Below the pieces are notes generated by a model. The model saw only the letters and a list, made by a program, of their open reading frames with translations. It ran no database searches and had not been told where the DNA came from. Both the position numbers and the translations under genes were made by a program. Source: Novakomyces olei (lineage: Eukaryota; Ascomycota; Novakomycetes; Novakomycetales; Novakomycetaceae). From it: 64,000 bases of DNA. This document shows positions 1 to 64,000 of the stretch, piece by piece; position 1 is the stretch's first letter, and every line of letters begins with the position of its first letter. The DNA is taken from NCBI GenBank assembly GCA_016906335.1, contig JADEYG010000009.1:859001-923000 (forward strand), written 5' to 3'.

Positions 1-2348
1 TGTAGACGCGAGTCTTTGCCGTACTTTTGAAGCTGCGTGCAACGAGTCCGATAAAATTACTGTGGAGCCACTTGCGAGAGAATGGTTCTTCGCAATGTGC
101 CGATACGAATACCTGCCGGGCATGCAAAAGGTACGTAGTGTTCGCTGCGAGTTCAATCGCTTACAGACAGGCGGCCGTTTACTTGCAAAGAAACTGCAAA
201 CAGAATGCCTACGTCTACTGGTACCTGCTATCGCTGCTTCTCAATGCTGTAAGTTTACGTATTTTATGTCGGAATCCAGTCTAAACTCAATTTTGGTACT
301 AGAAAAAAACACAAAATACTGGAGAGCAGACGCTTCAAAGCTCGCTAGCAGAGAAAATGGCACAGAGGCTTGTGGACTCGAATCAAGTATCTACAGCGGA
401 ACAGTTTCATCTTGTACTGGATACTTTTTTATTCCGCAACTTGAACGAACAGTCTCTCAGTCTACTGGAACACGATGCCTATCAGTCCCTGGTTATGAGC
501 GATGTCGACTTGATTCGTAGCCGAATTGATCTTTTGATTAGTCTTGAAAAATGGCCAGAACTCGTCAGTTTTTGCTCGCGTCTCGTGAACTCAAACGAGC
601 TGTTTGATTACAAGAGTCTCCAGGGATGGTTGACGGGGTTACAAAAACAAAAAGCAAAAGATCCTTCATATTTTGAACAAGAGGCCAACAAATTTGTATC
701 ATTTCTTAAAGATCGTAAGGATCGGAACAGTGTACTAGTTTACGCTGAAGTTTTATCCAACCCGGTATTTGGACCGGTCCAAGGTCCGCAGGGACTTTTC
801 CATGTTTTCAATCATTTATCATCAAAAGCCTGCTGTTTTGAAGACATTCATTCCCTGTCGGATCGTTTCCCGCTGCCAGAAGAATCTTTTCACGGCTTTA
901 TACGCGAAATTGGGCTCCGGTACTTGGATGGAGATATGACGACGCGGATAAATATATTGAAATTGGAAATATGTTATTCTACGAAGCAAGAATCAGAGTT
1001 TGTGACCAGCATTTTGTGCAGGGCCAGCGATCTATACTTTACAAGCGCTGAAAAAGACGATAGCTCTGCTGGAGATGACGCACTTTTAATAGTTGTTTAT
1101 TGTATATTGTACGCTACCAAGCTCTCAAACTCTGGACTACGGGAAGCGCTGGCTTGGTTGGAGTACGGAATCCAGCAAAATGGTCACAATTACCACTTTA
1201 AACTCGTTGCTCTGATACTTTACAAGAGACTAGGGTGCTTTGACAAGGTATTGCAGCTTTACGCGGCTTTAAATGTAGGGCAAATACAGATCGATACAGT
1301 TTCGCACTACGCTCTTAGCGAAATCTCCCGACTCTATCCTTGTCCCCGACAGCAACATGCTTTACTCCTGCTTCGGCATTCGACTGACTATTATACAGAA
1401 GCCGGCGGAGAGATGATGGAAATGTTACGTCTTGCCTTTGAGAACGGGGCTTTTTCTCAAGTCGAAGGCTTCTTCCAGTTTAAGGACAGACTCGATCGCA
1501 GTGTGTGGCTGGAATCAGTCCAGACTGAATACGGGTTTTCCCGCGAAAGTTCGAGAGAAAGCGGCCGACTTACTGGGCCAGTAAAGCTCAATACTGATGC
1601 TGAATCGGATCCTGCACTGCTTTCTGATAATCGCGATTACAGTTTGATTCCACAGTTTTATGGGTGGTCGGGTAATGTAAAGCAATACTTGTCTGACGAT
1701 TTGCGGGTCGATGTGTACCGAGTAAGGGTACGTACCTTAGGCGCAAATGTGCGATTTGCTCTGCGTTCAGGTAGACTTGATGCAGTCTTGCCAGTAGTTG
1801 CATCAATAGAAGGTTTACAAGACCAATTAAAAGGGCCGGACTTGGTAGAGGCGCTCTTTTTAAAGGCTATATGCCAATTGGCCTGCACAAGTCTAGGAGA
1901 CAAGGGGAAAGACGGATTGGGTAAAGCTGCTGACGGGTCTGACTTTTTGGATGAGCTTAAAAGACTTTACCAGTCTCTCACTGAAACCAGCCAGCCACTA
2001 CCAATTTACAATAAAATGCAGCTTAAAGCGTGTAATACGAGCATGGACTTGAATCTTCTTGCATTTAATCAGTTCTTAACGGGCCAAACGTCTCGACCAG
2101 CTGCTCGGGACTTGCAAGCGCGTCTACGTCGGCAATTTAAAGATGTTCAAGAGCAAGTGAATGCAATATTGATCGATTCACTTCACGCAGCAGTCGGTGA
2201 AGAATGCAAAAGTCTGGACCTGGGCCAGGAAAGTGCTCAACGGCTTTTGCTTGTGCCCGCAGCCTTTCGGCAAAATGTATACGAGTCCATCGAAAGCAGC
2301 CAAGCGCGGACGCTTGAGGGTTTTTCCAGGCTTTCGCTTGGACTGTAA
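1..2348 (+). CDS. NAA25: NatB N-terminal acetyltransferase auxiliary subunit (Naa25/Mdm20), 5'-truncated by window
   Basis: Exons 1-130, 171-248 and 303-2348 give about 750 residues; the true start lies before the window. The family is the TPR-like auxiliary subunit of NatB, which anchors the catalytic Naa20 to ribosomes so that Met-Asp/Glu/Asn/Gln N-termini are acetylated. Family-typical stretches are YVYWYLLSLLLNAV, SLAEKMAQRLV, the helical segment HNYHFKLVALILYKRLG followed by IQIDTVSHYALSE, and the DNRD motif near residue 510. Introns 131-170 (40 bp) and 249-302 (54 bp) are both phase 0 and join frames that each match the family. The next genes RAD60-like and HCNGP-like follow on the same strand. 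Identification is strong; the exon joins are inferred. Confidence 0.9.
131..170 (+). other. 40-bp intron in NAA25
   Basis: The intron starts GTACGT and ends TTACAGACAG. Only the later AG at 169-170 restores the frame that continues into the conserved segment AAVYLQRNCKQNAYVYW; the AG at 165-166 does not. It is an example of the very short introns of this genome. Confidence 0.75.
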
Positions 2349-2664
2349 AGTAATGATCTAATAGAAGTTTATACCTGTATAAATCAATTTAAGCACTGCA
2401 CACATTTAATCTCGGTTTGGACGCATTGAATATCGTTTTGGTTACAATTATTGTCCCAATTAATGCCCGTCTTTGGTCTTAGTACGTTTAAAAAATACCA
2501 ATAAAACTGATTAGACCTAAAAATCATCCATTATGTTATAGGAAGCAAATTAATGTATATTTATTAACAATAATTGTCAAGTATTGTACAATATCTGATC
2601 TACGCTTTGTTTATCTACAAATTCAGCTTATTATACTGCGATTCGCAAATGACGGCAATCATCG
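2349..2664. other. AT-rich spacer between NAA25 and the RAD60-like gene
   Basis: This 316-bp spacer holds the 3' UTR of NAA25 and the 5' region of the next gene. It is AT-rich, and I see no further gene or clear repeat. Confidence 0.6.
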
Positions 2665-3987
2665 ATGACTGAGCAGGTCGACGATGAAATCAGCTTTTTC
2701 AAGCGCAAAGATCGAGTCGCAGCAGCACCACATAACAGAGAAAGAGATGTAGTGGCAAAAAAGCAGTCAAAGCGTGTGCATATTGGGGAAAAAGAGGACG
2801 AGGATTTGAAAGAGTTAGGTCGATTGCGAATGTGAGCGCACTGCTTCTTTTGCCTCTCTGCTAAACACTCAGGGTCTCAAATTCGATATCATTGGTAAGC
2901 GATGACGACGATCAAGACGGCGGCGTGGCTGGCGAGGTGGAAGAGCTTTTAGATTCTGAGAGCAATGGTGAAATAGTTGAAATCGAGTCAGAGGACAGGC
3001 CAGTAGGGCGCCACCAGCGCAAACGCAGTATCAGCCTGACGCCGCCGCCAGGCGAGCCTTTGCGCAGAGTGCAAATATACACAGACGAAGAGTAAGATAT
3101 ACAGTACTGCCAGTGTGGGCAAGACTGATTATGTAGAAAACAGGGCGCAAGAAGGAAAAGAAAGCCTTCCCCAGCGCGTGAAACAAAGCACGCTGAAGAG
3201 AGGGTTGAGGATAAGGTTAAATTGGCGATTCGACGATCAGCGTTATTGCCGTACCAGCATTTGCCCACTGTTGAGGACGTTTTTCACGTTACTATAAGTT
3301 CTTCTACACGCATGGAGCACGCGTTGGCCTGTTTTTTAAAGGACAACTCCAATACCACCGCCGGATCAGGGTACTTTCTCGTATACAATGGAAGAAAAGT
3401 GTTCAGTTCGACGGCTCCAAAATTTTTGAACATGCAGGCGGGCGACACCCCCTACGATCTTGGTAAGTGTTTTGTGGCCACTAAATTGAATAATCAATAA
3501 ATTGGTGTAAAACGTGTATTGATTTATTGTTTGCTTGCTAATTATTTGCTTGTTGATGCTTTATTTATTCTACTTTTTAGCAAAGAAACAATTCTGATTA
3601 CCAGAGGTCCATGATGCGACGTCTTACGCGGCTTTTATGAGCGCAAAAGAGCAACGGCAAAAACAACTTTTGGAAAATGCGGAGCAAGATGAGTTTAACG
3701 CAGACAGGGCAGAGTTGGGTACAGACGAAATAGAAAAAGAATTGGATTATGGTGGGCCATATATTAATTTGCGCATTCGCCACCGTGATATGGAGGATTT
3801 TTGTGCACAAGTCAAGCCGAGCACTGTGTTTTCTAAAGTCTATGATTCGGTGAGAAATCATCACCAAATCGATGTGGCCAAGACTATGCGACTCGTATTC
3901 GAAGGCGAAACAATCGGCCCTTCAGATACCGCAACTGACTTGGAATTGGAGGATGGGGATATGATTGAGCTGTTGGTGTCGGACTGA
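2665..3987 (+). CDS. Rad60/Esc2/NIP45-type protein with SUMO-like domains
   Basis: Exons 2665-2831, 2873-3091, 3137-3462 and 3605-3987 encode 364 residues. Rad60/Esc2 proteins act in the nucleus with the Ubc9/SUMO machinery and Smc5/6 in recombination repair. The N-terminus is acidic and basic low-complexity, with a polar serine/aspartate stretch. A first SUMO-like domain covers roughly residues 165-245 (PTVEDVFHVTISSSTRMEHA onwards). The last 80 residues are a clear SUMO-like domain 2, with INLRIRHRDMEDF, RLVFEGETIGPSDTATDLE and the terminal EDGDMIELLV. No GG maturation motif is present, as expected for this family. Introns are 41, 45 and 142 bp with CTGAT-like branch sites. The orthology call (Rad60 versus Esc2) is tentative; the architecture is well supported. 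Confidence 0.8.
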
Positions 3988-4205
3988 TGTAGTATATTTA
4001 TTCCATATCAGCAAGGTCGGTATTGTCCATTCAACGCTTATACACGCTTACTCCCGTTACCGCCCATAGTTATTTAGGCTTTAGTGAAAAGCACTTGGCT
4101 ATATATATTGAATAAACTTTATATTTACTCGCATAATTGAGATCCTGGTGGATTGTGCTCTTTCATTTATTCTACTGTATAGCGAGTCCAATAATATGTT
4201 TATAT

Positions 4206-4243
<38 letters not shown>

Positions 4244-4326
4244 TTAATTAATTAATTAATTACTTTATTTATTTACCGCCACCACGCTGCCAACTATGGT
4301 TCCTGTTTGAAGCTTATTGCTTGAGC
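3988..4326. repeat. Spacer with (TTTA)n microsatellite
   Basis: The spacer between the RAD60-like and HCNGP-like genes contains a TTTA/TTAA tetranucleotide run at about 4211-4275. I see nothing else in it. Confidence 0.7.
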
Positions 4327-4863
4327 ATGTCTGGTCATGAAGTCCAGCCGCCCACGCTGGAAGATTTGGAGAAAGCTCGGGAGCTAACGCTGCCCGATCT
4401 TGATGATATGCAGCAATGGACAATCCCTGATTCGCCTGTTTTGAACTCTGCGGAAAAGGAGGCAGAGTACGAGACACGAGCGGCACGCGTCGCACACTAC
4501 CTGGAACTAAAGCAAAAAGGCATAAACCTTAATGACAAACTAGCAGCGTCTTTGGCATTCAGCAATCCGGGCTTGACGGATATGATGGCTGCTCGTCTCG
4601 GTATCGACGATCGTGCTGTAGAGCCGAGCATTTATGACGCAGAGCAGTTTCCACCAGAGGCGTATGCCCAAAACATTGGCAAGCAACGTAACCTGACAAG
4701 CATTTATTAATGTGGAATAGAACGGCAGCAGGAAAAAGCCATGGTAAATCGGATACAGCGGCAGAGCCAGCCACGTGCATCCGTCGGGTTTACAAGGGCA
4801 CGAAAAATTTAGGAGAGTTTGGGTCAGTCTTGGCGTGCTTTTACAGTGTAAAACAGACTTGAA
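4327..4863 (+). CDS. HCNGP / SAP30-binding-protein family protein
   Basis: Exons 4327-4687 and 4721-4863 encode 167 residues; I chose the ATG at 4327 because the in-frame codon at 4321 is TTG. The HCNGP family (human SAP30BP) is nuclear and linked to transcriptional repression and pre-mRNA splicing. The matching core is a region YLELKQKGINLNDKL, then FSNPGL, then GIDD and YDAEQFPPEAYAQNIGKQ, the same order as in SAP30BP. Removing the 33-bp intron 4688-4720 replaces an early stop with a basic Q-rich helix (QRQQEKAMVNRIQRQ), as the family requires. The last about 20 residues look unconserved, so the C-terminal end is less sure. Confidence 0.75.
4688..4720 (+). other. Ultra-short 33-bp intron
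   Basis: It starts GTAACC, has a candidate branch CCTGAC near the donor, and ends GGAATAG. If it is not spliced, the protein ends eight residues past the intron's 5' end, losing the family's C-terminal helix. Confidence 0.6.
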
Positions 4864-5195
4864 TGAATCAATATAGTCCCACAGATTGGGTTATGGTCAA
4901 ACGAGATTACAATATTAGTTCAATTGACGGCCTTACGTCCCGCACTTTTCTACCGAAGCATTGCCAAACTGTAGGCGTGAACCCTACAATATGCAATCCT
5001 GATTGCATGGCCATTAGATTAGAGGACTCTGCTATATTTGTATTTATCTATATTTATTAATATTTATCTATCTATTTATCTATACATCTACATATTACAG
5101 CACTAAGGCTGAGGACTGAGCCGTGTCTCACACTGTAGACTCGTACCATTGAATGCTTTACTCCCTATGAAAAGACGCCGACATCAACGAATAAG
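4864..5195. other. Convergent spacer, no gene seen
   Basis: This spacer lies between the HCNGP-like gene (+) and carbinolamine dehydratase (-). It contains a short ATCT/ATTTAT-rich run at about 5041-5095. A 65-codon open frame from 4863 has no recognisable features. Confidence 0.6.
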
Positions 5196-5653
5196 TTATG
5201 CTTTGCCAGTACAATCGCACTCTTTATCCTGTACCGCGACGCCCCCCATACGTTTTGCCGCAGCGGCGATTGCGCGTGCCAGTCTGCCGTCCTTGTCCGT
5301 AATCTGATCACCCGCCGAATGGGTGTGTAACCGTACGTCCACGACATTGAACACGTTTGTCCACTCTGGATGATGATTGAGCTTTTCCGCTAAAATGTGA
5401 GTCGAAATCTCGACGGTGAGGACGTACCACGAAGAGCAACGATGCTCATAAACGCCCACGCTTCGGAAAAGCGGGGAAAACGCAATCGCGTTACTAAGCT
5501 AGAGCCCTGCCTCACGAAAACGTGTCCATGCTCTTTTTCCAAGTCTGCAAGGAGAGCTTGCACGTCTGTACTGTTCAAGACAACAGCATTGCTTGCAAAT
5601 CTTTTGAGTATAGCGCTACGGTGTCCCACAACTCGCGGCCAATGGCCCAACAT
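5196..5653 (-). CDS. Pterin-4a-carbinolamine dehydratase
   Basis: Exons 5428-5653 and 5196-5389 (minus strand) encode 139 residues. The enzyme dehydrates 4a-hydroxy-tetrahydropterin in pterin recycling. The hallmark F-x-F/dF-EA-FM then HHPEW-NV-N-V-V-L-TH pattern is present: [24 protein letters not shown] joined across the intron, then [13 protein letters not shown] and ITDKDGRLA. The two conserved active-site histidines (HHPEW) and the later THS are visible. The first about 25 residues (basic, no acids, with RHRSAIL-like character) could be a mitochondrial presequence. The intron is 38 bp with a GTACGT donor. GTP cyclohydrolase I lies about 34 kb away in this window, the other pterin gene here. 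Confidence 0.9.
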
Positions 5654-5931
5654 GCTACAAGCGGGAACGCGTCAAGTATTAATTATATGTAGTCTTTGTA
5701 TATATAATATTACTGTGTAGGTATTTGTGGTATTTATTAATTAATTATTAATTATAATTATTATTTATTATTTATTATTTATTATTTATTATTTATTATT
5801 TATTCAATTATTCATTCATTTATTCATTTATTCATTTATTCATTTATTCATTTATTCATTTATTCATTTATTCATTTATTCATTTATTCATTTATTCATT
5901 TATTTATTTATTAGCCACGCTGACAATAATC
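5654..5931. repeat. Low-complexity (ATTATTT)n and (TTCATTTA)n repeats
   Basis: The upstream region of the carbinolamine dehydratase gene is mostly two tandem repeats. A TTATTTA-type run at about 5750-5805 is followed by about eleven TTCATTTA units at about 5808-5900. It lies directly behind the aquaporin stop codon. Confidence 0.9.
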
Positions 5932-6831
5932 TTACATGCGCCACGACTGCCAGACGGCCCACAAAGGCGAAAGAGCAGTCATATCGTACAGCACGCACCC
6001 AACGATCCCACCAATGAACGGAACAAAGGTAGGAACGAGGGCATACATGCCATCGCCACTCCCACCAGTCCAGCCGGATGCTCCAAACACCATAACTGCC
6101 ACTATTCGTGGCCCCAAATCGCGTACTGTATTGATAGCATACCCAGTCAGCATACCAAAACTCGTACCGATGGCCATTACAAGGAACACTAGCGCCAGCG
6201 CTACTGCCCCGGGAGTTTTCGTTAGTCCAGCACGTTTGTCCGTCACTGCCATTACCCCCACCAGTAGGACCATTGTGCCCACTAACTCTGACGTAACCTG
6301 TCCACCCCGGTCCAAACCGTCCATAGGCGAAGTGTAAAAGACACGGGCACTGTCTGCCTGTAGCATGAGAGGGGCATAATACCAGTAAACGGCAGCGCCA
6401 CCTAGAATGCCGCCCGTTATTTGAGCCAACATATAAAAAGGCAGCCTTCGCCAGGGAAATGATCGGAATATACACATACAAAGTGTGACTACTGGATTCA
6501 AATGGCCTCCAGACACGGGGCCAGCTATTATTGCCCCTAGTCCAACTCCAATTCCCCAGGCCCAAAGACCAGCAATTTCAGCAGAAGCTCGTTCTGGTCC
6601 AGTGGAAAAGTAGGTGCGTGCTGCACTGCCGTCCCCGAGCATTACGAGTAACATAACACCCAGCATTTCCGCCAGCATAACGGCCAATATTGAAGGCGGA
6701 GACTTTTCTGGCTCATCTGTTGAGGGCAAATTGTTACTGCCCTCATGTCCAGCTTCTTCATCTCCGATTGCTTGAGCCATTGTGTGCCTTGCTCGCTCCA
6801 ACATCTCAAAAACTTGGGGCATCCCCGCCAT
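5932..6831 (-). CDS. Aquaglyceroporin (MIP family) with atypical NPA boxes
   Basis: This single-exon gene encodes 299 residues starting at ATG 6831. MIP channels conduct water or glycerol across a membrane. Six hydrophobic segments are readable between residues about 45 and 290. The first pore loop is SGGHLNPVVT (NPV instead of NPA). The second is GYAINTVRDLGPR (NTV instead of NPA), where GlpF-type channels have NPARD. The conserved second-loop Arg and the D-x-G-P-R glycerol-channel signature remain, so I favour an aquaglyceroporin over a strict water channel. Fungal Fps1-type channels are also known to vary at both boxes. The N-terminal about 45 residues are acidic and cytosolic. A 1.1-kb upstream region precedes it. 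Confidence 0.9.
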   Translation of the reverse strand: MAGMPQVFEMLERARHTMAQAIGDEEAGHEGSNNLPSTDEPEKSPPSILAVMLAEMLGVMLLVMLGDGSAARTYFSTGPERASAEIAGLWAWGIGVGLGAIIAGPVSGGHLNPVVTLCMCIFRSFPWRRLPFYMLAQITGGILGGAAVYWYYAPLMLQADSARVFYTSPMDGLDRGGQVTSELVGTMVLLVGVMAVTDKRAGLTKTPGAVALALVFLVMAIGTSFGMLTGYAINTVRDLGPRIVAVMVFGASGWTGGSGDGMYALVPTFVPFIGGIVGCVLYDMTALSPLWAVWQSWRM

Positions 6832-7938
6832 TTTAAATCATTCGGACAATCCTAGTGTGGAAGAGAGTACAAGGCAAGAAGTGTGGGGGATGGAAGAGTA
6901 TGAAAAGTGTGGGGAAATAAGGAGAGTAGTGTGGTATGTGTAAGAGAAACAGAAAGATTAGTCAGGAGGACTAAACGAGAATATTGTTCAGGTAAGATTT
7001 AAGTAGAACGTGATTAGCGACAAAATAAGGGAGAATGTGAATTAATGCCAGTAAAATTGATACATAAAAAATGGGATAAAGTCGTACTCCACAGATTATA
7101 CAGGCCAAAAAGGTTAGAGAAATCAAGGAAGGGAAATGAATGGATGGATGGAATACAAACTAAACAGAAAAAAGGAGGTAGCGTAACAGACAGGGATTGT
7201 GGATAAATAAAACGATAAAGTTGACGAGCGAAAATTGAATAGATATTTAAAGATGCTGGTAAGGAAAAATGGATAAGAGATGCACAAGATAGCAATAATG
7301 AAGCTAGTTAAAGCGACTAGTAAACAAACCGAGGTAGCCCTTGTGTCTGTAGCACTTCACGTAGCCCCTCAGTCGTTGAATGGTACAATGAACCCTTCAA
7401 CAACGACTGAAAAACGTTCCTCGGCTTTCCTTCTTAATTGTATTCTATTTTTGTTTTAATTCGACTTTGTATTAGTCAATGACAATTCCAATTGGTTTGG
7501 AATTGCACGAGCAAGCCAATACAAGCTAATGCACGGCTCAAAATGTACGGAGATTTTTGTAACCGAGTCTATTTGATTGGTTAGCACTCAGTCGGACATT
7601 ATTCAAACTCACCGGTATGCTGCAAAGCTAAACTCTGCAAAGCTAAACACAGAGTAATAATCACCGACCCAATTGTCTGGACGTGATAGGAAAATTAAAG
7701 TTTTAGAGTCAAGTGGGACTGACCCGTAGCAGATAATACCAAAAACGCTCTGTCTAACACATGTTTATATCATTGCTTTTCACCTTAAAAACCATAATGC
7801 TTTTTGTCTCCGCGAAAAGCATGGGAAAATTCTCATGTGACCTGCGGTCGTCCCGTACAATTATGTATACGTGTTTATTTATCTATAAATAAACAAATTT
7901 GTGCCCAATGCGTGTTGTGTATACGCCAGCGAAACAAT
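6832..7938. promoter_or_regulatory. Long upstream region of the aquaglyceroporin gene
   Basis: These 1.1 kb lie between the aquaporin start and the end of the mitochondrial carrier gene. The proximal part (6840-7300) is purine-rich on the plus strand. I see a 14-bp direct repeat CTGCAAAGCTAAAC near 7620-7650. An inverted repeat CAGTCGTTG...CAACGACTG lies at about 7372-7410, and a CAATTCCA...TGGAATTG pair near 7484-7506. Open frames here have no gene-like character. Confidence 0.5.
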
Positions 7939-9164
7939 TCACGATAATCGATGCATACAAAACTCCCATACTGCAACCGCTGCTCCATTGGTAGGGACGG
8001 CTCGCAGTGAGCAAGGCAGGAATCCACGGTAGAGATTGCGTAGGCCTCCTGGTTTGCTGCATACAGCCCGCATTACATCCCAAACGCCTCTATATTTTGG
8101 TCGCGTAAGTGAGTCTGTTAGAATATTTTGTTTTGCGACGTCGAACGGGAAGGAGAATGTCCAATACGCCTGTGAAGCGGCTCCACTAGAATTTATCAGA
8201 AAACTGCCTCAAATTTAAATAATGTTGCTTTTAGATTTGTTTTATTTTCGTTATTGAATTCTTCCAAACCGTCGTTTGCTTCCTTTATCCCTTACCCGGC
8301 CCAAAACGAGATGGCTCCGGAACTCAGTGCCGTCTTGTCCCGCAAATAACAGCCTACTATATCGTACGTGCCCCAAAACACAAAGAACCATGATCTTTGT
8401 ATCGCTGTGGCGATCCATCCGTGGAAGATTCCGTTTCTGACGCCCGCTTGTTGAAACTAAAGCCTATAAGCAAAACTAATATGCTTATTATCATGCAATC
8501 TCACCACTTTACGTGCACAGTCAATAGGGCCGGTATACAGTCTGGATGCACTGTCGTACTGAACTTGCAAGCGTGCCTTGCCTTAGTATGAGTCAAGCAA
8601 AGTGCCAAGTGGCAGTCGACTGGGCTTTCCAGGGCAGTAAAGAAAAGTCGTACCCAGTCAACGCTAAAGATGTATAGAGCGAATATTGTCCAAGTCCAAA
8701 TCACATACCTTGACGTGCTCGATAGGGCACGCGAGAACAGACACGGTCAGGCCGGCGCCGAGTCCAGCAATTGAGTGTTGCAGAGTGGAAAGCTGCTCAA
8801 CATTAGCGCCTCGCCGAATAGCCGCGCGGTAGTTGTCGAGAGAGCCCATTAGCACTAGAGACGATATTAATAAATTAATTAATAATTAATTAGTAAATAA
8901 ATTGTTCAAACAAAAGGTCTACTCACGGCTGTCCATACACGCCCAGCCTATTAGCGGTGGGGTTGCGCCCTTGTAGAATCCTCGCAGACCTTCTTTCACA
9001 AAAGTTTCCCGTACACAAGCCCAAACTCCGCCGTGGAATCGTGCCGCGTCTACTTGCATACGCACTTTTATCGTGTCAAACGGGTGGCCAACTACGAGCT
9101 TTGTCACGCCTGACGCGGTTCCCGCTATAAAGCCGCGCAAGGGCGAGTGCTGCTCTTTTGACAT
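7939..9164 (-). CDS. Mitochondrial carrier family (SLC25) transporter
   Basis: Five exons (8927-9164, 8709-8854, 8505-8576, 8296-8456, 7939-8185; minus strand) encode 287 residues. The three tandem repeats each carry a P-x-[DE]-x-x-[KR] signature: PFDTIKVRMQ, CPIEHVKARLQ and FPFDVAKQNI. Six membrane helices and a G-rich start (RGFIAGTASGVTKLVVGHPFD) fit a carrier of the inner mitochondrial membrane. The second-repeat motif and the overall look resemble the carnitine/ornithine/basic-amino-acid branch, but I cannot name the substrate. Introns are 72, 131, 48 and 110 bp; a CATACTAAG branch site supports the AG at 8577-8578. The ATG at 9164 was chosen because the in-frame codon at 9179 is TTG. 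Confidence 0.9.
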
Positions 9165-9889
9165 TTGGCCTTGATGCAAACGTATGCCTCTCTATACCGT
9201 AATCTTTTTGATTATTTATATACGCGCACAGCTAAATTGGAGACGTATATTATACGAAGGAATATGAACATTCTTTGGATAAAAGTTTAAATGTGTTCAT
9301 GTAAGTTTAGATATTTCCTCTACGACTTTTCACTGTTTACACGAGTACAAAGGCCTCCGCCAGCGACTGGACGCGCCATTCGAGCCGTCTGCAGTACGTA
9401 ACCAAATATAATTTGAATTTATATACAATTCAAATACAATTAAAATTCAAAATACTTCAAACATACTTCCAATACAATTCAAATACAATTCAAATACAAT
9501 TCAAATAATGTAATTCAAGTTCAAACATACTTCAAATTCAATCCACATTTTGTTTACGTTACTGTGGCTAATTGTTTCGGTTTTTTAAAAGGTTTGACAT
9601 TACAGTGGGCCGAGCCACTTTGCAAAGTATCAGCTTCACTATACAATCCACACAATGTTATCCACAAGCCTACAAGACTATAATAATCTCCTTTTATGTC
9701 TCATACTGCCCACCTTTCACGACCAATCACGGTACTTTAATTGAGACACGATAACCGACCTGCCTCCGATAGTGGAAATGACAAGACGACCAAAGTAGTA
9801 CAGCCCACATTAGAAGTAGACTACCGCGATTCCCTCAATACTTTTGCCTTTGATTGCGAGCGGACGTAGAGCCGTTTGTCGCAGCCGAC
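9165..9889. promoter_or_regulatory. Divergent intergenic region with AATACAATTC repeats
   Basis: These 725 bp separate the carrier gene (-) and the oxidoreductase gene (+). At about 9410-9545 a decamer related to AATACAATTC is repeated about ten times with drift. No gene is seen. Confidence 0.65.
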
Positions 9890-11209
9890 ATGACTCAAGC
9901 GCCGGTTCGACTAGCCGTAGTGGGCGCCGGCGCTAGAGCTAATGCCTATGCACAGTACGCGGCTCTGCACCCTGACGCTGTACACTTTGTGGCGGTAGCG
10001 GAGCCGAATGCTTATCGTAGGGAAACGTTTGCCTCAAAGTACGGTGTTGCCAAAGACCGATGCTACACGCACTGGCACGGTCTCGTAGCCGCTGGTCGCA
10101 CTGCCATTGGTGCGGCTGGAGTTCTTGTATGTACTCAGGATCAAATGCACTATGAGCCCTGTATGGCGCTCTTGGAACAAGGCTACCATGTCCTGTGCGA
10201 AAAACCCTTGGCAACAACAGAGTCCCATTGCCGAGATATAGTAGACGCAGCCGAGCGGGCGGGGACACTTTTCGCAGTGGGCCACGTGCTGAGGTACTCG
10301 CCCCACAACAAACTTTTGCTCTCGCTTTTGAGGCAAAAGGTTGTAGGCGACGTAGTCTCCATCAGCCACATGGAGCCAGTTGGCCATGAGCACTTTGCTC
10401 ACAGTTATGTGCGGGGGAACTGGCACCGAGAATGCACAAGCTGCTCAAGTTTGCTGGCCAAATCTTGTCACGATTTGGACCTGCTAACGTGTATGATGGC
10501 CGACGGCCAGGCTAGACTGGTTTCGTCTTTTGGAAGCTTGACTCATTTTAGACGCGAAGCCAAGCCGGCCGCCGCCGGGTCCGCCACACGCTGCTTGGAC
10601 TGTGCTTTTGAGCATAAATGCCCTTACTCTGCAAAACGGATATACATGGACCCCAACGCTGATGGCAGTAGTACAAATCTTAAATGGCCAGCGAATAGAG
10701 TGGTGGATACAAAAGCTGAATTGGAGTCAGCCTTACGCACAGGCCCGTACGGCCTTTGTGTTTATGAGAGTGACAATGACGTCGTTGACAACCAGCATGT
10801 CAATATAGAATTCGAAACGCCTTACGGGAAAGCTCACGCAAATTTCAGTATGGTTGCGTTTACAAGGGCTCAGTGTGTACGGAAAACGCAAATCTACGGC
10901 TCGCTTGGCCAAATTGTAGCGGATGGAGAGTCAGAGATTGTGGTTGACTCTTTTGTCACCGGCAATTCTGCTCGCTATACTGTGGAGAAACCGGGAAACG
11001 AAGCGGAGGGCTCACACGGAGGCGGTGATATGGGGTTAATGCATAGCTTTGTTACCGCTTTAAGGGAAGTGCTAGGCGGTGGTAGTGTTGAGGGGGCTCA
11101 GGCTGCTCATATAAAATGTACTCCACGCGATGTGCTGCGCAGTCATTTGCTTGTGTTTGCCGCGGAAGATAGTAGGAAGAGGTCACAAGTCAATACTCTC
11201 GACTGGTAG
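9890..11209 (+). CDS. Gfo/Idh/MocA family NAD(P)-dependent oxidoreductase
   Basis: This single exon encodes 439 residues from ATG 9890; the in-frame codon at 9854 is TTG. The N-terminal Rossmann fold starts with RLAVVGAGARANAYAQYA. The family dinucleotide/sugar motif CEKPLATT follows at about residue 104, then GHVLRYSP. The C-terminal alpha/beta domain contains the putative catalytic K-x-x-H-D (LLAKSCHDLDLL). A cysteine group CLDCAFEHKCPYSA near residue 240 is typical of one branch of the family found mainly in bacteria. The family acts on sugars and inositols. It is the first gene of a set whose other members act on N-acetylglucosamine, so an amino-sugar derivative is a reasonable guess for the substrate, but that is inference. 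It converges with the kinase gene across only 185 bp. Confidence 0.9.
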   Translation: MTQAPVRLAVVGAGARANAYAQYAALHPDAVHFVAVAEPNAYRRETFASKYGVAKDRCYTHWHGLVAAGRTAIGAAGVLVCTQDQMHYEPCMALLEQGYHVLCEKPLATTESHCRDIVDAAERAGTLFAVGHVLRYSPHNKLLLSLLRQKVVGDVVSISHMEPVGHEHFAHSYVRGNWHRECTSCSSLLAKSCHDLDLLTCMMADGQARLVSSFGSLTHFRREAKPAAAGSATRCLDCAFEHKCPYSAKRIYMDPNADGSSTNLKWPANRVVDTKAELESALRTGPYGLCVYESDNDVVDNQHVNIEFETPYGKAHANFSMVAFTRAQCVRKTQIYGSLGQIVADGESEIVVDSFVTGNSARYTVEKPGNEAEGSHGGGDMGLMHSFVTALREVLGGGSVEGAQAAHIKCTPRDVLRSHLLVFAAEDSRKRSQVNTLDW

Positions 11210-11394
11210 TGTAGTAGGGGAAAGGGTCAATTAAAGTGAATTAAAGGAATAAACATACTATTTTTATCATTATTATTATTATTATAATACAAAGCCTACA
11301 GCGCTGGCAATAATTCTGGAAAAGATAAAATCCTTTCAAGTCTATCGTTTTAGTATAAAACTATGCATACATCTATCTCCGTCATAAAAATCTA

Positions 11395-13005
11395 TCATAC
11401 ATCAGGCATGCAGCGTGCAGCTTCAGCAGCACCCAAAAGGCACTCTGTGTCTGTTGTCATTTCCAGCTCAACGCCAGCATTTGTCAGCCGGGCCAAGCCC
11501 ATACATATCCATAGTTCATCGAGTACTTGCTGACACCGGGAGAAAAACCTGGGATATTTTTCCATTACTGTTCCGGTGACAGCCACACCCACCATTTTCC
11601 CATTAACAGATCCGTTAGATGCGCCATTAAGCTTTGCCTTGCTGTCCATAGTCTTGCACTTTGTTTCAGCCTTGGCTCCCTGGTTGCTGTATTTTGTATT
11701 TAAAAGAGCAATCAGTGAGATAGCCACTAATAAACTTGCTCTAGTGGAAACGCTTTCACAGAGCAATTTAATGGCCTGCATTTCACGCGGAGTATACGCC
11801 CGATGGTTGAGTGGATGCGCCTGGAGGAAAGCTGCACTTCCGGGCCCTTCGCTTCCATAATGACCTTGATATAAATCCTCTTCTAGCTCAGCCATTAAAG
11901 CTGTAGTCAAAGCATAAGGGGTCTGCAAGGACAAAGGAAGCCCATCAAAGAGCCGAGTATTCCGACAAAGGTCAACGAGTATCAAACGAACAAGTTCACC
12001 GAGATACCGACCGCTCACCATTTGCTCAAGCGGCTGAAAACCGGGCCGTTCTAAACCCGCATCTAAAGCACGGTCCCAGGGCGACAGAGTAGGGCCACTA
12101 AACTGATCGAGTTCGGTATTTATAAGCTCAAATTCGCCCTTTTGCAGATGAAGTAAGCTCTGCTTTTGAGGGCCCAATAGACTCACGGGGTAGGAGACAG
12201 CTGCATTACAACCCGTGCCCATAATAAGCCCGACTTCAGTGAGAGGGTTCACTGCCCTCTTACTGAGTAGAGTAGCGGCAGCATCGTTAATCACCACTTT
12301 TAATTCTACTCGCAAGCCGTTTCGTTGCAGGGCTTGTTCAAAAAGCTCTCTAATATCACATCCAACGAGCTCGTCTGCCACTGTATAACCTTTCCCCATG
12401 GACATTAGCAACGCTGTCCTTGCTCCCGTCTGTTGAAGGGGAAAAGAAAAGATCAGTCCCATCGGAATAGACTCTGCCAAATCATGCTTTGCTAAAACCA
12501 GCGTGTCCTTTACACGATGAGCAATCCAGTCAAAAAACTCTGTAGCCCGGGACCGTTTAACGCCTTCTTCAACTGTCCATTTCAAGGCAATACGTACTGT
12601 TGGTTCTTTGCCGCTGAAATCGATAATAGCCGCTCGGAATGTTGATCCACCCAAATCTAAAGCCAAATAAGTACCCTTTTTTGAAGAAATCCGGTCCTCT
12701 ACAAACGTGGGCAGCATTAAACTCGGATCGTCATCAAGCGCATTCGTGCACGATCTGCGTAAGTTTGCCTCCAAGTCACAGACTTTATGCCACTGTGAAA
12801 AATCCGATAGTAATATTGCTCTAATCTTTTGCAGCTCTTGGATCAGGGGATCATCCTTATCGCACACGGAGGGCTCTGATGAAGAAGAAGCCGTTTGATC
12901 GCGAAACTGACCGTCTGTACCCCATGTATAACGCGTCTCTTCGGCTCTTGAGGCTATCGGCAGCGCTGATACTGCCGGCATTGCCGGTTTATGTTTGCTC
13001 AGCAT
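11395..13005 (-). CDS. Atypical hexokinase, probable N-acetylglucosamine kinase (NAG5/HXK1-like)
   Basis: This single exon encodes 536 residues from ATG 13005. The hexokinase fold is clear: phosphate-1 motif LALDLGGSTFRAA near residue 118, SFPLQQTGARTALLMSMGKG near 185, the catalytic-Asp region VINDAAATLLS near 245, and phosphate-2 motif GLIMGTGCNAA. The glucose-kinase signature (SFP-x-S-Q...WTKGF) is replaced by SFPLQQT...MSMGKGY. This, from memory, is the pattern of the fungal GlcNAc-kinase branch (Candida HXK1/NAG5). A serine/asparagine-rich insert lies near residues 455-475. The genes for the next pathway enzyme (deacetylase) and the likely sensor lie directly behind its promoter, which supports the assignment. 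Cytosolic; reaction GlcNAc + ATP to GlcNAc-6-P. Confidence 0.85.
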   Translation of the reverse strand: MLSKHKPAMPAVSALPIASRAEETRYTWGTDGQFRDQTASSSSEPSVCDKDDPLIQELQKIRAILLSDFSQWHKVCDLEANLRRSCTNALDDDPSLMLPTFVEDRISSKKGTYLALDLGGSTFRAAIIDFSGKEPTVRIALKWTVEEGVKRSRATEFFDWIAHRVKDTLVLAKHDLAESIPMGLIFSFPLQQTGARTALLMSMGKGYTVADELVGCDIRELFEQALQRNGLRVELKVVINDAAATLLSKRAVNPLTEVGLIMGTGCNAAVSYPVSLLGPQKQSLLHLQKGEFELINTELDQFSGPTLSPWDRALDAGLERPGFQPLEQMVSGRYLGELVRLILVDLCRNTRLFDGLPLSLQTPYALTTALMAELEEDLYQGHYGSEGPGSAAFLQAHPLNHRAYTPREMQAIKLLCESVSTRASLLVAISLIALLNTKYSNQGAKAETKCKTMDSKAKLNGASNGSVNGKMVGVAVTGTVMEKYPRFFSRCQQVLDELWICMGLARLTNAGVELEMTTDTECLLGAAEAARCMPDV

Positions 13006-14246
13006 GAAGCAGAGCAAAGCTAACGAAAAACGAGAATAGAATTCCGGAAAAATAAATAAAATCTATTCGAAAACGAATAAGAGCAGAGTCTATACAGGAA
13101 TCAAAACGGAAACCGTGAAAGAAGCGTGAAAATAAAAGCACAAGCTATCCGGCGGAGATTTTCCGAGCTATCAAAGCCTAGTCCCGCTACCCAGTGCTCC
13201 GGAGCTAAAATAGCGTTGCTAGTGTTACGGTTCGTTATGAGACAAACGCTCCCACACAATGAAGGTTAATAGCAATGAGGAGGGACTAGTTGAATAAATC
13301 AACGATATTCCGACGCTAATTTTCCAGTTTCGATTTTCCCAATTATTCGGGGGTATGTAAGGAATGAAATGTGTGCCTTGAGGCCTTTTTAGAAGCTCTA
13401 CACGCGGATCATGAGAGCCCCCGGCCGAATATTTTAGGGCCGAATTTGTTAAATAGTCGGGTGTTGCACGACATTTATGTACGCTGTAATAATTGCAAAA
13501 GGATAATATTATGCAACCATCTATCCGTTTCGTAACACATCACATGTGTACAACGGTATGCGCGTATGAAATTCGCACTAGAACTATATAATGTGGGTGA
13601 ACAGATCTGCGTTACACAGGGCTGTGTAACTTCACTTTCGCTAGCGTTACACTAACCCGGGCGAGGCTCATTGTTACACGAGCACGAGTATTACTTTGAT
13701 GTTACATCGGTCTCCAATATTTTCGGGTGGGCAAAGAGATAGAGATGAAGAAATAGTGATGGAGCGGGCGAGTTTGGTGGTTTTGCCGCGCGTCGTTCTA
13801 TTGATACACGGATGCAAGACATGTGCGGAAATCGTAGTTTGTGACTAACATACTCGGGCATTCAAACCCTGATGTGTTCTGCTCTCTCGTTATGAGGTGT
13901 GCGTCATGTAGAGCTGTGACTAACATTATTCCAATACAATGAGGGTGCGCACAGGGTATGAAAGGCCCGGCCCGTCTTTGCTTAGGCCATCCGTAAATGT
14001 TTTACATCAGTGTTACATGCATATTCACAAAGGCCATCCCATTGACTGATTTACACTTTAGCTAGAGACGGTGCGATGGACTCAATTGGCACCAATGACT
14101 ATACAATACTAGCACCTGTTTGCAAGAGATTTAAAATTTATAAATTTATCCCATACGCTATCCACATTTCACTTTAATGGTTATTTAAATTTTTTTCCTC
14201 CTCCTCGCTCTCTAATGCTTTTTGGAACCAAACACCCCGTATATCA
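13006..14246. promoter_or_regulatory. 1.24-kb upstream region of the GlcNAc kinase gene with GTTACAC motif cluster
   Basis: This is the longest spacer of the GlcNAc cluster, lying between the kinase start and the deacetylase stop. GTTACAC occurs at 13611, 13646 and 13673 and inverted at 13624, and GTTACAT at 13701 and 14012. The first two form an inverted pair separated by 6 bp. I see no coding region here. Motif function is inferred from clustering only. Confidence 0.5.
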
Positions 14247-15818
14247 TCACCGCCATGCGCGCTGAGTAACACGTTCCACACGCCGACCCGCAAAATAGAC
14301 ATCCTTCACAAACCCCTCCGCGTCAAAGACAACAAGGTCAGCTCTGCCTCCTGCTTTAAGCGACCCACGGTGCGGATACTCATTCAACATCTTTGCTGGG
14401 TGCTCCGTGACACATGCGAGGGCAACGGCTAAACCAGCACCTGACCATTGTGCAAAGTTACGGACGCAAACGTCCAGTGTGACTGCGCTACCGGCAATAT
14501 TGCCTTCCTCAGCGAGCAGTAAATGACCCTCATCGTCCTTTATAATTTTCTCTCCGTTAGTCCAGTCATACGTGCCCGGAGGAAGTCCCAGCATGGTCAT
14601 GGCATCAGTGACCAAGATGGTTCCCTCAGGATTTGCATGGTGAGCCATGCTGACACAGCTTGGGTGCACATGGAAATTGTCGGCAATAATACCATAATGC
14701 ACTCGCCGAGTCATTTCTTTATCGCCCAATAACCCGAGAACCCCAGGATTACGGTGATGCATTGGGTTCATTGCATTGAACAAATGCGTAATCATACTGG
14801 CTCCACGCTGAACTGCTTCGCGTGCTTGTTCAAAGGTAGCGGAAGTGTGTCCGATGGAATATACAATCTCGCGCCGTACCAGTTCTGCAATAATTTTGGG
14901 ATCGGAGAGCAGGACTTCCGGGGCCGCAGTAATTTTACGGACAGGCCCACCATTGCGTAGATTATCTGGACCGTAGCATTCTTCTAGAGACTCAAAATTT
15001 CGTGCTGTACGAATGCATTCGCTAGCATGGATTCCCTTTTTCTGGGGCGAGATAAAAGGCCCTTCAGCGTGAACTCCCAATACGGCCGCCACGGGCTGCG
15101 AGTGCTGGCGGTCAGAATTGTTGTATGCTCAATACAAATTGAGTGCTTACCTCTCCTCCCTCCTTACTAGTGCCATTCGCTTCTCTCTTGCTTGCCTCCT
15201 GCTTTTGGCGATAAGCATCAAATACGGGCAGGACGGTTTGGTAGAGCTCCGGGCTCTGTGTCGTGATTGTCGGCATGTAAGCAGTAACACCAGACTGCAG
15301 CAAGTACCGCCCTACGTGGTCAATGCCCGCTGCGTAATTGGAGCAGTCAGTAGAGAAATCGAAGCCGAGCGCTCCGTTCAGCTGGACGTCCAGCATGCCT
15401 GTTGCCAGTTAGAAGAGTGCCAGTTAAAAGAGTGCTAGTTAGAAGAGTGCCAATTAGAAGAGTGCCAGTTAGCAGAGTGCCAATTAGCAGAGTGCCAATT
15501 AGCAGAGTGCCAGTCAGAAGAATGCCAGTCAGAAGAATGCCAGTCAGAAGAAGAGGCCAGTTAGAAGAGTGCCAGTTAGAAGAGTGCCAATTAGAACAGC
15601 CAGGCGCCAACGCCAGCGCCTAGTGTGGCTCTAGAGTACTTACCGGGAGACAGGATACACCCGGCCAGGTCTATAGTCTGCGTCGCCGCTCGAGCGTCAG
15701 AGTAAAAAGCGTCTTGCCCGTCCACGATTACTCCCTTGTCCGTGTTGACCCATACATCGCGGCGCTCAAAGACACCGCCTTCGCCGACACACTCGGCATT
15801 GGCGAACCGTACCAGCAT
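14247..15818 (-). CDS. DAC1: N-acetylglucosamine-6-phosphate deacetylase (DAC1/NagA)
   Basis: Exons 15644-15818, 15151-15398 and 14247-15104 (minus strand) encode 426 residues. The enzyme converts GlcNAc-6-P to GlcN-6-P and acetate. The amidohydrolase landmarks are in order: LSPGMLDVQLNGALG (joined across intron 1), GVHAEGPFI with the metal-binding Glu, SIGHTSA and THLFNAM with metal-binding histidines, IIADNFHVHP, and VTDAMTMLG with the catalytic Asp. IADNFHVHP has Asn where I expect Gly in the usual IADG-x-H; this is a possible lineage trait. Intron 1 (15399-15643) is filled by a minisatellite; intron 2 is 15105-15150. It is transcribed divergently from the GH3-GNAT sensor gene, a sensible pairing for shared induction by GlcNAc. 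Confidence 0.93.
15402..15597. repeat. 15-bp minisatellite inside DAC1 intron 1
   Basis: About 13 tandem copies of a 15-bp unit (CAGTTAGAAGAGTGC on the plus strand, with CAATTAGCAG and CAGTCAGAAGAA variants) fill most of the 245-bp intron. One unit is 17 bp long. Because 15 is a multiple of three and the unit lacks stops in some frames, long spurious open frames appear on both strands. Confidence 0.95.
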
Positions 15819-16511
15819 TCTGCGATCTTTTGCGTCTACAAGATCTTTTGCTCCTGCAAAGATCTTTCTTTTGCGCCAGCAATGCCGGACTCGTCTCGAC
15901 GCGCTCTTGTACTCTTACTGGCCATGTTACACAAGCCCGTCTCGTCTAAGGTTACACTAAATGTTTGTGTGCCACCGAGTGCGACCAATCAACTAATTAA
16001 TCAATCAATTAATCAATGAATCAATTATTTATTTATTCGCAAATTATTCGTTCGCAGCGGAGAATATTCGTCATAGAACGCAAACAACGCGTCACTGTGA
16101 CCACAAAAGTATAGTCAATTTGACGCGCGACCTGTCAATCTCGACCCGAAGATTTACAGCAAACCGCCAAGCATTCTACCAAGCAGACCCGTTTTTGAGT
16201 AAACAAGCATTCCTCCCTTTCCGAGTTCGTCGTGTTGACGTGTTGCTGGCCGTAGCTGCCGACTAGTGTAGTGTAATAATTAGTGCAAAACTTTACAATC
16301 ACCAGTCTCAGTGCTGCCTCATTGCTGGCATATTAATGTTACATTGCGGGCTCATTGCTGGCGTTGGCCCAGGCTCGTAGCCGTGTCCCGTATAAAAAAG
16401 TAAAACAATAATGTCTGCTGTAGTGACCCACATTATAATAATGCCTGCCTGACGATGAGCAAGAGCTCTCACTATGCGACCACCTTGTGAGCCATAGGGG
16501 CTGCGCGCCAT
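15819..16511. promoter_or_regulatory. Divergent DAC1 / GH3-GNAT promoter
   Basis: This 693-bp bidirectional promoter contains GTTACAC at 15925 and 15950 and GTTACAT at 16338, the same motif as upstream of the kinase gene. Just upstream of the DAC1 start is a repeated GATCTTTTGC (about 15823 and 15841) with an inverted GCAAAGATC (about 15856). An AATTAATCA run lies at 15990-16030. Confidence 0.55.
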
Positions 16512-19467
16512 ATGGATCCGAGTATATACAAGTAGGCTTACCCTCCGCGAGTCCAGGTCTGGCCTGTCTACTGTCTAACCTTCTACAGATGCCTCGGGCA
16601 GATGATGCTCGTCGGCTTCGACGGGTACACGGTAACGGACGAAGTACGGTCTCTAATCAAAGACCATTATGTCGGAAACATTATGCTGTCGCGTAAAAAC
16701 GTGCAGTCGGCAGTGCAGGTAATGCAATTGGTACAGGACTTGCAGAGGATCGCGTTTGATGCGGGCCACGAGTTCCCCCTGGCAGTCTCAATCGACCAGG
16801 AGGGTGGGATGATGAGCTCAATCACAGACAGCGAGAGTCTTACCATGTTCCCTGGTGGGATGGCTCTTGTGGCTACGGGGAGCAGAAGCTTGGCGGAGAA
16901 GGTTACCCAGGCAGCCGCCAGTGAGCTCCGATCACTCGGGATTTGGTGGAATTTTGCACCTGTACTCGATGTCTTGACCGACCCGACAGCCACGCTTATC
17001 GGCACTCGAGCCCTGAGCGACTCGCCCAAGACTGTCGCAGAGTATGCTGTTGCAATGATCAAGGGGATGCATACTGCCGGCGTCTCTGCCCTGGGGAAGC
17101 ATTTCCCTGGCTACGGAGCCGTTCACTGTGAGAATTTGGGTACCGCTGCGGTTACTGAGCCCCTGGAGCAGCTGGAAGTATCGAGCTTTTTGCCCTTCCG
17201 CAGCAGTATTGAGCATGGAGATCTGGATTCTATCCTGGTGGGCGCCTGTACCATGCCCAACCTCATATCAGACGGCCTGGTAGCCTGCCTGTCTGGACTG
17301 ATTGTCAAAGACATACTCAGACACGAACTCAACTTTGAAGGAATAATCGTGTCTGACTGTCTCGCCATCAACACGGTTTACGACAACTTTGGAGTACGAC
17401 AGGGCACTGTGAGCGCAGTCAGTGCTGGCTGCGATATAGTGCTTGTCTGCCGTTCCTACCACATCCAACAGGAAGCTATTTCTGCTCTTAAAGAGGCAGC
17501 TCAAACCGGAGCAATTGACGTTAAAGACATCTACACTTCATATAACCGTATAAAGCGCTGGAAACAACGCTACGTTACCTGGGATGCCTGCTTCCTGCCC
17601 GCTCAAAGGAGCCTGGACTTGCTTAGGCAGTTGCGCTCTTACAATTACGAACTAGTTACGTGTGCTTACCGCAGTGCTATTACTGTAGTCCGTGATGACA
17701 ACCATACCCTGCCATTGACAAAGCACTTGTCCCGGCCTGGCGCTACCATTGCTCTGCTTACTCCTCTAGCACTGGCGGGTCCCTATCGAACAAAAGACGA
17801 TACAGCGGCCGCCGCCGCTTTAGACTTGGCTCCTGGCGAGCTGACCTTCCGCATGTTTGGCCTGCAATTGGCACAGTACCATAAACCGGTGGAGCATACT
17901 TCTTATTCCTCTCACGGGCTCGATGATATGAGTGAAAGGCTTGTGCTGCAAGCTGATGCAGTTGTGGTGGTAACTGCTAATGCTGCTAATAACCTTTATC
18001 AGCGTAGTGTAGTCCGCCACGTTCGCGCTCTTTGCAACTGTGGCGGCAATAAGCCCATGGTGGTCATTGCCGTGAGCAATCCGTATGATTTTGCTCTGGA
18101 TGATTCAGGTATACATGATTATATTTACATTTATATTTGCATTTCTTTTTTGCATTTCTTTGTATTAATCGCAGTGTCGGTTTACCTGTGTACGTACGAT
18201 ATATCAAAGCAGGCACTTCAAGCCTGTACTGACGTCATGTTTGGCGCTCTTAAAGCAGAGGGTTCTCTGCCTGTATCCACAAAACCCAAATTGCAGCCAC
18301 CCGATCGGTTCAGACAATATGAGAATACCTGGAGCGTTGAACCCTGGACGTCCAAGCAAGGCGTTAGCGATATTGGTAAGTTAATGACCATTTGTAATAT
18401 CAAAATTTCGGCGTTTCACTTTTAACCATGTCTAACCCAAATTTAGCAAGCCTTTTGCGCGAATGCTTCCCTGAAATTCGGCTAGATAATACCCTTCTTC
18501 ATGAACTAAGTCAGCCTCGGGTGTGGTCTTGTGTGGTAAGAGACGAAAGCCAAGTCGTCGGTCTTTGTGTAACTGTCAGCATGGAGACACGACAAGTAAA
18601 TGGCTTAGTGGGTCCAACTGGCCGAGTGGCAGTTTTGGCTGTACGTCCCTCTCATCGGCGGCAGTTCATTGGTCAAACTCTTCATCACGCTGCTCTTAGA
18701 CATTTGTTTCGGTCACGTAACGTTTCTCGGGTGGGATTTGCTTACGAATACGTGCTGTTATTGCCTCCGCCATTATTACGAAAGTGTTCGCAAATGCTCC
18801 AGTTTCTGATCGCACAAGAATGGCATATTGAGGGAGCGCTTGATTTGTTTAGTATAGAGCGGCTACCACAATGGCAGCCGCCCTTACAGCAGCTGGAAGA
18901 GTGTAGTAATCAGGATATAAAATTCATCAACGGGTCTGACGAGGTTCTCATGCAGATTTTCACGCTCATGTATGCTTATAGCGATACAATTATGAGCCTG
19001 TTTTTGGATATTGTTGAGACTACGGATCTCGATAATGTCATTCTTGCCATACACAGTAAGTGATTGGTCATGCTAACCTGTCTTTATTCTTTTTTATTTA
19101 TCGGTTAATTTTCAATAGTCCTTTAATATTTATATACTTTCTTCTATTTACTGATACAATAGGTGACCACGAAATAGCCGGTCTCATTGTGACTGCAAAA
19201 ATTCTGGATGCGCCTAATGTAACTAGCGTTGGGCGTGTGCACTCGCTGAATTTGTTTTCAAAAGACAAGCTTGTATACGATCTTGCTGCTATTGGGCTTT
19301 TAGTCTCCGCTGTGATGAAGCTGCAAAAGCAGGGATACGATGAGTGCTTTCTCGAAGTCGTCAATGAAAAGCTGCCCGATATGCTGTTTGAAGAAGTGGG
19401 ATTTGGTGGCCGAGTGCGAATGCCCGTCCTTTCACGTTACTCGGGAGAGTTTCATTTCGTGCACTGA
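16512..19467 (+). CDS. NGS1: GH3-GNAT fusion, Ngs1-like N-acetylglucosamine sensor/acetyltransferase
   Basis: Exons 16512-16531, 16589-18108, 18175-18375, 18447-19055 and 19163-19467 encode 884 residues, close to Candida Ngs1. Residues 1 to about 570 form a family-3 glycoside hydrolase (NagZ-like) region with LGQMMLVGFDGY, SIDQEGG, KHFPGYG and the nucleophile segment IIVSDCLAI. The D-[ST]-H acid/base motif that follows KHFPGHG in active NagZ is absent, which fits a GlcNAc-binding sensor rather than a hydrolase. The C-terminal part is a GNAT acetyltransferase with GRVAVLAVRPSHRRQFIG (motif A) and a second GNAT-like half (GLIVTAKIL, AIGLLV, ECFLEVVNE). In Candida, Ngs1 is nuclear and acetylates histone H3 on GlcNAc genes; I infer the same role. 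The first exon (MDPSIYK) is the weakest part. Confidence 0.88.
18109..18174 (+). other. In-frame, stop-free 66-bp intron in the GH3-GNAT gene
   Basis: The intron starts GTATAC and ends AATCGCAG. It is a multiple of three and has no stop, so a retained copy would add 22 mostly hydrophobic residues between the GH3 and GNAT parts. Splicing gives the smoother join DDSVSVYLCTYD and is preferred. Confidence 0.65.
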
Positions 19468-19695
19468 CGGCAGACACATCCTTTTATACAAATATGATAC
19501 CACAATGAATAATCGCTTCTTCACCTTTGTTTTATATATAATAATTGATACTTTTACCCTTGCTTTGCGACCAATACAGGTAGAGTTCGTATAGTGAGCC
19601 AAACCAAACCAATCCCAACCTCACTGTACGTACAGACGAGAAATAGGCCTTTTATATCCATTAAAATCTTTCATTGCTGCAATATATGTTTTGAT

Positions 19696-19935
19696 TTATT
19701 CTTCAGCTAGAGCGTCTAGAGCGTCACAAGCATCACGAAACCTTTGGTCAAGCGCAAGAGTGTCGCCGTTATGCCTTTCGAGCCACTCGCGAGCAGTTTG
19801 TCCGGGATCTCTATCTCTCTCCGCTGTCAGTTCAGTGAGCGGGTGCAATAGCCCTCTGCCCTCATTGTACGATAACGATGCACGCATCGAGACCAAGTCC
19901 GACATGATTTGTGCCACATTTAGGCCGCGGTCCAT
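19696..19935 (-). CDS. Small helical protein, unknown
   Basis: A 79-residue open frame from ATG 19935 to TAA 19696. The predicted protein is charged, without cysteines or membrane segments, and looks alpha-helical (VAQIMSDLVSMRASL; DQRFRDACDALDALAEE). I do not recognise the family. It lies tail-to-tail with the GH3-GNAT gene (about 230 bp apart), and about 70 bp upstream of its start is an 18-bp telomere-like CCCTAA tract. It could be a real small gene or the last exon of a gene whose other exons I did not find. Confidence 0.45.
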   Translation of the reverse strand: MDRGLNVAQIMSDLVSMRASLSYNEGRGLLHPLTELTAERDRDPGQTAREWLERHNGDTLALDQRFRDACDALDALAEE

Positions 19936-20264
19936 CGTTTGGGATTCGATCAGTGTGGCCTTTTGCTATTCTTGTCATATATCTAGTGCCGATCACATGT
20001 ACAAAACCTAACCCTAACCCTAACATTGACTATATTTATTTCACGTACATACGGAGAATGCAATCCCACGTCTTTTCACAACGGCCCAAAATATCCTGCT
20101 ACTACAATATTCCCCTCCTATTAATATTTATTATTATTTATTAATATTTATTAATATTTATTAATATTTATTATTGTTTAGTGTTGAATCCAACGTAGAA
20201 TTGTCCATATGACGTCTCGACGAGTCTCGACTTGAGCGCCAATCGCCGCATAAACAGCATAAAA
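19936..20264. promoter_or_regulatory. Divergent spacer with a telomere-like tract and AT-rich run
   Basis: The spacer between the small unknown gene and the MBOAT gene holds CCTAACCCTAACCCTAAC at 20007-20024 and a TTATTAATATTTA run at about 20117-20177. I see no gene. Confidence 0.7.
20007..20024. repeat. Interstitial telomere-like tract (CCCTAA)3
   Basis: Eighteen bases of perfect CCCTAA repeat, in the orientation CCCTAA on the plus strand. It lies in the promoter region of two divergent genes. Confidence 0.9.
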
Positions 20265-22263
20265 ATGATACACGCGCTGCACGCGCTGTTGGCGGCGGCA
20301 GCGGCGCGCATCGGTCTCGCGCCTGATCCATTTAAGCTTTTGTTCTGTATGATCATAGCGTTTCCGTTATGTGCCGTTATGAAACGTCTGCCTGACAACA
20401 ATTTTGCTCTGCGTATTGCTTTCTCCACAAGGTAACAAGATCTTGGCTGGTCAATTTTCTGGGGACTTTATGCTCTCAGTCTAGAGTTAATGAAAAAAAA
20501 AAAAATTAAAAAAAAAAATTCAAACTTGTGTGTCTACGCGGTATCTAACCTTTGCCAGTGTCTCTCTCTTCTATCTTATTGGGGTTTTCAACTTGTGGAG
20601 GGGTCTCGCAACATTGTGCATAGACGCTGTTGCCACTTATACAATTGCGGCTAAAGTACGATCGCCGTTGATGCCATGGCTCGTTTTCTTGTTCCTTATG
20701 GCGCACGTCGTTTATAGGTATTGCCTAGACTTTCCAATTGCTGATGTATAGTCATCTCATACGCCAACGGCTTAATGACGACGATATTGTCGATATTACT
20801 GGCGCACAAATGGTGCTGGTAATGAAGCTTTCTGGTTTTGCGTGGAACGTTTACGATGGCCGTGTCCCAGCAGACGTAAGACATATTATGTTTGTTTGTT
20901 TGGGTTTTCATACTAAATTCACGAACACTAGAAACTATCTGCGAGACAACGTGACCGTGCCTTGCTTCGGCTTCCTCGAATACTCCACTATATTGGATTT
21001 ATCTTTTTCTTTCCAAGTCTTCTTATCGGCCCCTCGTTTGATTATGTCGAGTATCGTCGCTGGCTTGATCTCTCAATTTTTGATGTCCCAGCAAGCACCA
21101 TAGCTATAGGCCATTTACGTCGCAATGCAAGGCGCAAAATATTTCGGTCTGGCAGACGATCTGCTCGTACTGCTGCGCAAGGACTAATATGGCTTTCGCT
21201 CTTTTTTGCACTCTCTCAACGGTACAATGTGCAAACGGTCCTTGATCCAAATTTTAAAGCAAGATCATTTGCTAACAAACTTTTGTATCTCTATTTACTC
21301 GGATTAGCCCACCGTACAAAATACTATGGAGCTTGGGCTTTAACAGACGGAGCTTGTATACTCAGTGGCATCTCTTTTAATGGCTTGGATGCGCATGGGC
21401 TACCGCGCTGGGACCGAGTAGTAAATGTAAAGCCATTGCGACTTGAACTAGCTCAGAATACAAAGGAACTATTAGACGCATGGAATATAAATACTAATCG
21501 GTGGTTGAAATATTGTGTTTACCTACGCGTCACTCCACGTGGAAAACTGCCGGGTACAAAGAGCAGCCTCGTCACATTTACAACCAGCGCTCTGTGGCAC
21601 GGAACCCGTCCTGGATATTTTCTGGCGTTTATCACTGCAGGCTTTACTCAGGTTCTCGCAAAGGGTAAGATTATTATTTTTCATTTTAGTTATCACATTG
21701 CTCTTTCTATTGTTAGTTTTTAGTTCAACATTTTTGTCGTACTCAGTGTATTGTGTTTCATTCTCTAATATCTTACAGCTTTCCGTCGCGCAGTTAGGCC
21801 GCTGGTCTTAACGCCGGACCAGGAGCATGCAACATGGGTAAAAGTGCCTTATGATATCATGAGCTGGCTCGCTACACAGATAGCTTTTGCCTACATAGTG
21901 CAGCCTTTTATTATACTGGGCTTGAAAGATTCACTAGTGTTTTGGTCTCGGTATCGGGTAAGGGGACGCAGAAAATTATTGCCTTCTAAACCTTTTTAGT
22001 TTTTCGTTCATATCGGATTGGTACTGCAGTATGCTTTCTTACGATCTCCGCTTCGATCACTTCTCTATGCGGCACAGAAGAATTACGTTAAAAAAGAAAG
22101 CAAGTCTCAAACTCCAATTCATTCGTCGGCTTCAGCGAATGACGTCAAAGCTGCGCGAAATGCTTCTCATAATTCGTCAAAGCCGACGATTGAAGCCACC
22201 GGCTTAGATGCAGAAAATATAGAGCAAGAGCTGCATAGGACACCGCATTTGAAGTCTAAATAG
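20265..22263 (+). CDS. ALE1: MBOAT lysophospholipid acyltransferase (Ale1/LPT1-like)
   Basis: Six exons (20265-20431, 20559-20717, 20752-20875, 20932-21664, 21779-21957, 22000-22263) encode 541 residues. The family re-acylates lysophospholipids in the ER membrane (Lands cycle). Matching segments in order are FYLIGVFNLWRG, ITGAQMVLVMKLSGFAWN, YDGR, FFFPSLLIGPSFDYVEY, the WNINTNRWLKYCVYLR segment with the conserved Asn, and TSALWHGTRPGYFLAF with the active-site His. Many hydrophobic helices span the protein and the C-terminus is polar and basic. Introns are 127, 34, 56, 114 and 42 bp; the 34-bp intron (20718-20751) is among the shortest here. All joins preserve family-conserved sequence. Confidence 0.92.
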
Positions 22264-23573
22264 AATTTTAAAAGAGAAAGAAAAAGAGTTTTAAAAGAGA
22301 AAGAAAAACAAAAATACACGACTGAATATTAATATATAAATGATGATTATGACCAGACTTATTTTTCGTCAAGGGCGATTGAAGCGTATTAATTGATTCA
22401 ATTTTGCTATTTAATGTTCTCAATGTATAGAGGTAAAGCCAAGACAGCGTACCATCAACGGCAATTAAAAGAGCCGGAAATCATATTTATTTTGGTCAAG
22501 AAAAAGTCAGGATTTCACCTAAATGTAACAATTCATGGTATTTAGACAATTAGATAAGTTGAATTTTCAAATTGGCGTAAAGCTGAACATATCTTGCAAA
22601 ACCGTATCATTATGCAATGTGAAATACAGTATATTTTGACTAAACAATGTGTTCATTCGAGCCTCGATTACCACTTTCTGCTCGTATTTATCAAAATTGC
22701 GCTGGTTTGTTTCCTATATATATTTAATGTATTTAATTAAAACTGCAGCCATTAACTAAATAATGTAATAATGATGGCTGTAAACTAATGTAATAATTGT
22801 AGTCTATGTAATAATTACAATGTAATAATTACAGTAAATGTTATCGTTGCAGTAAACAATGCGCGGCCCACGCAAACAATGTACTCAAATTGCGGAGCAA
22901 AAAGCAAACAAGAAAGAATTGGAAATCAGCCAAAGGAAAAGATTAGAAAATGGCACGGAAAATGCTTTTTCTTTTCAATCCCGTTTTCCTGACGCGTGAC
23001 TTTTCGGAGACGCGTAAATCGCTAAACTTGTTTACACAATTTTTTGACAGCAACATCTTTTTGACATCTCGGAGAACAGTTTCGTGACAGCAAAAAGGGG
23101 TATAGCAAAGATATAAAGAGGATGGCCCCGTCAGCTCAGACAAGAGAGTCATTGGGTGCTGAAGGCTTTGGAAAGGCCCATTGTGCTGTGTTTCGAAACC
23201 TTGGTTTGATTGTGATTAAATTGGAAGAACAAAAGACTCGTCCGTCCAAAGTCAAGTTTTGCCAGAAAGCAACACTCAAATTATAGCGTCGTTGGATCAA
23301 TCAATTGGGAGTGACATCTGGCCGTAGGTTACGCCGTTGGACTATTCTTATCGGGCTGTGCGCCTTTTGTACGAGTGAGGAGGGAAAAGAGCGTCTTGAT
23401 TATTTTGTGAAGACCGTCAGAAACTTGTTGCACTTCTCCAGAATTATACTCAACATCTTTGGTAGACCTGCCAAGTATTTCGGCTCCGTCTAACGTTCAG
23501 AAGCATACAATCTTGCTATTTTTCTCGTCAATTATTACTGCCGCAGGCTTATATAGAAGTATTAGCTGCTTCT
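22264..23573. other. 1.3-kb spacer before the Mei2-like gene, with two ACGCGT boxes
   Basis: AT-rich sequence with GTAATAATTA-like repeats at 22760-22850. A 46-codon open frame starts at 22859 and a 60-residue one ends near 23493; neither resembles a known family. Two MluI-type boxes ACGCGT at 22992 and 23010 lie about 570 bp upstream of the Mei2-like start and resemble the MBF target of fungal G1/S genes. Whether 22.86-23.49 kb holds a small spliced gene is unresolved. Confidence 0.45.
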
Positions 23574-25561
23574 ATGGATTTCCCTTACAATGCACCCACG
23601 TCTAGTGGACCGCCTTTCCCCATGACACGCTCTGGCGCAGAGCCTTTGGGTGAAAACCGTCGACGGCTTTACCCGAGACTCAAGGACTCGATCGGGGACG
23701 CTGCCCAGTTGAACGCCTACACTGACCAGGAAAGACAATTGCCGCCACTTTTCTGGCCGGCTTCACGTGGCCAGGGCAGTCAGTCTCGGGGGTTCGACTC
23801 GCACCCTTCTTCGAGAAACCCGGCCGTTGAAAATATTGTGGAAGCACCTCAGAGAGCGGTTATCGTGCTAAATGCTTTATTAAATGGTCCTGCCCGTGAA
23901 TGGCGCACCTATGCTTCTGTATGTATCAGTTATAAATCTTTTTAAATTTTTTTATTAGTCAATTAATTAATTAATTTATTTATTAATTTATTTATTTATC
24001 AATTTATTAATTTATCTATAACTTTATTAATATCTCTGTTACATTTTCACCCTTTGACTTTTATTTTGAACGCATATAATCCTCAGCCGCCTCTGACCTT
24101 TAGCGATTCGGTGATATAAATTGCTTTTGGAGCATAACACATGGCCGTTACGGAGACAGTGTTGTCGTTTTGTTTTATGATTATCGTAGTGCCAAGCAAA
24201 TGTGCCGGGCGCTTGATTCTCTGCCTATTCGAACAGAACGAGCGGCGAATGCTCATTTTGTCCCATTTGAAGGTATGCAAGAGCTAGTCTACGATGCAGA
24301 TGTGCCACTTCAATGGGACGTTATATCAGCAAGAGGGCTCGTGACAGTTCGTGCGTCTTCTCCACTGGCAGTGCCAAAGATCAAAGAGATTCTTTTGTCA
24401 TTTGGACCTCTATTGTACTGTAAGGCAGCAGCCAATCTACAATACTTTAAAGCCGAATTTATGGATATTCGTGATGCCAGAGTATGTGCATGCGAAGCAG
24501 CCAGCATTTTCAAGGCAGACTACCATATTACAATAGCGCTTTCGGAACCTGCGCAGCAGACAAGTGCAGGATCAGAGGCCAATCCAAATCTTGCCGTTCG
24601 GCAGGAGAGCCTTCTGGAGCCTCTTGGCCAACAGCCTAGACAAGAGACTTTTACAGGCCATCAGTTTGTGAGACGCAGGCTGCCTCTCGCTGAAATCCGT
24701 GGGGAAAGCAATGTACAAAAGGCTCGGGAGAATGATGCTTATAAACCGTGGACTGAAAAACCGCGGACTGACAAATCGTGGGCTGACAAATCGTGGAGCG
24801 AAAAACCGTGGAGCGAAAAGCCGTGGAGCAATGGCTCTCTGAATAGAAAAAATCTGAAAAAAGAATTGATTGATATAGACTCTGAAACTAGTGCTAATCG
24901 CATTTCTAACACAAACTGGAAAGAGCCTGCACTGAGCCATGGAATTTCCGCAGACAAGCAGCCTGGTTGGACATCTAATGTTAAAAGCATCAAACCGGCT
25001 ACTGGAGTTGAACCCGCTAAATCTACAGGCGAAAACGAGATAAACCTCGAACTGCTTGAGCTAGGGGTTGAGACGCGTACAACAGTCATGATCAAAAACA
25101 TCCCCAACCGTCTTTCTCAGCAGCAGCTTCAGCACTGGCTGAACGTGACGTCAGCCAGACATTACGATTTCCTGTACCTTCGTATGGATTTCGCAAACAG
25201 GTGCAATGTGGGCTATGCCTTTGTTAATTTTGTAGCGGCCAGCGACGTTGTGCATTTTGTGCGTTGCCGTATGGGACAGGCCTGGAATTACATGTTTTCC
25301 GAAAAAGTTTGCAGTGTTAGTTGGGCAAACATGCAGGGCAAAGAGGCACTCGTGGAAAAGTTTCGAAACTCTTCGGTCATGGACGAGGAGGAGTCTTACC
25401 GGCCCCGTATTTTTGTTTCCCGTGGTGCAGCCCAGGGCGATCCTGAACCGTTTCCCCTTCCAAACGATCTGTCTCGAAAGATCAAATCCATCGTGAATGC
25501 ACAACAGCTCGGCCTGTTTAGTAGTCGCAACCGCGCTGTTAAGGATGGAGATGATAAATGA
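23574..25561 (+). CDS. Mei2-like RNA-binding protein
   Basis: Exons 23574-23918 and 24104-25561 encode 600 residues. Mei2 proteins bind RNA and promote meiosis in fission yeast and development in plants. Three RRM-type regions are visible: one across the splice (VIVLNALLNG to GDSVVVLFYDYRSA), a second (LVTVRASSP to FKAEFMDIRDA), and the diagnostic C-terminal RRM3. RRM3 has TTVMIKNIPNRLS, YDFLYLRMDFANRCNVGYAF and EKFRNSSVM. A low-complexity linker holds tandem W-[ST/A]-[ED]-K-[PS] repeats (about 24750-24830). The 185-bp intron is phase 0. The RRM3 match is strong; the role in meiosis is inferred from the family. Confidence 0.92.
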
Positions 25562-25946
25562 GCAATAGACGGTTATAGTACTTTTCAATCATATTATTCA
25601 ATTGATTAATAAATTTCCATTTTCATTCGTTATTATTACTCAATCGTTCAATTCAATTCTTTTATAATCGCCAATCTTGGCTCAATGCCGATCCGTCTCG
25701 TCACAATGCCCGTGCAATTTGCATTGGGCGTGTAACGCGTAACGCGAAACGCGTTACCGCGTTTAGCATCAGCTCCATATCTACGTCATACTGCTCCGAG
25801 CGACAAGGACCGCCGGCCCACACCTATTTCATGGCAGCGCAAGTACATATAGACAAACGTTACTGCTAGTAATTACACCTGACCAATTCTACGCTAAACA
25901 CTACACATCAAACGTCACACGTACACTCTAGTGAAGCACACGTGCC
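25562..25946. other. Convergent spacer with a GC-rich palindrome
   Basis: This spacer lies between the Mei2-like gene (+) and alcohol dehydrogenase (-). A perfect inverted repeat with 9-bp arms GTAACGCGT / ACGCGTTAC and an 8-base loop lies at 25732-25757 in otherwise AT-rich DNA. A second weak inverted repeat (TGCCCGTGCAATTTGCATTG) lies just before it. No gene seen. Confidence 0.7.
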
Positions 25947-27113
25947 TTACTTTTTCGAAAGATCAAGGACAATTCGGCCTGCTAGAGCACCGGCTTCCAT
26001 CTCCTTGTACACGTTTGTCAGGGTTGAAAAAGGCTCAATGCGCATGTGCGGCGCCACGAGTCCACGGGCGGCAAAGTCCAGTGCCTCCTCCGTGTCTGCA
26101 CGGTTTCCGACATAACTGCCCTTGAGCTTGAGGCATTTTACAGTAAACCAAAACATATTGGCCTGTAGTGTAGCTTCGGCAGGGAGAGAAATAGTAACAA
26201 CTGAGCCCAGCGGCCTCGAGTACTCGCAAGCCTGAGAAAAGGCCTTAATATTGGTAGCGAGAACCAGCGATCCATGCGGCCCACCGCCAGTAACGTCCTG
26301 GATAGCCTTGACCAGGTCCTTGTGCTCTGCAAAATCAAGGAAAGCTTCGGCTCCCAGACTGTTGCACAGATTCTTCTTGTCCTCGCCGTGGTCAATCGCG
26401 ATTACACGCATGCCCATGGCTTTAGCGTACTGGATGGCCAAATGGCCCAGTCCTCCACCAGCGCCAGAGATACAGATCCACTCGCCCGGACGCACTTCAG
26501 AGACCTTGAGGCCCTTGTAGACAGTCAGGCCAGCACACAGAATAGGGGCGGCTACTGCCAGGTCCAGGTCGTCGGGGATATGAGCCATTTGCGAGCCCTG
26601 GCCCAGAGCGTACTCCTGAAACGTCCCGTCAATAGTGTACCCGGAGAGCTCCGCCTTGGCACAGTTGGGCTCATGGCTTCTCATGCAAAATTCGCAGGAC
26701 AGGCAAGATCCGTTAAGCCATTTAATGCCCACACGATCACCGACCTTGATGTTGTTCACGTCCTTGCCCACTTTGACTGCAATCCCGGCTCCCTCGTGGC
26801 CGCCGACAAGAGGCAGTTTGAGAGGCAAGGGCCAGTCGCCTTGCCAGGCGTGCAAGTCGGTATGGCAGACACCAGAGTACTTGATATTCACCAGCACTTG
26901 GTCATCCGCCGGTTCAGGGACGGGGATACGTACAATCTCAATAGGGCCCTTGTTCTCCTTAAACTGAGCTCCCCATTGTTCTTTGGGAATGGATACTGAA
27001 GGCATATTGCACTTGGCACTAGTCGTCAATGGCGAAGCGCAATAGACAGATGCGCGCTGCGGCTTTAATGTACGTGGAAAGATGGGTAATAGCGCTGCCC
27101 CTCTTTTAAACAT
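25947..27113 (-). CDS. Zinc alcohol dehydrogenase, probably mitochondrial form
   Basis: A single exon of 388 residues from ATG 27113; the codon at 27134 is TTG. Zn-ADH of the yeast ADH type, interconverting ethanol and acetaldehyde with NAD. Catalytic zinc ligands are seen in GVCHTDLH and GGHEGAG. The structural-zinc cysteines are CLSCEFCMRSHEPNC, and the NAD-binding motif is GAGGGLGHLAIQYAKAMG. The first about 37 residues (MFKRGAALLPIFPRTLKPQR onwards) are basic, hydroxylated and lack acidic residues, like a matrix-targeting presequence. An internal Met (MPSVSIPKEQWG) would give the cytosolic length, so dual targeting from two starts is possible. A 1.57-kb upstream region precedes it. Confidence 0.93.
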   Translation of the reverse strand: MFKRGAALLPIFPRTLKPQRASVYCASPLTTSAKCNMPSVSIPKEQWGAQFKENKGPIEIVRIPVPEPADDQVLVNIKYSGVCHTDLHAWQGDWPLPLKLPLVGGHEGAGIAVKVGKDVNNIKVGDRVGIKWLNGSCLSCEFCMRSHEPNCAKAELSGYTIDGTFQEYALGQGSQMAHIPDDLDLAVAAPILCAGLTVYKGLKVSEVRPGEWICISGAGGGLGHLAIQYAKAMGMRVIAIDHGEDKKNLCNSLGAEAFLDFAEHKDLVKAIQDVTGGGPHGSLVLATNIKAFSQACEYSRPLGSVVTISLPAEATLQANMFWFTVKCLKLKGSYVGNRADTEEALDFAARGLVAPHMRIEPFSTLTNVYKEMEAGALAGRIVLDLSKK

Positions 27114-28683
27114 ACAGTGTCTACTGACAAACAAACGTTTGCCGGCGCCAGAGCCCTGGCTTTTATACAGTTCCCTGCTAATTGCTATTCCTTTTGTTTT
27201 GCGATTCTTATTGTCTCTAAGCTCTCCAGTTTTCCGTTTCTGTCAGAATCGTGGGCTAATCCAAACACTATGACGTTGCGCATTGCCGTAAATGTCGGGT
27301 CGGCTGTCTTTTGCCCCCGAGATTTGCCGGTACAATACTCTGCAGCGAAAAACACGTGACATATTGTATGGGACTGATAAGAGCGCGATCTGGGACGACA
27401 AGTTTGCAAGTAACATGCGAGCGTTGATAATGAAGGCTTATCCATATAATTAAATAGAGAAAAACGGGCGATTGGCAAGACTCAAATGAAAAAGATAATG
27501 CTTTATTACAAGATAATATTACAAGACGATAGTTTATCAAGATAATGGCTTACTACAAGATAGTGTTTTATTAAAGATAATAGGTTTATTTAAAGTTTTA
27601 TTACAAGAGCTGGGATTCGCTGCCGGCCGCTCCAGCGAGTAAGGCTTAGAATATAAACTTTAATGCAGTCGAAAGAGAATTACAATGAAGCACGGAGAAA
27701 GCCGATTGCCCAATAAAGCTTATGTAAATCCAGAAGAGTAGTCTGCGATACAATTGCAACAATCGCTATAATTGCAGTACAATGCAATTTAATAGCAATA
27801 CAATAGCAATACAATAGCAATACAATAGCAAATAGATCCGCAGTGGGCACGATTCAATAGGAAAGCAGTGTATTGGCTGTTTGTATTTCGTGCAGGTACA
27901 CGGCACAGGCACTACTATCGGGTAATATTACGCGCGCGGCGACAAGTGGGCGGAGCCAAGGGGCAATTTTCCACGGCCGAGTACAATCTCAAAGCACGTG
28001 ACATGATAATTTCTTTTGGTAATATGGCAATCGGATCCATCGGCGTGGCGAGACACTGAAAGAACGGGCAAAGATCATGTGATCCCGTGTTTGGAGTCGA
28101 ACGGTGGCGGAGAAATTATTGAAGAACCGGTCGAGCCTGACCATTACTTGTTGTCTTGCAACACGTGATTGCTTGGGCATCTTGTGGAGGTCTCCAGACT
28201 ATAATTGTAGAAGCCAAGTTATACATAACCCTAACCCTATCATCAAACACTTTTTTTTGCCTGGTGAATTGGTGTGCCAGTTATAATTGAATAAAGCCAT
28301 GATATACATAACCCTAACCCTAAACTCAAATACTTTTTTTTGCCTGGTGAATTGGTGAGGCGGCATGGATTATGGAGCCTATATTGAACTGTGGCAGCAT
28401 CAGCAAAAGGCATAATTACACATTAGACAGGCTACAATATAGATAATGTGTGAGTATTGCATGCCGATATTGTCAACGTTGTGGACAGCGCGTCGACATC
28501 CTTACATCTACAATCAAGCTACAGATTCGTACAGCAAAAAGAATTAAACCAGTTTCATTCCAAAGCTAAACAAGGCTAAACGTGTCTATTCCACGTAGTA
28601 TTAGGGTATCGATAACGAACAAAAGGCAAAAGTATAATAGTGACAGTAAGCACGGCTAAAGTACAGATTTCAGTCTGTCCACA
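27114..28683. promoter_or_regulatory. Long upstream region of the alcohol dehydrogenase gene with duplicated block
   Basis: These 1.57 kb contain imperfect ACAAGATAAT-type repeats (27480-27605), a CAATAGCAATA microsatellite (27780-27830) and two 64-bp copies carrying CCCTAA tracts (28211-28274 and 28294-28357). A 63-codon open frame at 27868 looks spurious. I recognise no gene. Confidence 0.5.
28211..28357. repeat. Two 64-bp direct repeats, each with a telomere-like tract
   Basis: Copies 28211-28274 and 28294-28357 (period 83 bp) share AAGCCA, ATACATAACCCTAACCCTA, a run of eight T and TGCCTGGTGAATTGGTG. They differ at only a few positions. Each carries two CCCTAA units. Confidence 0.92.
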
Positions 28684-31011
28684 CTAAACGGCCAGACCAA
28701 TGTGGCTTACAAACAGCTTACCCCAGCGCCTGCGCTTGGGTGCGCTCGCCAAAGGAGGAGTGCCTGGTTCCTGCAGCTTTGGGAGCGGTTTGTTCACGTC
28801 AGCCGAAGCCAGCCTTTGATGCCTGTTTCTCCGTGCGTTGTGGGCAGCAGGATTTTTCAGTGGCTCTGCCAGAGATGGATTGCGTGGAGCAGGCAGAGTA
28901 GAAGGCAGAGTAGAAGGCAGAGTAGAAGGCAGAGTAGAAGGCAGAGTAGAAGGTAAAGGAGCAGGCAGAGGAGCAGGCAGAGGAGAAGGTAAAGGAGCAG
29001 GCAGAGGAGCAGGCAGAGGAGAAGGCAGAGACGCACTAGAGGCCAGCTTTGAGACCGGCCGCTGCTCGTCCCGCTTCCCAGGTAGTGAAGGAGTTAAAAG
29101 AGCATTAGTACGAGGCCTTAGACTGCGGAACCTGTCTAGAGACTCCGGGTAGGCAAGCTGGCTCTGCGGAGAGCCATGCTCCACTCCTGCATCCCTCAGC
29201 AGTGGCCGATCGAGACCTTGAGCAATCTGCGGCTTTGCGACTCTATCGCCAGACGGCTCCACCGGACTCTGCGGCAGGGTCACGAGTGGCTCTTGAGTGT
29301 GAGCGAGAAAAGGAGCAGTGTCAAAGTACGCCAGTTCCCCGTCCGTGTGCAGAATAAAGAGGCCCGACTTTTCAGCGTTTGTGCTCGTTACTCCAGAGTG
29401 TAGGCTTACAATCTGCTTGCGGCCGCGGTAGCTGTAGAATACTTTATGGCTGCCGGCTTTGAGTTCCGTGTCGGCTTTGAGTTCCGTGTCGGCTTTGAGT
29501 TCCGTGTCGGCTTTAGGTTCCGACTCGGCTTCAGCCTGGCAGCTCTCTGTCGGCTGCGAGACCCGGTCCAGCGGCTCCAGCACCTTGTAGAGCGTCGACT
29601 TTCTCTGCAGGCCAGACGCTCCACAAGAGGCAAACGGAGGCGTCCACTGCAGCAAATCGAGCCCGCCGAGTCTGCTGTGCCTTTCAGCCGGCGGCAAAGG
29701 CAGCGGAGCTGCCTGTGGATGGAACCGCCCAGCGGCCCCGCGCAGCCGCTCACAGTCGATGACGCGAAGCTCTCCCGAAGCGGAGAGAGCTGCAAAGCAC
29801 GAGCGGCTCACACTGCTCCAGCAGAAATCGACCACTGGCTCTGCACACACTCTGACTTGGTCAAGCGGACAAGTAAGCTGCCGAGTATCGTAGATCCTGA
29901 CGTACCCGTCCCCACCAGCGGCCGCCAGCGTTGACCCGCCAAACGGGTTCCATGCTACTTTGAGCACTCTTGCGCCCTCAGTAGAAAATGTCAAATTGCC
30001 ACTGCCACTGACACTCCTGTTGCTGTTATTACTGCTCCTATTACTGTTATTGCTCCGTGTGTCTACAATGACGACACCGTCCTGAGCTCGGCCAATGCCG
30101 CCGACAGCCATAACGCTGCCTTGGCAGTGTACGCTCGTGAGCCGTGCGCCTGGACGCGGGTCGAGTTCCCGCGTCCACAGCGGAAGCTGTTCCGCTCCGC
30201 TCCACACGGAAGCAGTTCCCGCACACAGCGATACAAACTCGTTGTTGTTTCTACTACTGCCACTAATACTATTAAATTTAGGCGCCAATACAGACACGGG
30301 CCCCGTGTGGGCGGCTAACTTGGAGTGGTCATAGACGGCCACTACGCGCGGCAGCTCGCGAGCCATATCGAGCTGCTGTACAGATCCGCTGCCGTCGCCG
30401 AGGAGAAGTGTGTCCATTGCGCCGCCGAGGTAGAGCAGACTCGTGACTGCGTCCTTGCGCAGCAGAGCTTTTTGCTGCTCAAACACGGGAGCGCCTTTTC
30501 TGCCGCCCGCGCTATAAGCAAACAGCAGTTTTCCCGCTGCCATTGCCACTGCGCCCGTCGCCGCACTGATAGCCAACGCGTTAACTGCCGTCCGCGGCCG
30601 TCTCTCTGCTGACGCGTCTATTGACGCGTCAATAGATTCATCATTGGACGCGTGCGATTGGCTCTTGTATTTTCGAGAATTGATAGAGCTTTCATAACTG
30701 ATAGACTCTCTATCTTTAATAGACTCTCTATAGTCTGACTCTCTATCGTCTGACCCTCGAGAGGTATTAAAACCTGAGCTGCCTCCAAGTTTCCCGTCAG
30801 AATCCTGTTGAAAAAAGGGCAAACTGCTCTTGTCGCTGTTGGAGCTGTCGGCACTGCTTTCTCCACTCTCGCCGATACTCGCACCACACTGCCGCTCAAT
30901 TTCGTGGTACAGTAGCTCTTGTTCCCGTAACAGCGTTCGCGCGTTCCGCTCGCTGATTCGCTGCTCGAACCGAATTGACGGCCGCGGCCGTAACTTTACC
31001 GTCGCCGACAT
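28684..31011 (-). CDS. WD40-repeat protein of unknown function
   Basis: A single exon of 775 residues from ATG 31011. Residues about 125-400 read as WD40 blades, for example VLKVAWNPFGGSTLAAAGGD followed by GYVRIYDTR, and VVDFCWSSVSRSCFAALS. The N-terminal 120 residues are serine- and asparagine-rich. The C-terminal third has tandem ADTELK repeats (29456-29512), a long proline run of LPAP/LPST units (28891-29040) and a basic tail KRRRWGK. I cannot assign a named family; WD40 repeats suggest a scaffold role. Open-frame length and codon content support a real gene. Confidence 0.8.
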   Translation of the reverse strand: MSATVKLRPRPSIRFEQRISERNARTLLREQELLYHEIERQCGASIGESGESSADSSNSDKSSLPFFQQDSDGKLGGSSGFNTSRGSDDRESDYRESIKDRESISYESSINSRKYKSQSHASNDESIDASIDASAERRPRTAVNALAISAATGAVAMAAGKLLFAYSAGGRKGAPVFEQQKALLRKDAVTSLLYLGGAMDTLLLGDGSGSVQQLDMARELPRVVAVYDHSKLAAHTGPVSVLAPKFNSISGSSRNNNEFVSLCAGTASVWSGAEQLPLWTRELDPRPGARLTSVHCQGSVMAVGGIGRAQDGVVIVDTRSNNSNRSSNNSNRSVSGSGNLTFSTEGARVLKVAWNPFGGSTLAAAGGDGYVRIYDTRQLTCPLDQVRVCAEPVVDFCWSSVSRSCFAALSASGELRVIDCERLRGAAGRFHPQAAPLPLPPAERHSRLGGLDLLQWTPPFASCGASGLQRKSTLYKVLEPLDRVSQPTESCQAEAESEPKADTELKADTELKADTELKAGSHKVFYSYRGRKQIVSLHSGVTSTNAEKSGLFILHTDGELAYFDTAPFLAHTQEPLVTLPQSPVEPSGDRVAKPQIAQGLDRPLLRDAGVEHGSPQSQLAYPESLDRFRSLRPRTNALLTPSLPGKRDEQRPVSKLASSASLPSPLPAPLPAPLPSPLPAPLPAPLPSTLPSTLPSTLPSTLPSTLPAPRNPSLAEPLKNPAAHNARRNRHQRLASADVNKPLPKLQEPGTPPLASAPKRRRWGKLFVSHIGLAV
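28891..29040. repeat. Tandem 12-bp coding repeat (LPST/LPAP)
   Basis: On the plus strand this reads as about twelve units of GCAGAGTAGAAG, GCAGAGGAGCAG and related 12-mers. In the gene's frame it encodes Leu-Pro-Ser-Thr and Leu-Pro-Ala-Pro repeats near the C-terminus of the WD40 protein. Confidence 0.9.
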
Positions 31012-31479
31012 TGCTCACGTGTTTGCTCTCGGGCGCCATCGCGTCGCAGCGTTTGTAGATATATACACGCTTGCCAGCCACCTGCATGTGAAAATGGCGT
31101 CCACTGTTTAATAGTTGATAATAATAGTAAATAATAGTAAATAATAGTAAATAATAGTAAATAATAGTAAATAATAGTAAATAATAGTAAATAATAGTAA
31201 ATAATAGTAATAGAGAATAAATGTCGAGAAATTGACTCTATATAACTCGTAATATTATCTCTTTCAAATAATCTGTCTACATGGGTATTTCTGTCTACAT
31301 TTTCTCATTGAATTCTATAAATTCTGTTGAGATAAAGGGCTGGAATTTGTTCTTTTGGTAAATTAAATGAATTAGAAACTCACGATTGTTTTAGCTGAAT
31401 CTCCGAAGGGTAATAAATAAATAAATAAATAAATAATTAATTAATTAATACTAAAAAACATGACGGCCACTGCGTCTTT
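31012..31479. repeat. Divergent promoter with nine ATAATAGTAA units
   Basis: The WD40 gene (-) and the ligase-like gene (+) share this 468-bp spacer. ATAATAGTAA is repeated nine times in perfect register at 31121-31210. An AATAAATA run precedes the ligase start. An ATG at 31460, 20 bp before the chosen start and in another frame, opens a 40-codon upstream frame that overlaps the main one. Confidence 0.9.
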
Positions 31480-34005
31480 ATGCTCCTTTATGACTGTTGC
31501 AAGTTGCTCGAGCGACTCGCCTCCGCGTCAAGCGCACAGTCGCGTAATGAGATCTTGCGGGCCGCAATATCAGCGGGCGTGATCGATTTACGCGACGCGT
31601 CGCAGGTAGTTGCCCTCGTAAACTGTCTGTGTCCGGACGCGTGTGTTGAGCGACGAGCGCGGTACAGACTGGGAGCAGACGCGTTGGCGCGTTTCATCGT
31701 ACAGTATTGGTGCCTTGGAGAGTGCCAGTCAGAGCGGCTCAGGAACTGGCGAAAAGAGTCTGTGTTTCCGAGGGCAGTAGAGGCAGTTGCCGGCCAAGTG
31801 TTCCCTAACGCCTGTGCTTCGCGATTGACATTGAAGCAGGTGGACGCGTGGCTCCGAAATGTTGGAGGGCAAAGCCGTAAAATGGCCGTCAGTGGAGGCC
31901 TTAACACTGGGCAGAGTGGCGACGAGAGGCAAAGCACACTGGCCAGCTGCCAGTGGGCGGAGACGGAAGGGCACGACTGCCACGACTGCCATGACTGCCA
32001 CGTCCTGGCAGGCGTAGATGATCGGGACGGCAGTCGTGCTCGGCCCGATACAGGTCCCGGTCGGCCCGATACAAGTGCCGGTCGGGCCGATACAGTGTCT
32101 GGAACGGAGCTGGAGCAGCTATTTAGCGTACACAATGCTCTCGAGGCCAAATGGATTACTTGGATGGTCCTGCGGTCAACGCTTATGCCGGTGGAGGCGG
32201 TCGTAGAGTGTATCGATGGGCGACTGTACGACGCCTATCGCAGCGGTATCGCCAGTGTGTCTGTAATGCTGAAACGGACAAATCAAGAACAAGGACAGCA
32301 GGCAGGCGACAGGAAAGGTAAAAGAAAAAGAGACAATATTCCCACTCAAACGCCGCCTTTAAGCACTGCAAATTGGCCTTGTTCAATTACAAATGGACCT
32401 GCAATAGGCACACCTCTACCCGTCCCTGAATGCATTAAAGGCAGGAACCTTTGCTCGTTAAACCAGGCCTTTGCCGCCGACGTAAAGTACGATGGTGAAC
32501 GGATGGAGATTCATTTTAGCCCCACTGAATTTTGTATTTTTTCAAAAAGCCTTCGTAACAGTACACAGGACAGAGCGGCTATAGTGCCCGTGCTGCAGGA
32601 TTTCTTGCGGAGAAACGTCTTTGTCAGCAGCGTGATATTGCACGCAGAATTAGTGGCGTGGGACCAGACGAAGGAGCGTGTTGCCCCGTTTTCCTTTATT
32701 CAAGATTTAGTACGTGGCGGAAAAGGCCGGACGGGTGTGTGCTTGAACGCTGTTCTTTTTGACTGTGTTTATTTGAACGGAAAGAGCCTTTTAACAGAGC
32801 CGTGGCAGCACAGGCGAAGAGTCTTGGAGCAATTGTATTGTCACGGACCCAGTACAATGCGTATTTCGCTCTCGCAAAACCGTATTTTCGATGCATTGCA
32901 AGACTATACTGCTTACTTTGCTGCAATCACAGCTCAACAGCACGAAGGGCTTATTCTTAAACCATTAGCATCCGAGTATGGAGCAGGCTGGGTCAAAGTC
33001 AAGCGGGATTATATTCCCGGCATTGGTGATTCTGTCGATCTTTTCTTGGTCGGAGGCTATTGCGATCAGGAACGGGCGGCAGAACGAAAAACTGGAAAAT
33101 TATTGAATACATTCTTGCTTGCATGCCACACTGGAACAGGGGCCCTTTTTGTTATTGCCTCTACTTGCTACGGTCTGCCGAACGACGTGGTTACAAGATT
33201 GCACGCCGAGTTTGCTCCCTTTTATATTCCTGCCGTCCCGCGAGAATCAGATCTGATAAGATCTGATAAGATTAGATTTGACAAGCAAATCAGATCTGAT
33301 AAGATAAGATTGGAGCCGACTTTGGAAAGACACGATTCGATAAGGACAGACTTTTACGAGTGCCGACTGCCTAAGCAAAGGGAGGCAGTGCTGTTCAATG
33401 TGCCGTTAGAACGGCTTGCAATTGCTGATGTTTATGGCGCCGGCTTCACTTATTCCCGTTCACAAGGATTGTATACTCTCCGTTTTCCTCGAATAGCTAA
33501 ATTGCACACAGACGGCCGTTCATGGACGACTGCTGTACCTACTCTGCAAAGTATACAGGACCAAGCACGGAAAGCCTTGTCCCACCCGGAAACTGCTGCA
33601 GAAATGACGGAACGCATATCGTACTGGACGCACCGATTAGAGGGAGGCAAAGGTCGGAAAACGACCATATACCGATACTTTGCTTTCCGACTGAATGCGG
33701 ATGATTTGGCTCGACTAAGTGCTGTTTTAAAAGAGGACATAATGCATTTTGATTTGGTACAGGACTTGCTGGTCTATATAGAAAAAAACAGCAATTGTCT
33801 ACATTTTCCACTTTCCTTGTTCGCAGAAGTACGGATGCGTGGCTGCACTCGAGCCTTGATTAGAGCATTAGCTCTCTTGAGGCGAAAGCTTGAGTTAAGT
33901 CAAACATTCTGGGCCTCAGTCTATGTCTATGACCATCGAATTCGAGATCCTTTCGCCTTGAAGATACCAGAGATGCGGAACCCGTTTCTTGTTTGCGTTA
34001 TTTAA
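31480..34005 (+). CDS. ATP-dependent DNA ligase, ligase IV-like without BRCT domains
   Basis: A single exon of 841 residues from ATG 31480. Nucleotidyltransferase motifs are in order: motif I VKYDGERM (adenylated Lys at residue 336), motif III ILHAELVAWD, IIIa FDCVYLNGKSL, IV HEGLILKPL and V WVKVKRDY. An OB-fold with RFPRIAKLHTD follows. The N-terminal DNA-binding-like region resembles Lig4 (LLYDCCKLLERL). The C-terminal about 170 residues show no BRCT tandem, so this looks like the BRCT-less ligase IV relative found in fungi rather than canonical Lig4. Low-complexity inserts include HDCHDCHDCH, GPGRPDTSAGRADT-type repeats and RSDKIRFDKQIRSDKIR inside the OB-fold. The substrate role is not predictable from this. 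Confidence 0.85.
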   Translation: MLLYDCCKLLERLASASSAQSRNEILRAAISAGVIDLRDASQVVALVNCLCPDACVERRARYRLGADALARFIVQYWCLGECQSERLRNWRKESVFPRAVEAVAGQVFPNACASRLTLKQVDAWLRNVGGQSRKMAVSGGLNTGQSGDERQSTLASCQWAETEGHDCHDCHDCHVLAGVDDRDGSRARPDTGPGRPDTSAGRADTVSGTELEQLFSVHNALEAKWITWMVLRSTLMPVEAVVECIDGRLYDAYRSGIASVSVMLKRTNQEQGQQAGDRKGKRKRDNIPTQTPPLSTANWPCSITNGPAIGTPLPVPECIKGRNLCSLNQAFAADVKYDGERMEIHFSPTEFCIFSKSLRNSTQDRAAIVPVLQDFLRRNVFVSSVILHAELVAWDQTKERVAPFSFIQDLVRGGKGRTGVCLNAVLFDCVYLNGKSLLTEPWQHRRRVLEQLYCHGPSTMRISLSQNRIFDALQDYTAYFAAITAQQHEGLILKPLASEYGAGWVKVKRDYIPGIGDSVDLFLVGGYCDQERAAERKTGKLLNTFLLACHTGTGALFVIASTCYGLPNDVVTRLHAEFAPFYIPAVPRESDLIRSDKIRFDKQIRSDKIRLEPTLERHDSIRTDFYECRLPKQREAVLFNVPLERLAIADVYGAGFTYSRSQGLYTLRFPRIAKLHTDGRSWTTAVPTLQSIQDQARKALSHPETAAEMTERISYWTHRLEGGKGRKTTIYRYFAFRLNADDLARLSAVLKEDIMHFDLVQDLLVYIEKNSNCLHFPLSLFAEVRMRGCTRALIRALALLRRKLELSQTFWASVYVYDHRIRDPFALKIPEMRNPFLVCVI

Positions 34006-34475
34006 CTAGTACTATGGGCGTACGCCAATTGAGTAATGGATGTTTAGAACTTTTGGTGTAAAAAGACTATAATTAAAAGCATGAAGAATGTTTGGATTGA
34101 AGTTGATGTTATTAATTTACTTGTAGGCCGAAAAAAACATTTGGGGAGGAAAAAGTAAAATTTAATAAAAAAAAAGTGCTTGGACCGTAGAGTGTGGAAA
34201 TGGGTTAATGTAAGATCGGAATTGAAATGAAATGTTGAAAATTAAATTATTAATATATAGTATAATATAAGGCTAAATCCAATGGAAATCAAAACTCTCT
34301 TTAACACGTATTCGACGTCTGTATAGCGCGACGGCAATAGCTTAGTATAGACTATCGAGCAGAACCCATTATGGAGAAACCTTATTGGCCCTTAGCATAA
34401 AAAGACTAATCGGGACCGGATAGAAGCGGTATCAGCATAGAAGAAAAGGAGCTTTAAAAAGGCAGCCAAACATTT
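34006..34475. other. Convergent spacer between the ligase-like gene and VPS1
   Basis: AT-rich 470 bp with short A runs near 34165-34175. I see no gene or clear repeat. Confidence 0.6.
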
Positions 34476-37204
34476 TCAAACATTGCTCACTATCTCTTGT
34501 GCTTGAGTGAGAGATTCCACCATACGCTGGCACTCTTTCCGGCGCTGGACCGTATACTCACTCTCTTTGAGCAAATCATCCAAAATGTCCTGGCGATACA
34601 TCTTTTCCAATAGCTCTCGCTGCATATGCTCTCGTGAATAAATAACCAAATTTAGCATAATTGCCTTTGGCACCATGTCGATCATCGTACGTTTCACGAT
34701 ATTGTAATACGAAGAAATGAGCAATTCTAATCATTGTTAGTGGGCTGAAAGACTAGGCAAAACGGTGAAACAGTATATAGTGAGTAAAAATGAAGAGTCA
34801 AAGAGTAAAGAGTAAACGAGTAAAGAGTAAAAGAGTAAAGAGTAAACGAGTAAACGAGTAAAGAGTCAAAGAGTCCTCTTACTTATAACTTCAATCTCCA
34901 TTGCCTCACGCTCAGAAAGAGTTCCAGAAGCCCGCAAAACAGGAGGAGGCGGTTCCATTGCCGCCATTTTCTTTTTGTTTTTTGAGGCGAAAAAGCTTCC
35001 AAAAAATCCAGTATCCTGTGTATTGTCTAAAGATTGCGATGTCTGCTGCTGGATAGGCAAAGGCTTTCCCGTCTTTGGGTCGACTTGGACTGGCCGGCTT
35101 GCTTGAGTACGCTCTTCTACGATAGCCATAGCCTTGTTATGATTAGTCAAGGAAAATCATTTAGCCTTACCCTTTGGCCGCTCAAAAAATCGGGATGGCC
35201 TGTGTTTATATAGCATGATTCAGCCCTAAAATCAGATTAGAAGAAGATTATTCAATAGAAACCAATGCCATTAGAATAGCCAGTAATTAAACTAAACCAT
35301 TGAAAAAAAATAATTTTTTGTGATTGGTCTTTGACTTTTGAGGAGGAAAAATGCTATTCAAACTTACGCAACAAGATCGGACACGAGTTTATTAGCCGGC
35401 TCCATTGCACTTTTGTAGAAAGAAATAACAACTTTGTGAAATTCTTCGCGCAGAGCAGGATAACGCTTGAACAACTAAAAATTAGAAATCAACCATACTT
35501 TCATTGGCTTGTTTTCTATTTTTTTTTTTTTTTTCATGTTTAATGCTTACCGGCTTGCTGAGCAACTGTGACAAGATTCGAACCAGTTCATCGTACGTCA
35601 GGGAGACACATTTGAGACTCGGGTCTTCGAACCGTTTAATCTGCTGTTTTACAATCAACTCAAAAGCCGCTGTTCCTACAAAAAGCGCAGGAGCAGAGCC
35701 AGACGAGTTGTATAGGATTGTGCGAATGTCGATATCTTTAACCTGATCAAACGGATCAACAGCCTTCACACCGTTCGCATAGAGTTCATGAAACACAAAA
35801 GCAATACGAGCGCCACCGGACAGTTCCATACTCGAAAGATCTTGGCTGTTGCCATCGAGTATGGTACGAAACTCGTTGCAAAACTCGGTGATAATGTTCA
35901 AAACAATGTTGGAACTGCTGCCGAGCAGTGATCCGCCCAGGGACGCAAGCTCAGCCTGATACTTTTGCAGCATTGCATTGATTCGTGCCTTAATCTCGGG
36001 GAGAGTATTGCGAATATGATGCATGAGAATCGTATTCAGTTTTTTGGCCAAATAAGGTGTCCCACAGTACTGAGACTTGGAGCGGTAGGAAGGATGCTCT
36101 TCAAAGTACTTGCGCTCATTGTCCAAAGCATCGCGAATAGATTTCTTGTTTTCTATATCACGCTGACCCCGATTGATTACCGGTACGTATCCCAACCGCA
36201 GGGGAATCACGCGGCCGGCCAAGACCTCCACCACGTCTGTACCGGCATCCATCAGATCAACTTTAGTCAAAACACCAACGGTGCGACTGCCTTCAGGATC
36301 GACTTCTCGAGCGAGCTTTAAACCATCAGAATTTGCCAGATCCGTATTAGCTGCAGTCACAGCGAGAATGATAGCATTAGGCTTTGTGATATACTTCAAA
36401 ATCATTTCACGAATCTGCCGCTCTATATCTTTAGGCTGATCACCAATAGGGACTTTGGTCAGACCCGGCAGGTCGACCAAAGTCAGTGTCAAAACGTGAG
36501 GCGAAAAGATACGTAGATTGATCGGGACGGCACTAATTCCCACATTCTTTCCCGTCTTGGCTTCCGTCTCGGCCACGATTTCTTCACGGATTTTATTGAA
36601 ATCAAAAAACTTCACGCCCGGTTTGTGGAGAAACTCGCCCCACTCGTCTGCATTAGCGGCACTGTCGCCTGATTTAGCGTTTTCCGCATGTTCTCCATTC
36701 ACTTTGTGCTCCGTCGCGGGCCGATTAATTAATTGCAGCACCTGTGAATGTTAGAGATTAGACGCGGTAGAGAAAGGAGGTGGATTGAGTATGGATACAG
36801 CAGCCACGGCGCTGATATTAGACGGCAAAGCAAGAGACGCTCTTCAACAGCGGTCGCTTTAAACTTTCCAGTATATTGTTCCAAGTATATTGTAGTGCCA
36901 CGAATCCACTCGATACACTGTACGCAACACTTACCAAAGGGCGCCGAGTGACAATTCCCGTTCCTACAAGATTAGAATAACACATTGCAGTATAACGAAC
37001 CGCGGGGCAAGAAATCGCGTCCAACGATATTCTCCAGAACCGAGGATTTGCCGCTTGATTGTGAGCCGACCACCTTGACCGTCAGTTGCAGCTTTTATAC
37101 AATTTGCATACAGTTATTTGGGGCAAATCTATCGGGTTTTGAACGCCAACAGCAGTAAACGCATCCTGCAGCCTGTTGATGGTCTTGATCAGATGCGGAT
37201 CCAT
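34476..37204 (-). CDS. VPS1: Dynamin-related GTPase, Vps1 type
   Basis: Eight exons (37112-37204, 37001-37073, 36935-36963, 35551-36741, 35368-35474, 35171-35225, 34883-35132, 34476-34726; minus strand) encode 682 residues. Vps1 is a membrane-remodelling GTPase for vacuolar/endosomal traffic and peroxisome fission. GTPase motifs are G1 [10 protein letters not shown]2 [10 protein letters not shown]3 DLPG and G4 TKVDLMD. The middle domain has [19 protein letters not shown] and [14 protein letters not shown], which favour Vps1 over Dnm1. The insert before the GED has [10 protein letters not shown]. The GED starts [14 protein letters not shown]. There is no PH or proline-rich domain. Exon 3 is only 29 bp (nine codons plus two bases). 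Intron 2 uses a GTTCGT donor. The last intron holds GAGTAAA repeats. Confidence 0.93.
34778..34876. repeat. GAGTAAA-type microsatellite in the last VPS1 intron
   Basis: Within the intron 34727-34882 the plus strand reads repeated AGAGTAAA and CGAGTAAA units of 6-8 bp for about 100 bp. Confidence 0.85.
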
Positions 37205-37825
37205 CTCGCCTACTAAAAAGATTAGTATTGCATTGCTCTGGCTGACGAGATCGAAGCTTTTGCCGCCAAAATCCCGACTCGACTTACACCTATATTGGCT
37301 TCGTGTCTACCGGATCATGCAGCAAACAAAGAGATGGAAGAATAATATAAGGGAAATTGTATGTACAACGTGCTCTTGTACGCGCAATATGCTTATTATA
37401 CGTACAGTTAGGGTTAAAGCACTATATTTATAAAGCTGTACATTATAGAGGCTACATTGTAAAGTAGTACTAAAGATACGGATCTCTGCCTCGTACATAC
37501 AATACTTTGTATACATTACAGAGGTAAACGATGGCTCAAATTGTACGCGATTATTGTTTATTTACAGGCCGATAAGCTCGCTACGCGTCCGTCCATAGGC
37601 AAATAGAGCCGTAGCCACAAGTTAATTCGCAACGATTTGACTCTGATCAAACTGCCTTTGTGGAATATCCTTCTTCGCTTTGAAACCGCGTCATTATTAT
37701 TCATTTTAAACTCGTAATACACGTTATACTAGTTGTATTATCCAGTGTAATTTCATAATCTTGAGCTGTCGAAGCTCTACCAAGAAACTTTGGGTTTAAA
37801 CATACCATGAGCTTTGCATGCGCCA
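37205..37825. promoter_or_regulatory. Divergent VPS1 / kinase promoter
   Basis: A 621-bp spacer between head-to-head genes. It holds a short TTAGGGTTA at 37408-37416. An ATG at 37807 opens an 18-codon upstream frame that overlaps the kinase start. No gene seen. Confidence 0.6.
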
Positions 37826-39665
37826 ATGCTGAACCATTCGAGCAACTATCGGCTGCTCAATAAACTGGGCGAAGGCTCGTTTGGAGTCGTATACAAAGGT
37901 GCGGCTATCACTGCAAGCAAACACTAAGTCTATAAGCGCGCCGTAAAGATGGAGAGGTCTGTGCAATTAAACGAGTAAGCTGCTGACGTTCCTCGAATGA
38001 ATGCTTATCTTTGTCGAGATCAACTTGGAAGCTTCTGATGACGAGATGATCGATTTCATGAAGGAGATTTCCGTTATGAAATTGTCGCATTCTGAATTCA
38101 TCGTTCGCTATTTCGAGAGCTTTGCGAACGCTCATGAACTTTGGATCGGTAAGACAGAGCATTTCGCTTTTTCGATAGACAAGATTAGGCTCTCAGCTAA
38201 AATCACTAACAAAAGTCATGGAATACATGAATGCCGGCTCAGTTGCAGACCTTGTAAGCTAAATGAATCTCTTAAGGCTTGTCTAATGCTCTCAGATAAG
38301 GACCAAGCCTCTGTCTGAACGGATGATAGCTCTAGTATTAAAATGCATGCTGCTGGGTCTCGATAGCCTTCATTCTGACGGAAAGGTACACAGATTTCAT
38401 GGACAATCTCCATGCTTTGCTATACGGAGACTAATGCCCAAGATTCATCGTGATATAAAAGGCGGAAACGTTTTACTCTCTAAAAGAGGCTCCGTGAAAC
38501 TGGGTATATACCTGTTTTTATTCTGCAGTTTTCTAATTACAGCCGATTTCGGTGTCTCTAGTCAAGTTTCCGACGGCAATGACCGCTCTTGGGCCGGCAC
38601 ACCTGTAAGGAAACCAATATATGTTCTATTTGAAACTCTTTCTTACCATGTTTCCTGACAGTTTTGGATGGCGCCCGAGATTATTGATCAGATTGGCCAT
38701 GATTCACGGGCTGACATATGGTCTCTTGGCATCACAGCCATAGAAATGGCAACGGGAAAGCCACCCGGGGCTGGTAAGCCTCCATTACAAGTTATGCGTC
38801 AAATTTCCCGGCTGCCAGCTCCGAAATTGCCTGCCGGATACTCTATTGAATTTCAGGACTTTGTAAAACAAGCTCTTACGAAGGATTTCAATCTACGGCC
38901 CACTGCAAAGCATTTATTATCTCACAAATTTATCGGTCTAGCAGCCAGCACTTTTGAATTTTCCCAGTTTATTGTTTCTACATCAGGCGCAAACTCGCTA
39001 GTTGGAACAGAGTACTCTGGCACAGTGTACGTAAAATTCTTACTTTTGTTTCGCCGATTTTGGGTCTTGTCTTGAAGCTGTTATTCCTCCTTTTCCTCTA
39101 TTATTTCGTTACTAATAAAAGTGTGTCTGCCATGCCGGACGATTATGCTTCAATGTGGTCATTTGGAACTATGAACACAATTTCTCATAAAAAGGGCCAA
39201 GCTACTTTACGGTCTGGAACTACAGCGTTACAGACGGGAGAAGAATCATTAAAATCTGAAAGCCAAACAATACGATCAAAGCCTCGTCGGCAGGCGGCTG
39301 CGCCTACTGTTATGCTCCCCGATTTACCCGCTTATCAAGCTGCCTCTGGAGACAGTCCCCAACACAATTCTGAATTGCTAGAGCAAATTGCTCGTCTAGA
39401 TCCAAGCAATAGCGATATACAGCGGATTTCTCAGTCACTAGAGCGATTACTCGTTGATGATCCATCAAAAGCGGCTCACGTAGTTGGTTTACTGCATCAA
39501 TTAAAAGCTATACCGCAACAAGCACCAATTTTCCAGCAGGCTTTGGATATTGAAAGAGCTGCTGAAATTGTACGCAAAGCACTGGGTATGAATAACGTGG
39601 ACAATATAACGCGAATGTTATTGCCTCAGTGTATGGGGCAGTTGAGTGACCGGTGGGTGGTTTAA
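37826..39665 (+). CDS. Ste20-like (germinal-centre kinase group) protein kinase
   Basis: Nine exons (37826-37898, 37937-37974, 38019-38148, 38216-38253, 38296-38385, 38443-38503, 38543-38604, 38662-39026, 39122-39665) encode 466 residues. The kinase motifs are complete: [47 protein letters not shown], and [12 protein letters not shown] followed by [12 protein letters not shown]. The GTPFWMAPE activation segment is typical of MST/Sid1/Nak1-type GCKs that act in the septation (SIN) and morphogenesis (MOR) networks. The C-terminal about 180 residues are non-catalytic and partly helical ([19 protein letters not shown]), as in Sid1-like kinases. The first seven exons are 38-130 bp, so this is the most fragmented gene here. 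Several branch sites are CTAAC or TACTAAT. The subfamily is uncertain. Confidence 0.9.
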
Positions 39666-39931
39666 ATGTACATGGATTGGGTTTGTATGATACACAAGAG
39701 TCAAAGCTGATTGATAAACAAGCAAATTGGCAGATAATAATATTGAATGATTAATTGTGAATTATTACAGCAAAAGGTTAGAGTCAGTGTTGGGTCTACA
39801 GAATCATAAAATATACACACGCGATGCATGTTTTCCATTTTAGCATGTAAACTATATTGCAGAGGCTGTCATACTCTAACCTTCTCCGCGTGTAAAAGCT
39901 ATCAATGACGAGGCAAGGGCATATCTACGTG

Positions 39932-40810
39932 CTACCTTTTCCCATGAATCAAAGTCAAAAACTCCTCTCGCGTCTTGCTGCGGCCACGAAAACAGCCGAG
40001 CATAGCACTCGTTACCGTCATACTGCCCGGTTTCTGTACCCCTCGCATCACCATACATAAATGACTCGCTTCCATTACGACAGCAACACCTTGTGGTTTT
40101 AGCACTTCTTGTATGGCCGTGGCCACCTGCTTTGTAAGCCGCTCTTGTACTTGTAATCGCCGGGAAAACATTTCGGCGATACGAGCCAGTTTAGATAGGC
40201 CCAATACCCGTTTCCGCGGGATGTAGCCAATATGCATTTTGCCGGTAAAAGGCACTAAATGATGTTCACACATACTAAATACGTCAATGTCCCGAACGAT
40301 TACCATTTCATCGTGATCCTCCTCGAAAACGGCATTATTAACAATATCATGCATACTCTCCTCATAGCCTTTAGTTAAAAACAATAAAGCTTTAGCGTAA
40401 CGATCTGGTGTAGACAGTAATCCTTGACGGGAAGGATCTTCGCCAATACACTCGAGGACTGTACGAACCGCACCGGACAAACGCGCGAGCCGTGCTTCAT
40501 GTGATTTTTCATCGTCTAATAATCGTTCACGAGCTCCAATACTGGGCCAAGATAATCCGTCCAAGTCTACGCTTGGTGTGACCTCCCTATTGCTGCCATC
40601 AAGACCACCATCGACTCTGTCTTGAGTGTCATTGGGCTCGTCTTCAATGGCAGACTGATCGTGCTGTGGATGATGCTTCTCGCCGTGAGCGAAATTAGTG
40701 CCCTGATCACGCGAGCCTCGCAATTCTTCAGTGAGAGAAAGCCGCTTTAAATGTGACGAGGCAGAGCTGCGACGGGCCGCCAGCATCTGCGCCTCGTCCG
40801 TATTGCTCAT
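39932..40810 (-). CDS. FOL2: GTP cyclohydrolase I
   Basis: A single exon of 292 residues from ATG 40810 (the codon at 40852 is GTG). The enzyme makes 7,8-dihydroneopterin triphosphate, the first step of folate and pterin synthesis. Visible landmarks are [19 protein letters not shown], the zinc site [11 protein letters not shown] (Cys and His), GLSKLARI and QERLT, and the second zinc cysteine in [14 protein letters not shown]. The final [11 protein letters not shown] is also typical. The N-terminal about 100 residues are polar, low in conservation and probably disordered. Confidence 0.96.
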
Positions 40811-41383
40811 GAGCGAACTGCAGTCGGGTTGATCCACTGTACTGTATTGCACTGCTTTTTCGTCAGTTTATCTATTACTATTAGAATGGTGTTGCTATTG
40901 TGTAATTAAAAATCATTAATCATTATAATATTAATTAACTAACTATGAACGAATTATTTAACACTTCATTTAATTATTCATTTAATAATACAATCTCGTT
41001 TTAATTCAAATCTCAAAACGAGACTGTATTTAATCCGATTTAATTCAATTGTTTTCGATAAATCTGATAATGGAGCAAATAGGTTTCAACGCGTCCTCAA
41101 TTTTTTAAACTTTATGCAACGTAACGCAAATGAGAGAATCCAGATCCACTTTTCTTTTCATACTAAATATACATCAATAAGCTATCAATTCGTTCATACT
41201 TTTTCTGCGCAATTACAACTTTACCGCTTTATTCTACAAATTAAAGCTTTAATTTAATCTAAATTATCAATCAAAAGACAGAATAAAAGACAATACTGAT
41301 CCATTCTTCATATTGCTTAAATTTCGTCGTCATTCTATGCCGTAATGTCTATATCATCATTATATTTGCGTCAAAAAAGTTCC
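40811..41383. other. AT-rich spacer, no gene seen
   Basis: 573 bp between the 5-phosphatase stop and the GTP cyclohydrolase start. A pair of related stretches containing CTCGTTTTAATTCAAAT and TCGAGACTGTATTTAA-like sequence near 40990-41040 is weakly inverted (AAAACGAGA versus TCTCGTTTT). Otherwise featureless. Confidence 0.55.
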
Positions 41384-44300
41384 CTAACATTTCCAAAGCA
41401 ATTTCATCGCACGGGGCACGCTTCCCTGGCACTGCAGTAAAGCCTGCTTTGACTGCTCCTCACCAAACTGACCCGTGCCCATAATGTATTGTAATTTCAC
41501 AGAATAAACTGCATCCTGCGCCTTTCGCTTCCAGTCCTGTGCCACCCTTTCAAATATCCGCTGCTTCTCCTGTGGATTCACAGTTTTAACCCTAACCCTA
41601 AATGAACCCGTAACCGGTCTGTGGTCAGACAAGTAAATCTCGTGCCGATTATAGGCAGCACACGTGACCGTGTCCTCCGACTTCCACAGAATCCGATCAC
41701 ACCAAGCGGGAACGCGAAACTTTTCACTGCTGTCATACGTGTCTGTGCCCACATCGTACTTATAAGTTGGAGCAAAGCTTATCTTTGCCTCCGTAAACAT
41801 CCGCAATCGAAGCATCGGGTTACGTTTCCGTTCAATCGTTAATTGGTCCAGTTCCAGCAGCCTATCAATGTCTCCAGCCTTAATTTTGTCTTCCACATGG
41901 CTTCTCTTGCCGGCAATTCGATAATTCAAGTCTCCGTTCCAGAAGCAAACTTCATGGTCCAGCACCATTGATCCATCGCCCCCACCAGTGAAGATATTAT
42001 TACGAATTGCTTCGTTCCGCTCGGGCTCCAGAGTACTTGACTCTAAGATTTCGATAGCATTTGCATTTCGAGCATTTAAAGCATCTTGCCCTGCAGCTAA
42101 ATGTGCATTTACAAAGCACATCGACGTGTCCTCGAATATAAGACGGGAAACTAATGCTCCTTTGTTGCCTAGCACACCAGCAAAACCAGTCTTGACTGTA
42201 GTAGAACGAACACCCCGCATGGAAGGCAGATTAGGTTGTTTAACAAAGATACAGGTGAAAAGCCCCACAAGCTGTGCAGTGTGAACGTGCTCATACGTAT
42301 TTTCATTAATGCTACCGCTATTTTCCAAATCACGCATGGCCTGAATCAGGTAATCCCGCCAGTGTTTGTACTGGTGGGATAAAAAATCCTGAATTTCTCC
42401 ATTATCGTTCTTTTTCGATGTAAGAAGACTTTTGGCCGTGAGCTTCTTGTCTTCCAAATCAATCAGCTCTTGGAATCCAAACACGACAACGTCTGGAGCC
42501 GGTGATGCGCTGACAAAAGACACCAGGTCTACGTCAGAGGCGACAGGTGGCCTTGCTGCTCCCACATTATAGGTACATATAGCAACGTTAATGTCTTTAA
42601 AACTGCAGTACTGTGATTTTCTTTGCTTCATTTGCTCTTCAAGCCAATCGTCCATTAGTAACCCGTCCCAAAGCTTGATCTCGCCGCCACTTCCACCCGA
42701 CATTGAGACTACTTGAATGCGTTTGATTCGCCATAGGCAAGACACGTCGACGCAGAGTGTAATTTGTGAGTTTTTATGTGCTCTCCACTGTTTCAACAAT
42801 GTCCATGAGAAAGAGTTATCACAATTATCATTATCATCATTGTTATTAGTATTATCATTAGTGTTAGTATTATTACTGTTGTTAGCATTATTGTCATTGT
42901 TTTCATTTTTATCCTTATTATTATCATAAGGAGAATATACGCAGATATGCCCATTCTCATGAGACACCCACAACGCCTCGTCGACTACTGCCATTGATGT
43001 GATGCCCTGGCCAAAAAGATTTATTGAATAAATAAAGGCCAACTGTGATTTAGAGTAAACGGAAACGTTCCCGTCTTCATGGCCGAAATAAACTTCGTCC
43101 CGGCCGGGCCAAATGCAACCAGAAGTAATTGCACTGTTCACTTTAGGTGCAGAAAGAGGCTTTGACCCTACTTTGAAAAGGCTCAGTGTATGTGCTCCGG
43201 CTTCCGGGTCAAATATCTTAATTTGTCTTCCAGATCCCACCCATAATTGGCCGCCCACGCAAAGAGAAAACGAATGCTTCGGGCCGAGACGGAAAGAATG
43301 TGCCGGGCTGCTCATATCAATCTCGGCTGGTGATGCCGAGGCCGAGGCCGAAGCCGAAGGAGCTGGCAGGCTGCTCTGCCATACTAAAAGCCGTCCGCTC
43401 TCATCGATGCTCAATACTTTTGTTGGAGTATTCAGAATGCGTACAACTGGAGCGCGATGCGAATGCATTTGCCTGGCCACAACCATTCGCTTCGCAATAT
43501 CCATTTGCCATAACGAACCGTCTTTGAACCCTAGCCAAACAGTGTTTTGTGCAGGAGTTAAAGAAGCTGAATCTCCATCGTTCGCATCAAAAGGCGATCC
43601 TACAAAGGCGATGGCAGTGCACTTTGTAGCGTCATGATTAACTGTCCATACAAGTGTCCCTGAATTTGCATTGTAAACCTGAGTAAATGAATGGAAGGCC
43701 ACACATATAAATGAGCCTGAAACTGCTAGTAAACGGGCTTCCCCGTTTACATTAAAGGGTATCTCTGACACGAACTGTTTGCCAAATACCGGGGGTCGAC
43801 GATTGACGTGAGTAGCATCTGGCGGAGAAAGAACATACCCGTTTGAAGTGAAATAAGGGCCAGAATTATTAATGTTAATGCTGGCGTTTGAGGCGAGAGT
43901 TGGCTCTTCCGTTACAGACTTTGTATGAGCCAAAAAAGCAGCTGAAGAGGCAGGCACCTCAGGATTAATCAACGAGTTTGCTATATGTGATGAAGGAGTA
44001 GGAGGAGGCCGAGGAAATTCACGTTTTATAAAAGTTGTAGATAGAGTATCTGCAGGGCCATTATTACGTGAAACTGCTGAAGTAATAGCCGAATTTTTTG
44101 TAATGGAAGCCTTTCGATCAAGGTCGACTCGACGAGGAGGCGGAGGCAGAGGAGAAGAGCCCTGTAGGGTCGAAGAAGGTAGAGGATGAGAAGAAGGAAG
44201 AGGATGAGAAGAAGGAAGAGGAGGAGGATGAGAAGGAGATTGAGAGTTTGACAGCAAAGGCATGGAAGAATTGCTCAGAAAATGAGACGGGAGAGACTGC

Positions 44301-45503
44301 CTTTCTTCCCTTGAGGCTTCTGCCCGCATGGCTACAATAGCATGATGAACTGGCGGAGGTGGCATTGGCTTATAAGGAGCCTTTAAAGCTGGCGCCTCTA
44401 CCGGAGCATTTGTGCTTGCTGCAATCATATTAGAAGCAATTGGAACTGGGAGCGTTCGTCTTGGTGGAGGAGGTGAAGGGCTGGGTAAAGTGTTACCTGC
44501 TGGAGACACTGGAGAAGATCCACCAGAGCCGGAAGACCTCGTTCCACTACTAACGCCAAGCGTGCTTGTAGCAATCGGACCGGGAGAAGAAGAAATATTG
44601 AAACTCGAAAGCCTTGTATGATGAGAAAAGTCTGGTCGTGGGGACCGCGAACTGCGATCTTGGCCATTGGCAGTGATATTGTTCGGTGTACTGCGCCCAG
44701 AACCAGACGGGCTCGATCTCTCATTATTGCGAACAGCCTCTTGCAGAGGCGAACTAAGCCTGAAATCGCCAGCAGCTTTGCTACCCGCAGCGTTACTGCC
44801 CATAACAGAACCAGGCGATGCATCAGTCACAGAGACGGAGGGCAGATGATGCTCATGAAATTTGGGTTTAGTCGCACGTACGGGAAAAGGCGTGTGCACG
44901 ACACGTTCGTGCACTGGACTTGCTGGCCGACTCGATTTTGCTGCGCCTTAGACGTTAGTTATGTTAATACAGATGATCGAATAAAGGAAAGGAAACTAAA
45001 ACTAGACTCAAAGTAAAACTCAAAAGTAAAGAAATTAAATTAATATTTAGAATTATATTGAATTAAATTAAATTAAATTAATATTGAAATTGAAATTGAA
45101 ATTGAAATTGAAATTGAAATTGAAATTGAAATTGAAATTAGAAATAACAGTGGAAAGAGCACTTTATTTTCCTGCCCTAAATCCAGCACCAAAAGTCAAG
45201 CGCATGAACGTAAATATGGCAGCATTAAACCATAAAATAGTAATAAACCAATAATGACCCATAAAAAGGCCAGCATCAATTTAATGAAAATAACCATAAC
45301 AAAGGCGTACCATCAAGGGCTTTAGCTGCCACGATCTTTGCTCCCGTGTCCGGATCACTGAGCTTTCTCACTGTAGGCGGCAATGGAGGAGGCGGTCGAC
45401 GTCTGTCTGCCGGAGGATCTACACCATTCCCAAGCGCGAGCCGTTCGTATTTGTCTTTGAGAGAGGAAAAAGACAATGTCTCTTCGCTGCTGCCATTGTC
45501 CAT
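41384..45503 (-). CDS. WD40-inositol polyphosphate 5-phosphatase
   Basis: Exons 45311-45503 and 41384-44946 (minus strand) encode 1251 residues. The N-terminal about 400 residues are serine/proline-rich with SLKDKYERLALG at the start and poly-proline runs. A WD40-type region follows (about 440-800), interrupted by an Asn/Asp-rich insert of about 35 residues near 42790-42920. The C-terminal catalytic domain has FGFQELIDL, GNKGALVSRL, VNAHLAAGQ, FWNGDLNYRI, PTYKYD, VPAWCDRILWK and SDHRPVTGSF, all 5-phosphatase signatures. It should remove the 5-phosphate of phosphoinositides at membranes. The 364-bp intron has an AACTAAC branch and holds (GAAATT)n. A telomere-like tract falls inside the coding region just after SDHRPVTGSF. 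Confidence 0.92.
41588..41601. repeat. Telomere-like tract inside the 5-phosphatase coding exon
   Basis: AACCCTAACCCTAA on the plus strand. In the gene's frame it codes for residues of FRVRVKTV right after the conserved catalytic motif, so it is part of the protein. Confidence 0.85.
45084..45140. repeat. (GAAATT)n microsatellite in the 5-phosphatase intron
   Basis: About nine GAAATT hexamers in a row, preceded by an AATTA run at 45036-45080, inside intron 44947-45310. Confidence 0.95.
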
Positions 45504-46164
45504 TGCGCTTCGCACTCGGCAGTGCTCCACAAGACACAATAAGATTTGATCACGATACAATGCGATGTTTTTGCTCTTTACTATGGGTTCGCGACTTTTC
45601 CGCGGCCATTCCAATTGCTGTCCCCACAATACTGTTTAACTAACGGCCATTATAGATTGGGAAAAATCCACGCGCGAGCGTAAATTATATTAATTAAACT
45701 ACGAAGTCTTAGTCTCAAGTATCCGAAGGAGTAGTTGTACATAATTTGGCCGTTGCTTCGAAAATAGTAAAGTAATCAGCGAAAAAAATCAAGTAATCAG
45801 AGAAAAGGTTATTTAAGAAAGGATGAAATTTACGACGACACCCTTCAACCGCTAATATGCATGACCCAAAATTTATTAAATTAATCACACTGATAATCTA
45901 TGGAGCTAATAGTATGAATAATTACGTCTAGTTAGTTATATGATGTATTTAATTAGGCTGTCTTGCTCCGAGGATAATAGCCTTCATGCGTTGAATAATG
46001 TACCTGCTTTTTATTATCTGATTTGCTCGTGTAATTTGAAACACTACTTTGGATTTGCCGTGGATATAGGCTGCTTTGTACAGATACAGCAGGCTATAAA
46101 GGGACCGGTAACGATAAACATTTCATTAATTGTACCAGTCTATATCCAACATATTTTGCAGACG
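45504..46164. other. Spacer between the 5-phosphatase start and the WDR83 stop
   Basis: 661 bp, AT-rich, with no clear gene. An open frame from 45940 on the plus strand runs antisense into WDR83 and looks spurious. Confidence 0.6.
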
Positions 46165-46763
46165 TTATTCAGTAATAATATTAAATATTTTTTCGCCAGA
46201 AGCAAACACAGTCAAACTGCCATCGACCCCGCTGGTCACCATTGCGGGGCGTGTGGGATGCATGGCGACGGCAGTGACAACACGACCGTCATGATCTGGC
46301 AGCTCATAGGCCAAACGGCCGTCCAGAAGATCCCACGCACGGATGACCCCATCTTCGCCGCCGCTCACTGCATACTCGTCGTTCACAGAAAAGGCAGAGC
46401 GACTACGATACTGGGAATTTTTATTGCCTCTAAATTCTTGCAACATCCCGCCATTGGCCTTGTCAAAGAGCCGTAGACAGGAATCTAGGGAGGTAACGAG
46501 AACGCAATCTGCGTCCTGTGTAAGGCAGATACTCGTTATAGGCGCACCAACAACGTCTGTAAATAACTGCCCCATACGAAGGTCGTATGTTCGTAAGCGG
46601 CCATCTACGCTTCCGGTAATGATTTCGTTCTCCGTGATGGCCAATGAAGTTACACTATCGCGAGCGTCGTCCAAAATTTGTATCGGAGCATTAGATTGCG
46701 ACTTGCAATCCCACAGGCGTACAGTAGCATCAAACGAGCCTGAAATGATAATTAATTAACAAA

Positions 46764-46854
<91 letters not shown>

Positions 46855-47273
46855 AAAGCAATTACCACTAGCGAGTACAGTAGCATCTTTATTATAAGCG
46901 ACCGCATTAACACGTTGAAGATGGCCGTGAAACCGCCGAACAATTCTGCCTGCCCCTACATCCCAAGTGTAGACAGCACGATCTCCGCCACAGCTGGCGA
47001 AACGGCTGCTGTCCGCAGTAACACAAATATCTAGTACCTCATAGCCATGTCCTTTTTATTAAAGTTAGGATCTGATTAAGTTTATGATTCGCTACCTGTA
47101 AAAGAACGAATATGTGAGAGGGACTGTGGGTTCCAAAGATCAATTGACCGATCATTGCTTCCAGACAAAACGTATTGGCCTGAAGAATTGTATACTACGC
47201 AGTTGATAGGCGCTTGCAATTGCTCATTTTTGCGAGCCCGAATCGATCCTTTCCTTTGAGCCGGGAAAGGCAT
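46165..47273 (-). CDS. WD40 protein WDR83/MORG1 homologue
   Basis: Exons 47096-47273, 46866-47051 and 46165-46739 (minus strand) encode 312 residues, almost entirely WD40 repeats. The order of signatures matches WDR83 (MAPK organizer 1), a scaffold also found with the spliceosome: PINCVVYNSSGQYVLSGSND, LWNP, CGGDRAVYTWDV, FHGHLQRVNAV, SFDATVRLWD, QILDDARDSVTSL, TGSVDGRLRTYDLR, LVTSLDSCLRLFDK and VSGGEDGVIRAWDL. Intron 2 (46740-46865) is mostly an AAAT microsatellite. It shares a 323-bp divergent promoter with VMA10 that contains a duplicated segment. Confidence 0.92.
46758..46856. repeat. (AAAT)n microsatellite in WDR83 intron 2
   Basis: About 24 tandem AAAT units, uninterrupted, filling most of the 126-bp intron. 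Confidence 0.97.
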
Positions 47274-47596
47274 TAGTCAGTCATGACGATTGTGTCTGAT
47301 TTTGGTCATTTGCAAATAATACCTTTTAGAAGTGAATATTTAAATATAGCACAACACTTTTGCAGTCATTAAACGTAATTATTTTAGTGAAATTCTTATA
47401 CACAAATAATAAAGTGCCCTAGAAAATACAGCTCCAGTGCATATATTATATATCTGTACAATATTTGCAGTTATCCACGCAGTTCTCATTAAATGTAATA
47501 GGAAAAGTATATATTTAGTGAAATTCTTATACACAAATAATAAGTGCTCACACAAATACGGCTCCAGTACAATCCTCCGTTTCGACTGCGGGTACA
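47274..47596. promoter_or_regulatory. WDR83 / VMA10 divergent promoter with duplicated segment
   Basis: The 29-bp segment starting TTTAGTGAAATTCTTATACA occurs at 47383-47411 and 47514-47542. It is flanked on both sides by related CATTAAA[CT]GTAAT and GCTCCAGT[GA]CA sequence, so about 100 bp appears duplicated with a 131-bp offset. Confidence 0.85.
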
Positions 47597-48137
47597 ATGG
47601 TAAAAGGCCGATCGTCTCTCGTCAATGCTAATCCGCTGTGTAGTCGGTGCAACAGTCTGCAGGAATTCAAACGCTTCTAGAGGTTTGACTCCTAAATTTG
47701 CTGCTTCCGACTAACCTTTAATTAGGCAGAGAAAGAGGCCTCAAAGATTGTAGAAAAGGCGCGGCAATGTACGATGCAGTGTTATGCTTTACTATTAACG
47801 CACTTTAGATCGTTCGCAGCGCGTCAAGGATGCACGGGCCGAAGCAGATCGGGAGATCGAGGCCTATCGCGCCAGCAAGAATGCTCAGTTTGAAGATCTG
47901 GAGAAGCAGGTAAGTGCGAGCCGGATAAGAAATGAATAAAGAGCACTTTACTAATCCATCAAGAACTCGGGCAAAAACGAGGAGGCTGAGAAGGAGGCAG
48001 CTGCTGACGTGAAAAGCCAGCTAGCTGTGATTGAAGAAGCTAAAGCAGAGGCAAAGGAGAAATTGGTAGATTGCCTTTTGGCCTCTGTCTCAGCAGCCAG
48101 AGCGGAGCCTCATATCAATGCCAAGATTGAGCTTTAG
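47597..48137 (+). CDS. VMA10: Vacuolar ATPase subunit G
   Basis: Exons 47597-47599, 47656-47682, 47726-47768, 47809-47909 and 47964-48137 encode 115 residues, the usual size. The protein is a long helix in the peripheral stalk of the V-ATPase. Matching sequence is SAGIQTLLEAEKEASKIVEK, then ARQYRSQRVKDARAEADREI, EAYRASKNAQFEDLEKQ, and the C-terminal EPHINA. Intron 1 would follow directly after the ATG (ATG|GTAAAA), leaving a first exon whose only coding content is the start codon. It is required because an in-frame stop lies just before SAGIQTLL. The gene is weakly expressed in statistical terms only because its exons are tiny; the family match over four joins is strong. The exact start remains the least certain part. 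Confidence 0.88.
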
Positions 48138-48473
48138 TGAATGGACAATTGGTTGAATAATTGGTCTGTGGAATTGCATGATTTGGCTGTGATTTATCTA
48201 TATAATTGATGAAATTACGCCGCTTCGCAAAGTACCTACGTATGTGATATATAAATATAATTAAAGTTTGCGAATCAATCAAAGTTGGTCATTTATGAAA
48301 TTAAAGCACGCAGAGGACTAGGAAAGGAGAATGTAAATAAAAAACATATTTGAAAAAAAAGAATGCTGAATATCGAAACATTCAGAAGACGGTAACCGCA
48401 AACCCGACTCTTCTTGACACCTCTCGAGGCTGTATATTGTGTGTCTAGCTCAATTTGAGACTCAAAGTCGAGA
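48138..48473. other. Convergent spacer, no gene seen
   Basis: 336 bp between VMA10 (+) and the septin gene (-). AT-rich, with no gene or clear repeat. Confidence 0.6.
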
Positions 48474-49714
48474 TTAGCGACGCCTGGAGCTCCCCCCATT
48501 ATGCCCGTTTGTAAGTTGCATCGACTCAACCTCTTCCTGGAGCTGTTTGACGCCATGATGAGCCTGCTCCAGGTCGCGATTGAGCTGATCGCGTTCGGCA
48601 ATAAGCCGCTGCTCCCAGGATCGGAATCTAGCTTCTTCCTGCTTAACCTGCTCAGTAAACCGTTTTCGCAAGGCCTCTTCTTCCTCCTTGAATTTTGCAT
48701 TATCAATCTTGACATTTTTCGTAGCTGGCCGATCTGACATGAGCTGGGAGGCACGATAATGCTCGTAATGAATTTCATCTGTTGCCAATAAAAGATCGAG
48801 CATGTGAGTGCGCAAAAGCAAGTTTCTCAACTTTCTAAAGTCGCAATGCTCATCATTTTCAACCTCTGCAACGCCCCAAGCGTACTGGCGGCCCTTCACA
48901 ACTCGTCCATCCGCAGTCTGCACGTCACTCTCGCTGCCAATTACGCTAAAAGGCATCGCATTGATGAGTGACTGTGTCGTTTCCACACTGCGTGGGTCTT
49001 GTTCATTGATCGGCGGAGTAAAAATTTTGATCTCTTGAGCTTCAATTACAGCCATAATGCGCTCTTTAAAGGCTTGCATATCGTCCGGACCAAGCGTATC
49101 CGCCTTTGCAATTACAGGGATAACGTTTACACGCGAGCACAACGACTTCAAGACTTTAACGTCCAGTGGCCGGAGCGAATGACCCGTGGGCCGAATAAAG
49201 TACAGGCAAGCATGAACACGGACATCAGACTTCTCCTGGCGCCGAGGTTGCCGATCTTGCCGCATGTATGATTCGTGCTGGTCATCGATAAATTCTACAA
49301 TACTTTCCCAGCAGCCATTGTTGGAGACAAAATCGCCAAGGCCAGGGGTGTCAATGACCGTCAAATGCACAGTAAATCCACGCTCTTCCAGCTCTGCACG
49401 GTTGATCTCAATACCCACTGTCTTGTTCATCTGCAGCTCATGCCGTTTTTTGTTATTGAAGGGACGCTTCAATTGCGTAGTAAATAGCGTGTTTAAGAAC
49501 GTTGTCTTTCCGAGCCCCGTTTCACCTGAATTTCATACGTTAGCCAAAGGTCAATGTTAAGGTATAAGCGTAAAAGCTGAAACCATAAAGTATAGGGGAA
49601 CAGGTACACACCCGCTAGCATCAGCGTAAAGTATGCGCCTTTACGATTCACGATCCGATGCCTTTGATTTGGCAGATTGGCAATGCCTACATCAAGGCCT
49701 GCGTCTAATCCCAT
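48474..49714 (-). CDS. CDC11: Septin, Cdc11 group
   Basis: Exons 49612-49714 and 48474-49525 (minus strand) encode 384 residues. Septins are GTP-binding proteins that form filaments at the bud neck or septum. The P-loop GETGLGKTTFLNTLF is rebuilt across the 86-bp intron. G3 is DTPGLGD and G4 is IAKADTL. The septin unique element is present around WGVAEVENDEHCDFRKLRNLL. FIDDQHESYMRQ and RVHACLYFIRPTGHSLRPLD are typical of the Cdc11 type. A coiled coil of about 80 residues (heptads in KEEEEALRKRFTEQVKQEEA) ends the protein. The N-terminal basic segment (QRHRIVNRKG) could bind phosphoinositides. Confidence 0.94.
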
Positions 49715-50129
49715 CGTGGAACACTGATCTACTGCTCAGAGAAGCGTCGACAGTTGGCGTCACGTTGTCCGAACGATCACACTTTTCGACTCGAACTTAA
49801 ACGAGTCTAGAGCAAAAGTGTACGAATCACACTCTCGTGGCAACACTGAAACGCGATCGATGCGTATAATCTGCGCGTGCCTTGCTGCTTTAGCGCCTGA
49901 TTGACAGAGTTCTTTGGCAGTTTGTGGTGAAGGTAATATGGCGCGTTCGGTTATTATACTGAGCGCGTTTTTCCACTGAGGCGCTTTCTGGCGAATAGCG
50001 GTCGTTAGGGTTTTTATTGTTACTGCAGGTTAATATTAATATGGCTCAGATTTGTGCTGTAGCGTAACTTGGCTGTTATAATAGATATTTTATTTACAAA
50101 AAGTAGAAAAATATGTTGAGTGAAAATTA

Positions 50130-50178
<49 letters not shown>

Positions 50179-50457
50179 AATAAATAAAGAAAGAAAGAAA
50201 AAAAGAATTAATTAATTAATTAATTAATTAATTAAAAAAAAGATATAACAATAATAATAATAATAATTAAACTATTAAACAATTAAAAAAAAAAGATTAA
50301 ATTAAAAAAAAAATCAAATAATAATTTATTGGATACATTGCGCAAAGGCGAAAAAGATTCAGGCAGTCGCAAATTAAGGCTTTACGACATTGGTGACGAC
50401 GAACAGACGATTACTTTTCGCTTCTTTTCAACGTCTTATTGATACACTTATGGCGCA
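49715..50457. repeat. Septin / PWP2 divergent spacer with GAAA microsatellite
   Basis: A (GAAA)n run covers about 50131-50206, followed by (TTAA)n at 50207-50234 and A-rich sequence to 50320. A GTTAGGGTTTT telomere-like fragment lies near 50005. No gene seen. Confidence 0.85.
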
Positions 50458-53400
50458 ATGAAGACAAACTTTCGCTTTACCAATTTACTGGGAACAGTGT
50501 ACAAGTCGGGAAATCTTTTATTCTCGCCAAACGGCGAACTTTTATACTCTCCTGTTGGAAATCGAGTATCATGCTTTGATCTTGTTAGGTAATTCAGTTT
50601 CGAGTCTCTGCTTTGAGTCATCGTCCGTTCCTTTTTTGCTGTTGAATTTTTTGTTTCTTTTTCTCCAAGAATCGTTACGCTCTGTTGTAGTGTCTATAAC
50701 CATCGTCCCGGTTTGCTTTTACCGATACTTCACCTCAAGCCACGTTTGTCTATACCCAACACGTCTACTTGCTTTGACTATCTGTTTCCAATGCTGCAAT
50801 TAGCTCTCTCGAGAGCATTTTATTCGTCTATATAACCCTGTCTCCATACCTTTTTTTCTTGACTTGCTACCCTCCTCTCATCCCCCGGTTGAACAGTCAA
50901 ATACAGCTCTCTACACTCTTAAGCCTATTATTCCCCTCTCTCACACCCTTCTATTCATTTTGATGCCTTAAATGTCAAAAGCAGCTCCTCTAATCAATCA
51001 CAGAAACAAGTTTTTCACATTCCCCTTTGAAAACCGCAAAAACATCGCGTGTATTGCTCTTTCACCGCAGGGCACACTTTTGCTCAGTATCGATGTGGAA
51101 GGCCGTGCCGTCCTTGTCAACGTTGTTCGGCGCACAGTGCTGCACCATTTTAATTTCAAAGACCCCGTAAACTGTGCCGCCTTTTCTCCCGATGGCCGCT
51201 ATATTGCAGTCGGACTTTCGCGGCATGTTCAAGTATGGAGGACTCCGTTGGCGGAGGAAAGGCTCGAGTTTGCTCCCTTTGTCCGTCACCGTGTCTACAC
51301 TGGGCATTATGATGCCGTTACATCGGTAGTTTGGTCCGGGGATAATCGGTTTTTCCTGACTGCCAGTCGGGACATGACGGCAAGGATCTACTCGCTGAAC
51401 CCGGAACCCGGGTTCCAGCCAACCGTGCTGGCTGGGCATAAGAGTGCCGTTGTAGGAGCCTATTTTACCCCCTCACAGGAGACGGTGTACACTGTGGGAC
51501 AGGACGGGTCCCTGTTTGAATGGGCCTTTCAGCCTCTTTATCGTGAGGGAGAGGTGATGGACGAGGCTGGGGACGACGCAATGGAAGGCCAAGATGGAAC
51601 AAGCCAAGATGGAGAAACGAGTGACTCTAATCCTGCCCGACCCTGGATCTGGATGATTAGAGCGAGACACTACTTCAACCAGGCCAATGCCCGGGTCCAG
51701 TGCTGCACTTTCCACACGGCCACAAACCTTTTGATTACAGGGTTTTCCAATGGAACCTTTACGCTGTACGAACTGCCCTCCTTTTCCGCAATCCACACGC
51801 TCAGTATCTCCAACACTGCCGTTGACCAAGTGGTGGTAAATGCCTCTGGAGAATGGCTTGCCTTTGCATCCTCTAAAGCGGGTCAGTTGCTGGTGTGGGA
51901 GTGGCAGTCCGAGTCCTACATCCTCAAGCAGCAAGGCCACAACGACGCCATGTCGTGTGTGGCCTATGCCGTTGATGGGCAAAGGCTTGCTACTGGATCG
52001 GACGACGGCAAGATCAAAGTATGGGACGTGCAGTCCGGGTTTTGTCAGGTAACATTTGACCAGCACAAGGCAGCCGTCACTGGTCTCGAGCATTCACGCA
52101 GGGGTAACGTCCTCTTCTCCAGCTCGCTCGATGGGTCAGTTCGGGCCTGGGATCTTGTACGGTACAGGAACTTTAGGACTTTTACGGCTCCCGGCAGGGT
52201 ACAGTTTTCGTGTGTGGCCGTTGATCCTGGAGCAGAGGTAGTGGCAGCAGGCAGTCTGGACGTCTACGAGATCCACCTCTGGTCAGTGCAGACGGGCCAG
52301 TTGCTGGACAGGCTGGCGGGCCATGATGCTCCAGTATCCACTCTTGCTTTTGCTCCAGATTCTGGTCTTTTAGCCAGTGGCTCATGGGACCATTCGGTAA
52401 GGGTTTGGGACATATTCTCTCGGAGTCGCAGTGTCGAGCCTTTGCGGACAGACTCTGATGTGCTCGACATCGCTTTCAGACCGGACGGACGGGCTCTCTG
52501 CATAGCCACTCTGGATGGGAACCTCGTGTTTTGGGATCCTCAGGAGGGTCAGCAGGCGGGGACTGTAATCAACGGCCGAAGGGATATTGTTGGTGGAAGG
52601 CGGCAGGACGATGCTGCTACTGCTGCCAATTCAATGGCCAGTCGGCACTTTAGCTGCGTCTCTTATTCAGCGGACGGCAGAGTCGTAATTGCCGCTGGAC
52701 GGTCCAAATTCGTTTGCATGTACGATGTTGCGAGCCAAACACTGTTGAAAAAGTTTGCCTTTTCCAACAATGCTTCGCTCGAAGGCACCAGAGACCTGCT
52801 GGACTCGCGGGAGATGACGGAGGCTGGTCCACTCGCCCTGATCGATACTCAGGGTGAGGCCTTGGACCTGCAAGACCGGCTGGACACGAGTCTTCCAGGC
52901 GCCCAACGAGGCGCCGATTTCTCTAAACGATCGGCTCTTCGGCCCGAAGTCCGGGCTACAGGGCTCCGGATATCTCCGACAGGCCAGGCGTTTGCTGCCT
53001 CCACGACCGAGGGTCTCTGTGTATACTCACTGGACAATGATTTCCTGTTTGATCCTTTCGACTTGGACATCGATATTACGCCAGAGGCAATTGAGCAGAC
53101 ACTAAAGGGCGATAATGTGCAGTACACTCTCGCACTCGTAATGGCTTTTCGTCTGAATGAACGACGCCTCATTCACACTGTGTACGAGTCTGTTCCACCA
53201 AAGGATATAAGGCTCGTTGCTGAATCTGTGCCGCGTACGTACTTGTCCCGATTGCTTTTGTTCATCGGGTCCATTGCCGACGAGTCTCCCCACATTGAGT
53301 TTCACGTTCGGTGGATAGACGCTTTGCTCGCCTACCACGGCCAATGGATAAAGGCACACGCAAACACTTTTGCTGTTGAGCTGAGGGGCTTGCAAAAATG

Positions 53401-53497
53401 CGTGCTGCGTATGAACCACGATTTTGTTCGGCTCGCTGACAGAAACAAGTACGCTGTCGACTTTATACTAAGCAAACGCTCCAAAATGATACCATAG
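50458..53497 (+). CDS. PWP2: U3 snoRNP component Pwp2 (UTP-B subunit)
   Basis: Exons 50458-50588 and 51004-53497 encode 874 residues. Pwp2 is a tandem double-propeller WD40 scaffold of UTP-B in the SSU processome (nucleolus, 18S rRNA maturation). Matching segments are FRFTNLLGTVYKSGN, SPVGNRV, RKNIACIALS, VLHHFNFK, PFVRHRVYTGH, QSESYILKQQGHND, DGKIKVWDVQSGFCQVTF, RAWDLVRYRNFRTFT, HLWSVQTGQLLD and, at the end, LPGAQRGADFSKRSALRPEV and FDPFDLDIDITPE. The helical C-terminal domain is present, but the acidic tail of the yeast protein is absent here. The intron is 415 bp, long for this genome, with a TCTAATC branch. Confidence 0.96.
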
Positions 53498-53610
53498 CTG
53501 GATGTAAAAGATGGAAGGAAAATAAAATAAAGAAATCTCAAAATCAATTCAATTCAATTGAATAGATGTAAAGACCAATGTACATGTATTTTAATTCTTA
53601 AAATTATCGA

Positions 53611-53760
<150 letters not shown>

Positions 53761-53864
53761 TAACAAATAAATAAATTAATTAATCAGTTTATTCATTCAT
53801 TAAAAAATTGTTTATCTATAATTTATTTTATTAGTTGGTTACTATTTATCTATGTATTTATTGC

Positions 53865-55662
53865 CTAAGGCAGATACTTGTAAGGGGAAAGAATACCCTT
53901 GGGATCGAACAGCGCCTTGACCCGTTTCATGTACTCTATCATTTCAGGCGACTTTGAGAAATGCAGATAAGGCCGCTTGAGCAAGCCCAAGCCGTGCTCT
54001 GCAGAGATACTTCCGTGCCGTTTAGCCACCCATTCAAAAACCCAAGGCTCTAGGGCCTTTTCCACAGTTTTGTCGTAGCGTCGAACAGGAACATTCAGGT
54101 GGATATTTCCATCGCCAACATGCCCATAGCCAACAACGTCCACTACAGGATGCTCAGAGTCTTGGCCGATCAAGTTTTTGTCAGCAAGCCGTTCACGCGT
54201 CTCGTCAACGATTTTGTACAAGTCTTCCAGAGGCAGGCTTAGATCGTACTTGTAAGTGCCCCCGTCTTTACCCAAACACTCGGTAATTGACTCGCGGCAG
54301 GACCACAAGTTTTTGATCTGTGTCTCGTCTTGAGCAACGACTCCATCCGCAATTATTCCATTCTCCAAAAGCTCTTCCAGTAATCCAGTCAGCTTTTCGT
54401 CATCATGATCTTTGTTGCTGCCTGAAGTTTCGATTAGGCAAAAGAACGGGTACTCGCCGTCAATAGGGTGGTCAACGGCCCCGTGTTTCTTTACAATATC
54501 TTGAGTACGGCCGTCCATTAGCTCAAAGGCGGACAGAATCTCACCCAGCCTTTGTTTGGTAAGGGTGAAGGCTTTCAGAACATTTTCGTACTTCTCAACA
54601 GCTAAAAAGGCAACATTAATGGCGGACGAGCGTTGAGGACACAGAATGGAGACTCCGGTAATAATGCCAATAGTGCCCTCGCTGCCAATAAAAAGCTGCT
54701 TCAAATCGAACCCGGTATTGTCCTTGCGAAGAGTGGAAAGATTATGCAGTACACTACCATCAGCAAGAACGACTTCCAGTCCCAAGACAGATCCATGAAG
54801 AGATCCGTAGCGCAAAAGACGTAGACCTCCAGCGGCAGTAGCTACATTGCCTCCAATCTGACAACTGCCCTTGGCTCCCAAGTCAAGAGGGAAAATATGA
54901 TCGTGCTCTGCCAGGAAGGTGTCCACAGCCTCCAGAATACAACCGGCATCGGCAACAAGAGCGCCGGAGACGGGGTTAAAGGAGCGAATACTGTTCATGT
55001 TTTGCAGGTTAATCACAACTTCATCAAACACGGGCGTCGAACCACCGACAAGTCCGGTATTTCCGCCTTGTGGTACGATTGCAATGCTCTGGTCATTGCA
55101 GTACTTTACAATCTGCTGTACCTGTCCCGTCGATCTCGGCTTCAAAGCAACAGTAGACTTGCCCTGGAACTTGCGCATCCAATCCGTATTGTACGCCTCC
55201 AGATCTTGGGCATCCAGGACAATGCCATTAGGGTCGACAATGGAGGTGAAATGTTCAATGTCAGAAGGCGTAAGCTAAGAATTAGCAATTTGTGTCTTGA
55301 CCAGACTTTGAGAATGGAGTTTAACGAATTAGACAGACCAACAGAAAAGAACATTTTAAATATTTAATTATAAAATTATAAAAATATAAGAATATTGAAT
55401 AAAATTAAATTGAAAAAGTATAGGCGACTACCTTTTTGAAACGCGGATCGCGTTTGATTTCCGGGTAAGAATCGCTCGTGTATTTCACGGCACGAGCAGT
55501 CGTGGTAGCCGAGAAGCATCGCAGTCCAAGCCGGGGTTTAATGCCACGGTAACTGACCGGACCAAGGAGCACAGGCGCCGCTGCTTTCCGCAAGGGTTTT
55601 GCAGTGCTGGCGCTATTACAGCGATAGCAGGCTCTTAAGGCCGCTACACAGGACCGCGCCAT
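53865..55662 (-). CDS. D-2-hydroxyglutarate / D-lactate dehydrogenase, mitochondrial FAD protein
   Basis: Exons 55432-55662 and 53865-55274 (minus strand) encode 546 residues; ATG 55662 is chosen because the codon at 55749 is TTG. The FAD-binding PCMH domain has VPQGGNTGLVGGS, GCQ-like LGAKGSCQIGGNVATAAGG and SEGTIGIIT. The C-terminal domain has the metal site GYGHVGDGNIH and HGLGLLKR. The closest remembered relatives are yeast Dld2/Dld3 and human D2HGDH, which oxidise D-2-hydroxyglutarate. The N-terminal about 50 residues (MARSCVAALRACYRC onwards) are basic and acid-poor, a likely mitochondrial presequence. Substrate (D-2HG versus D-lactate) cannot be settled here. Confidence 0.93.
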
Positions 55663-56255
55663 CCAGAGCCAGTCTAAATACTTTTGCTGGTGCTTTAGTT
55701 TTCGAGACGTGGGATGAAAATGCTCATTAGGCAGATAAATACTGTGCAAATTGTATACTTTTGCAAAAATCTATTGTATTTTATATGTGGTTTAACTGGA
55801 AACTCGACACCAATATCGTACTTAGTCTGGCGGCCATAATCTTTATTGTATGAAACTGTACATACATATTGTAATTGATTTATTGCTTAACTGTGCACTG
55901 AAACTATCTATACATTTTATAACCTCTTTAATATTCCTGTAGTATTCCCGTAATTCCTGTATTATTCCTCCAATATCTGTAATATTCCTGTAATATTCCT
56001 GTAGTATTCCCGTAATTCCTGTATTATTCCTCCAATATCTGTAATATTCCTGTAGTATTCTTGTCTTATTACGCTATACTCGACTATACTGCAAAAGAAT
56101 GTCGCCCGTATATTAACATTTGTCCACTATACATTATTCATAGTGCGTATCAGCCGCAGAGTGTACACGTACGTGAGCGCAACCTGATTTAATTAGCACT
56201 TTGCCACTGTTTCGCGAGTCACTTTGAACAGCAGCGTTGCACTTTCTCTGCCGCA
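55663..56255. repeat. Divergent spacer with a 62-bp tandem duplication
   Basis: Two copies of a 62-bp unit (55933-55994 and 55995-56056, starting ATTCCTGTAGTATTCCCGTA) are almost identical. The unit is itself built from ATATTCCTGTA-type subrepeats. The spacer separates the dehydrogenase (-) and proteasome (+) genes. Confidence 0.93.
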
Positions 56256-57273
56256 ATGTCGGGGTACGACCGCGCGCTATCCGTGTTTTCGCCCGATGGA
56301 AGGTAAGTGATGACGAATTGCCATAGTCAGAGGATCTTGTTGCGTAAGCGACTAACACGCTGCAGATTATTGCAAGTTGAGTATGGATTAGAGGCAGTAA
56401 AGCGAGGAACGACAGCGGTAAGGCAATGCGTCGGTTTTTTTAATGTGATTCTTATTCCAGGTTGGTGTGCGAGGAAAGACGGTGGCCGTCCTCGGAGTGG
56501 AAAAGAAATCGGCACTCAAACTGCAGAATCTGCGCACAATGAGAAAGATTGCCGTAGTGGACGACCACGTTTGTTTAGCTTTTGCCGGGCTTAATGCAGA
56601 TGCACGTGTGCTTATTGATCGGGCTCGTGTAGAGGCGCAGAGCCATAAGCTTTCGCTGGAAGATCCGTGCTCTGTGGAGTACATAACGAAATATATTGCA
56701 GGCGTACAACAGCGCTATACTCAGGCAGGAGGAGTTCGGCCGTTTGGTGTCTCGACGCTCATTGTGGGGTTCGATCCTAATGACGCCACACCTCGCCTGT
56801 ACCAAACGGAACCAGCTGGAATCTACAGCGCATGGAAGGCTAATGCTATCGGCCGGTCGAACAAGACTGTCCGCGAGTTTCTGGAGAAGAATTACCGCGA
56901 TGATCTGGACAGGGACGAGGCTATTCGTCTTGCTATTCGCAGCCTTCTTGAGGTTGTGCAGACGGGCGCAAAGAATATAGAAATTGCCGTCATGGATCCC
57001 GATAAACCTATGGAGGTATGGCGTTGACGAGAAGATATATTTCAAGAAAGACAAGGAAAAAGGAAAACAAAAGGCACTAGAAATAGCCACGAAGCAATTA
57101 CTATTGTCCAATATTGTCCATTCCCAGGTACTAACATTTAGGTGCTTGATCTTGACACTATCGAGGCTATTGTAAAGTCTATCAATGACGAAAAAGAAGC
57201 CGAGTCAGCAAGCCGGCAGAGCGCACGCACTGGTGCTCTTGGAACGAATACGCCAACGACGTCTTCATCATAA
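56256..57273 (+). CDS. PRE6: 20S proteasome subunit alpha-4 (Pre6/PSMA7)
   Basis: Exons 56256-56302, 56366-56417, 56461-57015 and 57142-57273 encode 261 residues. It is a ring subunit of the 20S proteasome core. The N-terminal gate and H0 helix read [30 protein letters not shown] and [25 protein letters not shown]-like conserved segments appear as [13 protein letters not shown], and [11 protein letters not shown] is present. The C-terminal exon ([19 protein letters not shown]) matches the alpha-4 tail. Introns are 63, 43 and 126 bp. If the last intron (GTATGG donor) is kept, the protein ends two residues later. Confidence 0.95.
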
Positions 57274-57656
57274 GAGGAAATCTCTGTAATTTAATCCTAA
57301 TTTCACCTATTTCTAATCTCCGTCAAAGGACGCGTGGAATGTAGATATTCAATTGGCAATTAATAGAGTCAGAGAACTTAGGGTTGCGTAACCTTTAATT
57401 ACCGATTTCGCCAATTATTACTTGCGTCATCAATGGAAGCAGCACAAGCCTAAACAAACAAAACAAACCAAAAATTAAAATAAAATAAAAATAAAAATAA
57501 ATAAATAAAAAAAATAAAAAGCCTTGATTCAGGCATCTATAAATTTTCCTTTGGCGCCAGAATACATATACGATAAATAACTGTCCACTGGTTCTATTAC
57601 AGACGGTTTAAATACTATTAGCATTCACAGCTTTGTGAGTTTTAATGTCTATTGTA
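57274..57656. other. Convergent spacer, A-rich
   Basis: 383 bp between proteasome alpha-4 and the CHY zinc-finger gene. An AAATAAAA run lies at about 57465-57520. No gene seen. Confidence 0.7.
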
Positions 57657-58169
57657 TCATCCAATTTTACCCAGCAGTTCATCCTCCTCCTCAGGAGTGA
57701 TAATTAGCTGGTTCCGTTGAGAATCTACTTTTGCCCCAATTTGTTCCGCAAGAATTCTGCATTGTTCTCTTAGTTTTATTTCGAATGCTCAAGTTCTTAC
57801 CTCGGATCTTGCGGCCGGTCTGGTGCTTGTGTCCCACCAGCACGCGTTCCCGGCGTTTGTGCCGGTAGAATAAATTGATTGTCGCAACTTGACGTTAAAA
57901 TTATCCAATAAATTCCAAAAATATTATATTGCCTCGATAAAGGTAAAAGGCAAAACTTACTGTGGACAAAATTCGGCTGCTTCGTCCTCCACGAAATCCT
58001 CAACATTACGACGAAACGCTTTCCGGCACTTTTTGCATACAAACGAAAGTTCGTCACGTTTTAAAAGTGGATGGTCAGAAACTTCAGCATGGCATTCAGG
58101 GCAGTCGAAAAAGCGTCTACAGCAAGGCGCCCGAATTGCCACTTGGGCGTTTATCACATGCTTGCACAT
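57657..58169 (-). CDS. CHY zinc-finger protein
   Basis: Exons 57961-58169, 57801-57887 and 57657-57756 (minus strand) encode 131 residues. The zf-CHY domain is a cysteine/histidine-rich zinc module. Visible ligands include CKHV, APCCRRFFDCPECHAE, HPLL, CKKCRK and, completed across the first intron, CPHCDNQF. The C-terminal region is short and acidic. Proteins of this fold include yeast Hot13, which handles zinc in the mitochondrial intermembrane space; I cannot say whether this is its orthologue. The family often has more sequence before CKHV, so an upstream exon is possible. Confidence 0.85.
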
Positions 58170-58528
58170 GGAAACTTGCTGGTAAAGCAGAATAAAAGCC
58201 GACCGCGTCTGCAGTTATCCAACTGTTTAATTATAGCTTGAGGACTGCGCGTATTTAGGATTAGTATCACATAATATAAATTAATATAAATTAATATAAA
58301 TTATATAATTAATTAATTTTTATGAATTAAAGCAAAATATATAATGCAAAATAAGGATGATGATAATGAACTCCACTATTAATAATAACAATGATAAACA
58401 GTTTAAACAAATCTAATTATTAAGCTAAAGGCATTGGAGTACGAGATCAATCCAAACCGAGACAATAAACATGGCCAGTCCCATAAAATTTTAAACTAGT
58501 TATCTGCTACCAAGCTATGTGCTTCCAA
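58170..58528. other. Spacer, AT-rich
   Basis: 359 bp with ATATAAATTA repeats near 58270-58310. No gene seen. Confidence 0.65.
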
Positions 58529-60336
58529 TTAATCTCTGCGTGCGCGTTTCGCACTGTGATCCTCGCTCTCCCGTTCGTCCACGACAGTGGCCAAAAACGC
58601 GTCAGTTCCAAAAGGATCAGCTTCGTCCTTTTCAAAAATAACTGGCCCTGATCTCGTAGCAGTCCCAACGGCTTCTTCTTCTCCCGCCGCCAGTCCACGT
58701 CTACCACGTCCAAGCGCGTCACCAAACCGATCGCCACGTGTAGCTCGTTCCAGTTCCGCGTCCTCATCAATATCTTCCTGGCCCAGTCTAGCTGATGGAT
58801 TATAGATATGCTCTGCTACCGACTGATTCCATGGCTGGTCATAAACGGCATAAGCATCTTCGTCCCGGAACCCAGAATCAAGGCCGCCAGTTTGGTTAAA
58901 TAGCCTGGCGTCATACATACTGTCCTTTGAAGCCGAAGGTTTAGCCAGTCCAAGAGCAATTTTTTCCGATATATCCCGACCTTGTTCCCGGGCCATCACT
59001 TTGAGCCGCTGCTCGTGCCCCATATGGCTCAGGCGCATATTACGCTCAGTTTGCTGACGACGTTCGCGACGCAGAGCTTCACGTTCCCGTGCTGCTTCCA
59101 GAGCAGAGGAAGAATCTGCCTCTGAGTCTGATCCAGATTCTGATGGGGCACGTCTTTCCTCAGAGCCAAATTGCCTTCTTGGAGGAGTAGCACTCGACAC
59201 TGAACTGCCCCCGGCCACAGATCCATCGTCCGAGTCTGGTGTAGCTGATCTCCGTCTTTGAGCAGCGCTTGCCGACCTGTTTTCCCTGGCCTTTTGTGCA
59301 AGTAACCTTAAATGTTCTTCTTTTTCCTGCTTTTCCTTTTGTGCTACCTTTTGCTGCATTAAAGACCGCTGTTTAACCTCTTCACGAGCATGCCTGTCTG
59401 CCATAAACAGGGCCTCGCTGAAAGCTGCAAATCTATCGTTTATCTGTACATCCTGCATATCTCGGCCATCAGCAGCCAACCGTTTATCCAGTGGAACAGT
59501 ATAGCCATTAGGGTTTTTCCAGTTGGAAACGGCTGGGGGAATAGTCCAGTCCTGCTGGTCTTGAGCTGTAAGCTTACGTGGAGGAGAATGCAGGACTGGT
59601 GGAGGCGGTGACCCTGGTTCACGCGGTACTTTACGCGCTCTAAACTTTGGTGGCTCCATCGGATCAGACTGCCGATCCATCATTTTTATCACTCTCTGGC
59701 CGTGCGTGCCCGCCGAGGACTCCCCCATCTGGTTCGCGGGCGTGTAACGTACAAAAGTAGCCTCCCGTCTTTGTGTAACATTGACATTCTTGGGCTGAGT
59801 GGCTGCCAGTCTCCCAGACACCAACTTGTCAAGAGCCTGTCTCGTCCTTTCTGCCGTACTGACCGCCGTCTCCTCGCTCGGCTTTGCAAAATCGAGTTCT
59901 TGGCTTGTTCTGTTACGCAGTGGAACCGTGTCCTGGAAGCTCGACTGTACTAGTCTGCCTTCGTAGTGGCCCTGACGAGCGATCGCATCGTACCGAATTT
60001 TGCCTTGCGCATCTACCTGCAAAGTGAGAGATTTAGAGGTCGCAGTACTGCCTCCCCGGCCCATTTCTCGAGGGTACTGGGCGATATTGACCTCGGGAAA
60101 AGCACCGCCGTCCCCATAGTCCTCCTGCCGACGAGGAATCCAGCCTGAGCGGCGTCCGTACGGCGGAGCAGTACTGCGCTTGGAAGCTATTTGATCTTGT
60201 GGATCTGTATCGCCTTCGTCATTGCCTTGCGCAGAGGTTTCACGAAATTTTGGGTTTGGCAGTATCCTGAATGTTTAGTCCACACACGGCTCGAAATAAT
60301 ATCTGAAACTTACCGCGCCAGTGAAGCAGACGCCAT
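58529..60336 (-). CDS. PRP45: SNW1/SKIP-type spliceosome protein (Prp45)
   Basis: Exons 60314-60336 and 58529-60266 (minus strand) encode about 586 residues. SNW proteins belong to the spliceosome core (NTC-related) and to transcription co-regulators. The family signature SNWKNPNGY followed by IPLDKR-type VPLDKRLAADGR is present. IRYDAIARQGH precedes it, YTPANQ and PMEPPKFR follow in the canonical order, and a charged coiled-coil region and ALGLAKPS follow. The first exon reads MASASLAR and joins to ILPNPKFRE over a 47-bp intron. The C-terminus (VYDQPWNQSVAEHIYNPS, then acidic) matches SNW1 homologues. The next gene, UBP15, diverges from it. Confidence 0.95.
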
Positions 60337-61339
60337 GATAAAGCTGGATGCCGTGCACAGCGCTGTGAATGTATGATAATGTTTTCGATATTATTATTTA
60401 TTATTTATTATAAGTTAATTATTATTCAATTGGTATATATTAATTGATTATTCATTTTTTAATTATTGATAAACTAATTATTTCATTTCATTTTTAATTT
60501 ATTATTCTATTATATTTCAGTGTTTAATGTATTATTACTGCCCTCTGTAAAACATATAATATACTACTTTTTCGTTTTGTTTGGTGTATAGTCTTTGCCT
60601 TTATAATTCACAATATTCATACGTTCTCGGTTCCAGGTTTTTGTTATAGTCATCCATCGCTAATACCAGTTTTACCAGACTTAAACAAAATGTTCTTACC
60701 CTTACAAGCCTAAAAGTGTTTGATGAACGGCAATGCTCGGATTTGACTACTTTGAACATATGCGCGCGCAGTACTTTGTGTAGTGTGTACGATTTCTACA
60801 CAATATTGTTCTTTTTGTCAATAATTTGCGTTTAGGCTCACTCAGCTATAGCGCAGACATATATAGGTCGTCCACCAATGTATAAAGTCACCATATATAT
60901 AATCGTATTACTGCGAGCATGCCACCTTATGATTATAATTTATGTATGTCATAACTGCGGCAGGGATCAAATTTTGGTATATACATACCGTCATTAGGCA
61001 GACTAATTATCTCGAAACAGCGGGCCATTATTACCGGTACGGAGGACGGCATTGACGCGTATAAAGATCAGCAAATCTGACGGCTCAACAGAGTTGCCTT
61101 AAACCCTAAACTCTTGCCGTTTTACCGCTGTGATTACTGGTTCCAATTGGGCCCCGGAGCTCCGTTTTGTTTTGAATCCAGAGGAAGCAAATTAATAGAA
61201 AAGCAAGTTCAAAGCAAAGAGCAGCAGGTGTATCAGCTTGGAAGGATAGCTCTACGAACAGGTACAGAGTGCTTTACCCCAGACTGCTTTTTCCAAGAGC
61301 CCAGTGCGTACAGTTTTCTGGCTCTGGCTTTTTGTCTAG
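60337..61339. promoter_or_regulatory. Divergent PRP45 / UBP15 spacer, no gene seen
   Basis: 1.0 kb, AT-rich near 60370-60540, otherwise mixed. Short AAACCCTAAAC at about 61100. I see no recognisable gene; an 86-codon open frame starting at 61114 on the plus strand runs into the UBP15 5' region and is unsupported. Confidence 0.55.
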
Positions 61340-64000
61340 ATGAGCCAAGAAGACTCGGTCCGAAGGGCCGCTGAGGCGCCTCATGAGAACGGAAATGTAC
61401 CGCTCAACGGCAATAAAGGCTCTGGCGGCGGAGACGTGCTGAGCGCTTTTGAGCCGGATGCCATAAAGCCGTCTGTTGTTCAGGGTGTTCCCCGTACATC
61501 TTTGAATAGTGATTCTATGGACGTTGACGAAGCACATGAAGCGCCTTTGCTCGCTACCGATGGTAAGATTGCTACCTTAATTGCAAGCAGCTTTTAACAA
61601 ATATTATAGTCGAAGGCCTGAAAGCCAAATTCATGACAAACCGTGATCTGGAGGAGGACGCTTGCGGAGTCAGCACGTGGCACGTAACGGATTTCGGAAA
61701 ATTGGAAAGCAAAACTCACGGGCCCGAGTTTCAACTGTTTGGGTACCGTTGGCGGATCTTGCTTTTCCCCTTTGGCTGCCAGCAAAAAGAATCAACATCG
61801 ATTTTCCTCGAATGCTGCGGACCCGTCGGATACGAAGCTCCTGAAGACGGTCAGCCAGCTACTTACCCTCATATTACTGCCGATTTTATTCTTATTCTGA
61901 GTAACGCTCACGACCCCAGTGTCTTTGAGGCTAAATACGCGCATCAGCGTTTCACTCCCCGGCAGACAGACTGGGGATTTGTTCGATTCTACGAGATTCG
62001 TCGCCTTACGCAATCCGCTCCCGGAAAATCCGGGCCTCCGATCCTGGAGAATGGCGAATGCAACATCTCTGTCATTGTTCGTAAAGTCAAAGACCCGACT
62101 GGAGTGTTATGGCATGATTTTGAGGATTATGATTCGAAAAAAGAGACGGGTTACATTGGACTTAAAAACCAAGGAGCGACATGCTACATGAACTCTTTGC
62201 TGCAAAGCTTATGGATCACTGCACCGTTCCGCAAAGCCGTTTTCAAGATTCCAACACAGAATGATCAGCCTACGGACAGTATTGCTTACGCGCTGCAACG
62301 GATCTTTTACAATTTGTTCCGTGACAGCGAGGCAATCGGCACGAATGAGCTAACAAAATCCTTTGGCTGGGACGCTATGGATTCCTTTATGCAGCACGAT
62401 ATTCAAGAGTTTAATCGTGTGCTGCAGGACAGTTTGGAGTCGAAAATGAAAGGCACTGAAGCGGAAGGCGCTCTTTCCAAGATATTTGTGGGCAAGATGA
62501 AAAGCTATATAAAGTGCTTGAACGTGGACTATGAATCCTCGAGAACGGAAGAGTTTTGGGATATCCAATTGAACGTAAAAGGCATGAAAACCCTGCGAGA
62601 TTCGTTTAGAGACTATGTGCAGGTGGAGACGTTGGACGGGGACAATAAATATTTTGCAGAGGGCTATGGTCTTCAGGATGCCAAAAAAGGCGTAATATTT
62701 GAGCAATTCCCGCCTGTACTGCACCTGCAGCTGAAGCGGTTCGAGTACGACATTGAGAGGGATGCGATGGTGAAGATAAACGACCGGTTCGAGTTCCCGT
62801 TGGAGATTAACCTGGAGGAGTTTGTGGATAAAGACTGTGCTCACGCTGAGCCCTACGAATACTGCCTCGCTGGGGTTCTTGTCCACAGTGGCGATTTACA
62901 CGGGGGCCATTACTATGCGCTGCTGAAACCTTCACCCAACGGGCACTGGCTCAAGTTTGACGATGATCGGGTGACAAAAGCAACGGTGAAAGAGGTCCTT
63001 GATGAAAACTATGGCGGAGATCTTCCCTCAGGTGGTCGGCCAATGTCACGTCAGGCGCAGCTGAGGCGGATGATGAACGCCTACATGCTCGTGTACGTAC
63101 AAAAATCGCGTTTGCAAGAGCTTTTGGGAGCCACAGCGGATGCGGATGTACCGCTCTACTTACGGGACCGTATCGACGTTGAGCGGCAGGAGGCAGAGCG
63201 GCAGGCGCAAGAGCTGGCAGAGGCGCACCGTTATATTGTCGTCAAAGTAGTAACGATGCAAGACTTTCAAAAGCATACTGGCTTCGACTATGTACCGCTG
63301 GACGAAGGCACAAGGACAGTGGTTTGCAGCCTGAGCATAAAGGCAGAAAAGCAGCAGACTTTCAAGTCCTTCAAGGCAGCAGTAGCCTCTGCCACCGGTC
63401 TGCCAGTGACACAGTTCCGCTTTTGGCCGCTCGTTAACCGTCAAAACAAGACGCTAAGGGCGGATACGATCCTGGCAGAGGCGTATGAGCAGGAAGCGAT
63501 GACGATGGAGCGGCTGAGGGACCAGTTGAACTCGCGAGTGGATACTATACGGCTTTGGCTCGATGTTGCTCCTGTAGCAGTGCCTGACCCTCAGTACTGG
63601 CCAGCGGCAGTAGAGGAAGGCACTTTAGACTCCTCTACTACTGCTGCTGGCGGAGTGGACGACAGGTTCCTTCTTTTCCTAAAGTACTTTGACTGGGAAT
63701 CCCAGTCGCTGCACGGAGTAAGCACTCTGTACTGCCGTCCTGGCGAGCGAATTGCCGACCTTGTTCCCAGAATCTGCCGGCTTATGCAGTGGCCAGCAGC
63801 TACAGCGATCAAGTTGTTTGAGGAGATCAAGCCGAGTATGGTCGATGAGATTCGGCCCAAGCTCTCCTTCATTAACGCCGAAATATCTACTGGCGATATT
63901 ATCACCTTCCAGCGAGAGTGCCCAGAGTCAGCGGCCGCTGACTTGGCGGCAAGGGACGCTTACGCGTCCACTGTCCAGTACTATGACTTTCTCCAGAACC
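61340..64000 (+). CDS. UBP15: Ubiquitin-specific protease UBP15/USP7 type, 3'-truncated by window
   Basis: Exons 61340-61562 and 61610 to the window end give about 870 residues so far, open at 64000. The N-terminus is polar. A MATH (TRAF-like) domain covers about residues 88-210 (STWHVTDFGKLES, WGFVRFYEI). The USP catalytic domain follows, with the catalytic Cys in NQGATCYMNSLLQ, the second box MDSFMQHDIQEFNRVLQD and the catalytic His in HGGHYYALLKP. The ubiquitin-like (HUBL) domains begin after about residue 560. The MATH-USP-UBL order is that of Ubp15/USP7, which deubiquitinates nuclear and cell-cycle substrates. The 47-bp intron ends ATTATAG. Confidence 0.95.

Follow-up and report, generated by a model that had tools for sequence, protein, structure and literature searches.

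Ascomycete gene clusters for the catabolism of N-acetylglucosamine (GlcNAc), as represented by Candida, Trichoderma and Yarrowia, keep the genes for the kinase, the deacetylase and the GH3-GNAT sensor adjacent to each other, according to parts of the published accounts (PMC4376941, PMC4950302). Many but not all fungal GlcNAc clusters also harbour RON1, a regulator of the Ndt80 type, and the GlcNAc transporter of the pathway is NGT1. Yarrowia lipolytica has the genes for kinase, GH3 protein and deacetylase next to one another and its remaining GlcNAc genes dispersed (PMC4376941, in part).

Here we describe a locus of Novakomyces olei within a window of 64 kb, the whole stretch of DNA that was analysed. 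The same three genes lie side by side in it, but it differs from the clusters above in an extra oxidoreductase gene alongside and in deaminase and Ndt80-type genes that reside on other contigs. All four genes of the original prediction are present, as judged from ORF and splice models, matches to Pfam and TIGR profiles, and PDB matches:

9890..11209, plus strand: Gfo/Idh/MocA-fold protein of a bacterial-type four-Cys clade, 439 aa, one exon (PF01408, E 5.1e-21)
11395..13005, minus strand: hexokinase-fold kinase, candidate GlcNAc kinase of the NAG5/HXK3 type, 536 aa, one exon (PF00349, PF03727)
14247..15818, minus strand: DAC1/NAG2 GlcNAc-6-phosphate deacetylase, 426 aa, exons 15818-15644, 15398-15151 and 15104-14247 (splice model, TIGR00221)
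15399..15643, minus strand: intron 1 of DAC1, made up largely of a 15-bp minisatellite whose CT[AG]A[CT] words resemble branch sites (sequence)
15819..16511, no strand: promoter region between the divergent DAC1 and NGS1 genes; the Ndt80 MSE consensus is matched twice on the minus strand, at 15836 and 15877 (motif search)
16512..19467, plus strand: NGS1-type GH3-GNAT protein, 884 aa, exons 16512-16531, 16589-18108, 18175-18375, 18447-19055 and 19163-19467 (Pfam, PDB)

The GlcNAc genes

The assignment of the kinase, the deacetylase and the GH3-GNAT protein to GlcNAc metabolism holds, with clean matches of the sensor residues and a deacetylase that scores above the curated nagA cut-off (TIGR00221, 227 vs 225.65 bits). 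DAC1 also matches PDB entry 7nut (E 5e-76), and an alternative acceptor would give a product of 423 aa. NGS1 combines GH3 and GNAT domains within one protein, and its top PDB match over residues 2-820 is 4zm6 (entry name N-acetyl-beta-D glucosaminidase), which we take to be Rhizomucor RmNag. Its residues D76, R147, K177 and H178 correspond, at a constant offset, to the GlcNAc-binding D74, R145, K175 and H176 of CaNgs1. L190 occupies the catalytic His position of the Asp-His dyad, the same His to Leu exchange as in Candida albicans Ngs1, and the Val and Gly of the acetyl-CoA site are spaced as in the Ngs1/NGS1/RmNag group. In contrast to Candida Ngs1, Trichoderma NGS1 and RmNag, the dyad Asp is a Glu here (E188), and unlike in the Trichoderma protein as described, an Asp at the nucleophile position is apparently retained (SDCL at 262).

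The kinase is the outlier among the three hexokinase-fold proteins of the genome: identity is 31.0% and 30.7% between it and the others, compared with 37.7% between those two. Its NxEW motif reads NTELDQF, with Glu retained and Trp gone; Yarrowia Nag5, whose motif is described as NCEASLF, likewise has the NxE without Trp. From its sequence we infer that this divergent 536-aa protein is a GlcNAc kinase.

The original prediction listed deaminase and transporter as absent from the window, and neither a deaminase nor a sugar transporter was detected in 16 of its stretches scanned with Pfam, the four genes included. A GlcN-6-P deaminase gene is unlinked to the cluster (contig C3, near 728 kb). A linked Ndt80-type regulator was not found either, the sole Ndt80 match of the genome search being on contig C7. 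Since the Yarrowia lipolytica genes are scattered as well (PMC4376941, in part), the absence of deaminase and transporter is no anomaly. Judged at the sequence level, the trio is an ordinary fungal GlcNAc catabolic cluster of the Yarrowia type. An aquaporin-type gene was also seen in the window.

Gene orientation and promoters

DAC1 and the sensor gene are divergently transcribed, as had been predicted, and 693 bp separate their start codons. The motif search used gNCRCAAAW, which we take to be the Ndt80 MSE consensus and which has 11 matches in the 64 kb of the window, both strands counted. No Ndt80-type site was found in the 709 bp upstream of the oxidoreductase gene, and words common to the four upstream regions were in no excess over random windows, so that no promoter element shared with the oxidoreductase was found. 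The spacing of 185 bp between oxidoreductase and kinase is correct (11210-11394), but this gap is tail-to-tail, the oxidoreductase gene (plus strand) being convergent with the kinase gene (minus strand), and the closeness is therefore no sign of a common promoter. Of the proposed membership of the oxidoreductase in the cluster, its position next to the trio stands, while orientation and promoters lend it no support.

Both observations favour the alternative that the trio is normal and the oxidoreductase a chance neighbour with a job of its own, e.g. as a sugar or polyol dehydrogenase, and separately expressed, which we consider quite possible, if short of an even chance. In the same direction, the word "oxidoreductase" is absent from those parts of the main text of the papers on the Trichoderma and Yarrowia clusters that were covered, including section 5 of PMC4950302. 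A further fungal paper, which names both the family and N-acetylglucosamine, contains nothing on a link between the oxidoreductase and GlcNAc in the part covered (PMC4556806). The genome has nine PF01408 matches at separate places, so such a neighbour would not be astonishing. On the other hand, no second member of the clade was found in the genome, where the next matches reach 26 and 21.5 bits, and the oxidoreductase differs from the other Gfo/Idh/MocA genes present.

The oxidoreductase and its clade

A single-protein scan of genome contigs gave no match; relatives were obtained from plasmid records, and an alignment with these found at least 587 stretches, confirmed as relatives, of which the best 80 were examined. 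Alignment A2 comprises 58 of these 80 and alignments A3 and A4 comprise 26, the rest being omitted for size. The oxidoreductase is 39-49% identical to the 58 aligned bacterial-type relatives and four Cys are invariant. No characterised member of this four-Cys clade was found among the matches listed. In a quick tree of 90 rows the fungal sequence stands on a long branch (0.96) and in no starred group, and hence no source of a transfer can be named. GC and GC3 of the gene are ordinary compared to nine other ORFs of the window, and the results neither establish a gene transfer from bacteria nor rule it out.

The predicted structure of the oxidoreductase (pLDDT 94.9) retrieved with Foldseek SqgA-like (GH188) NAD-dependent glycoside hydrolases at ranks 1 and 3-7, and YjhC at rank 2. 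They lead by little: SqgA has an E-value of 1e-23, glucose-fructose oxidoreductase one of 5e-22, and inositol dehydrogenases come just after. Identity stays at 13-19% in all 50 of the 1808 matches that were listed. Nearest in fold is the NAD+-dependent sulfoquinovosidase SqgA (GH188; 8qc2, 8qc3, 8qc5, 8qc6, 8qc8), from which the oxidoreductase differs in its greater length, its four-Cys stretch and an identity of 16-18% in the fold table. When the C-terminal part alone was searched, two SqgA sequences ranked first, weakly (E 0.013 and 0.43).

Catalysis by SqgA depends on Lys107, His193 and His321. In the oxidoreductase K105 (the Lys of EKP), H194, H376 and D380 are identical in 58/58 aligned relatives, and the EKP Lys and both catalytic His of SqgA align with it, the second His weakly. 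In the HMM alignment to 8qc2, onto which ArSqgA numbering was carried by an offset of 13, the invariant H194 and H376 fall on His193 and His321 of ArSqgA, the stretch around the latter pair being weak (11.8 bits, E 0.98, accuracy 0.55). H376 sits in an HGGGD loop whose His and Asp are present in 58/58. No Arg or Lys is aligned with Arg166 and Lys172, the sulfonate-binding residues of SqgA, and the positions of SqgA Tyr136 and Glu189 hold L134 and A190. The GH109 N-acetylgalactosaminidases (AmGH109A) also carry a His in a Gly-rich loop, which is GGHGG there and HGGGD here; the GGHGG loop of GH109 is reportedly the subject, by its title, of an article by Teze et al. from 2020. No GH109 chain stood among the 5 sequence matches or, in the fold search, among the 50 of 1808 rows that were listed. 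GH109 as represented by AmGH109A uses NAD+ and has a related fold (PMC10755693, in part).

In line with the original prediction, which had the oxidoreductase act on an amino sugar or a sugar acid, the enzyme could be a simple NAD(P)-dependent dehydrogenase that works with the trio and whose substrates are free amino sugars or the corresponding acids. Membership in the Gfo/Idh/MocA family, dehydrogenases close behind in the fold ranking and a partial NCBIfam match to UDP-GlcNAc 3-dehydrogenase, the best of its kind but at 69.6 bits vs a cut-off of 450, are in line with this. We nevertheless regard it as very improbable, given that the nearest folds are NAD-dependent glycosidases and that the extra invariant His of the HGGGD loop aligns, if weakly, with their second catalytic His.

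Profile searches with A2 and A4 rank RgNanOx and YjhC (6z3b, 6z3c, 6o15) first, over the N-terminal part. RgNanOx works via a 4-keto intermediate with regeneration of NAD (PMC7535918, in part). These results would suit a converter resembling NanOx or an epimerase, in which C4 or C3 is temporarily oxidised and GlcNAc or a precursor is formed from GalNAc, an anhydro-amino-sugar or a sialic-acid derivative, with no cleavage of a glycosidic bond between sugars. RgNanOx activity, however, requires K93, K163, H175, H176 and H178, and the oxidoreductase keeps only K93 and H178, as K105 (the EKP Lys) and H194 (the His of the HxxD motif); the positions of K163, H175 and H176 hold H179, K191 and S192. 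A profile search with A1, moreover, puts the uncharacterised dehydrogenase 3moi first. We therefore rate such a converter as rather improbable, although genes of a GalNAc type near some relatives (AgaS family, tagatose-bisphosphate aldolase, GH123, polygalactosaminidase) would agree with it.

Neighbourhoods of the bacterial relatives

Genes for SIS, NagA, BadF kinase, AnmK, hexosaminidase, GH123 or GH114 lie within 6.5 kb at 10/80 clade loci and 0/40 control loci (Fisher p = 0.014), GH123 and GH114 having joined this hexosamine set only after they had been seen at clade loci; without these two the counts are 7/80 vs 0/40 (p = 0.053 at 6 kb). The ten positive loci are not independent, as two are near-duplicates from Serratia and a third groups with them, and related loci were not collapsed in the counts. 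At the other 70/80 clade loci no hexosamine-type neighbour was found by the profiles used. Neighbours were called from all ORFs plus profiles, longest-ORF calling being unfit for high-GC loci. The 40 control loci were hand-picked among the best listed PF01408 matches in 19 of 20 genomes searched, each genome contributing one to three; they have a fixed centre, and two run into contig ends and span 9.1 and 12.8 kb. Many of the 80 clade loci are also shorter than 20 kb.

The recurrence of hexosamine genes near the relatives, and not near the control paralogues, argues against a chance neighbour. A Serratia locus has AgaS-family and tagatose-bisphosphate aldolase genes above curated cut-offs, and in Thermomicrobium the clade gene adjoins SIS, nagA and AnmK. 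Among ten plasmid loci, the annotation of three was of no use; the remaining seven comprise three with hexosamine genes, three without and one with an amidohydrolase-family and a GH4-type gene. GH114 was not found in the genome of Novakomyces olei. Consistent with a chance neighbour, bacterial relatives are often found in generic sugar-uptake loci, with permease-like ORFs within 6 kb in 33/89. ROK kinases appeared enriched near clade genes at 3 kb (19/80 vs 3/40, p = 0.023); this enrichment vanishes at 6 kb (19/80 vs 5/40, p = 0.11) and was not relied on.

Proposed function

An extension of the pathway to amino sugars by the oxidoreductase, as originally suggested, appears plausible in view of its active-site residues, the nearest structures and some of the bacterial neighbourhoods. 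What the analysis demonstrates is gene anatomy, family membership and residue conservation; the substrate of the oxidoreductase, its reaction and whatever joint action it has with the three GlcNAc genes are inferred as follows. The oxidoreductase would cleave or convert a hexosaminide and recycle its NAD, and we tentatively propose, at somewhat less than an even chance, that the locus is a Yarrowia-type cluster with a neighbouring NAD+-recycling, glycoside-cleaving enzyme that feeds the trio. The GH3 pocket of NGS1 would bind cytosolic GlcNAc, and the protein, having lost hydrolysis, would drive acetylation at promoters via its GNAT domain, while the kinase, DAC1 and the deaminase encoded elsewhere would convert GlcNAc to fructose-6-P. 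The oxidoreductase most likely holds NAD+ that is regenerated in every cycle. It would oxidise a hydroxyl on the ring of a glycoside that contains hexosamine, or on that of an anhydro-sugar, whereupon the neighbouring bond would break by elimination, water would be added and the ketone reduced back. Free N-acetylhexosamine would thereby be supplied to the kinase, by the kind of hydrolysis that the GH3 domain of NGS1 has lost.

It seems unlikely, but worth stating, that the four-Cys clade as a whole forms a so far overlooked family of hexosaminidases, dependent on NAD+, acting on GalNAc or GlcNAc glycosides and widespread in bacteria, one member of which was gained beside the fungal cluster and restored the intracellular activity given up by the GH3 domain of NGS1. 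The pathway may then perhaps be open to galactosamine-containing glycans.

The trio adds one more fungus to an already known type of cluster. The oxidoreductase is of more interest, since it belongs to a clade of at least 587 related stretches with no characterised member among the matches listed. If its three catalytic residues mean the same as in SqgA, the clade would represent a sizeable group of enzymes, as yet uncharacterised, that cleave glycosides in an NAD-dependent manner, and amino sugars, to which the fungal cluster and the Serratia and Deinococcus loci point, would be the first substrates to try.

Layout of the locus

All four genes that the original prediction had placed at 9890-19467 are present as open reading frames or splice models, on contig C9 of a genome of 14.34 Mb in 15 contigs. 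Its Ndt80-type and Ngs1-type genes suggest that the genome is fungal. The splice models are predictions from GT-AG sites, an uninterrupted reading frame and conservation within the families.

Genes of the locus
9890-11209, plus strand, oxidoreductase, no introns
11395-13005, minus strand, kinase, no introns
14247-15818, minus strand, deacetylase (DAC1), three exons
16512-19467, plus strand, GH3-GNAT gene (NGS1 type), five exons

Like Yarrowia, the window has kinase, GH3 gene and deacetylase adjacent, with the deaminase elsewhere: a gene for GlcN-6-P deaminase was located on contig C3. Since in Yarrowia these three genes adjoin while the remaining ones are scattered (available part of PMC4376941), this layout is already known. 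The word oxidoreductase is absent from the main text of two Trichoderma papers (PMC4950302, PMC12176254). For Aspergillus fumigatus, a GMC-family oxidoreductase close to one gene of the paper is described (excerpt of PMC12584764), which belongs to a different family from the one in the window. A genome search found one GH18 match (contig C15, 744565-745227), seemingly a low number for a fungus that uses chitin, though the search runs exon by exon and only the top candidates receive a score.

The GlcNAc genes

The deacetylase scores over the cut-off of the curated nagA model and among solved structures it matches 7nut best, likewise a GlcNAc-6-P deacetylase, in support of the function assigned to it originally. 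Intron 1 of DAC1 (15399-15643) consists mostly of a 15-bp minisatellite (15403-15596, 12.8 copies). It holds nine CTAAC/CTAAT words and further CTGAC words, resembling the branch-site-like motifs that precede the acceptors in the locus's other introns by 10-15 nt, and is thus packed with possible branch sites.

Three hexokinase-fold genes were found in the genome. The window kinase has 31.0% and 30.7% identity with the remaining two proteins, whereas these share 37.7% with each other, the third sequence being a crude join of exon pieces. Both others carry Trp in RWxKG[YF] and NxEW, which the window kinase lacks; for Yarrowia Nag5 the sequence given at the NxEW place is NCEASLF (PMC4376941). 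Outlier identity and missing Trp would fit a GlcNAc kinase.

Residues 2-820 of the GH3-GNAT protein, the sole GH3 match found in the genome, align with 4zm6. In Candida Ngs1, the response to GlcNAc is lost when D74, R145 or K175H176 is mutated, Leu replaces the catalytic His, and V686 and G696 are taken as acetyl-CoA contacts (available part of PMC5063960). The window protein likewise keeps the GlcNAc-binding residues and the Leu (D76, R147, K177, H178 and L190, all offset by two), as anticipated for an Ngs1-like sensor, and is therefore expected to act as a sensor and not as a hydrolase. V646 and G656, likewise ten residues apart, are the presumed equivalents of V686 and G696. To the right of NGS1 (~20008-20024) lies a short interstitial telomere-like CCTAACCCTAACCCTAAC stretch.

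Probable chemistry of the oxidoreductase

The predicted structure of the oxidoreductase has a mean pLDDT of 94.9. Among the Foldseek matches listed from the PDB, YjhC and SqgA-like NAD-dependent glycoside hydrolases take the first seven places, at 17-18% identity and with TM-scores of 0.66-0.69 relative to query length. Their lead is narrow, with glucose-fructose oxidoreductase and inositol dehydrogenases at most two orders of magnitude of E-value behind. Sequence-profile ranking placed RgNanOx and YjhC first with the alignment of 58 clade relatives, and an uncharacterised dehydrogenase first with another clade alignment.

SqgA cleaves sulfoquinovosides via transient C3 oxidation with NAD+ as catalyst; His193 and Lys107 contact the C3-OH and His321 the C1-OH, and both His overlie His259 and His404 of a GH109 N-acetylgalactosaminidase (available part of PMC10755693). 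In the profile alignment to 8qc2, H194 (in a stretch scoring 17.9 bits) and H376 fall on the residues taken as His193 and His321 by transferred numbering, and K105 is the Lys of EKP. The H376 stretch reaches only 11.8 bits (E 0.98), which makes this correspondence a lead. Searched by itself, the C-terminal part also retrieves the two SqgA sequences first (E 0.013 and 0.43). K105, H194, H376 and D380 are identical in all 58 relatives, as are E162, within one position of SqgA Glu163, and Cys 235, 238, 244 and 290, which suggest a putative metal site. Unlike SqgA, the protein has L134 and A190 at the Tyr136 and Glu189 positions. Three of the five essential RgNanOx residues differ, and the sulfonate-binding residues of SqgA have no counterpart. 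We place the oxidoreductase probably outside NanOx, GH188 and GH109. It probably performs the same kind of chemistry as these enzymes on another substrate.

Relatives and their neighbourhoods

The oxidoreductase matched 689 plasmid records. Identity is 38-47% in the 18 best rows, which cover 83-94% of its length, and drops to 25% in the last ones listed. An alignment-based scan of bacterial and archaeal genome contigs confirmed at least 587 loci, of which the best 80 were kept; they come from a wide range of bacterial phyla and, in one case, an archaeal MAG. Aligned with 58 of these relatives, it shows 37 invariant columns; in the tree it sits on a long branch in no starred group, and its composition does not stand out in the window. 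The gene may have come from bacteria, in which case the transfer is not recent. Upstream of it, at 9423-9542, there are AT-rich tandem repeats, one form being ATACAATTCAA and another 22 bp long.

A hexosamine set counted by profiles (SIS, NagA, BadF kinase, AnmK, hexosaminidase, GH123, GH114) occurs within 6.5 kb at 10/80 clade loci versus 0/40 controls, which centre on other Gfo/Idh/MocA genes (p = 0.014). For 5 kb the counts are 9/80 versus 0/40 (p = 0.022), and for 3 kb 6/80 versus 0/40 (p = 0.08). GH123 and GH114 entered the set only after being seen; without them, 7/80 versus 0/40 remain at 6 kb (p = 0.053). The ten positive loci include two Serratia near duplicates, with both of which a further locus (L023) groups.

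A Serratia locus combines the oxidoreductase with GH123-like, solute-binding protein, ROK, DeoR, AgaS-family and tagatose-bisphosphate aldolase genes; at L029 (Serratia) the GH123-like gene near the AgaS-family/aldolase operon (3588-5270, minus strand) matched no NCBIfam model at 1e-10. Two Deinococcus plasmids carry BadF-type, SIS, aldolase and PfkB-type genes and, by profile, a GH4-type gene, one plasmid also a gene annotated endo-alpha-1,4-polygalactosaminidase. Polygalactosaminidase-type and GH4-type genes lie near the clade oxidoreductase at loci L013 and L040 (annotated in Deinococcus, a weak phmmer match, E 6e-7, in Streptomyces), giving two NAD-using enzyme types in one locus. SIS, nagA, AnmK and hexosaminidase genes are found in Thermomicrobium. 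At the Streptomyces and Paenibacillus plasmid loci sugar uptake genes were present and hexosamine genes were not seen; permease-like ORFs occur within 6 kb at 33/89 loci. The bacterial neighbourhoods lean to hexosamines, often of galactosamine type, as a minority signal.

Relation of the oxidoreductase to the fungal genes

The oxidoreductase might have its own job beside a normal trio, a reading we rate as somewhat less likely than not. In its favour, the gene stands tail-to-tail with the kinase, and nine PF01408 matches lie at separate places in the genome. The motif scan used the Ndt80 MSE consensus; one Ndt80-type match was found in the genome. No such sites were found upstream of the oxidoreductase, nor any before the kinase, and the DAC1-NGS1 promoter has two exact matches near the DAC1 start (15836 and 15877, minus strand; 11 in 64 kb on both strands). 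Against a chance neighbour speak its adjacency to the trio, its probable chemistry, which would suit the pathway, and its being the sole clade copy, the next matches in its own genome reaching 26 and 21.5 bits. Taken over the three readings that include it, a joint function with the trio appears to have an even chance or slightly better; within it, action as a glycosidase takes the largest share and is a tentative proposal.
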